Source: Acholoe squamosa
Lineage: Eukaryota > Annelida > Polychaeta > Phyllodocida > Polynoidae
Reading direction: 5' to 3'
Length of the DNA stretch: 64,000 nucleotides
Assembly: GCA_949317995.1 (NCBI GenBank)
Contig: OX439050.1
Span: 50,221,777-50,285,776, forward strand
Below are positions 1 through 64,000 of the stretch, piece by piece (the stretch's first letter is position 1; each line of letters opens with the position of its first letter). The notes under the pieces were generated by a model. The model was not told where the DNA came from and made no database searches. It was given only the letters and a program-made list of their open reading frames with translations. Position numbers and translations under genes: made by a program.

Positions 1-156
1 GTGTGTGTCTTATCCGAGGGGTAATTTTACTATAGAAATGTACTAATCTTACAAATTTCAGCCTTAAAATGTGCGTCTTATACGCGAAAATGCATGTGCT
101 GAGTTTGGGGTGCGTCTTATACGCGCAGCGCGTCTTCTACGCGGGAGTTTACGGTA
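1..156 (+). mobile_element. Family A TIR element, right part (cut by window edge)
   Basis: The right two thirds of the 237-bp family A element. It includes the core GAGGGGTAATTTTACTATAG, the repeated motif GCGTCTTATACGCG and the end GCGGGAGTTTACGGTA. The left part lies outside the window. Non-autonomous, no coding capacity. Confidence 0.8.
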
Positions 157-321
157 TCTTGCTTATAAGGCACATCCTGCGTATAAGACAGACACTGAGT
201 TGAAAGAAATGATTTAAAGTGCAGCTGGGCCATCGGGAGTACCATGTCAACCCTACCAGGATCAAATTGACACATTTGAGTTGCTTTTGTATTCTTTGGT
301 GCACCATTACAACATATCGTC

Positions 322-420
322 GTCTCAGTGCAACAAGGTTGTAACTGCATTTTTCAAGCTTTGCAGGAGAGGCAAAAGAAGTGTGTCAAGAAGTGTTACA
401 AATTGTATAGCACCAAGCTG
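322..420 (+). repeat. Single-ended copy of the CTCAGTGCAACAAGG repeat
   Basis: About 100 bp matching 595-706 in the same orientation, starting CTCAGTGCAACAAGGTTGTA. No inverted partner next to it. A third short copy of this end occurs near 13710. Confidence 0.5.
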
Positions 421-594
421 ACCCAACCTTATTGGACTGGGGGCTGTTGGTCCATATATCATAGACAGCTTCAGTGCTTTCACGGTAGAACGTGGTAGAT
501 AACGCTAGTCAATAGATGTTACTAGATTTGTGTCTTGCAATATCCACTAACATCTGACATGTGAAAGTTCATGCCACTCCAGATTACATCTCGG

Positions 595-796
595 CGCCTC
601 AGTGCAACAAGGTTGTATCTGCATAGTTCAAGTTTTGCAAGAAACGAAAGAATGTTTGCAATTACTATAGCACACAATTCACACAACCTTATTGCATTGG
701 AACCTAGATAATGGTAAAGAGTTAAGAGATGTTAAAACAGAAGAAAACTTAATTTTGCCGAAATGTCAGTTACAACCTTGTTGCACTGAGGCAACG
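595..796. mobile_element. Short TIR element (MITE-like), about 200 bp
   Basis: Inverted ends: CCTCAGTGCAACAAGGTTGT at the left and its complement ACAACCTTGTTGCACTGAGG at 772-791. No open frame. No clear target duplication was made out. Superfamily unknown. Confidence 0.55.
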
Positions 797-899
797 ATAT
801 GATCATGTACCTTCAGTGAACGTACCGTTAACAGACGACCATAAACATACCCATGTAGAATACCGGGTAAGTGCTGTCATGTGGTATATAATATGGGAC

Positions 900-1141
900 T
901 ACCGTAATCTCCCGCGTAGAAGACGCGCTGCGCGTAGAAGACGCACCCCAAACTCAGCACATGCATTTTCGCGTATAAGACGCACATTTAAATGCGGAAA
1001 TTTGTAAGATTAGTACATTTCTATAGAAAAATTACCCCTCGTATAAGACGCCCCCCCCCCCCAACTTGAGAGAAAGCTATAAGACTCCCCAGCATTTTGT
1101 TTGGCGTAGAGGACGCGTCTTATACGTGGGAGTTTACGGTA
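900..1141 (-). mobile_element. Family A TIR element, complete
   Basis: Reverse-orientation copy bounded by TA on both sides. The left end CCGTAATCTCCCGCGTAGAA pairs with the right end GGGAGTTTACGG. It carries a run of C at about 1051-1061 and abuts the AT microsatellite. Confidence 0.85.
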
Positions 1142-1152
1142 TATATACCCCC

Positions 1153-1153
<1 letters not shown>

Positions 1154-1190
<37 letters not shown>
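1154..1190. repeat. AT dinucleotide microsatellite
   Basis: A run of (AT)n directly to the right of a family A element, a common place for TA-targeting insertions. Confidence 0.9.
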
Positions 1191-1194
<4 letters not shown>

Positions 1195-1515
1195 TGAGTG
1201 ATACGTTGGTACTACTTTATCCAGGGCGCATGATTTTCTATGACGTCACACATAACATTTCCTCCAGTATATAAGCTCCAGCAGTTGAACTAACGGTCAA
1301 TTGGCTTCATATACTCGAACAGCATACACCACGCTGGGTGCTGCTGGAAATTTTAAACCTTAATTATCTTATTGTATTTATGTATATTGTTATTATATTG
1401 TACTGTGATATTGTGATTATATGTATATATTGTCATTTATTGTATGAATTTATTGTCTTATTAATAAAGGCATGTATAGGATTGATATTGACAAAGTCAA
1501 TTCTCACCAAACCCA
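1195..1515 (+). mobile_element. Possible solo LTR (fossil, low confidence)
   Basis: A CRE palindrome TGACGTCA at 1241-1248, a TATA-like TATATAAG at 1268-1275 and AATAAA at 1463-1468 have the order and spacing of U3-R in an LTR. No matching second LTR or internal genes are present and the ends are not defined. It could also be an ordinary promoter fragment. Confidence 0.25.
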
Positions 1516-1734
1516 ATGTCTTCTTATTTATTCCATATTAATTGTTGTATTATTATAATGTTTCATTTTTATTATTACCAGTACACTCGATCAACACATT
1601 AACTTATACATGTATATTTAAAGATAATGAAGGGGCCGTGCGCAGGTGTGGAATAACAGATAAATCACAGAGTATGTAATCTCCCACATATTATATTAGC
1701 CAAGTCTTTGTATGTGAATCTGAGGTCTCTTATA

Positions 1735-2080
1735 CCCTATAGAAGCAGCACAAATTTAGGTGCATCTTATGGGCGGGGTACTTTTACTATAGAACAGTCC
1801 TAAACCTTCAAAAATCAAGTCCTAGCTGTGCCTTATAGGGTTCACCTGGGATATATTATTAACCAATCAGATTATTCCCTGTATTCACTGCAGAATTTTT
1901 TGGGTACATTACGTAACATCCGGTACCCATCATGCTGGTTGTTATCAGTGCTTATCTAGCCAGGTGCCAGATCAAGCAATGGCCGTTCCACTAGCCGTCA
2001 ACACTAAGCCCTATAGTATTTCTCTCAACTCTGGGTGCGCCTTATACGCGAGATGCGCCTTATATGCGAAAGAATGTGGT
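1735..2080. mobile_element. Diverged TATAAGACGC-motif element with shared core
   Basis: Flanking pieces carry GGTGCGCCTTATACGCGAG-type motifs. The core at about 1855-1985 (ACCAATCA, then CGGTACCCATCATGCTGG) is repeated at 49490-49605, so both are copies of one larger element related by motif to families A and B. Confidence 0.5.
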
Positions 2081-2690
2081 AAACTGTTGTTTCTGTGTCT
2101 GGCAATTCTCTGTCTGTAGTATAATACACAGGGCAGTGCTACCTAGCTGAGCACAAACATGTAAAATATTGAAACAAATACATTGTAGTATACACTATTG
2201 TTGTCGGTATATATACCTGTTATATCCATAGATCACTTCTGCTGCAGGGCCATGACCAAAAATACTCCATGGAAGTGGACATTTGCATTCATGTCATGGC
2301 TACACAGGTTTGAAAGGCTTTAGATAAAAAAAAAGTCAACAATATTTAGCTGTTTTTATTGCAGCAGGTCACATGACCATCAGCCATTGAATACGGGCAT
2401 ATTGTATTCCATCCCCCCATTGAATATGGCGTGTCCAGTGCTATTCTATAGTAACGATTGTATCTGCCATGACATAAAATACAGCTAACTTATGGTAAGT
2501 GCCATGAACATCTATGGCAGCTAGTGGTTCCTATTTCATGAAAAAATAATGTAATTGGTCTCAAGTATCTTACTAACTACTGTACAATTCCGATATAGAA
2601 CTAGTTATCCCTTGTAGGATCCTTCAGAGTCTGGGTGCGCCTTTTATGTGGGGTAAAGTTACAATAAACTTGATTTAAACTGGGGTGAAA
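2081..2690. other. Unassigned intergenic DNA
   Basis: No gene or clear element seen. Isolated GGTGCGCC-type motifs near 2630 suggest worn pieces of the same TIR group. Confidence 0.4.
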
Positions 2691-2700
2691 CCCCCAACAT

Positions 2701-2842
2701 TAGAGATGCCACTCACTGGCCAACAAATACCAGGAAAACTGGACTATTGACACATTTTCCCAGGAATTTAACATAATTCAATACAGAATTCTTGGAATCA
2801 AAACCAGGAATTCCTGGTAAACCAGGAAAAGTGGCATCTCTG
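2701..2842. mobile_element. hAT-like short TIR element with 6-bp target duplication
   Basis: Ends TAGAGATGCCACT and AGTGGCATCTCTG are inverted repeats. CAACAT occurs directly on each side (2695-2700 and 2843-2848). The interior repeats CCAGGAA-type motifs. hAT membership is inferred from TIR style; a 6-bp duplication is known for some hAT groups. Confidence 0.6.
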
Positions 2843-3119
2843 CAACATGATTTGCTTCTACACGGGTGTATCTTATACGCTATCTAATACGTGTATCATA
2901 GTTTATCATGCCAGTGACAATACCTTCTTGAAGGCGCCCTTCACATATAAGACGCATTCTGAATTTAGCAACAGTCTACAATGAGCAGCCTCTACTCGAG
3001 ATTAATTTATCATAATTCTAGTGCACTTCCTCCTCTACCTTCCTTACTTCCTTCGTATCTGCCTAACTACATTTACTCCATTTTCTCCCTTTCCCTTGCC
3101 TCCACCCCGTGTTCATATA

Positions 3120-3356
3120 TACCGTAATCTCCCGCGTATAAGACGCGTCCTCTACGCCAAACAAAATGCTGGGGAGTCTTATAGGATGTACTTAAATTAG
3201 GGGTGCGTCTTATACGAGGGGTAATTTTACTATAGAAATGTACTGAATTTACAAAATTGGTACCTAAGAGGTGCGTCTTATACGCGAAAATGCATGTGCT
3301 GAGTTTGGGGTGTGTCTTATACGCGCAGTGCGTCTTCTACGCGGGAGATTACGGTA
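3120..3356 (+). mobile_element. Family A TIR element, complete, 237 bp
   Basis: A well-preserved forward copy, TA-bounded, with the left end CCGTAATCTCCCGCGTATAA and the right end ACGCGGGAGATTACGG. The motif TATAAGACGC (either strand) recurs about six times. Apparent open frames across it are by-products. Confidence 0.9.
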
Positions 3357-3703
3357 TGTATGGTCCCACACCACTTGCCCATTTTGCTCGTCCATCCGTG
3401 CATACCCCTCTAGTTCTTTCGATGGTGCTACTTCCATTTTTTTTTCTGTACCAAAAGTTCCTTGTGATTGCTCTCTACTCACCCCAGGACTCTCTTCTTT
3501 CCTGTCCCATCCCACCCTGCCCCATCCCTCGAGCCTTTCCTTTATTTTTTGCCACATCCCTCTCTCCTTGCGCCCAATCTTTCCTGCTCTACCCCAACCC
3601 AACCTCTCGGCAACCATCTGTCTAACACTGCCCCTCACCTCCCTAACTGCCCTTTCTTTTCCAACTCCCTTCTGTTTTAGCCTTGCAGAATATGCGATGT
3701 CCC

Positions 3704-3912
3704 TATAGGAGCCTGGACCCATCCCCAGTGGGTCCACTATTTTGAATTTCGCTGGTTATGCCAAAGGTGGCAAAACACACTGATAAGGTATTGTTTTGAT
3801 GGGTACCTTGTCCCTGGATAACATCCACTTCCGGGGACATGCTGGTCCCTACCTTATCAGCTTATCAGTGCAAGTCGCCTGAACCAGCTCCACTCCCGCT
3901 TGCACCCAATAT
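3704..3912 (+). repeat. Dispersed repeat D, copy 1
   Basis: About 210 bp, also found at 52778-52986 (same strand) and 56846-57050 (reversed). It begins TAGGAGCCTGGACCC and includes CACACTGATAAGG and, inverted, CCTTATCAGC. No coding capacity; probably a non-autonomous element. Confidence 0.6.
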
Positions 3913-3924
3913 ATATTTGACCCT

Positions 3925-4076
3925 TTAATGAAACATTGGTCGTCATGACCCTACAGGGTTGATACAGACTGGCCAGTACTTCATTAGTGCATCATGACGA
4001 CCAGCACTTCATTGATGCATCATGACGACCAATGGACATGATGCACTCCTGCATCAGCATCCCTTAAATGGTTAAG
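3925..4076. mobile_element. Fragment of hairpin-bearing family F
   Basis: Shares TTGGTCGTCATGA, CAGCACTTCATTG and GACCAATGGACATGATGC blocks with the complete copy at 54802-55057, but is rearranged and shorter. Ends near CCCTTAAATGG. Confidence 0.5.
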
Positions 4077-4264
4077 TGCAGGTTACATGTGAGAGTATTG
4101 ATGTCATACTACTACACACTGATCGGCTCCTATTGATCCCCTACCCGGCACTCGGTCAGTTAGGGCCGTTCGGAAACCAGACTCCCTTCAGAGAGTTTTG
4201 TAGTGGTTCGCCACTCACTCACTACTTACTGATACAAGTGTTTATCTACAAATGTGTAATGTTT

Positions 4265-5127
4265 GTAATATAGAAGGGGAGACCCCATAGAGAATGCTAT
4301 GTAATAGACTGAGGGGACACACCAGCACTAAGGGAGTATGAGACTGAATGGGGTAACTAGGGGATGACACATATGATGACTATGCGGGGCACTGACTCAG
4401 CTGGGATGTGTCATAACTGCATATATTAAGACCAGGGTGTGACTCATACATGATCCATCCATGACTCATCTGTGATTCATCCATGACTCATCTTTGTGGC
4501 ATTAACCCATCTAGGGTATGCTAGAACTGCATATATTATTACCGGGATGTGATTCAAACGTGGCTCATACGTGATTTGTCCTGTAACTCACCCATGATTC
4601 ACCCTATGACTAATCTATTCCGGATGTGAGTCACTAGCAGGATATGAGTCACCTGCAGGAGGTGAGTCACCTATACCACATGGGGATTGCCCATGGGCGG
4701 GGTGACTCACATGGACATGTTGTGAGTGATGCTACTGGAGAATGAAGACATGACTCAGCCTCACCACCGGTTGAACTAATGACTTTGAGGGGCTATAAAA
4801 GCTCAGACACACTGCCACTCAGGCAGGGGGGAATTATCTTCGTGGACTCTATGCTGACGAGACTGCAGAACATTGGTGGAGCTGTGAACAACTAAGGAGA
4901 TTGGACTTATAAGTACAACCCACAGGATTAAGTGGTAGATGGGTTATGGACCTTATTGCCTGATGCTGATCTCCTGTGATTGGTGTTACTTCCTGATATA
5001 GTGCTATGGCGTGTTAAGTACTGTGGACATACAGACACCTATAGGTGCATTCTCTGGCCTATTGACTACAATCTGACTACTTAATATTATTGGTGTTTGT
5101 GCAGTGTGTGTGATTATCCTCTATCAG
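4265..5127 (+). mobile_element. LTR-like promoter region (fossil candidate)
   Basis: About 860 bp with a dense bZIP-site array, the TATA box TATAAAAG at 4794-4801, a TG-rich start near 4265 and an end in CTATCA followed shortly by TGGAGCGACG, which could be a primer-binding-like TGG. No partner LTR was recognised, and no poly(A) signal was seen between TATA and the proposed end, so an ordinary retroelement promoter is an alternative. Confidence 0.35.
4393..4757. promoter_or_regulatory. Cluster of nine AP-1/bZIP sites upstream of a TATA box
   Basis: Exact TGACTCA or TGAGTCA heptamers start at 4393, 4440, 4462, 4484, 4627, 4645, 4663, 4703 and 4751. Several near matches (TGATTCA) lie between them. 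Spacings of 22, 22, 18 and 18 bp suggest local duplication of a site-bearing unit. TATAAAAG follows at 4794. Confidence 0.7.
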
Positions 5128-5129
5128 AA

Positions 5130-5690
5130 AAATGGAGCGACGTGCATTGGCACAGAGGGCTCAGGGTGACTTTTCCCGCGTTTTTTGAAAGGCGTCCAAA
5201 CCGTCTCACTTTTAGACGCTGTTTTCAAAACAAATAGAAACAAAGAGAGAAAAGTCCAGCCCGGAGGTAAACCTATGGAAAACTGCATTGGTGAAAAAGA
5301 AAAAGTCAGGACTATTTTTATTTATAAAAAATCACTATAAATTAGCAACTACATATTTAAATGTGGTATTTGCATACATAGGAAGACAAATATGTAAACT
5401 ATCGAACATAGCAATTTTATTGATGTGTCACTATTATTTCTTACAGAAAATTTCAACTGCAAAATGTAACATGAATGACTTTTATCATACACCACCTACC
5501 CGGCGGTACAGACTCAGGGTGGTCCCTGAGCCAATAAAGCTAAGATCCTTAAAGACCTCTTATGAGTGCTTATTGGACTAGTGCAGTGCGCGGGTATTGG
5601 TCCAGAAGTATAACTATTGGATGATATATCTGGGAGAATAACTTGTATATGACTACTTTGGTATGGAGAATACAAGGTGAGCTTTACGAC
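5130..5690 (+). repeat. Retroelement leader-like repeat with intron-like boundaries, copy 1
   Basis: Matches 30760-31500 in order: GGCTCAGGGT, TTTAGACGCT, AGAGAGAAAAGTC, an AT-rich stretch, a pyrimidine tract ending TTCTTACAG, then GAAAAT...ACACCACC. GGAG|GTAAAC at 5266 and the TTACAG acceptor at 5446 look like splice sites around a 180-bp intron. AATAAAGC at 5532 could end a transcript. Function unknown. Confidence 0.5.
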
Positions 5691-5699
5691 CCTCTTATC

Positions 5700-6342
5700 A
5701 CCCTAAATTGACCCCACTATCCCATCCAGCGCAGTTTCCTATCTCCCGAACGCACCCCTGCAGCTTACAAAGAATAAATACTGGGAAGACTTCCTGGAAA
5801 TGACACACCCTGAAGAGGTGGGATCCGGAGAAGTGCGGGGATGCAACCCCCACCCCAGGGCTCTACCCATTTTAGGGGAAATTTTCCATTTCCAAACAGT
5901 GAATTGGGGGCCCCAACTTTGAATTCCTGGATTTGCCATTGACCATGTGGTTGTGAAACCAGTTGTAATGTGAAGTTACTTCCTCCTTTGTCTTTTTGGT
6001 CTATTCGTTCTGTGGCCAGATGAATGAATGCAGAAAATGTAAATTAGGCCTAAAAGTTTTTATGTATTTTCATGTACATGTATCAATTCATGCTGAAAAA
6101 TATCAGGTGGGGTAGGTCGGATATTATTTCCCTTAATTAGTACGACAAAGAGGCACGACGCCCACGACACATGGGTCAATTGATTCAAAAACATGCAATT
6201 TCCTGAAAATTGAAGAAAGAGTTCTAGGGTCGGTCCTATTTTGCTAGGTAGATTCAGGTTATCTGAAACATTTCTCTCCTTTTTTGACTTATTTACTGGC
6301 GCCGCATGGTTGATGAAAAAGTGGCGAGTTTACATGTACATG
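5700..6342. other. Unassigned DNA
   Basis: No gene seen. The end at 5925-5941 (GGATTTGCCATTG) resembles the terminus of a CAGTGGC-type TIR element, but I could not find its partner. Confidence 0.3.
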
Positions 6343-6579
6343 TACCGTAATCTCCCGCATATAAGACGCGTCCTCTACGCCAAACAAAATGCTGGTGCGT
6401 CTTATAGGATTTCCTCAAGTTTGGGGTGCGTCTTATATGAGGGGTACTTTTACTATAGAAATGTACTAATTTAACAAAATTGAGCCCTAAGAGGTGTGTC
6501 TTATACGCGAAAATGCTTCTACCAAGAAGGGGGTGCATCCTATACGCGCAACGCGTCTTCTATGCGGGAGATTACGGTA
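6343..6579 (+). mobile_element. Family A TIR element, complete, 237 bp
   Basis: Forward copy with TA at both borders (GTAC context). Lacks the CATGTGCTGAGTTTGG segment seen in others, having CTTCTACCAAGAAGG instead, so it is a subfamily variant. Confidence 0.88.
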
Positions 6580-7770
6580 CTAACACATGATAATCATTCA
6601 TCGCGACAGAGGTCTTTAAAGGCCCATGTATCCACCCCTCAGTGTTCATCAATCATGCTCACACAGGATGGCCTTAGAAAACAGCCATCTAACATGTCTT
6701 TCTCCCTTTACCATCTAAACTCTCTGTTCTACACAATAGCGGTATCATCGACCTTAACTCTAGCACTCCGTACAACCTTGACTCCTCGTGTCTTTGTCAG
6801 GATGGTCGTCTTTAAACAGGCCTGTCCCCGTTGAGATAACTCCACCCTCTTTCTCGTTCAGTATATATATAAAGTCTGGTATAGTACATGACGTTAAGGG
6901 AGTAGCGGAGGCGTGGAATAAGATGAAATTACTTAAAGATATCAATTTGTGTAATAAGCTTGCGTATAAGGGTGCCTGGATAAATTTCAATACGATAACT
7001 AGAGCTTGAATACTGACGGCCGTTGCTGGTGTAAGTGAAAATGCATTCTTCTCCTAAATAAAATATCTTTTAAACCCCAGACTAACCAGATGATGTAATT
7101 GGCCGTACTCAATAAACCTCTAAAATACTTCTAGAAAGCATTAAAAAAACCTTAGCTATCATTTCTAGGCTTCGTGATATTGGTTAAGACATTTGTAGCA
7201 GAAAAGGCGCCTATTTGTTTTGCTTTGTAAATGGCACTGCAAACATGACTCAAGACAAAATCGCAATGAACATCTACAGATACTGATGACATCGGCTTAC
7301 TCTGACCCTATCAATATATTATGACTACTCCAAGTGTTGTTCCAAATTTCAACATATTTATGATGTCACTAAACGAGTCAGTAAGGAATAGTTTATTGCT
7401 ACAGACGTCCAAAAAGATAACATTATAGTTACACTAAAAAAAACATCAATACTGAAAATAGGCTCTCACGTGACATCATGTAACCTGCATTGGAATATGT
7501 AGTACGATTGTCATTGGATTTTAACTTGTATTTTAGATCATTCATTCATGCTTACATTAATGAATCATGCCAGTGGGACCGTTATACCGAGTTAATCCAC
7601 TTCTGGAGAGTTGCCATGATGCTCTTTGAAATGCAACAACTGTGATTTATTCATTGCACTAAGAAATGAATATGAAGCCTTCAGGCATAATCATATAGGG
7701 TAAGACTAGTAATGTAAACAACTAAGATTGCCACTCGCTCTATCCTCTCAAATCTAACAATAGGCTGTGC
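6580..7770. other. Unassigned DNA
   Basis: AT-rich, with only short open frames lacking recognisable motifs. No gene or TIR element found. Confidence 0.4.
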
Positions 7771-7775
7771 CAGTT

Positions 7776-7940
7776 CATGGGCGTGGGAAGCAGTTTCAGA
7801 GTGGGTGGGACCAGGGGGGTTTTCTGCAATTTGTGACCTCCCTTTGCTTGACCTTTTAGTTTTGACCTTTTGATGAGTTGGCCAAACGTGGGGGGGGGGA
7901 CATGTCCCCCCTGCCCCCCCCCCTGCTTTCCGCGCCCATG
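7776..7940. mobile_element. hAT-like TIR element with 5-bp duplication
   Basis: Ends CATGGGCGTGGGAAGCAG and CTGCTTTCCGCGCCCATG, flanked by CAGTT on both sides (7771-7775, 7941-7945). An inverted copy lies at 25173-25326. The GC-rich G/C runs near the right end are part of the element. Confidence 0.7.
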
Positions 7941-8039
7941 CAGTTATTGTATTCCAATGTAAAGGAACCAGCTTTTATCACGACTCTGGGTGGCACAATC
8001 TGAGCTTATCACTATGTAGACAATGTCTGTGTGACACAA

Positions 8040-9080
8040 TTAGGGACATCGGATGGCACAATGTGGGCACTGGGACACTGTATGGCAGAATCTGGAATCT
8101 GGGTACAATGTGGAACAATGTGGGCACTGGGTGGTACAATGTGGCACTGGGTGGCACCATGTGGGCACTGGGTGGTACAATGTGGCACTGGGTGACACAA
8201 TGTGGGAACCAAGTGATACATTGGAGGCACAATGTGGGCACTGTGTGTACACAATATGGGCACTGTGTGGCACAATGTGGTACCATGTGGACACTGTGGT
8301 ACAATGTGGACACTGTGAGGTACAATGTGGACACTGTGTGGTACAATGTGGACACTGTGTGGTACCATGTGGACACTGTGTGGTAAATGTGGACAATGTG
8401 TGGTACATTGTGGACACTGTGTGGTACAATGTGGACACTGTGTGGTACATTGTGGACACTGTGTGGTACAATGTGGACAATGTGTGGTACATTGTGGACA
8501 CTGTGTGGTACAATGTGGACACTGTGTGGTACATTGTGGACACTGTGGTACAATGTGGACAATGTGTGGTACATTGTGGACACTGTGTGGTACAATGTGG
8601 ACACTGTGTGGTACATTGTGGACACTGTGTGGTACAATGTGGACAATGTGTGGTACATTGTGGACAATGTGTGGTACAATGTGGCACTATATCACACAAT
8701 GTGGCACTATATCACACAATGTGGACAATGTGTGGTACATTGTGGACAATGTGTGGTACATTGTGGACAATGTGTGGTACAATGTGGTACTATATCACAC
8801 AATGTGGGCACTGTGATGCACAATGTGCGCACAGTAATGCACAAAGTAGAAACTGAAAATGTTGATGCTTTCTGGCACAGTGTGGACAGTATGTCACAAA
8901 CGTGGCAGCTAGTTGGTGCAATGTGAAATTGTGTGGCATCATAATGTGGAAACTATGGCACATGGTGGCAGAATCTGGACACTGCGTCAGACATTATGGA
9001 CAGTATGTGGCACAATGTGGAAACTGTGTCACATAATGTGGGCACTGAGTGATACATTGTAGGCACTGTGTGATACACTG
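8040..9080. repeat. 21-bp minisatellite, unit GGTACAATGTGGACACTGTGT
   Basis: About 50 tandem units, most regular at 8290-8770, alternating CACTGTG/CAATGTG and ACAATG/ACATTG variants, worn at both flanks. Because 21 is a multiple of three and the unit lacks stops, long open frames appear on both strands; these are artefacts of the repeat. Confidence 0.9.
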
Positions 9081-9310
9081 TAGGTACTCTATGTAGTACA
9101 CTCTGGAGCCCACTTTTCTACCTTGCCTTCTGTCATTACGCTACATGCCCGTTCTACTGGGTTGGCTGACATAATTGTACCCTGGTGATATTTAGGTATC
9201 TAGGTGACGGTGAAGCTATGGTCTACTGTGTAGACAAAGCTCACATAGGGAGAGAATCAGAGTGGAAAGGGGGTTTGGAAAGATTGCTAGTGGGAGAGAG
9301 GATGGACTGA

Positions 9311-9312
<2 letters not shown>

Positions 9313-9350
<38 letters not shown>

Positions 9351-9427
9351 CAGAGAGACAGAGACAGACAGACAGACAGAGACAGACAGAGAGAGACAGA
9401 CAGAGAGAGACAGACAGAGACAGAGAG
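9313..9427. repeat. GA / CAGA microsatellite
   Basis: A (GA)n tract at about 9316-9340, then mixed CAGA and GACAGA repeats to 9427. Simple sequence; open frames here (SLSLSL on the reverse strand) are not genes. Confidence 0.92.
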
Positions 9428-9429
9428 TT

Positions 9430-9905
9430 GCTGATGATCATGAGACATCATGACGTGATTGAGATGGTTAGCTGCTGAAGTAGTGGTGGTAAGGAGAATG
9501 TATGTAGAAGTGTAATTTAAAATATGCGTAGAAATGTAATGTGGAATCCCATTAACTACATCAAACAGAGGCATACAGTCTAGAGTAAATCTGGATGAAT
9601 GTATGTTCTATATCCACAGTGTTTCATATTAGAGTATTTATATCCAGATCTGTGAGTGTCAACCTTTACCGCAGCCCACCAGGCATGTATCATTCAGGTA
9701 GCATGTCTGGGGATTGCCCTGCCCCATGACAAAGGGTAAACTAATTATATGCCCATCTAAAATACAATATTGGTGGCAATATTGTTCATTTCTATCACCA
9801 ACAATGTGTATCAACCTTTAAAATACGACATGATCTTCCAAGATTTCAAGTTTATGGTCAGCATGATTAAAATGGCGAGTTTATACTTATCATGGACGAA
9901 TTAAT
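9430..9905. other. Unassigned DNA
   Basis: No gene or element recognised. Confidence 0.4.
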
Positions 9906-9906
9906 G

Positions 9907-10053
9907 CAGGGGCGTAGGACGCAAATTTTTATTGGGGGGCCCAGGGGTCTCGGTTGGGAGGGCCTGCTATAATTTTATATAGGCTTATATAGGGAACCTC
10001 TTCATTATTGGGGGGCCCAGGCCCCCCTGGCCCCCGCTTTTCCTACGCCCCTG
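9907..10053. mobile_element. hAT-like TIR element CAGGGGCGTAGG, copy 1
   Basis: Ends CAGGGGCGTAGG and CCTACGCCCCTG, 147 bp, flanked by TAATG (9902-9906 and 10054-10058). A second copy is at 32028-32168. Its TIR is close to that of the 7776 element (GGGCGTRGGAAGCA), which suggests one transposase group. Confidence 0.7.
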
Positions 10054-10555
10054 TAATGCGGCAATAGACAAAGTGCAGTTACATTAGTAATGTATGCAGC
10101 ACATATTAAGGGGGGAAATTCTTATTTTAGGCTAGACAGTATACCCAGCTTAGACACATCTTAAATAAAATCTCATTGTCATACAACAAAAGCCCATCTC
10201 TATACATACAAGCAGTGAGACCTGCTTAAGTTTCTTAAATCTTAATAGATTGATCAGTTCTTCTTAGAAAATGCAATCAAGTATTGGCAAATCACTCACT
10301 TGGCACCGCATTGGTGTTTTACAGCCGCAAATATAAAAAACATGAAGCCTTGTGGCTTGAGGTCGGGGTACTCTGGCTAGTGTGTCAATATTGGAAGTTT
10401 GATATGGTTTCTAAGATATAGTTTGTCTATTAAATATGATTGACCTCATTCACAATGAGGTCACAATCCATGTAATGCACTAATCAGCAGCATGTGCGTA
10501 ACCTGGCGTAATTCACCAATTTTAAGGCACTGGAAACCCTTTGGGAGTGTATGAA
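10054..10555. other. Unassigned DNA
   Basis: No gene seen. Confidence 0.4.
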
Positions 10556-10574
10556 GGGGCCCTGGATAAGGAGG

Positions 10575-10790
10575 GGGATGACCCCATGTCACATGTCCAT
10601 GTTACCAAATGCTCATGTCCCATGTCACTTAAATGCCACAGTCCCAATGTTCCCTGTCACCTCTAATTAGACTTGTCATGTCCCATGTCAAATTTTAAAA
10701 AATACCTATGTCATGTCACCAATTCTTTGCCTCATGTCACTAAGGCCTATGTCACATGTCAATTTTGAGAAATGGCCATGTCACCACATC
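10575..10790. repeat. Degenerate CATGTCAC tandem repeat
   Basis: The octamer CATGTCAC and variants (CATGTCCC, CATGTCAA) recur about fifteen times in 200 bp, irregularly spaced. A small related patch lies at 16335-16455. Confidence 0.6.
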
Positions 10791-11085
10791 TGTCGAATTT
10801 TTTGTGGTCTACACCCTCGATGAAGCCAATAGGTTTGGCATGGTGCTAAGATCATTAGATGCGCATACCACAGTGGCAAAGTCAATGGCATGGCGATATC
10901 AAGTCAAGTTTGAAGAGAACGGAGTTAGCATTTTGGTGATCTCCCTGTATGTCAGCCCCATGGACGATTTTCCATGTGATGGGGCACATCAAGGGGGAGC
11001 ACTTATATGTGCGAACTACAATCCAGTTCTTCATAGGTCACCTTGTAGCCCCCTCTCACATACATTACCCCTATGTCGCTGGTGA
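10756..11085 (+). CDS. Orphan open frame, function unknown
   Basis: 110 codons starting in the CATGTCAC repeat. The part after it (FFVVYTLDEANRFGMVLRSL, then WRYQVKFEENGVSILVISLY) looks more protein-like than its surroundings. I recognise no family. It may be a worn coding piece or chance. Confidence 0.15.
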   Translation: MSILRNGHVTTSVEFFVVYTLDEANRFGMVLRSLDAHTTVAKSMAWRYQVKFEENGVSILVISLYVSPMDDFPCDGAHQGGALICANYNPVLHRSPCSPLSHTLPLCRW

Positions 11086-11089
11086 GCAC

Positions 11090-11461
11090 AAGGTCTATTC
11101 AGTGGTGAGAGTGGCTGGCGGTAGAGGAGGTAAACACAGGTGGTCAATGCTGCTATCGGAGAAGATAATTTACAAGACTTAACATGAATAATATATGAGG
11201 TCAAGTCTAGACCAGGCCAACACTGTCATTATTTTGATAATGGTTTTACATCGTCCTTTCAAACTATATACCGAGTGTTTATGGCTTCCCCAATGTTTGA
11301 TACTAATACAAACCATAATGCATCAAGATGATAAATGAGCAAGCGTAGAACATTGCAGAGCCAGAGGTATCTTGAAATGTTTAAGACTACAATGTGCTTT
11401 GATATAATATATTACATTATGGCCAATCACATTAGGTTTGTCTTCTTGCTATACCTCTATA
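11090..11461. other. Unassigned DNA
   Basis: No gene or element recognised. Confidence 0.4.
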
Positions 11462-11698
11462 TACCGTAAACTCCCGCGTATAAGACGCGTCCTATACGCC
11501 AAACAAATGCTTTGTGCGTCTTATAGGATGTACTGAAATTGGGGGTGCGTCTTATACGAGGGGTAATTTTACTATAGAAATGTATTGAATTTACAAATAT
11601 CAGCATTAAAATGTGCGTCTTATACGCGAAAATGCTCCTGCTGAGTTTGGGGTGCGTCCTATACGCGCAATGCGTCTTCTACGCGGGAGATTACGGTA
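11462..11698 (+). mobile_element. Family A TIR element, complete, 237 bp
   Basis: Forward copy, TA-bounded; left end CCGTAAACTCCCGCGTATAA, right end GCGGGAGATTACGG. Confidence 0.9.
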
Positions 11699-11997
11699 CA
11701 TTCCGCTATATAGATGTAAACATGGTACGCCTAATCACGGGTACATTCATACTTGTTTCTGACCGTAGAGAGTTTATATATACTTTCATATGGTCGTTAA
11801 AAATACAAGCCTTCCCAGTCTATTCCACAGCCTAGCTACATTCATTGCTCCATGTCTAGATACTTAGGCATAATGCATTCCAGCCTCAAACGATCCTTGA
11901 ATGTTTAAAAGTTTGATAGTGCCCAGCGTCTACCTAATATAAGACAACCTGTGTGTGGTAATGTCCCCATATTTAAGCAGTGTGACAATATTCCAGG

Positions 11998-12293
11998 TAC
12001 CGTAATCTCCCGCGTATAAGGCGCGTCTTATACGGGGGTTTTTAGTTCTCATTGGATCCACAAGGGGGACACCAAGACCTTTCTTTTGATATCTTACATG
12101 CCCCCTTGGTCAAAATAGGACAAAATGGGACCCAGGAGGGCCCAAGGTGGCCCAAGCTACCCATAGGTTTTTGAATTTTGAAAATTCATTCAGTAGAACC
12201 AAAGTTATGAATTTTTCATTTTTTTGAGAATTTTTCCAAACTCTAGGTGCGCCTTATATGCGGGCTGCGCCTTATACGCGGGAGATTACGATA
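11998..12293. mobile_element. Family B TIR element, copy 1
   Basis: 296 bp, TA-bounded, ends like family A (CCGTAATCTCCCGCGTATAA) but with a different interior: GGATCCACAAGGGGGACACC, TTTGAATTTTGAAAATTCAT and AGTAGAACCAAAGTTAT. Two other copies at 13222 and 40183. Confidence 0.85.
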
Positions 12294-13221
12294 GTGTGCT
12301 TATGGAGCATGGATAGTGCAGTATGCACTATAGTAGCTTGTTATAAATAGTATGATGGGTCAGAGTGTGTGTATCCCGCCCTATATCCACACCTCTCCGT
12401 GTGTGACAACCATCTGTAAGTGTATGTGTATATATGTGTGGCCGACTGAGACACGACTGACACACATCATCTTCACACTAGGACTGCCACTCACTAAGAG
12501 AGTTGTCATTTGTGTTTTTAAGTTTCTTCATTATCTATCTTTTTTTTCATGGTGTAGAGGAGGTTTGAAAAAATCTAGAGCTCTCTGTGACATGAATAAA
12601 AAATATATTTCTAGCACTGTTTAGAATTCTTGGGAGCAGAACCATGTTTGCTAGGGACCTGGCAAAGGGTCAAGTTTTATAGGCAATGTAATAGAAAAAG
12701 TAACCTTTTTGTTATTTTCTTTTTTAATATTGGGATTAGAAAATAGTGCATCAAGTATGTGATGCAATTTTTTAATAAATTTCAGATTTTGTAAAACATT
12801 TCGCTATGGGATGTTTTGCGATAAGAGTTTAACACCCTTTTCTAGTACATTTCCTATTTAAAATAACCCTTCACAAGGATTCTGATCAGCAGGCAGATAA
12901 GGCTGCCCTGGTTGATATATGACGTCATTGCTGCTTCCAAGGATAGTTGGAGAAATTCATTTCATAGTTGCGAAAATAGACCTGTGTAGATGTCACCTTT
13001 GGCTTTGCTTACCAAACCATATCGGTAGGCCTCGTAAGTGCGTTCATCTGGAGATCTACCTCCACAGAGTCCACATGTTCCCCCTGCCTCTCCCCCATCA
13101 TACTGCAGTTACATGCAGGGAACCCAGGGCTCAGGACTCAGAGCTCAACTGCCTTTGTGCTGTCGTCATATACATGTATGGTGCACCGCTGAACTAGATC
13201 CCCTCTCGTCAGGAATGCCTC
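12294..13221. other. Unassigned DNA between two family B copies
   Basis: Short open frames only; none resembles a known family. Confidence 0.4.
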
Positions 13222-13514
13222 TACCGTAATCTCCCGCGTATAAGCCCCGTCTTATACGTGGGGTTTTAGTTCTTATTGGATCCACAAGGGGGACATCAAG
13301 ACCTTTCTTTTGATGTTACATGCCCTCTTAGTCATAATAAGATATAAGGGGGCCCAGGGGGGTCCGGGGGGCTCAAGCTCCACATAGGTTTTTGAATTTT
13401 GAAAATTCATTCAGTAGAACCAAAGTTATTAATTTTTCATTTTTTTGAGAATTTTCCAAAACTCTAGGTGCGTCTTATACGCGCACTGCGTCTTATACGC
13501 GGGAGATTACGGTA
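13222..13514. mobile_element. Family B TIR element, copy 2
   Basis: 293 bp, TA at each border, same orientation and interior blocks as the copy at 11998; clearly one family. Confidence 0.87.
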
Positions 13515-13723
13515 ATATTATATTTACTGAAAGTGGAAACTTGTTGATATTGTAAAACCCCACGTATAAGTTGGAGTCAGGCCTAAAATCATAAATGTGC
13601 ACTTGGGCGTTGATTTGGGGCAGTTCTAATCTGATGTAATTCCACCCTGCCTACAGGGCCAGGACTTCAGAAGCGCCCTATAATGCACTGTAAGCCTCTG
13701 ATGCACATATCATCGCCTCAGTG
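13515..13723. other. Unassigned DNA with a CTCAGTGCAACA end
   Basis: Includes a GTAAAACCCCACGTATAAG motif at 13552, like the end of the 51446 element, and the CCTCAGTGCAACA end at about 13714. Confidence 0.4.
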
Positions 13724-13736
13724 CAACATGATTGGT

Positions 13737-13928
13737 GAGTGAGTGAGTAATAGATGTTTAACGCCATTTCGACAACTACCGGTAAGGTCATATTCATGGC
13801 AAGAACTACATTACACAATTTCACAGAGGAATGTGTCAGTGCCCGCGCATATGTGCACCACACACATCGTGAGAGGATAGCAAAGAGAAGATATAGACCC
13901 TTTTAAGTGGGCTAGGGAAGCCCGACAC
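13737..13928 (-). mobile_element. SINE family E, copy 1, with 13-bp target duplication
   Basis: Reverse-strand copy: head GGGCTTCCCTAGCCCACTTA, tail ATGGCGTTAAACATC and (ACTC)n. CAACATGATTGGT flanks it at 13724-13736 and 13929-13941, a perfect duplication. No A or B box visible. Confidence 0.85.
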
Positions 13929-13941
13929 CAACATGATTGGT

Positions 13942-14290
13942 AGCTGGACAGCTATTCGGGTCTATATATTATGATAGCCTAGGCAGAGGGAAATCTCCTT
14001 CGACTTTCACTACAAAAAAGTGTTATTTCTTTTTTAATTGGATTGAACTACCAATACCAGGGCACCCGAAACTGCAATGATATGCGATATCTAGAGTACA
14101 ATTCTAACCTAAATCTAGGCCCATCCTTTTTCGTTAGTTTTTCTTTTTTTTTTTCTCCATTGAAAATTACTGTCTGCTATAAGCTAGATTTACGACATGT
14201 GCATTTTAGGCATAGATATACATGACATAATTATACGGTTCGATTATAGCCAGTAGGGTATGGCAATATTTATAAACTACATAGTGTACA
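13942..14290. other. Unassigned DNA
   Basis: Nothing recognised before a dispersed repeat that begins near 14290. Confidence 0.4.
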
Positions 14291-14342
14291 TAGTTTTGCT
14301 CCCAGAATTTTGTCAGGCAGATCATGTTGTTTTCTGAGATGA

Positions 14343-14621
14343 GGCCTAAAAAAAGTTGTTGTGTTCAGGTAACGGAGTCGAAAAAAATTAGGATAGGTAG
14401 GGAATTTTTTTTTTTTTTTGAGAATTCTTTTTAGGTCGGCTGTAAATTTTCGCGACTATGCAATGCGAACTTGGTCCGCAAGATCGTGAAAAAAACTTCT
14501 GTGTCTCATTAATTGCCAAAATATAAGATTTCCCCCGAAATGCCCATAAAAAAAAGTTAAGGTAGGGCCAAAAAATTAGGGTAGGTAGCGTTACCTGAAC
14601 ACAAGAATTTTTTTTAGGGCC
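14343..14621. mobile_element. PIF/Harbinger-like TIR element with TGA duplication
   Basis: 279 bp. Ends GGCCTAAAAAAA and TTTTTTTTAGGGCC; the ends extend inward to TTGTGTTCAGGTAAC at 14359-14373 and its exact complement at 14590-14604. TGA flanks both sides (14340-14342, 14622-14624). The surrounding sequence recurs uninterrupted at 39362-39412. The 3-bp duplication fits PIF/Harbinger; no transposase. Confidence 0.75.
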
Positions 14622-14624
14622 TGA

Positions 14625-14988
14625 ATGACAATATAAAAAAAAGTCCAACACGTTGATTAAAGATTTACATGGTGATTCACACGTTTAATTGCACTATAGC
14701 AATATTACGGCAACAGTCGGTAAAATCCTGAAAAAGTTCAGGAAAATAGAATGTATCAGGAAAATAGAATGGATTTGCCTTGGGTCTTGGCCTCTATAGC
14801 CTTAGGCCTTATGAAGGTTGATGGTGAATTAATGTATCATCAGTAATTCTTATTCAATATTTGTTACCCTAAAGCATAAATTCATAAGGACAATTGTGTC
14901 CCTGGAGGCGGAAGCATGAATGCATCATGACAGCCATATATGGTGCATATGTGTTTATCACATTTCCACAGAGAAGCTTGATGCACCT
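14625..14988. other. Unassigned DNA
   Basis: No gene; AGGAAAATAGAATG occurs twice near 14740. Confidence 0.35.
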
Positions 14989-14992
14989 TTAA

Positions 14993-15148
14993 AGGAGGGC
15001 TAGCACGGCTAAGACGTACCCGTCTTAGACAGTCACGTGACCACTCCTTGACCAATTAGATCGTTGCAAATTTTTAGCTGGGTCCCGCGAATTTATGGCG
15101 TGTCTTTGACCAGGTACCAGTAATGATATTTTCCGTGCTAGCCCCGCT
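14993..15148. mobile_element. Short TIR element bounded by TTAA
   Basis: Ends AGGAGGGCTAGCACGG and CCGTGCTAGCCCCGCT, inverted with one or two differences; TTAA at 14989-14992 and 15149-15152. TTAA targeting is typical of piggyBac and Kolobok-type elements; which one is not decided. Confidence 0.6.
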
Positions 15149-15152
15149 TTAA

Positions 15153-16205
15153 AGGCGCCCCTTTAAAAGCAAACGCGGCCAATAACACAGAAGCTGGCGG
15201 TGAAAATCAAAACATATCAATTGTACTTTTTCAACTTGATTCCTCACTCTATTTAGTCTAACCTACCTTGGAAAAATATTTGCAGTTAACTGCTTATTAT
15301 TGTCCCTATATAAAAGGCATTTATTGGTTGTTAAAATTTGTATTGGATCCTATAGTTAATGTAATATTTTTATCAGTGAAAAATTCATAACTTTTTCATT
15401 TCAACCGTGACCCCCTATTTTTATCCTTTGAAAATGTTTGTATAGATGTCCTATACATGTCCAGAGATTCTTAAAGATAAATCAGTAGAGGGACATTACA
15501 TGTGTAACATTATAGAAAAATATGTTTTCCCTATTCATTTCTATAGTTAAGCAATTCAAACTTTAAATTGCCATACAATAAAAGTTAGCACAGTGACATA
15601 GGGATTTCTTTGCATTTTCTTATTGTTAGTACATCAAACTAAAAGAATCCAGAGTTATTTGAGATTATCAGTAGCAGAACCAAATCCAGGCATGTGGTCG
15701 CATTTGTCTTTAAAGTGTTGGGCAGGCTCACCAACACTTCTTCCGGCCTAGGCTATTCGTATGATGCAATAAGGGAGTTATCATTTTTTAACATCCCCCC
15801 ACCATCCACCAACCATGCTGATGTTTAAAAAAAAAAGATACTCCGCCTTTTAATAGCGAAATACAGGATCAGTCAACTTAAGAGGCAGGTTGGAGAAAAA
15901 CAATTATATCTGAATTTAATGTGAGAAAAGAAACAGGGTAAAACACATTTAAAGAGCTATTAGGCCTACCTAGCGAATGTTTCTGGTGTTTTATAAAATT
16001 TTCTCCCTGTTCATTCTCTTTATAAATACAGTACAGGTAATACGGTATCTACCATATTCGGTCTTTTAGAATTGGCAAGATGTAACACTTTACCATTCTT
16101 TACTTACGCCGGCCAAGTTACGGGTACCCTGTTTTCTTCTGCAGGTGAGATATTGGACAACATGTGACGTCACAAAGTAGTGTAGCTGTAGCATGTAGGC
16201 CTAGA
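15153..16205. other. Unassigned AT-rich DNA
   Basis: No gene or repeat pair recognised in about 1 kb. Confidence 0.4.
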
Positions 16206-16312
16206 TCTACTCCATGTAAATGACATAAGATTACTATAACTATAAGTCTTAAGTCTAGTCTAGACTACCCAGGGAGGGTAATTTTACCTTACATGATTTA
16301 CATGGAGGTCTA
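16206..16312. repeat. Small inverted repeat, about 100 bp
   Basis: CTCCATGTAAATGACATAAG at the left and CTTACATGATTTACATGGAG at the right form an imperfect 20-bp inverted repeat; probably a tiny TIR element. Confidence 0.4.
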
Positions 16313-16619
16313 GTCTTTAGGTGGGGGCGGGGGGCCATGTCACTTGACGATTTTAAGAAAAGCCCATGTCTCATGTTACTATCTTTTTCTCCAGTCTTTG
16401 TCACTAGAACTCTACGTCCGTTGTCCACTTGAAGAAAAGGCTATGTCACACTGTCGATTTTAAGGGTCTAGACCCATTTACATACCGGTACCGTGAATGG
16501 TCAATGTAAATAGATTAATATTAATATATGTAGGCAGGCTATGTCCAACATTTACAAATCTTGGCCTACCCGGTGATTTACTGTTTTAATATTAAGGATC
16601 GATCTTCAGTATTCATGTG

Positions 16620-17890
16620 CATGATGACTGTGACCCACAAACCCGCGCCTGGGCTAACAAACTAGACTCACAAGTTGAGGAAGGAGAGATATCTCTCCCA
16701 CTGCCATCACCACACAACAGCCATCTGTCACACCTCCCGAGCTTGGACCTTTACCCCGACTGGGGACAGCAGCCACAGCAGCAGCAGGTGTATTAAGCCT
16801 CACTTCTCCCCACACACCTGCCTACCACGACCTACCTACCAGCCCTAGGCCTCCATGCCTACTCTTAATGCTACCTGGGCGTCCTCCTCTAACCAACCGC
16901 CCCAGCCGCCACCCTGCCTCACGCCCCCGGCCCCAGGCCGCCCCACTCCCGGTGTTTACAAACCATCCCACCCACCTCTCCTCTCCACCCCCACATTCTC
17001 TCCGATCTACGCAACAAATCCGACGAAATAAGTGATGGAGATGATCTAGGTTGCTAGAGGAGTAATTAGGATATACTTACTCGGGATATGAGGCAGGTTA
17101 GGGCGTAGAATTAGAGGTGAGAGCTGCTAGCTTCCACATCGACGACGACCAAGCTTCCCTGTTGAGTGTTGTGTGCTCCCACCTGTCACTGCAGCTACCA
17201 ACCGATGTGGGTGCCTGAGGGCGTTCGGAAACACCACTGATTCTCAATCGATACAAACCGCTCTTTCCTTACAAAAAGTCCATAAAGTTAACTAAAATGT
17301 GGGTTTCAAGACTAATGATTTAAATTTTGTGAACGTGGATTATTTCAAGATGAAATTCCAATGTCTATAAGATCCGATGTTTCTGGATGCGTTTTGTTTG
17401 TAATTTCCGAATGTGCACCTCGCGTCTGCAAGATGGCGAAGTCACCTTTGCCCTTGTGCCGATGACGAAGAATACTCGGCAGCTTTTCGAGCAAGAGAGA
17501 CACACATTCAACCATCCGAACCCTGTAGGGAACAGACGGATGTTAGTTAGGATCCTAGGTCGGATTTCAGACGGTAAAATGTCCGTTAGATGAGTGAAGG
17601 ACGTGAAAATAGTTGTTGGCCTAGACTAGGTTGCTTCCGGAGTTGGTCGCGTTGAGGGCCGTGTGTGCGGCGGTGGTGTCGGCGGGACTGGGAGGCCGCT
17701 GTTCCGTCACTGACTCACACAGCATGGAGGGGAGGAGAGAGACTGGCCTCACTCCCTCTCCGGCCTCTGCAGCATTACAAGCTGGGATTTCAACACACGG
17801 ACACACAGAGCCACCACTACAGAGTGGTTTCTGCCTACAACGCATACAGCCATGTAGTCTAGAGTCGTACGGTACACCGTATTGTAAAAG
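16620..17890. promoter_or_regulatory. GC-rich block with promoter-like features
   Basis: More GC-rich and CpG-bearing than its surroundings, C-rich at 16860-16990. On the reverse strand TCCCGA|GTAAGTAT near 17072 is a strong splice donor, so about 17080-17230 could be a first exon of a leftward gene. On the forward strand CAAGATGGCG at 17429 resembles a YY1 initiator site. Open frames here match no family I know. No coding exon was identified on either side. Confidence 0.3.
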
Positions 17891-17896
17891 TTGGGT

Positions 17897-18082
17897 TAAG
17901 CCCCGGTCACACTAGGTTGTTTTGGGAAGACCAGAGAAGACTAGATAAGACAGTTGAGTCAAAATAAATCTGACCAGTCTGATAGAGTTGTGCATGCCAA
18001 ACTCTTCTGGTCTTATAAGTCTTATCTGGTCGGGTCTGATTGAGTCTACTCAAAAAGGGTTTAATAGTGTGGCCGGGGCTTA
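17897..18082. mobile_element. TIR element TAAGCCCCGGTCACACTA
   Basis: 18-bp ends at 17897-17914 and 18065-18082 with one mismatch; 186 bp. The interior has imperfect AGACCAGA / TCTGGTCTTAT symmetry. The flanks TTAA/TTAG hint at a TTAA target but are not exact. Confidence 0.65.
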
Positions 18083-18135
18083 GGGTAGGAAGGGATAAGA
18101 TGCCCTTTGGGGTAAAAGGCCCTTTAGCCCTCATG
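18083..18135 (-). repeat. Inverted piece of the GGGGTAAAAGGCCC repeat
   Basis: TTTGGGGTAAAAGGCCC here is the reverse complement of blocks in the 19490 and 19905 repeats. Confidence 0.4.
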
Positions 18136-18351
18136 TCTAAGGTAGTGGTTGTATACACCGATTTAACACTTGGAAGTAAAGATTACCTCAAGGAGACCTC
18201 TTTTGTAGGTTTTCATTGTGATTGGAAGAGAAATACCGGTAGTCGCCTTATCAGACATTCAATATTTTATAACGGAACTGTTAAGATCATCACGTTCAAT
18301 TTAAGATAATTAGAAATAAAAGGGTCCTGAAATGTGCATGGTTTGTTGGAT

Positions 18352-19460
18352 AAGATTCAAGATTCAAGATGGCTTTATTGACTAATGTACAGGTACACTT
18401 ATGTCAGCACCAGGTTTTCATTTACAATGTTGTAGACAGATTTTATATATGAGTATATACAGTTCGCAGCCCCTGGCCTTTTAGATGATTTGCAATATGG
18501 GGCCACTGCTAGTATTTGAGAAAGTTTCCTAGTGTCATCGTGTCTTTTATAGTAATCAACGAACTTGAGGTATTTTGTTTTTAAACACTGACCGTGCGTT
18601 TCTCATCTCGGGCATGTTACAATGAAAGAAGACATGATTGACATCTTGCACAGCATTACAGAATGTGCACTTAGAATTGACAGGTTTCTTTCCTCTATAT
18701 CTTCTTGACAGGCTGTCAAGTGTACGGTTATTGTCAGTCCGGAGTTTAGCAATAATGGTTCTAATTTTAGGTGATTCTGTATGCGTTAGGTATTCACGCT
18801 CTTCATAAATGTCATTGAGATCATCTTTACACATCTTGATAATTCTACACTTGCTAGTATTCTCTGGGTTATCAATGTACTGGTTGTATTTCTGAATATG
18901 TGCATCATTTAACCTTCTCTTTATATTGTTTTTGAGTGAGGACTTTGACCAAACATAAGGATCGAGCCAGACATTCTTACAACCGATTTTAAACAAGAGG
19001 TATTGGATATCTTTAAGCCATTGGTGGTTTTCACTCTTCATGGTAGAGAAGGCCTCATTTAGAATAGGGTTTTTCGATCCATGCTCAAGCCTCAGCCAAT
19101 ATAGAATGTTCAGTACGATTATTTTGGATTCAATAGGAAATCTCCCTAACTCGCCTAGTGCAAGAGTAGTACTTGCATATTTTGATATACCCAGAGCAAA
19201 CTTGCAACTTGTAGAGTAAAACACTTCTACCGGACAGGCCTTTCTGATGCCTTCAGAGGTTAAGTCCTCAATTATAAGAGTTACCGGTTGCTTTCTGTAC
19301 GCAGACAGGATTTTGATTTTGTCGCAGATATTGGCTAGAGTCACATAAGCTACCTGTGTTTTCTTATAGGATAGCAAGTTAAAGGGGTTAAAAGTATTAG
19401 CTGAGGTGCTATAAGGTAAAGGATTTAAGAGTAGGCCATAAAGATACATTTTATTCACCT
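18352..19460 (-). mobile_element. CR1/L2-type LINE, 3' end only
   Basis: The reverse strand encodes 300 residues (19458-18556) lying after the reverse transcriptase domain: CKFALGISKYASTTLALGEL then GRFPIESK and WLRLEHGS, typical of the CR1/jockey C-terminal region, and a terminal zinc-knuckle-like CTFCNAVQDVNHVFFHC (18619-18669). The untranslated tail ends in a short repeat of TTGAATC (18353-18372), as in CR1/L2 elements. The endonuclease and reverse transcriptase parts are missing, so it is a 5'-truncated copy. This frame has no stop, which suggests a fairly young insertion. Clade is from memory of motifs, not a search. Confidence 0.75.
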
Positions 19461-19489
19461 TCCCTTTTATTCCAACAGCTTCATGGGCT

Positions 19490-19790
19490 TTTTATGTAAA
19501 CATTATCTTAGCATCGGATTCATGGGTCTTTTGGCCCATCGGTGTGGGCCTTTTACCCCAGCCTTCAGACGTCCGGGGTAAAATGCCCCGCTTTTTGTCA
19601 AACGTTGAAATGGAATATTCCATGAGGCTAGGCTGACAACCTATTCCACAATTATTATACCTTGTTCCATCCCTTGATTATTGTGGAAAATATGCATCAA
19701 TTGGGAATTATTTTCTTAGAACTAGCTCATTTACATGTTATTAGGGTATTTCACCTTATCCTACCCTGTCATTCCTTGAACTTCAATATG
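19490..19790 (+). repeat. Direct duplicate of about 290 bp, copy 1
   Basis: Shares order with 19905-20190: GGGCCTTTTACCCCAG, GGGGTAAAA, AGGCTGACAA, TTCCATCCCTTGATTA, TTCTTAGAA and a final CTACCCT. Confidence 0.6.
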
Positions 19791-19904
19791 AAATATCTAA
19801 AGCGTTACTTTAGGTTAGTTACAACGTCCAAATCTCAGTTGTAGCTTATGAACATTATCTTTAGTGTCTTTTCTTATGATAAGAATTTGAATTGAGCATT
19901 TATT

Positions 19905-20190
19905 CCAATTATGATGCTCTTTTATGTGCATGTGGGCCATTTACCCCAAAGGCTGTGAGCCCTTTACCCCAGCCCCTAGATGATGGGGTAAAAGGCCCAC
20001 TTTTTTCACACATGCCTTATCGTACCATTCTATAAGGCAGGGCTGACAAGCTTTTGCACATGAAGTTCATGTTATTCCATCCTTTGATTAATGTATAAGA
20101 TATTCCATAAGAAGCAATAAATTCCTTAGAAATGCCACAGTTGTAAATTAAGGGCATCTTACCCCACCCTACCCTACTTTGTAGGCCTAC
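19905..20190 (+). repeat. Direct duplicate of about 290 bp, copy 2
   Basis: Diverged copy of 19490-19790, same strand, separated by about 115 bp. No coding capacity. Confidence 0.6.
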
Positions 20191-20211
20191 CTAGGGCCTA
20201 GCCTGAGGCTA

Positions 20212-20379
20212 GGGGCCATCCACAAATGACGTCATGCTTGAGGGGTGGGGGGTCAGGCCAGGCATGCCGGAATTAATTTTCCATATACCTTCAGCATTAC
20301 AAAATTGGCAAAATGCCTGACGAGGGGGGGTCAAAAATGGTAAAATTTTGCATGATGTCAGGTAGGGCCTATGGATGGC
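20212..20379 (+). mobile_element. TIR element GGGGCCATCCACAAATGACG, copy 1
   Basis: Left end GGGGCCATCCACAAATGACG, worn right end near GCCTATGGATGGC. The interior (ATTTTCCATATACCTTCAGC, then AAATTGGCAAAA) matches the reversed copy at 56086-56246. Confidence 0.7.
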
Positions 20380-20605
20380 ACACTACTGTAAAAACTCATG
20401 CATAAGGTGGAGATTATACATGAGGATAGCTCCTTCAGTCAGGCCCACAAAGAATCCTCCTAAAGTCAGGGTGTGCTAGGATATCATATTGTAGAACAGT
20501 ACTTAATTTTCCAACTTTCACCCAATCTGTGCGTCACCCACAGGATATTTTGTTTGTACTTTTAAATCCCAACATTTGCCAATTGGGATTTACCTTGACC
20601 TGGGG
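20380..20605. other. Unassigned DNA with worn TATAAG-motif pieces
   Basis: AAACTCATGCATAAGGTGG and similar suggest a decayed motif element; boundaries not seen. Confidence 0.3.
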
Positions 20606-20607
20606 CT

Positions 20608-20787
20608 TACAGTCGGCCCTTGCTTCCTAGACCCTTTAATTCCTCAGATCCCTCATTACCTCAGACAGATGATCTTGAACTATATCTATGTTTTCTATTA
20701 TATTTGGACTTATATCCTCGGATAATTTGCTTCCCCAGACATTTTTCCTTGCATTTTTCAAATCTGATGAAACAAGGGTCGACTGTA
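20608..20787. mobile_element. pogo/Tigger-like TIR element, copy with TA flanks
   Basis: Ends TACAGTCGGCCCTTG and CAAGGGTCGACTGTA, 15 bp with one mismatch; TA is terminal on both sides, as in Tc1/mariner. 180 bp, non-coding. Confidence 0.65.
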
Positions 20788-20963
20788 TACCCACATGAGA
20801 TGTACCTTATAACATGTCCTTACACATTCAGGTGGTCTTGTATCTTACATTACCTTCACACAAGTTGGATGTTCCAAAAGTAATTTGAAAAACTTTCACA
20901 ACTTTCAGTACTTGCTCACAAGCCTAAAGCCAAATTTATTTCTCTACTTCAAACACTCTGGAC

Positions 20964-21230
20964 TACAGTAAATCCTCATGTAGAGGACGCACGTTTTATA
21001 GACGAAACACCTTGGGTTGATGTAAATGATTTAAGACCCATCTGAGATTAAGTTTCGCTCATTTTAGTACTGTTCTATGGTATGAAATTCTTACCTATAA
21101 GCTGCACCCTGAGAACTAAACCAGTACTAAACCTTCAAAATTCCCCCCCCCCCCGATGTGCCTTAGATTTCCTTCAACTCAGGGTGCGTCTTATATGCAA
21201 GGTGTGCCTTATACACAGGAGATAACAGTA
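20964..21230. mobile_element. Diverged family A relative
   Basis: Left TACAGTAAATCCTCATGTAG, right GGAGATAACAGTA; the interior holds GGTGCGTCTTATATGC and TGTGCCTTATAC. TA-bounded. Older than the A copies. Confidence 0.6.
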
Positions 21231-21570
21231 ACATGTTTTCTCTCCATGAACCTTTGCAGCATGATTTGAAGGAGATTTAAGTGGGATGAATTTATGCAGT
21301 TATTCTCCTGGGAAACATCACCAGCATGACATGTCTTGTTGTTCATAAGAGAGACTCAGATTCTTTGGAAGATGGTGCATACTATGTATCATCTCTTTTA
21401 GAATATGGTACTTCTGGATGAAATAGGTTAAAAATCAGCTGTAGCTGCATGTACTGGTAGTCATCGACAAAAGATCTCTGAATATAGTTCCATCCAATTA
21501 GATTTCACTGAACTGGATCAATTTGATTACCTTTAGTCTTTCAAAAGGAGTCTCTGATACATTAAAAGAC
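21231..21570. other. Unassigned DNA
   Basis: Nothing recognised. Confidence 0.4.
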
Positions 21571-21595
21571 ATTTTATGGTGACGAAATTCGCGAC

Positions 21596-21775
21596 ATTTT
21601 GGATAAATACCCTAAAAATAAATGGCCCCCCCCCTCTAAGAATAGGTAAAAACCAAACGGCCCCCCTCTAAGAATACCCTGAAAATATTTGCCCCCCCAA
21701 GAATACCCTGAAAATAAATGGCCCCCCCTCAATTTGCTCACCCCTACCCCTGCCATAAATAATGAATGCTCCCTA
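21596..21775. repeat. Short tandem repeat, unit about 30 bp, with C runs
   Basis: AGAATACCCTGAAAATAAATGGCCCCCC-type units occur about four times, then an end CCATAAATAATGAATGCTCCC resembling the end of 40897-41147. Probably the interior and end of a TIR element. Confidence 0.5.
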
Positions 21776-22069
21776 ACCGTAAAAGGTGACGGTTATGACG
21801 CTTGTGACGGAGGGGTTTAAAAAAGTGACGGTCGTGACACAGGTATTTTAGAAAATTACAGATGGCAACAATTTCAAAGGTTCCCAGTAGGCCCTACATT
21901 GGCATTTATACATAAAAAATAAGTGACGCTCCATCCTTACCATAGGCCTACTAAAAAAGTGACGGCATGTCATCCTGAAAATTTTGAGCACCCATGTTAT
22001 CCTTATAGGCAATACTTTGGCCACTTTTGACTAGGTTTGTTGGCCTCTTTTTAAATTGCCGTGGTACGG

Positions 22070-22437
22070 CCAAGTCATTTATTGTCAGGTGCGAGGGGGG
22101 GGCTTGTTAGATATAGGAGGGGGGTCATTTTGAAACAAATCCCAGTACGGTACCCAGTACCGTAAACCTTCACACTGGGGGGGGGGGGGTGTTCAAAACT
22201 AAATATGGGCAATTCAAATAGAGTACCAGTAAGCTTACCCATTGTGAAGCTTCATTCCTGGCACATATATAGGCTTATCCTATTTTGGGGGTGGGACATT
22301 TTGCAAAATCAGCTCTGTGGGGGGGGGGGGTCGCAATCATTTTTGTCATAGTGGTGGGGGGGTCGGAAAAAAAAACATGCCGATCAACCAAAATCCATTA
22401 AGGCCCCCCCCCAGCTGGTAAGGAATGACCCGGCCCT
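22070..22437. mobile_element. Possible TIR element with G/C runs
   Basis: The left GGCCAAGTCATTTATT and the right complement of GGGCCGGGTCATTCCTT are imperfect inverted ends around several runs of 8-13 G. Tentative. Confidence 0.35.
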
Positions 22438-22444
22438 TATCCCT

Positions 22445-22560
22445 TTTACACAGGCCACTGATGTATTGGTGCATCATGCCCATTGGTTGGCATTATGCAC
22501 CAATGAAGTGCTGGCTAGACTGCTCACCAGCACTTAATTGCCAATACTATATAAAGATAT
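22445..22560. mobile_element. Fragment of hairpin-bearing family F
   Basis: ATGCACCAATGAAGTGCTGG and CTCACCAGCACTTAATTG are the arms of the hairpin seen twice in 54802-55057. Confidence 0.6.
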
Positions 22561-22584
22561 TTTCATACAAGGTCCTGTGGCTTT

Positions 22585-22683
22585 GCTCTTAATATAAGAC
22601 ACCAGTTGAAGTTAAATGGTCAGAGTCGTGTAAGATTAATCTTTTCCTACGCCGGAGTTCAATAAACGCTATAGGTGACAGCG
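22585..22683 (+). mobile_element. LTR 3' end fragment (fossil)
   Basis: Matches 35620-35715: GACACCAGTT, TAAGCTGTCAGAG-like block, CTTTTCCTACGCCGGAGTT and AACGCTATAG. The next bases, GGTGTTCGAAAACCC, could be a primer-binding site (tRNA T-loop-like TTCGAA). The rest of the LTR is missing, replaced at the left by other repeats. Confidence 0.5.
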
Positions 22684-23714
22684 GTGTTCGAAAACCCACA
22701 TGAAGGAGAGATTGCAGAAGCTGCAAGATACATGGTCCCAGAAATAAGTGAGGAAGAGATAGATGGGGGACAAAGGAGGTTGAGGAGCTAATGTTGAGAC
22801 GTGGGGAGTCATCCGACAGGGTGAAGACAACCTGGAGAGGCAGATGGGAGAGGGAGCCCAAGCACTATAGTCCAAGAAAGATCCTGAGCCAGCCCAAGTA
22901 AAAGAGGAGGAGCCATACCAATGGCCCTGGGAGAGGGAACCGAAGGAAGGCAGCTAGTTGAGAGGTGGAGACATCTCAGATGGGAAGTGCCCGGAAAGGA
23001 TAGGTTCCAGGGAAAGACTTCGGACCGGGTAGTGTTTGGTGGACAGAAGAGGAATGGGAGGAAATCAACAGAGAAAGGGTTCCAGGTGGGCGGAGAAGAG
23101 AGGCCTCAAAGAAAGAAAAGGTGCATATATGGCTAGATTGGCAGAGGAAAGGTTCCTTATTTCATGTTGAGAATGAGCCTTACTATAGATTTGTATGGGA
23201 AGTCCCATTCTCCACCAGGGCGTGGAGAAACTGAATCTCATTCTCCACGACTCCATTCTCCACTGTGTTGCATCAAAATAGCCACAAACCCCTTGTCAAA
23301 AAGTAGTTTTGAGCACATTTAACACCAAGGCAACATGAAATAAATAGAGAGATCGGTACTCCAAACTTTGCCTTGCGCAATACTGCTTTGAGGCTATCTC
23401 ATGAAGAAACAATCAGTTTAGACTAAATCTTGTGAACCTCTATTTCCAGAAGCAGGAGTCAGGACTTTTTGGAGAACGGCCTAAATAAGGGAAAGAAGCC
23501 AAAACGGGGCACCGACGGAGAAGGAGTATCCAAGCCAGTCGTGAAGCCTACAAAGTATGATGGAACTACTGACCTAGCAGATTATCTTCATTATTTCGAC
23601 CTTGGCATCAAAGTGAATGGCTGTAGCCCAGCAGAGGCTGGGATGTTCTTGGGGTTAAGCCTATCTGGTGCCACCCAGAGACTGTTGACTGGCTGCAAGC
23701 CTGTGTCATACTAG

Positions 23715-25018
23715 GGATTGTGCATGATCAAGTTGTCATATGAGAAATATCATATGACTAGTGGTTATAGTGAGTAAGAATATCAAGCTCTCATTAGTGT
23801 TATTCCAGTTATCACTGGTTTATTCAGCTTTAGGCAGATATATAAGAATATCAATCATACATATGTTAATATGCAGGTAATTTCCACACACAGTAAATAT
23901 ACAATTGTTTATAAAGTATAATGTTCTGTTCCACTCCCCTTGTGATACACTGTCCAGTATGGTCCTAGGTGGGTTCCCACACCTAGCTCCTGACCTGCTG
24001 CTTAGAGGGATAATATATAAATGTGTAACTTTACCCTCTGGTAGGTGTCTTGTAGCAGGTAGCCTCTGGCCACTAGTGGTATAGTCCTATGCCTGTCTGG
24101 CATAGTCTAACCCAGCATAGTGCAGAGCTATAGCAGGTAGCAGGATAGATGACTGGAGATGTTACCTCTAGGGTGGTTCTGGAGATTCTGCTTTCTAGGA
24201 GGAGCAGCCAGTGGTATATGTACCATTTCCTGGCTTGGCTCCTCAGACTGACTGGAGCCAGTGGCATCTGCCTAACTCTACAATTGTTTGAGGGGAGTCT
24301 TTCATGTGTCACTGGGTGCACAAAGGACCCCCATGGATGCCGCCATGTCCCCCATTGTCTTGGTCAGTTTGGCATGTTCAGACCCTCATATCTCGGTCGT
24401 TTACGCCGCTACGGCCTCCATCTTGCGCATGCGGGGACTTGAATATGTCAAGTTACCAACGCCCGCTTTTCGGGCGTGTAACTCACGCTGGTTCGTCTGT
24501 AGCGCATTCGGAGGTTGAAACAGTCTAGGTGGCGTAACTTCCTTAATGATAGGAGTTCCGCCTTGATCTTGGACTCATTTTGACCGTCCAATTATGGCCT
24601 TCTCATAAATGCTTTCATATTTGACCTAGGTCACTCAGGAGCGACGCTAGAGCGACTGGAAGGTTATGGCGTTGTTACTTATGTAACTTATTGTTCATTG
24701 TTAGGGTGCTCAGACACCCATGATGGCGTCAGCGGTGCCCAGGCACCCGTGACGGCCGGTTGCATTCACTTACAAGTTATTATTTTGTGCACTGAACCAT
24801 AAGGTCGGTCTGCTTTGACCATTAGATCATTATATTGTGCAGTGGACCATGAGGTCGGTCTCTTTGGTGATGTAACTTATGTATATTTGACATGGCTGGT
24901 GTTCAGTGGAGCATGAACGCTCACATGGCAGTACAATGTATTAATTTCTTATATATTCTTTGATTAATACAGTAATATGTTACAATTTATGGAATAATAA
25001 ATTGGTATATGATACCTG
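23715..25018. mobile_element. Insertion of about 1.3 kb within the gag-like region
   Basis: The sequence between the two gag-like segments is unrelated to them. It contains a GC-rich patch (24340-24540) and repeated phrases around GGTCGGTCT and GTGCAGTGGACCAT. The possible duplicated flank CATAC / GATACC is short and uncertain. Type not recognised; could be a solo LTR. Confidence 0.4.
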
Positions 25019-25172
25019 CTACCCTGGAGGGGCATGCCAAGCTCAGGAAGGCATTGGTGGAACGCTTCGAGCCCACTAATCACTAACCGTACAAAGTATT
25101 GCTCTGAACCAGGGTGCCACGACTGGTTGGAGGGGGCGGCATTACCTGTGGCAGAGGGACCCACTCCACCAG

Positions 25173-25326
25173 CATGGGCGTGGAAAGCAGGGGGGACATG
25201 TCCCCTCCACTTTTGGCCAACTCCTCAAAATGTCAAAACTAAAAGGTCAAGCAAAGGGAGGTCAAATATTGCATAAACCCCCCCCCCTGGTCCTACCCAC
25301 TCTGAAACTGCTTCCCACACCCCTGG
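25173..25326. mobile_element. hAT-like TIR element, inverted copy of 7776
   Basis: Starts CATGGGCGTGGAAAGCAG, ends CTGCTTCCCACACCCCTG. The interior shows AAAAGGTCAAGCAAAGGGAG, the complement of the other copy. Inserted in the old retroelement; no clear duplication remains. Confidence 0.65.
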
Positions 25327-25579
25327 CCAAAGGGGAGAAACTGGGCTGTGCTACAATCAGAGGTTGGAGATATCTCACAAGTACGGCATTGGGTAGAGGG
25401 AGCAGAGGTACTAGAGAGAGTGACAAACGTACCTGGGGCTATGAGATGAAGGCATGGCACTCCCAATTGGGCTGATTGACTAAAGAAAAAGAGGTCCTCG
25501 GCCTATGATGGGAATTCCCATGTAGCAAGGCCAGTTTTGACCAAAGTGGGCAAAATCCATTACCGGTACACGGGCTTAG

Positions 25580-26790
25580 TTTGGGTAGATGCTGGGTTTC
25601 CAGTCCGGGCCAGAGTGGGCAGCCCTTAACAGGCAAACTGACTCGAGCCTGTTGGGCTCCCAATGGGTTTTGTCCTCAGCCAACGGTGTGAATCACATTG
25701 AGCACCCTGATTCAGGCGCAGATCAGTTTTGAAATGGGCAACCACATTGGGCACAGGTTGGTTTGAAAACGGGCATCACAAAATGGCTGAGAGTGGGTTT
25801 GTATAGGGCAAACTCACCATCAGCATTTGTGATTTGACACCAGATGGCCAATCTATATCACATACACTTTCTTTTCCTATACAGAATTGATTCTCTCAAA
25901 TATAGAACAACTGAAGTATTCTACTAAATTATACATTGAGTAGCAATGTACAGACTTTATCATAGTTTGGAAATCCTTAGATATTCCCTTTAAAGAATGT
26001 GCAGATCAAGGTCATCTGGCAGTTGTAAAGTGACTACACCATTCCTAATGCAGTGAATGCGATATAAGGTTCAGACATGCTAACTACAGGCACTATGAGC
26101 TTAAAAGTTCTGATCTATGCTCCTTCATGGTGCATCTATGAAGATAGGCACTAAAGAAGGCCAGGATGTCATTAGACTCAAATTGTCTTTTCTTGGTTTT
26201 GTTATTTTGAGAATTTCTAAGAAATTTTTCGTAATTTTCTTTTTTTTAGCTATTTTTTTTAGATTTTCATATTTTGTATTTTTCTTAGATTTTCATCCAT
26301 TTTCTCTGGTCTTGAGTCAATAGTTTGCATATACATATGCACATTTTTCACATTTCTCATATGCTTTTCATATTTTCTACCATGAAAGCAAAGAATCTTC
26401 CAAAATCTACCCATACATTTCTAAACAGAATAGAAAAAAAATTTACAAAAAAAAAAAAAGAAACTTCAACCTACTGACCTTAGATCTTTGGGCCATGTTA
26501 CTGGAAACACACCATTTTTTTGGCCTGAGTATCACAGGGTATTGGTGTACTTGGTAAGGGGGGGGGGGAGTCATATTCAATAATTCAATAGATTCTTCTG
26601 AATTTTCTTTTAAGAATATGGCAAAATTGCTCAGCCCAGTTTGGACCACATCAAAAACCGATGTTGAACTCAATCTGAGCCCAAATACATTAGCCCTCTT
26701 TGAAACTGATCTGTGCCCAAATTGGTTAGCACAGTGTCAAACAGACACTTTGCTGAGGACAAAAACCATTGGTCAGGCCTGTTAAAAAAG
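25580..26790. mobile_element. Element with long (over 100 bp) imperfect TIRs
   Basis: The left arm (about 25630-25760) holds TTAACAGGC, CCAATGGGTTTTGTCCTCAG and GATCAGTTTTGAAATGGGC. The right arm (26640-26790) is its diverged reverse complement. The interior of about 900 bp is AT-rich without coding frames. Long TIRs occur in several DNA transposon groups; not assigned. Confidence 0.5.
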
Positions 26791-27400
26791 GACCATCAGC
26801 CAGCTGCAAGGGGGCTTCTATTGGCCAGACTTAAGAATAGATGTCCCCCTCTGGTGTGCCAGCTGCAACCCTTGCCTTGCGGAGGAAGGCGCTACCTTGT
26901 GCCCTGATGGGCCATGTGGGGGTGGGCCTACCCCTCCAGCGTATAGCCGTCATGGGTGCCCTACCCATGTCCACAATTGGTAATATTCCGCCCCATGTGT
27001 CCCGCAAGCGGGAGTATCTCCCTTCGACTGGCGCTGGGCACTGCTATCTGGAGTGTTTCCTCCCTGCTGACCCTTCTGTGGCCCCAGTGTCGCTTACAGC
27101 TATTCAGGAGGCTCCGCCCACATTGGCCAGGAGGATGGTGGACGAGTTCATTTGTAGACTATGGGCTCCGGTTGAGATGTGTACAGACCAAGGCAATAAC
27201 TTCAAGTCAGGGTTATTCCGTGAAATCACCGTCCACCTGGAGAGAAGGCAAACATGCACTTGCTCTTTCAGACCACAAAGTGATGGCATGGTGGAGCGGG
27301 CAAATTGTACTATAGAAATATTACCTACTGACCCTGGGCCAGGAGACCCTTGCCCCCCTGGATTTAATCTACCTGCTAGAGCCTGACAGGGCAGGAGGGC
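26790..27400 (+). mobile_element. Integrase-like fossil segment
   Basis: Residues GGFYWPDLRIDVPLWC and CNPC recall the zinc-binding lead-in. LWAPVEMCTDQGNNFKS and FRPQSDGMVERANCTIE match the catalytic core region of Ty3/gypsy integrases. Broken; part of the fossil at 22585-27650. Confidence 0.7.
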
Positions 27401-27659
27401 CAGGCTATGTGGCAGAGTTGCAAACTGCCATGGCCGGGCCTACTGTACATCCAGGCAGGCATTGGGTAAGAGGCATTGGGTAAGAGGAACTACGATGCAC
27501 GAGTAGTGGCTGGGAGTTAGGAGTTGGTAGCAAGGTGTATTACTAACACCCTTTGAGGAAGAAAGGCCTCTTCCCCAAACTGCAAAGCTACTGGACCGAC
27601 CCCTGGGAGGTAGGGGAGCACTTCAAGTAGTGCACTATGACATGCTAAAACCGGCCGCA

Positions 27660-30600
27660 ACAGGGAGGTTCAGATGGCAGAGATAGAGCTGTCCGAGCTG
27701 AGGAGGTCCAATGAAGAGGATGTCTGCGACCAGGAGGATCTGTAAGAGAGGCAGTTGAACCATGTAAAAATGAAGAAATAAGGAGGGAGCTTCAGCTCCA
27801 GCTAGGGAACCTGAAAGAAGAAAGATGTTAGCCAAACACAGGGAGAAGTGGAGGGTGTATGAGATGTTGGAAGAGGCCCAGCCGAAAAATCGTGAAAATG
27901 AAGAACAGGAGGAAAGGTGGGCTGCAGAATGGAGAGATGTCACCTCTGCCGGGGTGGTGGTTAACTCATTAACTTCTGATGATGCCAATGGGCATCACAT
28001 GGCCAAAAACTGATGATGCCATTTGGCATTATTTTAAAAGTACATAAAAGGTCCATTTCTGAGAAAAATAATATTCTGATTGGCTTAGTTTTTTCACAAA
28101 GTTTTTTTACAAGCAAAGTTTTTTCCAATTGATCCACAACATGAAGTGATAATAAACATGAAGATTGACATGGTTTGATCACTTTCGTAGATTGGAATAT
28201 ATAGGTGAATGTGATGAAATAAAAATGACATATACAATGATGCACAATGAAGTTTTGCCTTCCCCTTGATAGCACATACATGAAATACAACACAGAAAAA
28301 AAAATTAGAAATAAAAAAATAGATGAAGTAGCTTACTTTCAAACCAAATTGTAAGTTTGCCCATAATTCATCCTCCCAAAGTACAGTAATAAAGCCTGTC
28401 TTCTAGAGTCAAGGCATATTTTGATGCCAGTAGTTTAAGATGTAGGAACAGATTTTGGCCCGTGAGGAAAGGGTTAAGACAGTAGAAAGAGAAAGTGTAA
28501 GGGCACAGGCAGAGGAGCCACCGGAGGCGAAGTATGTCAAAGCTTAAGTCACTAAGCAACCTTATCAATAAAATAGATAACAACATTAAAGGCAGCAGCT
28601 TAACGGTTAGGATAAACCAGTGCCACTGGAGATAGTGGAGGGGGTAGAAGTCCCTAAGTATAAGTGTGAAATTTGTCTTCATATAGAAGGGAAGCAATGG
28701 TTCTTTATGTCGAGCAATGGTATGAACCGGCATCTCAAAGAACATTGGGAAATGCAAGAAGGCTAGGAATGCCCGAGTTGTGAGTATATGGTAGCCAAAA
28801 TAAGGTTAAACAATCTAGAGGCATATAGACCGAATGTACCTGGTGATGGCAGACTTCAGTGGAGTGCAAGGGGAAACCCGAGGAAGCCATGGATGTAGAC
28901 AACGACTCCACACAGCTTACAAGTCCCAAGACTCTGGCGGCTGAAAAACAGAAGCCAGCCAGTGGCAGCAGGACACAAGAAAAAGCCTGTAAAAAAGTCC
29001 TTGGACACAAGAGACCCGTCTCCGGAAGCCGGCACATCAGCGGGGGGAGGGGGTACAAGAGGAGGCCAGTCCAGCCAGCTCAACCTTCTCCAACCTCTCC
29101 TCCCTGAGAATAACCCTTATGGAAGAGAACGAGGCAGCCATAGCATCTAAGTACCTCGAGGAACTGCTGGGCCTCTGATCTGAAGAGAAATCTAGAACCA
29201 CTAAGAGGTCCAGCCACTCTACCTGCAGTACTTCGGGAAAAGGCTTGAAGCGAGCCTATGAATTGAGGAGAGGCAGAGTCCAGTAAAAGGAAGACGAGGA
29301 GGTCGCCCCGGGGGGACGCGACAGTGGGGGGACAACCGGCCCACTACACCACTGGAGACACAGCAGATGCTGGCCCTAGCACCTCTGATAGAAAGCGGCG
29401 CCTTGGAGGTAAATGAAGAACTAGCAGCAAAAGTTAAATTTGTGTTGGGGGTATTAGTTAAAAAGTATGGGCAAAAAGGGGAGACAGTGACAAAGACTTT
29501 AAGGATGCAGAAGGAGCTGCCCCTGGACCTTTGGAACAAAATTATGTTGAGACTAAGAAGGGAACTAGCAGACCGACGTTAAAGCAGGACAAATATGATG
29601 TCACTAGCGGGGAAGATGGCGAGAGTCTGGGGCTAGGTGGGAATGAGTTAGATTCCAGCCCGGAGAAAATACCAAGCTATGAACTGATGAACAAGCCGAC
29701 AAACTTACCCGCAGATACTTACCCCGAAATCTGTCACCATAGTGACCCCTGAGTCTATAGAGAAAGTGGAGGATAGGGGCCCTTGGAAGGAGGAAGCCAG
29801 TACTTCAGAGAACAGATCAGGCTGGAGCGGAGGCGGAGGATGACACCAGTGAGGAGGCAGAGACACCTGTGGTCACACCAGCCTACATGGAGGCATGCCC
29901 CAAGCTCAAAGCCCAGTTTCTTGCAGACCTGAACGATACAATGAAATAGACCAAAAAGGCTAAGAGAGAAAAGAAAGAGATAGCAGAGTGGGAAAAAAGG
30001 AAAGAGAGAAAAAGAGAAAGGAAGGAAAAAGAGGAGGAGGAATGCTGAAAGGCGGAGGAGGAGAGACAGGAGAACCTATTAAAGGGCTGCCAAACTAGAG
30101 AAAGAGAGAAAGGCTAAAGAAAGGAGAAAGGCTCAAAAGAAGAAAAAGGAGGGTGAAGCCGTGTCTGGGATTCCAAAAGGGAAAGGAGAAGGGAAGTCGT
30201 CTACAACGAGACTGAGTGTAGAGGAAATATTTAAACGTGAAGACCTGCCCCAGTTACGCCAAGCTCCAAAACCTCAACCACTACCAAAACTACACAGAAA
30301 GTGCCGATGGAGGACGAGGTAGAGCAACTAGTGACTCAGTTTAAAGGTATCTCAGTGAACAAACCAGGAGTGAGTGTGCCGCAGAAACAGTCTGCCAAGC
30401 CTAGGGCTATGACTACTCCAGCCGATAAGAATGGCCATGTGTTTGGATCTACTCCGGTGATAAAAACCCCCAACATTATTTGCACTGCCCAAGCTGGATA
30501 GGTATCCAAGGACTGTAACAGTTGGTCTGGATGGACTTAAACTATGTTTTCCCAAGAGAGATTTCTTGCTGCGAGTAGAGGTAGGGGAAGAGGGGGAAAG

Positions 30601-30750
30601 GCAGAGACAATGGTAATGGTGCCGGTGGGAGTAGAGGCTGTTATGGGGGACACCAATGACCCCATACCAGTTCATGTGCCAGCAGTAAACCACATGGTAC
30701 TGATGACCGGAGTGACCGTGGGAGAGATGGGGAGGGTAGAAAATTAGGTG
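27660..30750 (+). mobile_element. Degenerate coding DNA, probably element-derived
   Basis: Purine-rich, charged, coiled-coil-like stretches (27680-27960, 29940-30170), a zinc-finger-like CEICLHIEGKQWFF with a later HLKEH (28663-28745), a helical stretch LAAKVKFVLGVLVKKYGQKG (29420-29480), and YPRTVTVGLDGLKLCF at about 30495. Style and position suggest structural proteins of a retroelement or related mobile element, heavily broken. I could not name the family. Host origin is less likely. Confidence 0.4.
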
Positions 30751-30759
30751 TTGTGCATT

Positions 30760-31690
30760 GAAGCACAGAAGGCTCAGGGTAGGTACTGTAAAACCCCTTA
30801 TCAACTGTGTTGGGTCACAGGAATCAGCACTTGCGAAATATTGACTAATTACTTACAAATAGAGACTATTATCTATACATGTACTGACACCAGTCTGCCA
30901 TGATCTCTTACTGAACCCCTTGGCATGCTGGCCCCCTGGTGCACTGGCATGCTGGCCCCTGGACACCTGGCCCCAGACACTGGACACCTGGCCCCTTAGA
31001 CACCTAGCCCCTGGACACCTGGGCCCCTGTTGACATAGCCCCCTCACTCCCAAATCTCCCTCCCTCATAAATCTATTCACTTGAGCAAGTCAAATGTCAA
31101 TTCACCTGGATACAGAGACAAGCGTCTGAAAATATGAGTCAGTTTGCGCATGCGCAACTTTTACGAACAGCAAGCCGAACATCTCACATTTAGACGCTTT
31201 TGTTCAATCATATAAGAATAAAGAGAGAAAGGCCGAGAGAAAAGTCAGACCAGGACCTAAGCCTATGGGGAAGTGGATTGTAGAATCATTGAAAAGTGAT
31301 CTATTTTTTATTTGAAAATAATCATGGTAAATAGATGAGTGCATGTTTAGATTTTTTTCTTGCATGAATATACAGACAAATATATGAACTTATTATTTAT
31401 AACAATTTTATTAATGTATAACTTCTATTTCCTATAGAAAATGTAAAATGAAAAATGGACTTTTGTTCATTTTTAAACACCACCGCCAACCGGGTAGTGC
31501 CGGGTGGGGTGCAGTCTGCCTCGATCCAGAGTTTGCCGAACGGAGATGTGGAACTTGTCCAGGTAGTACGCACTAGGTATGGAGTAAAGAACCCCAAGAC
31601 AGAGAAGGCAGAGACGGGCGAGGTGGCCAGAGGGAACCAGCAATAAACTTGGTAAGTGTCCTCTTGTAGAGAAGAGTACATAAGCTCAGT
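30760..31690 (+). repeat. Retroelement leader-like repeat, copy 2
   Basis: Colinear with 5130-5540: GCACAGAAGGCTCAGGGT, TTTAGACGCTTT, GAGAGAAAAGTC, AT-rich stretch, TTTCCTATAG and AAAATGTAAAATG. An extra block with CCTGGACACCTGGCCCC repeats (30915-31030) is inserted in this copy. Confidence 0.5.
30915..31030. repeat. Short tandem repeat CCTGGACACCTGGCCCC
   Basis: About five imperfect units of 17-20 bp. Confidence 0.7.
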
Positions 31691-32027
31691 ATAGGATGGC
31701 TAAGCTCAGTATAGGATGGCTACCGGGTCGGAGGTCGTGTAACAGAGGTATGGGAGGTGGATGGCGAGTCTTCAGAGGTATCCTGAGACAGTACAGGCAG
31801 AGTGCAGGGGTACGACAATCACCTATGTAGCAGGGCTGGGAAGAAAGCACTGTTGTGAGCAGGAGTCTAAGGTATTTTCTACTGTCTTCACCTGCATTCC
31901 AGAGGGCAGCAGCAAAGGAGAGACAGGGACTCCGGCGGAGGAACGCTGCAGCGTGGCTGACGGAGGGATGGTTGGCAGTGGAAGGACAAAGTGGCGACAC
32001 TATATATGCTGTATTGTTGTATAGAGT
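31691..32027. other. Unassigned DNA
   Basis: A 17-bp phrase (GCTCAGTATAGGATGGC) is directly repeated at about 31684-31720. Worn coding-like composition; no family recognised. Confidence 0.35.
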
Positions 32028-32168
32028 CAGGGGCGTAGGAAGCAAATTTTTATTGGGGGGGCCCAGGGGTCTCGGTTGGGGGGGCCTGCTATATTTTTAT
32101 ATAGTCTTATATAGGGAACCTCCTCATTATTGGGGGGGGGCCCTGGCCCCCCTTTTCCTACGCCCCTG
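32028..32168. mobile_element. hAT-like TIR element CAGGGGCGTAGG, copy 2
   Basis: Ends CAGGGGCGTAGGAAGC and CCTACGCCCCTG; the interior matches copy 1 (TTTTTATTGGGGGG, GGTCTCGGTTGGG, AGGGAACCTC). Flanks AGAGT/AAAGT are near-identical 5-mers. Confidence 0.75.
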
Positions 32169-32214
32169 AAAGTGTATATGATGTTATGACTATATCCTGC
32201 ATAGGGGATGGCAG

Positions 32215-34975
32215 GCATGGAGAGACTTTGTCTCAAAAATTAACAACACTCCAATCACCAAGATCTGGAATATGATCAGAAGAATGAAGGGGAAAAATGA
32301 CAGTCCCCAAATTCAGCACCTTAAATCCAATGGCTGAGACATTGCAGACACCAAAGCAGTAGCAGACCTCATTGGACTCACCATTGAAGAAATATCATCC
32401 CACAATGGAGGAACTCCTCACTTTAATCCTGTCAGAGAGGTTGAGGAAAGAGTCCCCATTTATTCGGTGATAATAATAACCATCCCTACAATTTACCCTT
32501 CTCAATCAATGAACTAAAGTCTGCTCTAAGCAATACCAAAAATAGCTCTGCAGCAGGACCTGATGACGTTCCCTATGAATTTCTGACAAAACTACCAGAG
32601 GCCTCCCAGGACTGCCTCTTAGGCATCATGAACCACATATGGGAGACAGGCAACTTCCCAGTACATTGGCGAGAGGCAACAGTTCTCCCATTTCCCAAAC
32701 CCGAAAAAGATCTATCAAATCCCAGGAACTATCGTCCTATAGCTCTTACAAGCTGTATCTGCAAGACCATGGAGAGAATGGTCAATGCTCGACTAGTCTG
32801 GTATCTTGAAAGCAAGAACATCCTCAATCCTTACCAGTGTGGGTTTTGTAAGGGACGATTGACACTGAATGCACTAGCCAGCCTTGAAACATATAAAAAA
32901 AATGCTTTCATAAAGAACCAACAAGTGGTTGCCATCTTCTTCGACCTTGAAAAGGCCTATGACACTACCTGGCAGTATGGGATATTGAAAGACCTAAAGA
33001 AGAATGGCCTGACAGGCCAACTCCCACGATTCATTCAGAAATACATCTCCAATAGGCGATTCAAAGTGAGGGTCAATAACACCTTTTCCGACTTCTTCAA
33101 CCAAGAGTCAGGAGTCCCACAAGGAGGCATCCTGTCAGTGACCCTATTCCTCCTCAAAATAAATGAAATCATCAAAGCTCTGCCATCAGAGGTTTGTCGG
33201 ACACTATACGTGGATGACTTCCTCATCTCCTTCCGTGGTAGAAGCATCTAGACCATTGAGAGGAAGCTACAACTATGTGTAACGAAACTGATGGAGTGGG
33301 CTGACAAGAATGGCTTCAAGTTCTCCAAGAACAAAACCTCCATCATGCACTTCCATTACGATTCCACCCCAGAACGAGAACCAGACATATACATAGACAA
33401 AGACAATTCTCAGCGCATTCCAGTCGTTCAAAGAACCAAGTTTCTTGGTTTGGTCCTAGACCGGAAGTTGTGCTTCAAAGAGCATATACATTACCTGCGT
33501 AAGAAATGCAAGAAAGCCCTCAACCTGCTAAGAGTAGTGGCACACCCATCCTGGGGAGGAGAACAAGCCACACTGCTAAAGCTCTACAGGGCCCTAGTTC
33601 GCTCACAGATAGACTATGGCCTATCCATCTATGGAGCAGCCAGTCCCTCATACTTTAAAATGGCTGAGTCTATACAAAACCAAGGTTTACGAATCTGCCT
33701 GGGAGCCTTCAGGACATCTCGCATCAAAAGCCTTGAAGTAGAGGCCAATGAACTGCCACTCCTCTTGAGGCAAGAAAAAGTATGTCTGCAATATGCAATT
33801 TGAATTGCAGCAAACACTAACAACCCTGCAACAACGCTCCTCAAAACACCTGCATATCAGGAGGAATATGACCGCAAGTGGTTTCTTGCTCCATTTAGAG
33901 TGAGAGTTACAAAATCACTGAAAGAAGCAGGCATTGATCTGAACGAAGTTATGGAGCTGACCATTGCAGAGAGACCACCATGGACACTGTACCAACCAGA
34001 AATCATTCTCAGCTTAGTCACACACAGAAAAGGAAACACATCAAGCACTGCTTACCAGGCAGCTTTCAATGAACTGCGCGACAATTATAAGGACTATGAG
34101 ACCATCTTCACTGATGGATCTCATATGGCAAACAAGACAGCCTCAGCAGCTGTAAAAGGCTTAGACTCTTACAAAGAACGTCTTCCAGATGACGCATCTA
34201 TCTACTCGGTAGAGTTGCATGCCCTCTACCTTGCACAAGACCATGTAGAAACCTCAGAGGCAAAATACCATCTGATCCTCTCAGACTCCCAGTCATCACT
34301 TAAAGCCATGCAAACAGGCGCATGGAACCACCCTCTAGTAAACAAAGTACTGGAAAGACACCACCAGTTAACAGAGGAGGGAAAGAACATCAAATATGGT
34401 TGGGTCCTGGCCATGTAGGGATTCAAGGAAATGAACAAGCAGACTCAGCTGCCAAGGATGCCCTGGGCCAGGCAGTAGCACAAATGCCACTTCCATCAAA
34501 CGACCTAAAGCGCAAGATCAACAAGTACATATATAACAAATGGCAAACATCATGGGACACAGAGGTGGAAAACCAACTCCAAAAGATCCAAACAAAGGTC
34601 AACATGACCAAACCCTACAAGTGCAAGGTCCATGGTTACAGAATAGGGAGAGAAAACCCTCCCAAGTGTGCCCACTGTCAGAACCCCTGACAGTGGAGCA
34701 CATCCTCATTGATTGCCAACAGTGTCCCTACAGGGCACAATACCACGTTTGTACAAGCTTGAAAGAACTATTTGAGAAACACAAGCCAGAAGAAATATTG
34801 GGATATATAAAAGCCCTTGGGCTCTACAATAACATCTAGTTGAAACCTGATGATTACTTCCCCCACATAGACAAATCATACCACCATTTCCACTGATAGT
34901 GCCTATCAACCTGTGAAGCACAGGATAGCCACTTAGTTCCGCTTAAGTGCTGTAAAACACAAATCAATCAATCAG
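32215..34975 (+). mobile_element. RNase H-bearing LINE (I/Nimb-like), 5'-truncated
   Basis: Reverse transcriptase blocks appear in order: YRPIALTSCICKTMERM, QCGF, FFDLEKAYDTTW, SGVPQGG and YVDD (33207-33218). RNase H follows with FTDGSHM, ELHAL, ILSDSQSS and GNEQADSAAK (34110-34460). A C-terminal CAHC...VEHILIDC zinc-binding end and a tail of AATC repeats (34958-34973) complete it. The endonuclease half is missing. The main frame is broken by stops at 33249 and 33801 and by frame changes near 34410 and 34688, so it is dead but only moderately old. An RNase H after the reverse transcriptase, and motif wording, point to the I group (I/Nimb); clade not tested. Confidence 0.85.
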
Positions 34976-35080
34976 GCATTATTATAGTGTTGGTACCACC
35001 CACAGGGTTGGGGTTACTAGGATTATTGTTATTACCGTATAAACATGTTCTCTTTTAAAATACACATATAACACAGAGAC

Positions 35081-35239
35081 TGGGCTTCCCTAGCCCACTT
35101 AAAAGGGTCTATATCTGTTCTTTCCTATCCCCTCAGATGCACCGAGACAACACTTGAAATTGTGTAATGTAGTTCTCGCAATGAATATGACCTTAGCTGT
35201 TGAAATGGCGTTAAACATCTATTACTCACTCACTCGCTC
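35081..35239 (+). mobile_element. SINE family E, copy 2, with 13-bp target duplication
   Basis: Head TGGGCTTCCCTAGCCCACTT, tail ATGGCGTTAAACATC then ACTCACTCACTCGCTC. ATAACACAGAGAC flanks exactly at 35068-35080 and 35240-35252. Confidence 0.87.
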
Positions 35240-35252
35240 ATAACACAGAGAC

Positions 35253-35715
35253 ACCCATCTGCAGGATGGTAATATAACACTTTCTCCCAGTAAGTTGTTG
35301 ATTAATTAAGGAGAGTGTTGGGTAGACCGAGCGATTGGCAGTGGAGCTGAAACCATCCTGGCATGTGGGCAGCAAGGACGTCAATATCTGAGTCATGTCA
35401 GAAACCAACTCGTCATTGTCGGCAGTTGGCGGAGGAGGACCTCCGATGTTGAAATGATGTCTCACATGCCAGCGTTGGAGTATCTGCAAGCATATATATA
35501 GGGAGAGTTGATTCTCAGGCGGACAGTTCAAGCTACGAGCTGGTAGGGGGCACACTCCAGAGCTTGCCTCCAGTATACAGTCATCTTACATACGGACTTA
35601 GATGGTGTGGTGAAACTGCCAGGCAATAAAGACACCAGTTAAAAAGTTAAGCTGTCAGAGGCATGTAATCCTTTCCAACACCGGAGTTAGATCAACGCTA
35701 CAGTATCAGCTGCAT
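35253..35715 (+). mobile_element. Ty3/gypsy-type LTR (fossil)
   Basis: TATATATAGGGAG at about 35493, AATAAAGAC at 35625 and an end shared with 22585-22683. SINE copy 2 was inserted at its left. It could be the 3' LTR of the element at 22585 or a solo LTR. The left end is not fixed. Confidence 0.5.
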
Positions 35716-37050
35716 TAACTCTTCTTCTACCAATCACGCCTTTTTGCGAGTTTATGCCCCTTTACTGGATGCGCATTTTTGCAAGTTACTGGCTGATTTT
35801 GGCTGATTTCTGAGCCTCTCTAACTTCCTCAAAGCATGGCCTAATCTCACAATTTTTGGAGGCTGTGCTCCATGGTATATTCTCTCTGGGTATATTAATG
35901 GGGGAAATATAAAAAAGAAATGAAAGAATTCATTATTTTTGGGGTTAAAAGTGACTTTGAGCAATTTTTCATGAAGAAAAAGATAGGAACAAAGGTGAGA
36001 ACATGTTTTGATGCATTATGGGTGAACTCCCGGTTTCCATAGCAATATGCAGTCTAGAAATTGCAACATTTGTGACTTTTGGCTGCCATGGCAACCATGG
36101 TAACCAAAAAGAACATTTTCCCTGAAAATCTTTCTGAAGATAAAAACATAATACTTATGTTATTCGTCTTACTCATGCAATGTATTTCATCATGCTAGAC
36201 AAATTTTCTGCTGAAATATTTCAATTTGAAAAATGGTAGTACTGCATAGTTTCAACATCAACAAGCCATAATAATTACCTCATAACTCTGCATTGAGGCC
36301 ACATATTGGTTATGGGGGGCTCCTTACCTTTTGATCGTTAGGTACAATTCACTTTGTCATAAGTTTACTTCTTGGAATATCTACAAAATTCTTTCAGTTT
36401 CTGAAACCGTATTTCATTGTCTTCACGTGTAATTTCACTTCTGATTCATCTTTAAAATAACTGGTTTAGGGGTAATCGTATTTATGTGGAATCTGGTGAA
36501 AGAAGAGTTAAACACTGCTTTATGTCCCTATGGACACTTTGTAATGTGCCTGAAGAACACCGATGACGACGGCATCACATGCCATGAGGCAGGTGCAGGG
36601 CACTGATGCCCGTGCTTGAGGCCAGTGATGACAGTGCAAGGTCAGGTGACCATTCCTCCTATATACTTAAACAAAATAAACTGATTGCTGACTGACAGCT
36701 GTCCCAGCTAGCAAACCTTGTAGTTAATCACATAATGTCTACATCATTATTTTATTGGTTTTCACGTAAAAAAGATCTCATCAGATTCTCACCCAGAACA
36801 CATCATATATGCAAATGGTTTCCACATCAGATTGGGATGAGATTTTAATGTTGGAAGATTGATATATATTTTATGTAACCCGTTACCTTGAAAATCAAGT
36901 GATCTAAATATTTTTGACATAAAACGATCTGCATGCTTACATGAGGAAGATGTCATTAATAGACGTGATTTCAACGTAAGTGTGAACATGTGAATAGGAT
37001 GTCATCAGTATATGAAAGTTACTATTGAGTTACTACAAATGGTAGTCAGG
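35716..37050. other. Unassigned AT-rich DNA
   Basis: No gene recognised. Open frames are short and without motifs. Confidence 0.4.
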
Positions 37051-37240
37051 CTAGGATACCTGAATGAGAGATATCTCAGACATAAGCACATTACGACTGT
37101 TGGACGCGAATATCACATCCTTCAAAGACACTCTGCAGAGGAAATAAATGTAATACCTGGTTAGACAAAGGTATTTATAGGCATTTCAGTATGCATAGAG
37201 AGTGGCACCACACATTAACCCAAGCCTAGAGGCTGGGGTG
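37050..37240 (+). repeat. Segmental repeat S, partial copy 1
   Basis: GAGAGATATCTCAGACA, ACACTCTGCAGAGGAA, GTATTTATAGGCATTTCAGTA and CCTAGAGGCTGGGG parallel 41150-41335. Confidence 0.6.
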
Positions 37241-37252
37241 TGTAATTCGATT

Positions 37253-37698
37253 GAGTGACGAATTTTATCTCACCTCGTGCCTTCCTTGCGGCCGACACTC
37301 AAGGGTGAGAGGTCCCGCGGGTTGTATCCACACCGAAGTGGGATTACCCTTGTGGCGTTGCATGCCCGGACCCTAGTCTAATGGGGAGGGGGGATGATGG
37401 TGACCGCATCTATGGGAAGGTAGAAATCACGCCCCTACACATTTACCGAGGCAATGGTTCTTTAACATCCGTCACTACATAGGCATAGTGAGAGATGGAC
37501 AGGCCTGTTTCAAGTCATTTGTCTGCCATGACCGCCGAGAGACTTTCCAGCACAGCCTAGCCAGAGCAGGGAGGAACTCAAACGACACCTTACGGCGACG
37601 TTTGGAACCACCACTATGCCCCGGCCGGGCCGGGAACCGAACCCACGACCTTACGGCCTGTGAGCGGACGCGCTACCGACTGCGCCACGCCTCCCGAC
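37253..37698 (-). mobile_element. tRNA-derived SINE with 12-bp target duplication
   Basis: The reverse strand starts GGGAGGCGTGGCGCAGTCGG, a tRNA 5' end with A box TGGCGCAGTCGGTAGCG, followed by B box GGTTCGGTTCC. The body of about 370 bp ends near GTCACTC. TGTAATTCGATT flanks it at 37241-37252 and 37699-37710. 446 bp; CG-rich against its flanks. The tRNA of origin could not be fixed because the anticodon stem has decayed. Pol III transcription is expected from the boxes. Confidence 0.87.
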
Positions 37699-37710
37699 TG
37701 TAATTCGATT

Positions 37711-39250
37711 AAAGGCATTTGGTTCTTATATATTTTCTAGATATAAAAAAAAGGTGTAAATCCTGTCCATTGCTTGTTAAGCCATCACCCACACTTCAAA
37801 TATCATAAAAAGAACACATTATATATTCAAGAAAACCTTTATTTCAGTCTTGTTCAATAAAAGCAGCCAGTTGATTGACTTTGATCCAACTTTTGATGAG
37901 GAATGTGCCAATGGAGACCAGCATGTCAGCAAAGTGCAAAATGAGACCCCTTGTGTTTGAGGCGAGAACTATCTAGGAGATATATCTATGATGTATTATT
38001 GATGTCATATTCTGACATAAATACAGTATTTCAAAATTCACAGCATAATGACATGAATATCTTATGTGACAATTACTATGATTGTATTATTGATAAACAC
38101 ATCTTTGTAGTGTTGCCAGTAAGACATAATTTTGTCAGAAGCAAAGAGTCAAGAAATAGACATAATTATGTAATTTCTCAAGTTCGAGCAAATTAAGATG
38201 TCACATAGACATCACTCATGTATTACTATATTACATTGCAGAATAACTAAAAGAAGATGTATTATTGATGTCAAACAGTTTAACATTTGTAATATGACAT
38301 CTCATTGATGAGAACACATGATGTGTGTGATTGCACCTGATAAACACATAGTTATGACATCAAATATCATACGTCTTTTTTACATCCTACATAGGATGCA
38401 TATTCTATGTCAACATCTAGTCAACTCATCACATAAAAAAAAAGTTTTTTTTCTAAAGACATAATCCTTGGGTCGGTTTTATGTAATTATGTGACTATGA
38501 CCGGCTTTGAACGTCTTTTGCATGTAATGCGCTAGCTGGGGTCAGTCACTGATGGATGGTGTAGGGACACCAAGGTTCTCCACAGAATGAAAAAGCACAC
38601 AGGTCATTTCTTGTCAGACAAGCGCACAAGAAAATAGTGCACATAGGGGGCTGCTGCAAGTAAAGGTTTTGGGGGCATGCCCCCTCACAAAAATTTTGAA
38701 TATTGTGGTGTTGAGCCATCAGCCAATCACAGACCAGTATTCAGGTCATATGACCTCTTGTGAATAAATAATTATTGGGAGTCCAGCAGCCATTTTGGTT
38801 CAGTGTTGTGTGTTTATCTCCAGGAGTTAAATTCATGGATTATTCAGGTCATAGCCCATGGAACATTACAGATATTTAGATGCAAAATTGTGCATTTTGG
38901 TTCAAGATATTTGGGTTGTATGACAAAAGTGTTTTAGTGTTATTTTAACAAAAAAAAAATAGATGAGATAAGGTGGGGGAGAGGAAGAAAAACCAGTGCA
39001 CTTAGACATTTATAAGGTCCTATGCATTAAAAGTTGGCTAACTTCTGCTCCAATAGGCCGATTTACAAAATTCAAAAAAGCATAGAAAGCTCACAGTGCG
39101 CTGAAAGCTAAAGTGTTCCTCACTATTATTTCCTCTTATTTTTTGGGGGTCCCTAAAAATAACTTCTGACCAAAACGTGGCTTCTCTCATTCATCTTTGT
39201 AAATTCATATTATAAATAATTTTTTCTCCTCTTCCTGTGTTACTTGTTCC
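37711..39250. other. Unassigned AT-rich DNA
   Basis: ATGATGTATTATTGATGTCA-like phrases recur at 37988 and 38256, suggesting a worn local duplication. No gene. Confidence 0.35.
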
Positions 39251-39354
39251 TAGTCTGCACCGTTGCAGCCAAATCAGCATCATTACCCATATATTGACTA
39301 TATTCATGGATCCATGTTGACAATCTATCCTGTAACTTTGCATTCATAATTATG

Positions 39355-39425
39355 TAATCGCTCCCAAAATTTTGTCAGGCAGATCATATTGTTTTGAGAT
39401 GAATGACAATAAAAAAACAAATAAA
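39355..39425 (+). repeat. Empty-site counterpart of the 14343 insertion
   Basis: GCTCCCAAAATTTTGTCAGG, then CAGATCATATTG, then GAGATGAATGACAATA matches the joined flanks of the element at 14343-14621, with a single TGA at 39400-39402. Confidence 0.65.
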
Positions 39426-39429
39426 AACC

Positions 39430-40180
39430 ATTGTAATTTGTGACAAAGTCTGAAGAATGCCTAAAGCCAGGCCAACCATAAATATCTTGATGTAATCAGT
39501 GATATCACATGTGTTTGGTGTTGTCATGCTGAACAGGATGCGTAACTGAATAAGTGAAGGTCAACCACAGACATCTTATTTAGAATTTATGAGTTGGATG
39601 ATTGGTTTGAGGCATTTCTGGTCCGTATTATCTAAAGAATGCCCATATCGTAATTTCTGACATTCTAACCATGTGCGGGTTAGAAACACAGTCACAGTTG
39701 GTGGTCAGTCGGGAGTAGTTTTGAGAAGATCGGAGATGAGAGATAAGTTAAGGGTCCAATTGAGGCCTTCTACTCCTGGCCTCTGGTTTACAAATCTCTC
39801 TTTTTTTCTTAAAGATGTAATTTCTATTACTAAATAGGCTGATATTTTTTCTATATTTCATCAAGTCATTTCCTGATTTGTTTTAGATTTTCTGTAAATT
39901 TTTCTTATAACTTATCAATGATTTTGTGACTTTGGGTAACAGAAAATGGGAGAGAATTTTCTCAGAGGTTTAGAGCCCCACTGCCTCTGCCCTCATCACC
40001 CCCCGGCTGGGGAGGTTTCAGATACGACTGACCTAGGCCGGTCAGGAATTTTGTTCAGCATATTACATTACTAGATACCTCTTGCAGAGTAGTCTTTCAT
40101 GTTTCTGTAAAATAAAGCTGATAATGGAAGTGAAGTATAAGCTGTCAGCATGCCAGATATAGTCAATGATGATGATGTTA
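39430..40180. other. Unassigned DNA
   Basis: Nothing recognised. Confidence 0.4.
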
Positions 40181-40182
40181 TA

Positions 40183-40451
40183 TACTTTAATCTGCATAAA
40201 AGGCATGTCTTATATGCAGGGATAAATGTTCTCCTTGCAACACCAAGACCTTCCTTTTAATATGTTACACTCCCCTCTAATTCATAAAAGGGCATAGGGG
40301 CTCCAGGGGCCTTAGTTACACATAGCTTTTTTGAATTTTGAAAATCCATTTAGTAGAATAAAACCTATTGACATTTATTGTTACCAAATCCTAAACTTCC
40401 AGGTGTGTCATATACATGGGTTGCAGCTTATACATGCAAGATTGCCGGATA
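40183..40451. mobile_element. Family B TIR element, worn copy 3
   Basis: CAACACCAAGACCTTCCTTT, TTTTGAATTTTGAAAATCCA and TTTAGTAGAA blocks match the two better B copies; the ends have decayed. Confidence 0.6.
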
Positions 40452-40639
40452 GAGATCTGTAATGAACTATATCAGAGTTTATTGATGTTTGTATCATTAA
40501 CAACATTACTAGCTGGAAAAGTTCTATGCAGTCATTTTTGCTGTTTATTAATTCATGTTAGAAGTCCAAGGGCTTCAATGCATCAGGGATCATTCAGGAC
40601 TTTAGACCTTCTCTCCACTTCACACCATCCAAAGTGAAT

Positions 40640-40800
40640 ACTCATAAACAAAGCACCCACCAAAATGAATACCCGAAAATGAGGCGCCCCTAATGGGAAT
40701 ACCCCTAAAAAAGGCGCCCCCTACATGAATACCCCAAAATTAGCTGCCCCCCCCTACATGAATGAGCCCAAGTGAGATCTGCCCCTCATGAATATTATGA
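40640..40800. repeat. Short tandem repeat, unit about 30 bp
   Basis: ATGAATACCC(C)AAAAT...GCGCCCC units, four to five, like 21596-21775. Confidence 0.5.
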
Positions 40801-40896
40801 AAATGACTCTTGAAATTACAATGGCATTTTTATTAGATAGGAATAGTAACTACAATTAAGTCATAGGTCAGATTAGGAAGTGGTTATCTATCAACA

Positions 40897-41147
40897 GGGG
40901 GTGATGAGTTTGAGGGGGGGAGGGGTTTAAAAATTTCAGTCCCCTCCTGAGGGGGGGGGGTGTAAAATTTTTTACCCTCTTTTAAGCAAAGAAGCCTCTG
41001 TGCTACTATGGATCAAAGAGAGGCACAACAAATTTAACTGCATTGAAGGGGGCGTAAAAAAAATTTGCGGGTCCACACAAAAACCCACCACCCTGACCCC
41101 CCACACCCCGCACCCATTGATAAATAATGACCACTCCCTTAGGATAT
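40897..41147. mobile_element. Possible TIR element with G/C runs
   Basis: The left AAGTGGTTATCTATCAACAG and the right complement of AGTGGTCATTATTTATCAAT give imperfect ends; G and C runs inside. Confidence 0.45.
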
Positions 41148-41149
41148 CT

Positions 41150-42250
41150 CAAAGAGAGATATCTTAGACACAAAAAGAGATGATGTCTATTTGATGTATC
41201 TTTTTTCAAGTTTCATGAACACTCTGCAGAGGAATTTATATGTAACACCAAGTTATTCTAAGACGTTTTTCAGGTATTTCAATACCCATAAAGAGCCATT
41301 ACACATTTATCCTAGCCCAGAGGCCCAGGTGGGATGTTTGCATGAAATAAGATTGGTTCAAGCTACATCAGGTTTAAACGATCCAATAAGAGTAATTTAT
41401 GTTACTGCTCCCTCACCAGTCACCTTATTATCCATAAACTCATGATTTAAGGTCTTTACAAAAGCTCAATCAGTGTTTTGGATTATTGAGAGGATTAGGC
41501 GTACATGAAAGAAGTTAATACCAGTTACTTCAAAGGAACATCCTTGGCAAAGAAGGGACACCTAGTGGGCGAACTGTGAAACACCAGTTCAGTTGCTTTG
41601 ATACTAGATGTCACTGTTGAGCTGCAATAGGCTACATTAACATAGCAGCAGTATGAAGACATCTGGTGCTATTTTCATATAGCCTGTATAATATAGTACC
41701 TACTTCTGGGACTAACCACTAGTTGGAATGGCAGTTATAAGACAGGATGTAATAAATGATATAAAGGAAGTACTGTTATAATGCTCTTCAGTGAAATCAA
41801 TCACCGAGATAGGGAGGCAAAGTCACGTCAAATGTTCGCACAGTCTGGGCGCAGCATATTATCACACGCAAGCTTGAAGGGCCCGAATTTTTTTGGCCTT
41901 TGGATAACTTTTGAAAGAATGAGAGTTGAGCCAAAAAATTTCATATATGGTTGGTGGGGAGTCCAATAGAAACTCTGGTAATTTTAGAAAGATTTTTTTA
42001 ACATGGTTTATCACAAGACTTAGGCTCCCTATTGACAAAACCAGAAAAGTAGCCTACACAAGCCAGAATAATGCTTTTCCCTAATCCTGATGTATCTACC
42101 CTTTAGCAGTAAAAGAGAAATAATGTTACTACCTTATTTTCCTCAATACGTAATTATCAAGATAGAGTCATGAGTGGGTAAAAACTCTACTGGTAGGCCT
42201 GCCTCACATACGAGGTGCAACTTAAACGTGAGGATAAGGTTTTGTCAGAT
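41150..42250 (+). repeat. Segmental repeat S, copy 2 (without insertion)
   Basis: The part 41330-42250 is strongly similar to 42840-43745. It includes TTGGTTCAAGCTACATCAGG, TTTATGTTACTGCTCCCTCA and ACTAGATGTCACTGTTGAGC. The site GGAAGTACTG at 41767-41774 is the uninterrupted form of the 43284 insertion site. A block of about 220 bp (41795-42015) is present only here. Confidence 0.8.
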
Positions 42251-42839
42251 CCTTACATAGATCCTGTCTGAAGTTGGGGTGCCCCTTATAGGCAAGGATA
42301 ACATACTACATGTATCGGACCACCAAAACATTCTGCACTATAATTTAATGTAACTCATGCACCCGTAAAAGTGGAATTTCACCTTTCAAATCACTCAAAA
42401 TCATGAAGAGGCACATTGTCCCCCTCTCTGGGTGCCAGATCCAGGCGTCGTTCACCAACCCAGTTTTTCTGTACAGGCATATGTTTGAACCCATCCCCAT
42501 TTTGGCCTATTCTGCACACAATTAGTGATAATTCCCAAACTTTTTTTAAATAAATATTTTGGGATCCTAGACAAAGGAGCTGTCCCTTGTACTCCATATA
42601 TTCTGAATCACAACAGGTTAAACATGTTATCTATGCTTTATTTAAAAGTTTGCAATGATTTTGAACTCTAATATAGACCAATAACAGCCCTCCAAGTCCT
42701 AAATGCGTACACTTCGGTGTATTACCGGAAGTCACGTCATCATCAATGGTGGAACGATACCTACAGAACACCACTAAGCTTAGGCCCTATACCAAGGTAA
42801 CGGATTGTCTAATGGGCATGGCCATTGCTGGAGCTTGTT

Positions 42840-43745
42840 ACCAGGTGTGATGTTTGGATGAAATAATATTGGTTCAAGCTACATCAGGTTTAAACAATCT
42901 AATAAGAGTAATTTATGTTACTGCTCCCTCACCAGTCACCTTATCATCCATAAACTCATAAATTAAGGTCTATACAAAAGCTGAATCTGTGTTTTGGATT
43001 ATTGAGAGGATTACATGAAAAAAGTCAATACAAGTTACTTCAAAAATACATCCTTGGCACAGAAGTGACACCTAGTGGGCAAAATGTGAAACACCAGTTC
43101 AGTTGCTTTGATACTAGATGTCACTGTTGAGCTGCAATAGGCAACAATATTAACATAGCAGGAGTATGAAGACATCTGGTGCTATTTTTATATAGCCTGT
43201 ATAATATAGTACCTACTTCTGGGACTAACCACTAGTTGGAGTGGCAGTTGCAAGATGGGATGTAATAAATAATATAAAGGAAGTACCGTAAATCCTTCCG
43301 TATAAGACGCGGCTTTTACACCAAGACTTTACCCTCTGCATCCTACGGGATTCATCCCAACTCCAGGTGTGTCCTATATGCAAGGATTTTATACTATGTA
43401 ACAGTACTAAAGTGACCAAAATTTGACCTCAGATGCTTCTTTTATGATTTTGCCAAACGCAAGGTGCATCCTATACACGAGGGGCGTCCTATACGCGAGG
43501 ATTTACGGTACTGGTATAATGCTCTCTGACACTTGCCAAGACTGACAAAATCAGAAACTATAGCCACAAGCAAGAATCATGCTTTCTCCAACCCTGATAT
43601 CTACTCTTTAGCAGTCAAAGTGAACCAAATGTGACTAGTATCTTCTTCAATACATATCAAGATAGTCATTAATGGGTATTAATCTACAGTAATATCGGAA
43701 GGCCTGCCTCGCATACGAAACACGACTTAAACATGAGGATATCCA
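42840..43745 (+). repeat. Segmental repeat S, copy 3 (carrying a TIR element)
   Basis: Same order as copy 2; interrupted at 43284-43510 by a TIR element. Confidence 0.8.
43284..43510. mobile_element. Family H TIR element with proven TA duplication
   Basis: Ends CCGTAAATCCTTCCGTATAA and GCGAGGATTTACGG, 223 bp between TA pairs at 43284-43285 and 43509-43510. The interior holds GGTGTGTCCTATATGCAAGG and GGTGCATCCTATAC motifs. The other copy of the host segment has one TA at 41771-41772 and no element. Confidence 0.88.
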
Positions 43746-44100
43746 TTTGACATAAAACATTTTTTAACGTTAAAAACGTTTTTATTTGGTTCCTAAGTTT
43801 CCCAAACTTTTATTTAAGTACAAAAAACGTCAAAACATGTACCCGAAAAAAAGTAGCTTAAAACGCTTTTGCAAACTTTTTTTAATGTTGAGAAACGAAT
43901 TGTTGTGAAAAAAAAAACACGTTCAAAACTGGTTTACAACCGTTTTTCAACATGTTTTATTCGCTTAAACAAACACAAATAGTAAAGACATTTGGCCTGA
44001 ACTTAATATGCCTCCACTTTTAATATGTCACAGGATGAGCCCCTAAGAGGGCTTAGAAAATGAGTTCCATTGCCATGGTGTGTCAAAGAACAAATAACTT
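43746..44100. other. AT-rich DNA with ACGTTTT-type inverted phrases
   Basis: TTAACGTTAAAAACGTTTTT and related A/T-run phrases; nothing identified. Confidence 0.4.
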
Positions 44101-44240
44101 CTAGCAAACATCACAACCCAGCCTCTGGGCCAGCGTGCCTGTGGATATAAAAATACCAGGGTACCTGTAAAAACCTCTTTGACCAAACAGGTATTAGGCC
44201 CTCTATTAAAAGTGTATTTATCCTATGCAAAGTGTCCATA
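44100..44240 (-). repeat. Segmental repeat S, partial inverted copy 4
   Basis: The reverse complement reads CCCAGAGGCTGGGTTGTGAT with a preceding CAGGTA...GGTATTTTTATA block, matching the start of copies 2 and 3. Confidence 0.55.
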
Positions 44241-44539
44241 AAGGATGCAACATATCCTTAAATAACCATCTACGCTTTGTAGAAAACTCTGATAAATAAT
44301 AAACTTCATGTCAATTTTAGCTTTTCAGTGGTATTTTTGGTTATTTTCTTAGATAAGCCCTAGGGCCTACTTACTACACAGAAAAAAAAAGTTTTTATAA
44401 TAGGTCCCCTATTTGTTACCTGAGGTCATTCACTCAATAGCATATAGGTCTAGGTCAGGAACCCTATCAAAGTGACCCTATCCAACTTCCCTGATGCCAT
44501 AGGAAGCGTGTACAAGCGTGGGAAAGTGACACCTAGGCT

Positions 44540-44957
44540 ACGCGAAATTACGCGCCACTTGCATGCGGCGCGGCCCCGGGCCGGGGGCGCAGCAATATGC
44601 CCCAGGGTTGTTAGTCAACGTAACAAGTTGTTTCCTGCCACATGCTGCAAGGTTTGTGCAATTTGTGGCTCAAAACATTGTGATAGCATAATCATCTGGG
44701 TTCGAAATAACTTTATCGAAAGTCAGAGAACACCGGTGCACTTACTGCATGATTCAGTCTATGAATTTAAGCAAGATTTATATTTTGACAGCTCCCGAAC
44801 GGCATCATGCCTTACCATCAAAACTCATCAACGGCGCACCAACCAGCCACCGACCATCCATTTGACAATTCGTGCAGTACACAGCATGGCTTCAGACGTT
44901 TGTGATATTCAGCGTCAAATCCCAAAATATTTCTGACAACGAACGTCGGATCAAAAG
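44540..44957 (+). promoter_or_regulatory. GC-rich block and candidate untranslated first exon
   Basis: An AT-rich landscape is interrupted by a CpG-rich core at about 44555-44595 (GCGGCGCGGCCCCGGG). It is followed by unique-looking sequence that ends in the strong donor TCAAAAG|GTAAGAAC at 44957/44958. It lies about 8.5 kb upstream of the first ATP13A3-like coding exon on the same strand, and that exon begins with an acceptor only five bases before its ATG, so an upstream untranslated exon is required. A 154-codon open frame crosses the block but resembles no family I know. The link to the ATPase is inference. Confidence 0.35.
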
Positions 44958-44959
44958 GT

Positions 44960-45410
44960 AAGAACACAAATATGATCAACAACAGTTTGGAGTATGTGAC
45001 TGTCACAAGATCAGTGTTATTTTCGGTTTCCGATCGTTTTTATTGGTGAAAAACTAGGCAGTGCCAGGGAGGTCCACACCCTCGGTATCACGCACTGCCA
45101 CTGGTGCAGTGGTGGACGGGACTCGGAGCTGTCATGAGCATGCCACGGCGGGCCCTGTGTGTTTGCCAGTCCCGGATCCCTATAATAACACCATGCGGGA
45201 GGAGTGGATTGTACCTTCATCATAGTTTGTCTTGACATGCCAGTGTTTGGTGGTACGTCTTACAAGTTAATACAACACGTTACTCGTTAGACCTATAAGT
45301 ATAACTACGTCTAAGCTCCTGTCACCTGTGGCTGTGCCTGTGGAACAAAATAAATTAATTCTTGAAGATGAACCATTTTTCTCATCTCTGTAAGGCCCCT
45401 CAGTACACTT
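44960..45410. other. Sequence right of the candidate first exon
   Basis: A CA/GC-rich patch with GGCAGTGCC...CACTGCCACTGGTG symmetry near 45058-45110. No family recognised. Confidence 0.35.
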
Positions 45411-45413
45411 TTG

Positions 45414-46020
45414 AGATAAGGAAAACGATTAACAATTAATTTTGGAAAAACTACTGATCCCATATACTCATGCTAAATAACATTAGAAAGCCCTTGTAAG
45501 GCTTGTTCTGGAGCATATGAAATAATTGTTCTTTGTTTGAGTTTCATGTCCCATCAAAATCTAGGGATGGGATCATGATACCATATCTCTTGGTCTGACC
45601 TCTCAGGCTACTCCGTAGATAAGGATAACAATCCACTTTGACAATTAATTCTGGCAAAACTACTAAACCCACATACTAATGCCATATAACATTTGAAAGC
45701 CCTTCTTTTGGGACATATGAAATAATTGCTCTTTGTTTGAGTTTCTTATTCTATTGAAATCTAATGATGTGATCATGATATCATATCTCTCAGTCTGACC
45801 TCTCGGGCTACTCCGCAGATAAGGATAACAATCCCACTTTGACAATTAATTCTGCCAAAACTACTTATCTCACATGCTAATGCTATATAGCATTAGAAAG
45901 CCCTTGTTTTGGAGCATATGGAGTAGTTGTTCTTTGGTCAAGTTTCACATTTAAAAAGAATCTAGGGATGGGATCCTGATACTAAATCTCTCAGTCCTAC
46001 CCCTCAGCCGACCGAAGAGA
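45414..46020. repeat. Tandem repeat, three units of about 200 bp
   Basis: Units start at about 45414, 45618 and 45820 with GATAAGGATAACAATC. Each has TTGACAATTAATTCTG, CATTAGAAAGCCCTTGT, GAAATAATTGTTCTTTGTTT and ATCTCTCAGTCTGACC. Units differ by roughly a tenth of bases. Satellite-like, non-coding. Confidence 0.85.
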
Positions 46021-46425
46021 TAATGATGATGATCTTATGTACCTCCATATATATACCTATGACTATGTACTAACCATGTAGCCATCATTATTCAAAAAAA
46101 AATAGGAAAAACCTCCAAAAAGTCATTGGACATGACTACAATGACCAAAGAGGGGCATGCATATTTGGCATCAAATTAAAGCTTAGAATGTAAGGAATGT
46201 CATTAACATGGTTAGATCAATACAGATACACCGATGTATTGGTAAGATAGATAATGAACTAATCTCTAACCTGACTTCCCATGGCCTATTATCTTACTCA
46301 TATTTCAGGCCATACTCGTCAGACAAGCTAATCTTTTTGATCTATCAATCACTCAGTATTAGTTGAACGTGGTGGTGCTCATTTTATAAGCTGTACCCCA
46401 ATCTTTGGATGAACCCATAGCAATG

Positions 46426-46477
46426 TTAGATGAAGCTTCATCTCAAGGGCCGCCCGTTGAGATGAAGCTTCATCTAA
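46426..46477. repeat. Perfect 21-bp inverted repeat with self-palindromic arms
   Basis: Each arm contains the palindrome AGATGAAGCTTCATCT; the arms at 46426-46446 and 46457-46477 are exact complements around the 10-base loop GGGCCGCCCG. Confidence 0.85.
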
Positions 46478-46555
46478 GCAATGTAGGCTGTAGTTTTGTA
46501 AGAAATCCCCTCCTGTATGCCGCACCTCTAGTTCAGGACAATCCTACAAGCCACA

Positions 46556-46866
46556 GGAGGGTTCCCACTGATCAGTTAAAAGTCAGTTTGACCTATTTTT
46601 CTTTAAAGGTCAGGTAAAAGTCAGTTAAGAAGATATTTTTGGGAAAAGTCAGTTAAAAGTTAGTTAAAAATGGTATTTTGACTATTTTAAGGGGGTGATT
46701 GTTAAGGTTTCACACAAATTTGCTAAATTTCTTGAACATCCTCGCTTCGGAGCCGATAATATTTTTGTGAACCCCAAGAATTATCCAATATTTGGTTAGG
46801 TAAAAGCTGATAAATGTCAGGTAAAAGTCAGTTAAAACCATGACCCATAAGTGGAGGGAACCCTGC
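46556..46866. mobile_element. hAT-like TIR element AGGGTTCCCACT
   Basis: The left GGAGGGTTCCCACT and right AGTGGAGGGAACCCTGC are inverted. The interior near both ends repeats GTCAGTTAAAAGTCAG and CAGGTAAAAGTCAG, a subterminal repeat array typical of hAT transposase binding sites. Confidence 0.55.
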
Positions 46867-46869
46867 ACA

Positions 46870-47450
46870 GCTTGGTCCTGGTATGGTCTATAATGATAAG
46901 CCATAGTTTTTGTGCAGGATTTACATTTTCTTTCTTGATATGATCAGAGGCAAGGTACTTTTAGCTTGAATACACCATATTGTCTTCATATAAATGGTAT
47001 ATCGAGTTTCAAGCAACCAGGTAAAACTATAGACCCCTAAAGAAAAGAGAAAAGGGTTGGAATACTGATACTAGCCTTGAGACTAAATATAAGCTAAAAT
47101 CACCTGCCGCTAGTAATCGTTTCTCTCCAAAGAAGTACATATAGCTAGTCCAGCATCCCCATGGGAACATGAGGGTCTTGGCAAAGGTTTGAGGTAATGA
47201 ATGGTACGATTATGACGATTTTTGGCAGCATTATTATTACGTTGGTGGTCTCCTCTATAGCCCTCTGGCAAGGAAAGATCGACCCTTTTAGGGCGGCAAC
47301 ATGTGTAAAGGTTCATATATATTTTTCCTGGTGATGCACCAAAAAAGCGCAGGTGAGTAACTCACCTGCTCAGAAGTGTATCAATATCAGAGAATTTGTT
47401 TGATGCATGTGATGCAGCTGATTTCGCAACAGGCTGAGAAGTAAATACAT
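46870..47450. other. Unassigned DNA
   Basis: Nothing recognised. Confidence 0.4.
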
Positions 47451-47452
47451 GA

Positions 47453-47876
47453 ACCGTAAATTCTCTCGTATTAGCCACACCCTCATATAAGCCACACACC
47501 CGCCTTTTGGAGAAGCTATAAGCCTCAGTCAAGGCTTAAAAATTGGCATTTTAGTACTGTTTTATAGTGTAAAATCCCCTGTATAAGCAGCACCCTCACT
47601 TTGGGCTGTTCCTTTAAGCAGCGGGCCTCCCTAGCCCACTTAAAAGGGTCTATTTCTCCTCTTTCCTATCCCCTCAGGATGTGTGTGGTGCACATATACG
47701 CGGGCACTGACACATTCCTCTGTGAAATTGTGTAATGTAGTTCTCACCATGAATATGACCTTAGCTGTCGAAATGGCGTTAAACCTCTATTACTCACTCA
47801 CTCACTCACTCCTTTAAGCAGCATTTTTATTTGGGTTCTGGTACAAGCCGCGGCTTATACGAGAGAAATTACAGTA
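47453..47876. mobile_element. Family H-like TIR element, interrupted by a SINE
   Basis: Ends CCGTAAATTCTCTCGTATTA and CGAGAGAAATTACAG; TATAAGC/TTATACGAG motifs inside. Split by SINE copy 3 at 47622-47810; without the insertion it would be about 224 bp, the size of the 43284 element. Confidence 0.75.
47622..47810 (+). mobile_element. SINE family E, copy 3, with 11-bp target duplication
   Basis: CGGGCCTCCCTAGCCCACTT head and (ACTC)n tail. CCTTTAAGCAG at 47611-47621 and 47811-47821. Inserted in a TIR element. Confidence 0.88.
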
Positions 47877-48257
47877 GCAGTTATGCGGTAACCCAATCAA
47901 TGGGTGGATGAGGTTGGGTGGGGAAGGCGCGACATCATACATACATATGATGTTTTCAGAGTAGAAAGTACGAGCACACTCACACAACTTATTCCATGTA
48001 CTAAAAAAGGCAGTACAAAGATTGAGCACTTCCAAAGTCCTCTTGGTCTGGACACAATACTTGTATCGGGGAGCATCATTCATGACACTAATCGTGAGGA
48101 ATGATGGTTTTACGACAGATCACCACACTTCCATTTAGATACACTTCAACCATGTTTAAGCAGGTTCCAACCATTTGGCGTATGTGCGAAGGAAAATAAA
48201 TGTATTCCTTAACCATATCTAGTACTTAGGAGTATAATTAGTCACCAAAAATGATAC

Positions 48258-48447
48258 TACAGTCATGTCTCACTTACCGGCCACCTCTGTTTCAGATATA
48301 AATTGACTGGTTCCTGAATCGACTGGTTCTTTGAATCAGAATTACAATAGAATATAATGGTTATAATTCAATCTGTTCAGGGTGATTAGTGGCTGGTTAG
48401 TGAATCAGCCGACTTTTTGAAGACCGATATATTGAGACATGACTGTA
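48258..48447. mobile_element. pogo/Tigger-like TIR element, 190 bp
   Basis: TACAGTCATGTCTCA and TGAGACATGACTGTA are perfect 15-bp inverted ends with terminal TA. The interior repeats CGACTGGTTC-type phrases. Confidence 0.7.
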
Positions 48448-49379
48448 TTTTAGTTCTTTCTAGTCTAAAAGTTGGCTGAAATTAGGAGGTGTACGCTTAT
48501 TAAGAGCATGTACGCTTATTAGTTTGATGATGGTATACTCTTTGGAAGTTTTAGCGAGGCAAGGGCCAAAGAACTACTCCATATGAGAAATATCACGATA
48601 TGATAAGAATAGATTAAGTAGAGGGTATGCAACCATGAACCCAGGTATAAGACCGAACAAATACATGGTTTGCAAGATATTTTTTTTTCACAAGATTACA
48701 CTTTTCCATTGCATGCTAACCGCAGTGCCGCTAGTCACAGGGGCAGCAGAAACTATGTGGAAAATGGTTTGTGTGAAGTTTGGTTAATTGGCTCCGGTGC
48801 CACTGGTAATACCTGAAACACCAAGTACACTGTATTGTTTTTGCTGTAATCAGGAAGGATAGCTGAGCTATCAGCAACACGTGTCATGATCATGGATAAC
48901 AGTCGTCATGGCTCTCATCTTCCTGATAAGGTGATAGGAAGCCTCCTAGGCCAGATAAGCTGCTACTGATAATCACTTAGCCTTAGTGCCCTTATATCAA
49001 TGTTGGGCCCAATGTTGTGGATATGGTTTCAAGGGAGTGATGTGTAAATATTACATTTGCAAATATCAAACCTCCCTTTATTCTAAATTAAAAATAATTT
49101 AGCTTTTTTTCATAGCACAGTGCAATTTTCTATGACAACCAATTGCGACAATGCCCTTAAATGGATAGAGCCACAGATACATTATATCGCTTTATCGTGT
49201 TTTCACTCTCAAATAGCAATAACACAGCAAGGGACCACCCCTGTGTCCCCCAGGCTTCACATTACCTTGACCGTACATGCCGCACCCGCACATCCAGATT
49301 TTACAATCCCATGAGCCACATAGGGGGAGGTTGAAAATCGCTAATTCATCATGGCAGAAATAAGAAAAATGCTGAATAC
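48448..49379. other. Unassigned DNA
   Basis: No gene seen. Confidence 0.4.
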
Positions 49380-49700
49380 TACCGTAAATTCTCTCGTATA
49401 AGCCACAACCAGTACCAGAATGAAAATGAGGCTTATATAGGATCAGCCAAAAGAAGGGGTGCGGCTTATTCCGACCTAGCGAGATTTATTATTGACCAAT
49501 CATAAAATTCCGACTTTTAGGGTGCATTACATTACACCTGGTACCCATCATGCTGGCTCTTATCAGGCCTTATCTCGCAAGGTACCAGATTAAGCAGGGG
49601 TCGCCCCTCTAACTTAGGATCCTGCTACCCGGGAATAGGAGGGTATTTGGTAGTAAACCACACCCTGAGTTCAAGCTTATTCTATAAGCTGAATCTCGGG
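49380..49700. mobile_element. TATAAGCC-motif element with shared core, copy 2
   Basis: The left end CCGTAAATTCTCTCGTATAA follows TA. The core 49490-49605 matches 1855-1985 (TGGTACCCATCATGCTGG). The right end is worn near 49690 (TATAAGCTGAATCTCGG). Confidence 0.5.
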
Positions 49701-50307
49701 TCATATTGGTGTAAAGCTGTCGCTTGTATGCAGTTTTAAAGTCATTGCGCAGATCAGTATCCTGGATATGAAAGGTTATCACCTGAACCGAGACACCTGT
49801 CGTTATTAGCTGATAAATACAATGGACCAGCATATTACTAAGATCCATCCCGGTTCATTCAGCCTAGGCCACAGTCCAAATTAACTTCAAAGGTTAATGG
49901 TGAGACCCCGGGTCACCGTGCAGTAGTACACATACAATCTATCCTTTAACAATGAATGAGGACAAACGCTAGAAATATGCAACCATTAAAGACTTGACGC
50001 AGGAAGTGTTGTATCAGCCATATACAAAGATGTCAGGCCAACAGAGGTCAATCTATTTTCAGAGGCCTCTCAAATTCAGTGCAGTTTCATGTTTTCTGTA
50101 TATAATATAATTCCCAATTGATTGAAGAATTTCTCTTTTTAAAGAAAGTTACCATTACAGAACACTGCAATATTGTAACCGTGCCTTGAGGTAATGCTCC
50201 CTGTAAAAGTGTGTCAAGTAGATCTCTCCAGCTCAGCATAGAGTACGCAGGAGTACAAGTACATTTGTATGTACATGTATGTTGATAAGAGTGGTTAACT
50301 TGTGGCA
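49701..50307. other. Unassigned DNA
   Basis: Nothing recognised. Confidence 0.4.
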
Positions 50308-50544
50308 TACCGTAATCTCCTGCGTAGAAGACGTGTTGCGTGTATAAGACGCACCCCAAACTCAGCAAAGGCATTTTCGCGTATAAGACGCACATTTTAA
50401 TGCTGAAATTTGTAAGATTAGTTCATTTCTACAGTCAAATTATCCCTCGTATAAGAGGCACACCCAACTTAAGAGTAAGCTATAAGACCCAGCAGCATTT
50501 TGTTTGGCGTATAAGACGCGTCTTATACGCGGGAGATTACGGTA
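50308..50544 (-). mobile_element. Family A TIR element, complete, 237 bp
   Basis: Reverse copy, TA-bounded; CCGTAATCTCCTGCGTAGAA at the left, ACGCGGGAGATTACGG at the right. Confidence 0.9.
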
Positions 50545-51083
50545 ATTAGTATAGCATTTTTAACCGTTTACTGCGTTATATCTGTCGTCATATTGCATAA
50601 ATGCAGTCCCGAGGCGTTTTACGTAGGTTGGTGGTGATGGGCGGGGGGCATCTATATACATGTACTAGGCATATGCAGGGCACTCTCTCATTATTTAAAG
50701 CAGACACTTTTTATATCAGTTTTTATCCATATTCTTGAAGCACAGTAAGGAATACAGCACCTCCCCATGCAATCAATGTTTTTAAAAGAATTGTGATCTT
50801 CGCTTTTCCTGTACAATATTTTAACTATTGGGAGTCAATAATATGTCGTTAATAGTAATGCACTGTCCTTTCCTCCCTGTGATCCACAAAATAGAGTGCT
50901 AATGTGTTACTCGCTGGCGTAGCATTAGTACAGAATCACAAGAAGTGAACATGAAGAGTAGACTTTTCATGCTACCCTTGTACATGTATTAGGTAAACAA
51001 TAGAACAAACACTTAATTGAGTAACCTCATCGCCATAGTCCCATCACACACTACCCCAACCACCACATCACCACCACCACTAC
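50545..51083. other. Unassigned DNA ending in a CCA-rich tract
   Basis: CACCACCACCAC simple sequence at about 51060-51083 next to a family A copy. Confidence 0.45.
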
Positions 51084-51320
51084 TACCGTAATCTCCCGCG
51101 TATAAGACGCATCCTCTACGCCAAACAAATGCCTGGTGCGTCTTATAGGATTTTTTCAAGTTGGGTGTGCGTCTTATACGAGGGGTAATTTTACTATAGA
51201 AATGTACTAATCTTACGAATTTTACCCTTAAAATGTGCGTCTTCTATGCGAAAATGCCTCTGCTGAGTTTGGGGTGCGTCCTATATGCGCAGCGCGTCTT
51301 CTACGGGGGAGAATACGGTA
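51084..51320 (+). mobile_element. Family A TIR element, complete, 237 bp
   Basis: Forward copy, TA-bounded, slightly worn at the right end (GGGGGAGAATACGG). Confidence 0.9.
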
Positions 51321-51445
51321 CCACAACCAGCATCAGCACCACTCGGGGGACTGTACCTCCAGGGATATAAAGCAGCATAATGTATCTGGGTTGTATAGAA
51401 GACAATACACTGGCCTCCAGCCCCTGCTCCTAGGGTTACCGTAAG

Positions 51446-51640
51446 TACCATAAAACCCCACGTATAAGCTTATAGACCATGTCAGGCCCCTGATGCATCT
51501 CCAGAAACTCATGTTGTGGCTTATATGCAGGGTTTCACTTGTGTAGACTAAATAAGGAATGGGGGCCATTTCAGCCCTCTGGTGCGGCTTAAAGCAAAGC
51601 CCTGAACTCTGGATGCAGTTTATATGCGGGGTTTTATGAC
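51446..51640. mobile_element. TIR element with TAAAACCCCACGTATAAG ends
   Basis: The left CATAAAACCCCACGTATAAG mirrors the right TATATGCGGGGTTTTATG. The interior has TGTGGCTTATATGCAGGG and GGTGCGGCTTAAAGC, a further family built on the same motif. Confidence 0.65.
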
Positions 51641-51649
51641 ATTGTAAAA

Positions 51650-52100
51650 CCTGTTCATAACCTCAACTGGATTACGAGTTCGAGGATGTAGAGCAAGCTC
51701 TAGCCTTTGTCTCTGCATCCAAATGTGATTGGAGCATGACATTAAAATCTAAAAAGAGGGCTGGCGCATCTTTCCCTGTTTGTGCAGCTTCCGCTGCCAT
51801 GGTAGGCTGACCAGCTGCCTGCGTCTCCCGAGTATATGCTCTGTGAGACGACCAAGGTTTCCAGGTTACTGCCATGGCCAAGCCCGGCACTGTGCACGCA
51901 AAGCAGCAGAAATGGCCGCGGAGGCAGTAGCGCCGTTTGGCCTGGCTGACGACGGGATTTGACACTGCGCAGCTGGATACCCAGGAGCGCAGTGCAAAAC
52001 GTGTCCGCTGACGATGGGATTCGATCCCGCGCAACTGGAACATTTTGCAGCCCGGGGTAGAGCCACGAAACGTCACTCTCTATCACTCGTTGAGATTAAC
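51650..52100 (-). mobile_element. Possible tRNA-related SINE with duplicated head
   Basis: On the reverse strand GTGGCTCTACCCCGGG (A-box-like) precedes GGGATCGAATCCC (B-box-like). A 63-bp step repeats the CGTCAGC...AGCTGCGCAG-type block (51948-51985 and 52011-52045). GC-rich against its flanks. No target duplication found. Confidence 0.35.
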
Positions 52101-52775
52101 TTCCTTTGTTGAAGACTATAAGCCAACCCCAGTCTTAGTCAGACTGTGCTTATAAGCAAAGTCTGCTATAAGCTGACCCACCTGACAAGCACACCTGATT
52201 ATAAGCTGACCCTCTTTAAAAGTCAGGGTTGGAGTGAAGGGATTGGTGAGCATCACAAATGGCTAGGGTATTAATAGACCTCAGGTGTGTTTAAGCTATG
52301 TCTCTAAAAGCAGAGGACCCATGATGGACTTGAGGTCAGCTAAATCTCCACATGAGTTATAAATGCCAATCTCAAACACCAGAGAACCCTATGTGGGATG
52401 TAGATTGAAGTTTAGACGACACTAGCTGATGCTAATGAGGTTAGAGGTCCACAGGGGAAGCAGCCTCGGCCAGCGTCTATTGATACCAGTTCAATAACCT
52501 GGGATCAGCTCTATATTCCACTGGATGTGTATTCAAGTTTATTACTTAATTACCCTTTTTGATTTTAGATAAGAATCTGTTTGAATTGGGATGTGTATTC
52601 ACTCTCCAAGCTGAGGTTTTGTCAGTGCCAGAGTGAAGCACCTGCTGGGAGAATTTCCTCGCCGCCTGGGTGCATCGATGAAGATTCAGAGTAAGGTCTG
52701 AAGCCAGCCCGTACTGTGACGGGCGAGCCTGCAGGGGAAGCAGACTGATATCATTGGGGTTAACCAGGTCCTATG
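52101..52775. other. Unassigned DNA with TATAAGCTGACC phrases
   Basis: ATAAGCCAACCC, ATAAGCTGACCC and ATTATAAGCTGACCC recur at 52120-52215, probably a worn TATAAG-motif element. Confidence 0.35.
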
Positions 52776-52777
52776 GT

Positions 52778-52986
52778 ATAGGAGTCTAGACCCATACCCA
52801 CTGGGTCCACCATTTTGAATTTTGCTGTTTCTTCTAAAAGTGGCAAAACACACTGATAAGACATGTTATGATGGGTACCTTTTGCACTGGATGAAACCAT
52901 TACCAGGAACAAGCTGGTTCCATCTTATCAGCTCTTATCCGTGCATGTCGCTAGAAACCAGCTCCAGTCCCGCTTAGACCCAATAG
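52778..52986 (+). repeat. Dispersed repeat D, copy 2
   Basis: GGTCCACCATTTTGAATTTT, GTGGCAAAACACACTGATAA and AACCAGCTCCAGTCCCGCTT match 3704-3912 in order. Confidence 0.65.
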
Positions 52987-53515
52987 ACTTTAGGAGTAGA
53001 CTCTAGCTTAAACAGGTATGTGCATTCCATTCACACAGATACAGCTATTTGCAGCTCTTTTTTGTGAATTAAAAACAAATACTTCTTATTTTAGAGAGGA
53101 TATGATATGAGATACCACTTATTATGCTTTTTCAGGAACCCATGCCTTTGCATTGAAATTTCGTGTTTAATTCCTGCACATGTCCCTATTGAAACCATAA
53201 CATATAATACCAAAATGATTTGCATCGTGAGAGGAAGAGGTGTCCATCCTAGCCATTGTCAAAAACTTGTGGAGTTTCGAGTCATGTTTGTATTATTACT
53301 AGGAAAATATGCAGATTTGCCAATGTGGTGATCCACCTCTATTCAATACTACTAATCCACAGTTCTATAGGGTTATGGGGTATAACCAGTGCCTCAAGTG
53401 GTCAACCCAAGGTTGTAACTCGTGTTCCATTTCATGATTTGGTGATTTTAATTCATATAGATATTGCCATGATTTGGACATTTTGCTGAACAACGGTTTC
53501 TCATTTCCAGGCGAC

Positions 53516-53596
53516 ATGGATCATACGGACAGTCGCAAACTGGCCGAGATGGAGGCAGATAAAACCTACATCAACGCAGGAGAGGAGGACCAAATG
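53516..53596 (+). CDS. ATP13A3: ATP13A3-like coding exon with start codon
   Basis: The acceptor TCATTTCCAG ends at 53510; the exon runs 53511-53596 and the donor ATG|GTAAGT follows. The ATG at 53516 lies five bases into the exon and opens 27 codons, MDHTDSRKLAEMEADKTYIN followed by AGEEDQM, leaving phase 0. The second half resembles the human ATP13A3 start (NQGQEDEM, from memory). An in-frame Met at residue 12 would align with the human start, so initiation could be at either. Confidence 0.8.
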
Positions 53597-56500
53597 GTAA
53601 GTGATTTAACTCTAAGTATTGAGGATTACTGGGGATATTTGTTTTTAGAACACTATTTTAGAATCATGGTGAAATATATCTGCCATGGACCAGGGATGTA
53701 ATTTTTCAGAATTTTGTCTGATTTCAGAATTTTCTAAACTCATCATGACTATAGATTTTCCTATATGTCCCTTCCTTGATCATAGTTTCTTTCAGTGCTT
53801 AACAAAAAATTCAGAACTTCTTTGTGTCTTCTCTGTGTTTTTCGTACCGCCCTGACGTACATCCCTGATCATAGTGATGGACCTAGCAACAGTACTGACT
53901 AGTACAATGGGGGAGGGGCTGTTGGATTTTTATTAAGCAAAATGGAATACCTTATAGAAACCGAATTTATGATTAGACAGGTTAGGATGGGACTCTACAT
54001 CAATATCTCTACCACTACTGCCCTAAATTCTCTCGTATAAGCCGTGGAATCCAAAACAAAATTAGGCTTATAGGATTGGCCAAAAGTCTGGGTGTGGCTT
54101 ATACGAGGGTATTAAAGTACTATGGAACTGTATTAAACAACAAAATGTCAGGCCTCATATGCAGCTTATACCAGGGTATAAAAGTCAGGGAAAGTCAGGG
54201 TGCGTCTTATACGAGGGTGTTTACTGCTATAGCGAGCAGTACACACCCTGAGCTGTTTGTGTTGTAAATCACACGTTCACTGGTTTTCTGTCTAACAAGT
54301 GCGTTAGCACTTAATTATAGAAATATTCCAAATGTAGCAGATAGATTTCCTTCCTTATCTGTGGATATATTCCTTATCCTCTTACATATCAGATTATTAG
54401 ACTATAAGGGCCACAGAATGTTTTGATGGCCTGTGGTCATGTTGCATAAACTTGCAAACTCAATTTTAATGTTAATCGTATATGCTGAAATAGGGAAACA
54501 AATACTACGGTATTGATATTGTCCAGTGAGAACATAGCTGCTCTCACGTGACTACCCTCTCATATAACAGCTCCACAAGGGAAGATGAAGACCTCTCTCA
54601 GATTAACCTTGAAATTTCACTCTATACATTTCATTCTGTATAAATATAACTAGCGTACAATTCTTATGCAATAAGAAGAATTTCACCTTCAATTCTGTGT
54701 GATGTTGAAGGCACTATGCATGTTATTGTTGATATGGCATCAATCTGTAAAAGGTCCATGGTTCCTCTGTTAGATAAGGTGTGACCTTGTGTAAGGTATC
54801 ACCCTTTAAGGGCCCCTGATGCATTAATGCATCATGCCCATTGGTCGTCATGATGCACCAATGAAGTGCTGGCGAGACTGCTCGCCAGCACTTCATTGGA
54901 GCATCATGCCGACCCTCCGGGAATTTATGTATCAACCCTGTAGGGTCAGCATGATGCACCAATGAAGTGCTGGCGAGACTGCTCACCAGCACTTCATTGG
55001 AGCATCATGCCGACCAATGGGCATGATACACTCCTGCATTAAGCGACCTTTAAAGGGTTAAACCACACAGTGCCATCAATACTATGTCCCTTTATCGACA
55101 TGATGTATTACAACATTATTTAATCTCTATAATTGAAATATTTCTTAATGGCACCATGATCCAATAGCGACGGCGAGTTACGCGCCAGCTGTGCATTGGT
55201 CCATTATACTTTTGAATCTTTGAAAGAATGAGCACCGTAAATTCTCCCGTATAAGCTGCAGCTTTTATGCCAATCAGAGGCTTCCTATGGCTTATGGACT
55301 GTCCCGAAAGTCAGGATTCTGCTTATGAATACGCAGACATTTTACTCAATAGTACTAAAAATAATTCATTTCCAGGCTCCAGCTGTGGCTTAATAACTAT
55401 CCTCCTAAAGTCAAGGTGTGACTTATATGCGGGTGAGCTTTACAGCCACATCCATTTTTTTTTATGATGTTTATCCATTTAGACAATACCATTGAGACAT
55501 AAAGTTGATACTAGTTACTACCTTCACTTTCAATATCATGAGTTCAGGTACCATACCTTACACAAGCATACGCGTGTGTTTAAGTGATGTTCTAAATGAC
55601 TGACTTTGGAAAATGTCACCCTTTTATGAACATCTCTGATCAAATAATTACAGTTGTTTTTTTTTTGTGTAAATGCAAAGGGCGTGTATAGGTCCATCTA
55701 CACTATATTAATTTATTTAGTTCTTAAAAATACAACAGAGGAAAATAAAGTATGCCGAATTCTTTATAACTATTTCAGGAGATAACAGGATACTGTCTGA
55801 GTCGGCCGAGAAACATGCTGACTTGGATTGGTATAATTTGTACACTTGGATTCCTGCGTCTTGTGTTCTACTGGAAACCTGAGTGGATGCTCCACTGTAC
55901 ACACATCAAATGCAGCCTTGGACAGGCAGAGAAGGTCCTCCTACAGGTAGGTACAGCATGGGATGTAAAAGAACCCTTGTCTAGGTGAGTACAGCATGGG
56001 CTATATAAAAGAATCCTTGCCTATTACTGAATAATGTGGCCCTAAGCAGATCTGACCTAACCCGACTTAACAATCAGATAACTTTGGGGCCATCCATAAA
56101 TGACATAAAACCAAGTTTGACCATTTTTTTACCCCCCTCGTCATGTTTTTTTACCAATTTTGGAGGGCTGAAGGTATATGGAAAATTACTCCCATCATGC
56201 CGGGCCTGACCTCCTCTCCAGCATGACGTCAGTTAAGGATGGCCCCTTTGGAGTATGGAACTCTCTCAAGAGTGTTGGAGGGACTCTGAACTATCTGTTG
56301 TTCATAGGTTGTCTACTGTCCCTGCACCTTTTAAAACTTCACAGCTTAGTCATGCTGTATGATTAATTATGCTTGATTTAGGTGAAGAAATGATTAAACT
56401 AGACATGAATGACAGAGTACTATTAATGTGTGAAGATAACGCCATAACATGTTTCTATATAGATTTGTGGTTAGAAGAATCAGGATTATGAAAAGTAAGA

Positions 56501-56634
56501 TTTAATCACATTCCATTATTGTTTGATAACATATTATTCTCTGATTAACTAACAACTCTCTCACTGCACTTTTAGGATGAGTACCAGCAATGGTTTGTGG
56601 AGACTGTCAAACTGACGACGCGTGATGGAACAAG
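53516..56634 (+). CDS. ATP13A3: P5B-type transport ATPase (ATP13A3/4/5-like), N-terminal part in three exons
   Basis: Three exons with consensus splice sites (53516-53596, 55779-55946, 56576-56634) read on in one frame and give about 102 residues. They match the N-terminus of ATP13A3-type P5B ATPases, from memory of the human protein: an acidic leader with INAGEEDQM, then EITGYCLSR, a hydrophobic segment (MLTWIGIICTLGFLRLVF), YWKPEWML, and DEYQQWF. In the family this region is the cytosolic N-terminus plus the first membrane-embedded helices before the actuator, P and N domains. Family members move polyamines out of late endosomes/lysosomes using ATP. The actuator domain, the DKTGT phosphorylation loop and the ten-helix core are absent, so the gene must continue past 64000. 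I found no further convincing exon in 56635-64000. The introns hold several TIR elements. Paralogue assignment within ATP13A is tentative. Confidence 0.85.
53691..53867. mobile_element. hAT-like TIR element CAGGGATGTA, in ATPase intron
   Basis: Ends CAGGGATGTA and TACATCCCTG; the interior TTTCAGAATTTTGTCTGATT is shared with 61697-61870. Lies 95 bp after the first coding exon. No intact duplication. Confidence 0.7.
54016..54230. mobile_element. Family H-like TIR element, worn, in ATPase intron
   Basis: CCCTAAATTCTCTCGTATAA at the left, TTATACGAGGGTGTTTACTG at the right; three internal TTATAC motifs. Confidence 0.6.
54802..55057. mobile_element. Family F element: nested palindrome with two hairpins
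   Basis: Outer ends CCCTTTAAGGG and CCTTTAAAGGG, then GCATCATGCCCATTGGTCG mirrored by CGACCAATGGGCATGAT. Inside lie two tandem hairpins: arms 54849-54876/54881-54908 and 54950-54977/54982-55009, 28 bp each with one or two mismatches and the loop ACTG. No coding. Confidence 0.8.
55234..55445. mobile_element. Family H-like TIR element, in ATPase intron
   Basis: ACCGTAAATTCTCCCGTATA at the left, TTATATGCGGGTGAGCTTTA at the right; worn right end. Confidence 0.6.
55779..55946 (+). CDS. ATP13A3: ATP13A3-like coding exon with first membrane segment
   Basis: The acceptor TATTTCAG ends at 55778. The exon is 168 nt, 56 codons, phase 0 on both sides, followed by the donor CAG|GTAGGT. It encodes EITGYCLSRPRNMLTWIG, a hydrophobic stretch ending in LVFYW, then KPEWMLHCTHIKC and the tail GQAEKVLLQ. 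This is the most conserved block in the window and the firmest basis for the family call. A near repeat of the donor region lies directly downstream and supplies a second possible donor at 55985. Confidence 0.88.
55947..56027 (+). repeat. Tandem duplication of the splice donor region
   Basis: GGTAGGTACAGCATGGGATG and GGTGAGTACAGCATGGGCTA, each followed by TAAAAGAA(C/T)CCTTG, about 38 bp apart. The first is the donor used for the ATPase exon; the second, GTGAGT at 55985, is also a consensus donor and would add 38 nt, shifting frame. Confidence 0.75.
56086..56246 (-). mobile_element. TIR element GGGGCCATCCATAAATGAC, copy 2, in ATPase intron
   Basis: Ends GGGGCCATCCATAAATGAC and AAGGATGGCCCC. 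In reverse it matches 20212-20379 through ATTTTCCATATACCTTCAGC. Confidence 0.75.
56576..56634 (+). CDS. ATP13A3: ATP13A3-like third coding exon
   Basis: The acceptor CACTTTTAG ends at 56575. The 59-nt exon encodes DEYQQWFVETVKLTTRDGT and leaves phase 2 at the donor AAG|GTAAAA. DEYQQWF corresponds to DEFKMWF in human ATP13A3 (from memory). The next exon should begin with the third base of an AG-x codon; it was not found here. Confidence 0.8.
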
Positions 56635-56845
56635 GTAAAACCGCTTATATTTACCTCATGTCACATAATATCTAAGTTACAAAAACTACCAATGCTATAC
56701 ATTTCCATTGATCAGTGACCAGAAGGTGTGATCTGCAGAACCATAGGACACTGCAGCATTTGGTAAAACATATCGTACTGGCTTGTTTAAGCGCCCAGAC
56801 GCTCATACATTTCAATACCCCTCCATACCTTGGGGGGGGGGGGGT

Positions 56846-57050
56846 TATTGGTCACTAGCTGGTCTGGAGCTGGTTCCCACCACACACACTGATAGGGACT
56901 GATAAAATGGGACCAGCATGTCCCTGGAAGTGGGTGTTAACCAGGGACAAGGTACCCATCATGGTATATGGCTTATCAGTGGGTTTTACCTCAACCAGCA
57001 AAATTCAAGATGGAGGCTCCACTAGGCCTCCATACTGAGTCCTATAGGAC
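56846..57050 (-). repeat. Dispersed repeat D, copy 3
   Basis: Reverse of copies 1 and 2: GGTCTGGAGCTGGTTCCC, GGACAAGGTACCCATCATGG and AGCAAAATTCAAGATGGAGG. Confidence 0.65.
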
Positions 57051-57533
57051 AGGTGGCTTTCAGTGTTCTTTTTTTTTTTCAATTTTGATACAACTTTACC
57101 CCCGGCGCTAATTCAAGACGGCTCTTATTCAAAGACCCTGCGCTTAAACAGGTCACCACACTACATGAATGCATACCCCCCACTGCATGCACTGGTCCCA
57201 CCACTCTGAAATATAATGCACGTCAAATTTCATATGATGCATTTCACTTACCAGCACCATATTCAACGTAATTAGCGCACAAAGCACTTGAAAATGTATG
57301 TTTAATAGTTTAGAGTTGAATTAAACATCTTTGGGTCATTTCTACTCGGAAGATATGAGCAGAAAGAGGGGTATGTGCGCTTATAACATTGAATATGGTA
57401 TTTTCATTTTGTGTCTGTCATTTAAGCGAATGAGTACCCGGTAGTGAATGATTTACATTTATAGCCAAGTCCATTTGTTTCAGAGTTGATGCAGGACAAG
57501 GGAGGTGTGTTTGTTTGTTTCAATTATTCCACT
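57051..57533. other. Unassigned DNA downstream of the third ATPase exon
   Basis: No further exon was recognised. GGCGCTAATTCAAGACGGC phrases may be a worn element. Confidence 0.35.
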
Positions 57534-57771
57534 TACCGTAAACTCCCGCATATAAGACGCGTCCTCTACGCAAAAAAAAAATGCTGGGGGGTCTTATAGC
57601 TTTCTCTCAAGTTGGGTGTGCGTCTTATACGAGGGGTAATTTTACTATAGAACAGTACTGGATTTACAAAATTGAGCATTAAAATGTGCGTCTTATACGC
57701 GAAAATGCATGTGCTGAGTTTGGGGTGCGTCTTATATGCGCAGCACGTCTTCTACGCGGGAGATTACGGTA
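57534..57771 (+). mobile_element. Family A TIR element, complete, 238 bp
   Basis: Forward copy, TA-bounded; has ATAGAACAGTACTGG where other copies have ATAGAAATGTACT. Confidence 0.9.
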
Positions 57772-58043
57772 GTTGAGACTTGCACTAACACAGCTTTATG
57801 CACTTCCACACAATGTTACTTTATCTAATCTGCATAAGATTCCTTCTTTTGCTTTTCCGCAATTCTAAAAGACCAGTATCATCTTCACATGTTCACTAGA
57901 ATATTTTCAAAATTTACCAGGGAGTCCTGAGTAGACAGTCCAACACATCAAGTTATCTGCTATTCTTTCTATCTTTTCTCATTAAAAGTCCCAGCCCATG
58001 CCTTTAGAATGAATTCTTAAACTAATTGCCCAGATGTAGGTTG

Positions 58044-58211
58044 CAGTGGCGGATTTAGAGGGGGCGCTGAGGCGCACGCCCCCTCCTTTCTGTCAGTACT
58101 TTATATGAGTTTATCTGTTTATTTTGGACATCGAAATTTGCTCAAAAAGAGGGGATGCGCCTCTGCTTTTTGCCCCCCCCCCTCCTTTTTCAAATCCTGG
58201 ATCTGCCACTG
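58044..58211. mobile_element. hAT-like TIR element CAGTGGCGGAT
   Basis: CAGTGGCGGATTTAGAGG and ATCCTGGATCTGCCACTG are inverted ends; C/G-rich interior with CGCCCCCTCC. Duplication not clear. Confidence 0.65.
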
Positions 58212-58433
58212 GATTTGTTGCTTCCTAACCTATTTGTTCCTTGGTTCTTCACTTTAGTGCAAGGTGACTCTATCCTTTACTCCAATATTTACACTAAGGA
58301 TCTTGATGCTATGCTTGGTGGTGGCTCCCATATCTCAGGTCAACAACTGGGCCTACTTGGTATTGGTGTATCACTTCTTACTAATCATACATGAACAGCA
58401 GAAAGATTGTTTCGTGTACAGGGGCACTAACCT

Positions 58434-58813
58434 ACCGAGCCCTGGAGAGGACATACGTTTTCTACACTTTTTTTTCATTTTCGTTTCCGCAACTTTTTAT
58501 TTTCGTTTTCGCAACTTTTATTTTCGTTCCCACAACTTGTACTTTTGTCTCCACAACTTGATAGGTTTGTTTTGTGCACAGTCACTTAATTGTGAATTTT
58601 AAGTTGCGGAAACAAAGATATAAGTTGCGGAAACAAAACATTAAGTACGGAAACGAAATATAAACTTGCAGAAATGAAAAAAGAAGTTGTGAAAACGAAA
58701 ATAACAGTTGCGAAAACAAAAATAAAAGTTGCGAAAACGAAAATAAAAGTTGGGGAAACAAACTCTATAAAAAAAAAATGTGTAGAAAATGGATGTCCTT
58801 TTAGGGGCTCCGT
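58434..58813. mobile_element. TIR element filled with inverted 21-bp tandem arrays
   Basis: The left ACCGAGCCC...AGGACATACGTTTTCTACAC mirrors the right GTGTAGAAAATGGATGTCCT...GGGCTCCGT. ACTAACC flanks both sides (58426-58432, 58814-58820). The left arm has about four units of TTTTCGTTTCCGCAACTT; the right arm has about seven units of the complement AAGTTGCGAAAACGAAAATA. Open frames here are repeat artefacts. Confidence 0.75.
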
Positions 58814-58820
58814 ACTAACC

Positions 58821-59890
58821 ACCCTTTCCACCGGTACTTGGCTACTGACTTCATTGTACAAATGATGAACTGGGAAAGTTCCGAGTATTTAGAGACAGGT
58901 GGGGGCAGGGTGACACTTTAAGAACTCAAAATGCCTGTTTCAGAGATGGGACTGTTCACTTCAACCTCAAATAACATGAAAATGCTTAAATATGAGAGAA
59001 AATGAAACCTGCCATGGAATAGTGTACATATTCATGATGTATAATTGTTACCTGTTATCTGGTTCTTATCTTTCTGATATTAAGGTTTCAAAAAAGTAGG
59101 TCATCTCAAAATGGGTGTAAGATCCTTGGTGCAGTCAATGTATTCCTATGGGGGTGTCAGCCTTGGGTGTCAGGTTTCTCACCCTTTTTAAGCAGGGTTA
59201 TGGTCTCATTGTTCATTATTTAGCTGGGGGAACTGAGGTGTTTTCAGCTAGGGGCAATGGGAGATGAATATTCTATACCATAGTGTTTTCTTCTTGGTTT
59301 ATTCCACTTGAATATAGCAGCATATAACTGTATAATAGCATTATTCTAACACTTAATATTACATGAATATATAGCGATAGATAAGATATTTTGAAAGGGG
59401 AGAGTTTTTCTGATACTTGGTCCACCTATATTAAGTACATCCTGTGTCCCCCCCCCCTCCTAAAATATGAGCCAGCTACCAGGCTTCAGGTTGCCTAGTT
59501 CACTCTTTACTCACCAGGAGGCACCACCTCCATAGAACAGTGCTGATGTCACCAACATCCTGTCACCTACTGTATACTGGGATATTTCATAGGTTTAACA
59601 ACTACTACAGATCTAAACAATTGTTGGTATAAACCTTTCTGAGTTACCTGCGATATAAATCGCTTCAACACTCATTCTAAGAACCACCAGCAGCCAAGCA
59701 TAAAAAGATGGTCAAAGCAAGCCTACCTAGGACATCCTTTCTGTATGGCACAGATACACTTCACTAAGCAAGACTGTCTAATGTCCCACAATACTAGAAT
59801 AACCCCTTATGAGCCACCTCTAGCATATAAGAATCCCCATGAGTTAGGCCCTTGCTATAGCTCGATGCAGCAAGTTGGAAAACCTGTGGG
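58821..59890. other. Unassigned DNA, presumed intron
   Basis: No exon or element recognised. Confidence 0.4.
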
Positions 59891-60038
59891 AGTGCTGCTG
59901 TAGGGGCCAGCTCTGCCGTAAGGCCAGCAGCCCCGTTTCTGGAGATCCCAGCCCCCAGGGGCTGGCATCCGGTGGTAGCTCCCCCTACGTGTGTATTATA
60001 CCGATCCAGATGTAGATGGAAGGTAGAGAATGTCAGAC

Positions 60039-60110
60039 GGGGAAGTAGCTCAGAGGAAGAGCTTCTGCTTCGAAGTTGGAGGGTCCCGGGTTCGAGTCCC
60101 GGTTTGTCCA
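60039..60110 (+). ncRNA. tRNA-like sequence 1 (SINE head or pseudo-tRNA)
   Basis: 72 nt with D arm GCTC-AGAGGAA-GAGC and T arm CCGGG-TTCGAGT-CCCGG, both perfect. The acceptor has one mismatch and two G-U pairs, and the anticodon stem is poor. The loop TTCGAAG would give anticodon CGA, but the 5-nt variable loop does not fit a serine tRNA. TTTTT at 60116 could stop Pol III. Best read as a tRNA-derived head. Confidence 0.55.
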
Positions 60111-60622
60111 AAGACTTTTTCTGCCGACCTCTACACTGGTGGAGAAACCGAGTTGGTCCTGCCCTGCAAGGGGGGACTACGAGAACTCGGTGTAGGTGCC
60201 TGGAACGGTATAATACAGATACGATTCTACCCTGGCAGTACTGTGTACTGGTAGGTCAACTGGGAAGTCAGGAGTGCCTCTCACTGCTTGATAAAGCCCA
60301 ACCGATCTGGTTGGGAGGAATGCTTGGTGCTGGTTGGCCATGGTTGAAGCTGGTTGGGAGGAGTGTAGGGGCCAGCTCTGGCTGTGAGTCCATGGTGGTA
60401 TGCCATCTGTCCCCGTTCCGGTTGCACCAGCCCTCAGGGGCTGGTCAGCCGGTATAAGCTACCCCCCGTAGGTAGGGAGGAGTGTAGGGGCCAGCTCTGC
60501 CGTAAGGCCAGCAGCCCCGTTTCTGGAGATCCCAGCCCCCAGGGGCTGGCATCCGGTGGTAGCTCCCCCTATGTGTGTATTATACCGATCAAGATGTAGA
60601 TGGAAGGTAGAGAATGTCAGAC

Positions 60623-60694
60623 GGGGAAGTAGCTCAGAGGAAGAGCTTCCGCTTCAAAGTTGGAGGGTCCCGGGTTCGAGTCCCGGTTTGTCCA
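60623..60694 (+). ncRNA. tRNA-like sequence 2 (SINE head or pseudo-tRNA)
   Basis: Same as 60039-60110 except two substitutions; the loop becomes TTCAAAG (anticodon CAA), again with a short variable loop that does not fit leucine. TTTT at 60701. Confidence 0.55.
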
Positions 60695-60720
60695 AAGACG
60701 TTTTCCGCCGACCTCTACAA

Positions 60721-61690
60721 TAGCAACAAAAGCGTTGTCGGCACCAAAGACTAAAATCTTAAGATGTGCCTAATTCTTCTCACACTTATTGTATCACTTA
60801 GATATTTCACATGCCTTTAAAGATGATCAAGTAGAACATAAAAATGGATAATTCTGGTATCAGTGGGTGATCACATGTCCATATATGGTGATCTATGTGG
60901 TCCCACATCAAAAACCAAGCAGAAACATTGCTGAAAATCACAGTTTTTGCAAACTAACAAAAATCACATGTCTCCCATAGTATAATGAGCCACCATAGAG
61001 GTAGGGGAAAAAAGCATACTCATTTATAAACTTGATGGGTCAGTGTTATGCACTATTTATGAAAAATTGATGGTTAGAATATTTTTTCACAAAATATATA
61101 GGGCCAAACTTTGAAAAACAGCAATTTTTTTAAACTAATGATTTTTAAATTTATAATTTGTACTTCAGTGGTAAACTGTGCACTATATTAATGTAATACA
61201 ATCTACCCTGGCCTGAAAGCAATGAGTTTCATCTTTCATTTGCTGCAAATATTGAGTAAATCGGATAAATTTTGGCTAAACTATAGCATTTCTTAGCGAA
61301 AATTAAGGAAAAACTAAGTTTTAGGTTCCCAACTTGCTGCATCAAGCTTTAGTGATACATCTGTACTATATATCATGACTACAGATGTGCAAATAAACAG
61401 TGTCCTTAATACAAAGGCCTTTACATATCTACTGTTAACTACTCTATAGCTAACGTATAATGGTCTCTTGTACCACTCTGTGTTTAGCACAATATTATAC
61501 CAATATGTGGTAATACATTACATGTCAGGCTTTTTACTTAACCAGCTATAAAAGTAAGTGGACTTTATAAATGAGGACATGGTGCATGTTATGACAGTTT
61601 GATTGTAAATCCCATAGACAGTGATAATAGAGGCAGTGAGGAGTGGTTAGGGCAAAAAAATAGTTGTGTTTTAGGTAACATCCTGAAAAA
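60721..61690. other. Unassigned AT-rich DNA
   Basis: No exon, RNA gene or element recognised. Confidence 0.4.
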
Positions 61691-61696
61691 ATATTA

Positions 61697-61870
61697 CAGG
61701 GATGTAAGTTTTCAGAATTTTGTCTGATTTCAGAATTTTCCAAGTCCAACACGTCAATAGATTTGCCCAAATTTCCTTTCTTAGTTTATAGATTTGCAGT
61801 GTTTTACGATGAATTCGGAATTTCTATGTATAGTTTCAGAATTTTTCATACACGCTGACTTACATCCCTG
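61697..61870. mobile_element. hAT-like TIR element CAGGGATGTAAGT with 6-bp duplication
   Basis: CAGGGATGTAAGT and ACTTACATCCCTG ends; ATATTA on each side (61691-61696, 61871-61876). Interior TTTCAGAATTTTGTCTGATT as in 53691. Confidence 0.78.
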
Positions 61871-62382
61871 ATATTAGGTCGGGTAGGTAGGATTTTTTTT
61901 TATCATTGGGCGAAAAATTCTTGTGACTAGTCGCGGTGACTCGCAACAATACATGATGACTCATGGATGACTGAAATTGACTGGGTTCCCTGAAACAATT
62001 TTTTTTTTGCCTTCTAGAGACAATGTGGTTTCCTCCATGTGATTATATTCATTAATAAGCAGTTTCCTCCTCACATATGCCTACCAAAATAACACTGTTT
62101 AGTGTGGTAGGATGTGCGTGATGTATGCTATTACCACAATAATGCTATTTAAAGAGGCCCCTCCCATCCCACCCCACAGAGACTTATGTACACAAAAGAA
62201 TTAGCCAGAATATTAGGTCATGAAGAGAAGCGAGTAATAGTGTATGTGGTGGGTAGCTGATGTAAATGTGAGGATTTATCTTCTAATTTCTATTATCTAA
62301 TTTCACTGTAGTATGAGATAAGAGATGATTAGGAAATGGTATTGATTTCAATGAATTGATAAGTTCATCAACCTGTACATTA

Positions 62383-62526
62383 CAGGGATGAAAGTCGTCA
62401 GGGAATTCCCTGTTTTCAGGGATTTTGAAGTTCCAGGGCCCTATACATTCATATAGAAAACCAGGTTTTTGGGGCGAATATTGGAGCATTTTGAGGGATT
62501 TTCGTCCTCTGTGACTTTCATCCCTG
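62383..62526. mobile_element. hAT-like TIR element CAGGGATGAAAGTC with 6-bp duplication
   Basis: CAGGGATGAAAGTC and GACTTTCATCCCTG ends; ACATTA on each side (62377-62382, 62527-62532). Interior repeats CAGGGAATTCCCTG-like phrases. Confidence 0.78.
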
Positions 62527-62532
62527 ACATTA

Positions 62533-63310
62533 GTCCTACATTAAGTATTATTAGCTCCCAGCTGGCATCTGTTGCCATGGTTTTCTATTGCGCCAATAAT
62601 ACACCCCTACCATCTGATAATGTGGTAATCTGACTGTCCTGTCCGCACAGTCCTTATACCAGTAATTGATTCTTTTGATATTGCATTGCTATGGATGTGA
62701 TCTCTTGAACTTCAAAGTATCAAGTCACAATGTTACATTCAGAATCTCTCAAAAAACAATATGATAAGTTGGTAGTCTGCATATAATTGGTGCGATGAAT
62801 GTTTTACACAAGCTACTCTGACTCATTAATGGTTATTTACGTAGTGTGGATTTGCCCTCACTTACAAATTTGAAGTACCTAGGGTAATTTCTTCTGGTGT
62901 ACCTGTGTAATGTAACCATATGCATATATTAGCCTACTTTTTAAAACACACCTCCTCTGTGATAGAAATGATGATTTAGCATGTCAGTGAGCGAGGTTCA
63001 CCATGTAAACTGTTTTATCAAAGGGGTCTTTGAGTGTCAGTGGTGTCATGTAACATTCCCTCCCCAAGGCATAAACAGTGCCCATAGAGGTGAAAACCAT
63101 CATGCACTAAAAGAGCGTTGATCAAGTATCTAGATAAATTCTGAAGAAAAGGTGAAAAAAAAACCAACATCTGGTGCAGCTGGCAGGGCTTGTGTCAAGG
63201 GATGTGTGAGTGAATCAACAGCTCAAAATAACCCTTTGTCGATGGAATGATGCCTATGTCGAGCTTCATGTTCATCTAGAGAATTAAAAGGGCACGGAGC
63301 AGACTGAGTC
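62533..63310. other. Unassigned DNA
   Basis: No exon recognised. Confidence 0.4.
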
Positions 63311-63312
63311 GG

Positions 63313-63535
63313 TAACCAAGGACGTCCGATCTGATCCTTTTGGGAAAATCAATATGTTTGAACTAGGCCGGTGCGATCGGACGTCCCCCTTGGTCGCCTT
63401 ATTGAACCAATGTCAGAATGCAATGCCCGACCATTTTGGCCCTTTTAAGAGAGTATTAACCCTTTGGGATCAGTATAATGCATGGGTTAATGATTCATGC
63501 ATCATGTTAGCAAGAGTAACGCTCTTTAAGGGTTA
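63313..63535. mobile_element. Inverted-repeat element near right edge
   Basis: ACCAAGGACGTCCGATC at 63318 mirrors GATCGGACGTCCCCCTTGGT at 63375. To its right TTAACCCTTTGGGATCAG and CTCTTTAAGGGTTAA form a second pair around TTCATGCATCATG, like family F outer ends. Confidence 0.5.
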
Positions 63536-63793
63536 AGTATACTGTTTCAGACTATAGTGAACATACAGGATGCATTTGTAGAGTTAACAGCCTAGGGCTA
63601 TGTAAACCATACCCATCCCTATAGATTTAAAAGGAAACAAGGGAAAAAAAATCCTTTTACAAGTTTGGAGGGACATTGGTCTCCTTCAGTGAGCAGCAAC
63701 AAAAGACAGATCCGGCTTAATGTGATATAACAGCAGATAACCTCAATGTACTCAGTAAAGGACTGGTGATCTCTTTGTGAGGCATACAGTATA

Positions 63794-64000
63794 TACCGTA
63801 ATCTCCCACGTAGAAGACGCATTGCACGTATAGGACGCGCCCCAAACTCAGCACATGCATTTTCGCGTATAAGACACACATTTTAATGCTGATATTTGTA
63901 AATTTAATACATTTCTATAGTAAAATTACCCCTCGTATAAGACGCACCCCCAATTTCAATACATCCTATAAGACTCCCCAGCATTTTGTTTGGCGTAGAG
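63794..64000 (-). mobile_element. Family A TIR element, cut by window edge
   Basis: Reverse copy beginning TACCGTAATCTCCCACGTAG; 207 of about 237 bp present. Confidence 0.88.

Follow-up and report, generated by a model that had tools for sequence, protein, structure and literature searches.

A 223-bp element, H1, very probably a non-autonomous DNA transposon (MITE) inserted at a TA, was found in one of two copies of a duplicated segment within the 64,000-nucleotide stretch of DNA analyzed here (the window), and the other copy holds the corresponding site empty. Duplication of the TA target is well supported, by the set of related copies in the window rather than by the filled and empty pair alone.

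The two segment copies, S1 (about 41325-42247) and S2 (about 42841-43752), both on the forward strand, were delimited by self-comparison and lie only 1.5 kb apart. Overall identity was 73.6% over 963 columns, with the inserts of both copies counted. In S1 the sequence GGAAGTACTG is unbroken at 41766-41775, and the empty site has the layout AAAGGAAG-TA-CTGTTATAATGCTCT, with a single TA at 41771-41772 located from the S1 reading and the flank alignment. The site given in the original prediction was correct, but its range of 41767-41774 was two letters short. The filled site in S2 has the layout AAAGGAAG-TA-(CCGTAAAT...ATTTACGG)-TA-CTGGTATAATGCTCT, with the left TA at 43284-43285, the element at 43286-43508 on the forward strand and the right TA at 43509-43510. 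Both of these TAs were placed from the S2 reading, the alignment and the junction repeats, and no strand was assigned to any of the three. The net gain of S2 over S1 at the site is 225 bp.

S2 flanks fused at one TA were aligned with S1, giving 426 identical columns of 466 (91%) in an alignment that runs straight across the site. The ends of the gap in the S1/S2 alignment are the ends of the terminal inverted repeats (TIRs) of H1. Clear colinearity extends only a short way to the right of the site, stopping 15 letters past the TA. Over 17 letters counted from the right-hand TA, S2 agrees with S1 at 16 positions, against 13/17 at the next best places on both strands of the window, and the pairing of the two sites is therefore not a chance match. 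The predicted empty and filled pair, with a gap coinciding with the TIR ends, was thus borne out. It is the only such pair in the window: when the 150-bp flanks of each of the remaining 10 two-ended copies were fused, no empty site was matched there (E 0.01).

The suggestion that S1 and S2 would align with one clean 225-bp gap did not hold. A second block of about 222 bp, starting about 37 letters past the empty site, is present in S1 and absent from S2; this reciprocal insert had been overlooked. The insert is MITE-like, apparently unrelated to H1, and was placed at 41811-42030 (ends uncertain by about 2 bp, no strand assigned) from its break points and an inverted repeat. With one long gap allowed, the best break points were 41809-41811 to 42030-42032 with a score of 41.5. 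The best rival placement scored 40.5 and, as this margin is thin, the case for the insert is carried by the 16-nt inverted repeat at the same place (41809-41824 / 42017-42032, 14/16 complementary). Ends at least 14/16 complementary and 215-229 bp apart were found at 77 of 956,685 position pairs in the window, comprising 41 in family A copies, 7 in H1, 1 in the S1 insert, 3 in a 201-bp tandem array (45676-45896) and 25 at 58477-58762 and 59991-60218, two stretches with strongly complementary ends of this kind. The tandem array as a whole (45384-46034) has a unit of about 201 bp in three copies, two of which share 66% and 76% identity with the third, the reference copy.

A second site, empty in S2, is probably occupied in S1. 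The junction of the insert is most simply read as a duplication of AT rather than TA, the candidate duplication being 41809-41810 / 42031-42032 where S2 has AC; this reading concerns one copy in a stretch of only about 74% identity. Alignment is poor over the 21 letters that separate the clear S1/S2 match from the insert. A search of the window for relatives of the insert turned up nothing convincing (best other match E 0.14), and its fold does not stand out from those of its shuffles (z -1.14, with 28 of 200 scoring as well or better). Because H1 and the S1 insert are nearly equal in length, the two segment copies differ little in total length.

H1 was characterized by its TIRs, its TATAAG-type motifs and its match to the family A profile. 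The TIR, CCGTAAWYYCYYNCGTATAAG, starts with CC; 25 of 30 letters are matched when the TA is counted, and the first 13 are perfect. Compared with the end consensus, the left end of H1 agreed at 19/25 and the right end at 20/25 letters. The family A profile, built from 7 copies, matched H1 over its whole length (positions 1-237, E 7.6e-20), and the profile of family B (two copies) gave partial matches only. Judged by these profile matches, H1 is related to, though diverged from, family A, which is represented in the window by 7 two-ended copies of 237-242 bp counting the TAs. The relatives of H1 itself in the window are all diverged. A family B-related fragment at 40189-40445 (profile E 1.4e-30) was also noted and has no clear TA-flanked ends. 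The single-strand fold of H1 was better than those of all 200 shuffles (z -3.55), as was that of the sole other copy folded, the family A copy at 3120-3356, relative to its own shuffles (z -5.99).

Matches to GTATAAGACGC were counted at up to 3 mismatches, in counts that include some double hits since the reverse complement overlaps the motif with 3 mismatches. H1 contains 7 matches (mean of 200 shuffles 0.55, maximum 3), and each of the 7 family A copies contains 8 to 10 (shuffle maxima 3 to 5). Within family B, copy B2 has 6 matches (shuffle maximum 3) and copy B1 has 4, which is no better than its best shuffle. Across the whole window TATAAGACGC was observed 65 times at up to 1 mismatch against 1.9 expected. 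The elements may be viewed as a TA-targeting MITE group, to which no family name is assigned here; as a speculative suggestion, which we consider rather doubtful, the transposase may recognise the many GTATAAGACGC copies that are distributed along the element in both orientations, as well as the TIR. Titles and abstract openings in the literature on TATAAGACGC gave no transposon link, and no paper on MITEs containing the phrase 'subterminal repeats' was among the matches listed, a narrower search giving no paper at all. The exact TIR 27-mer had 0 matches in a viral contig collection, and a degenerate 26-letter TIR pattern had 0 in viral contigs and 0 in bacterial and archaeal genome contigs, which is a weak test for a eukaryotic-looking window.

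Since the empty site itself contains one TA, this dinucleotide does not belong to the element alone. The direct repeat at the H1 junctions is GTAC, with G before the left TA and C after the right TA, and the element itself starts with C and ends with G; consequently the S1/S2 pair alone would allow a duplication of 2, 3 or 4 letters. The pair had been taken to fix the element ends. This is correct once other copies are added, but the junction repeat prevents the pair alone from fixing either the ends or the size of the TA duplication. Junctions were therefore compared among 11 two-ended copies, H1 included, obtained with a scan whose query held the TA and which is thus biased towards TA; the scan returned 13 rows, of which 2 were dropped as alternative pairings sharing an end with a listed copy. 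Six of the 11 copies had a maximal junction repeat of exactly TA, and 4 had TA plus extra letters (GTAC twice, TAC and TACC). The remaining copy, of 425 bp at 47452-47876, has AA on its left and a junction repeat lacking TA. A diverged stretch at 20964-21230, with related ends (16 and 19 of 25) and TA at both, is perhaps compound and was left out of the 11 copies.

As the query of the first scan contained TA, a second end scan was run with a TA-free query and matches scored out of 25, the consensus still being built from TA-bearing copies. At a threshold of at least 20/25, 22 of 23 ends were preceded by TA, and the one that was not lies at 54226 on the minus strand; the frequency of TA in the window is 7.5%. 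At a threshold of at least 18/25 the count was 26 of 32. Two of the 6 non-TA ends at this threshold, 12047 and 50435, are motif copies within other elements, and the remaining 4 (47454, 54021, 54226 and 55235) are ends of diverged copies; in the diverged copies at about 54021-54226 and 55235-55442 neither end has TA. Looser thresholds gave 27/46 (at least 17), 30/59 (at least 16) and 30/85 (at least 15) ends after TA, in sets that include many internal motif copies. Five Markov-1 random 64-kb sequences yielded 0 ends at thresholds 17, 18 and 20, 1 to 3 ends at 16 and 6 to 17 at 15. The predicted TA target duplication is supported by the 22 of 23 strong ends that follow TA together with the 6 of 11 junction repeats that are exactly TA.

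The assignment of H1 as a MITE is consistent with its length of 223 bp, within the 100-600 bp of the definition given in the available text of PMC4495683, with its TIRs and with target duplication at one empty site, the 2-bp size resting on the other copies; multiple copies of similar length are present through the related family A. Stop-to-stop ORFs of at least 120 aa number 27 in the window; the 16 that were scanned contained no transposase family, and many of the other 11 are low-complexity. Domain matches in the scanned ORFs were to reverse transcriptase, twice, with matches below the cut-off to RNase H and a reverse-transcriptase zinc-binding domain. Reverse transcriptase remains and a weak RNase H match extend over several ORFs at 32445-34690, as of a non-LTR retrotransposon. 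An ORF at 26841-27386 weakly resembles retroviral-type integrases (best E 0.05) without a Pfam match and is perhaps the remnant of an LTR retrotransposon, and repetitive low-complexity sequence at 7877-8926 contains open frames overlapping in several registers.

The transposase acting on H1 would probably belong to the Tc1/mariner (ITm) group, this step being taken on its own, and H1 would have moved by cut-and-paste transposition. H1 has the TA target duplication that is described in the accessible part of PMC7325037 as common to the IS630-Tc1-mariner group, pogo included, and is filed here as ITm-like by target site only, with which this placement is compatible. The original likening to Tc1/mariner is accordingly to be read as compatible with the TA target and the TIRs, the two features that could be tested, rather than as shown. 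Membership of another superfamily targeting TA or AT, such as ISL2EU of PHIS, is unlikely. ISL2EU likewise makes a 2-bp duplication of A and T, although the sections available of PMC4482050 describe duplication of AT within A-AT-T and TIRs that usually start with GG, whereas the junction letters of H1 are TA and its TIR starts with CC. H1 has structural parallels among known MITEs. Submariner_Ps1 of Pandoravirus salinus, an ITm-derived MITE described in the portion of PMC4495683 available, is close to H1 in size (243 bp vs 223 bp) and shares with it TIRs, TA duplication, no coding capacity seen and one paralogous empty site, which is the evidence for TA insertion of Submariner MITEs; its TIRs are about 100 bp, against about 30 in H1, and the likeness is one of structure, TIR letters not being compared. 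Stowaway MITEs of grasses, as presented in the text available of PMC1925063, are also short, have TIRs and a TA on both sides (TIR letters again not compared), and are linked to Tc1/mariner, as is proposed for H1.

The original prediction that one of two copies of a duplicated segment had received the element was upheld. The further claim, that the segment was duplicated before H1 inserted, offers the simplest reading without being proven. S1 would represent an unoccupied site in its pre-insertion state rather than a vacated one: no footprint or TIR remnant was found at 41771-41772, and because the empty copy lacks a footprint, segment duplication followed by H1 insertion is the simplest order. 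Identity between S1 and S2 up to the site is 88-96% in six 75-column blocks and 91% (412/451) for the left side as a whole, compared with 74% (158/214 columns) beyond the S1 insert on its right. This step could be accounted for by conversion of the left part or by a difference in constraint, and it leaves the order unproven. It also makes conversion between the copies conceivable, by which an element predating the duplication could have been lost from S1 through gene conversion from an empty copy; precise excision would give the same result, and the pages available of PMC7913693 report that excision of Tc1/mariner elements can leave nothing behind (0-3 bp for ZB). The same source gives 2-4 bp as the usual Tc1/mariner footprint, and the inferred Stowaway footprints described in part of PMC1925063 are 1-4 bp TIR fragments next to the TA, in contrast to the empty site of H1, where no such remnant is seen, which makes a vacated S1 improbable. 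A coincidence, or an assembly artefact placing two haplotypes side by side, might be suspected from the distance of just 1.5 kb between S1 and S2. The divergence on the two sides is above that expected of two alleles, and elsewhere in the window related elements sharing these ends lie in flanks not matching S1 or S2, so that this explanation is highly improbable.

Insertion of H1 into one copy of an already duplicated segment is accordingly retained as the simplest reading, and the S1/S2 pair is an ordinary but clean case of a familiar class of mobile element. Evidence from paralogous empty sites is standard for TA-inserting MITEs and has already been published, as the text available of PMC4495683 illustrates. 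The pair shows the target at which an element group common in the window inserts and, together with the other copies, gives the ends of these elements, which is useful in annotating them and in tracing the autonomous partner.
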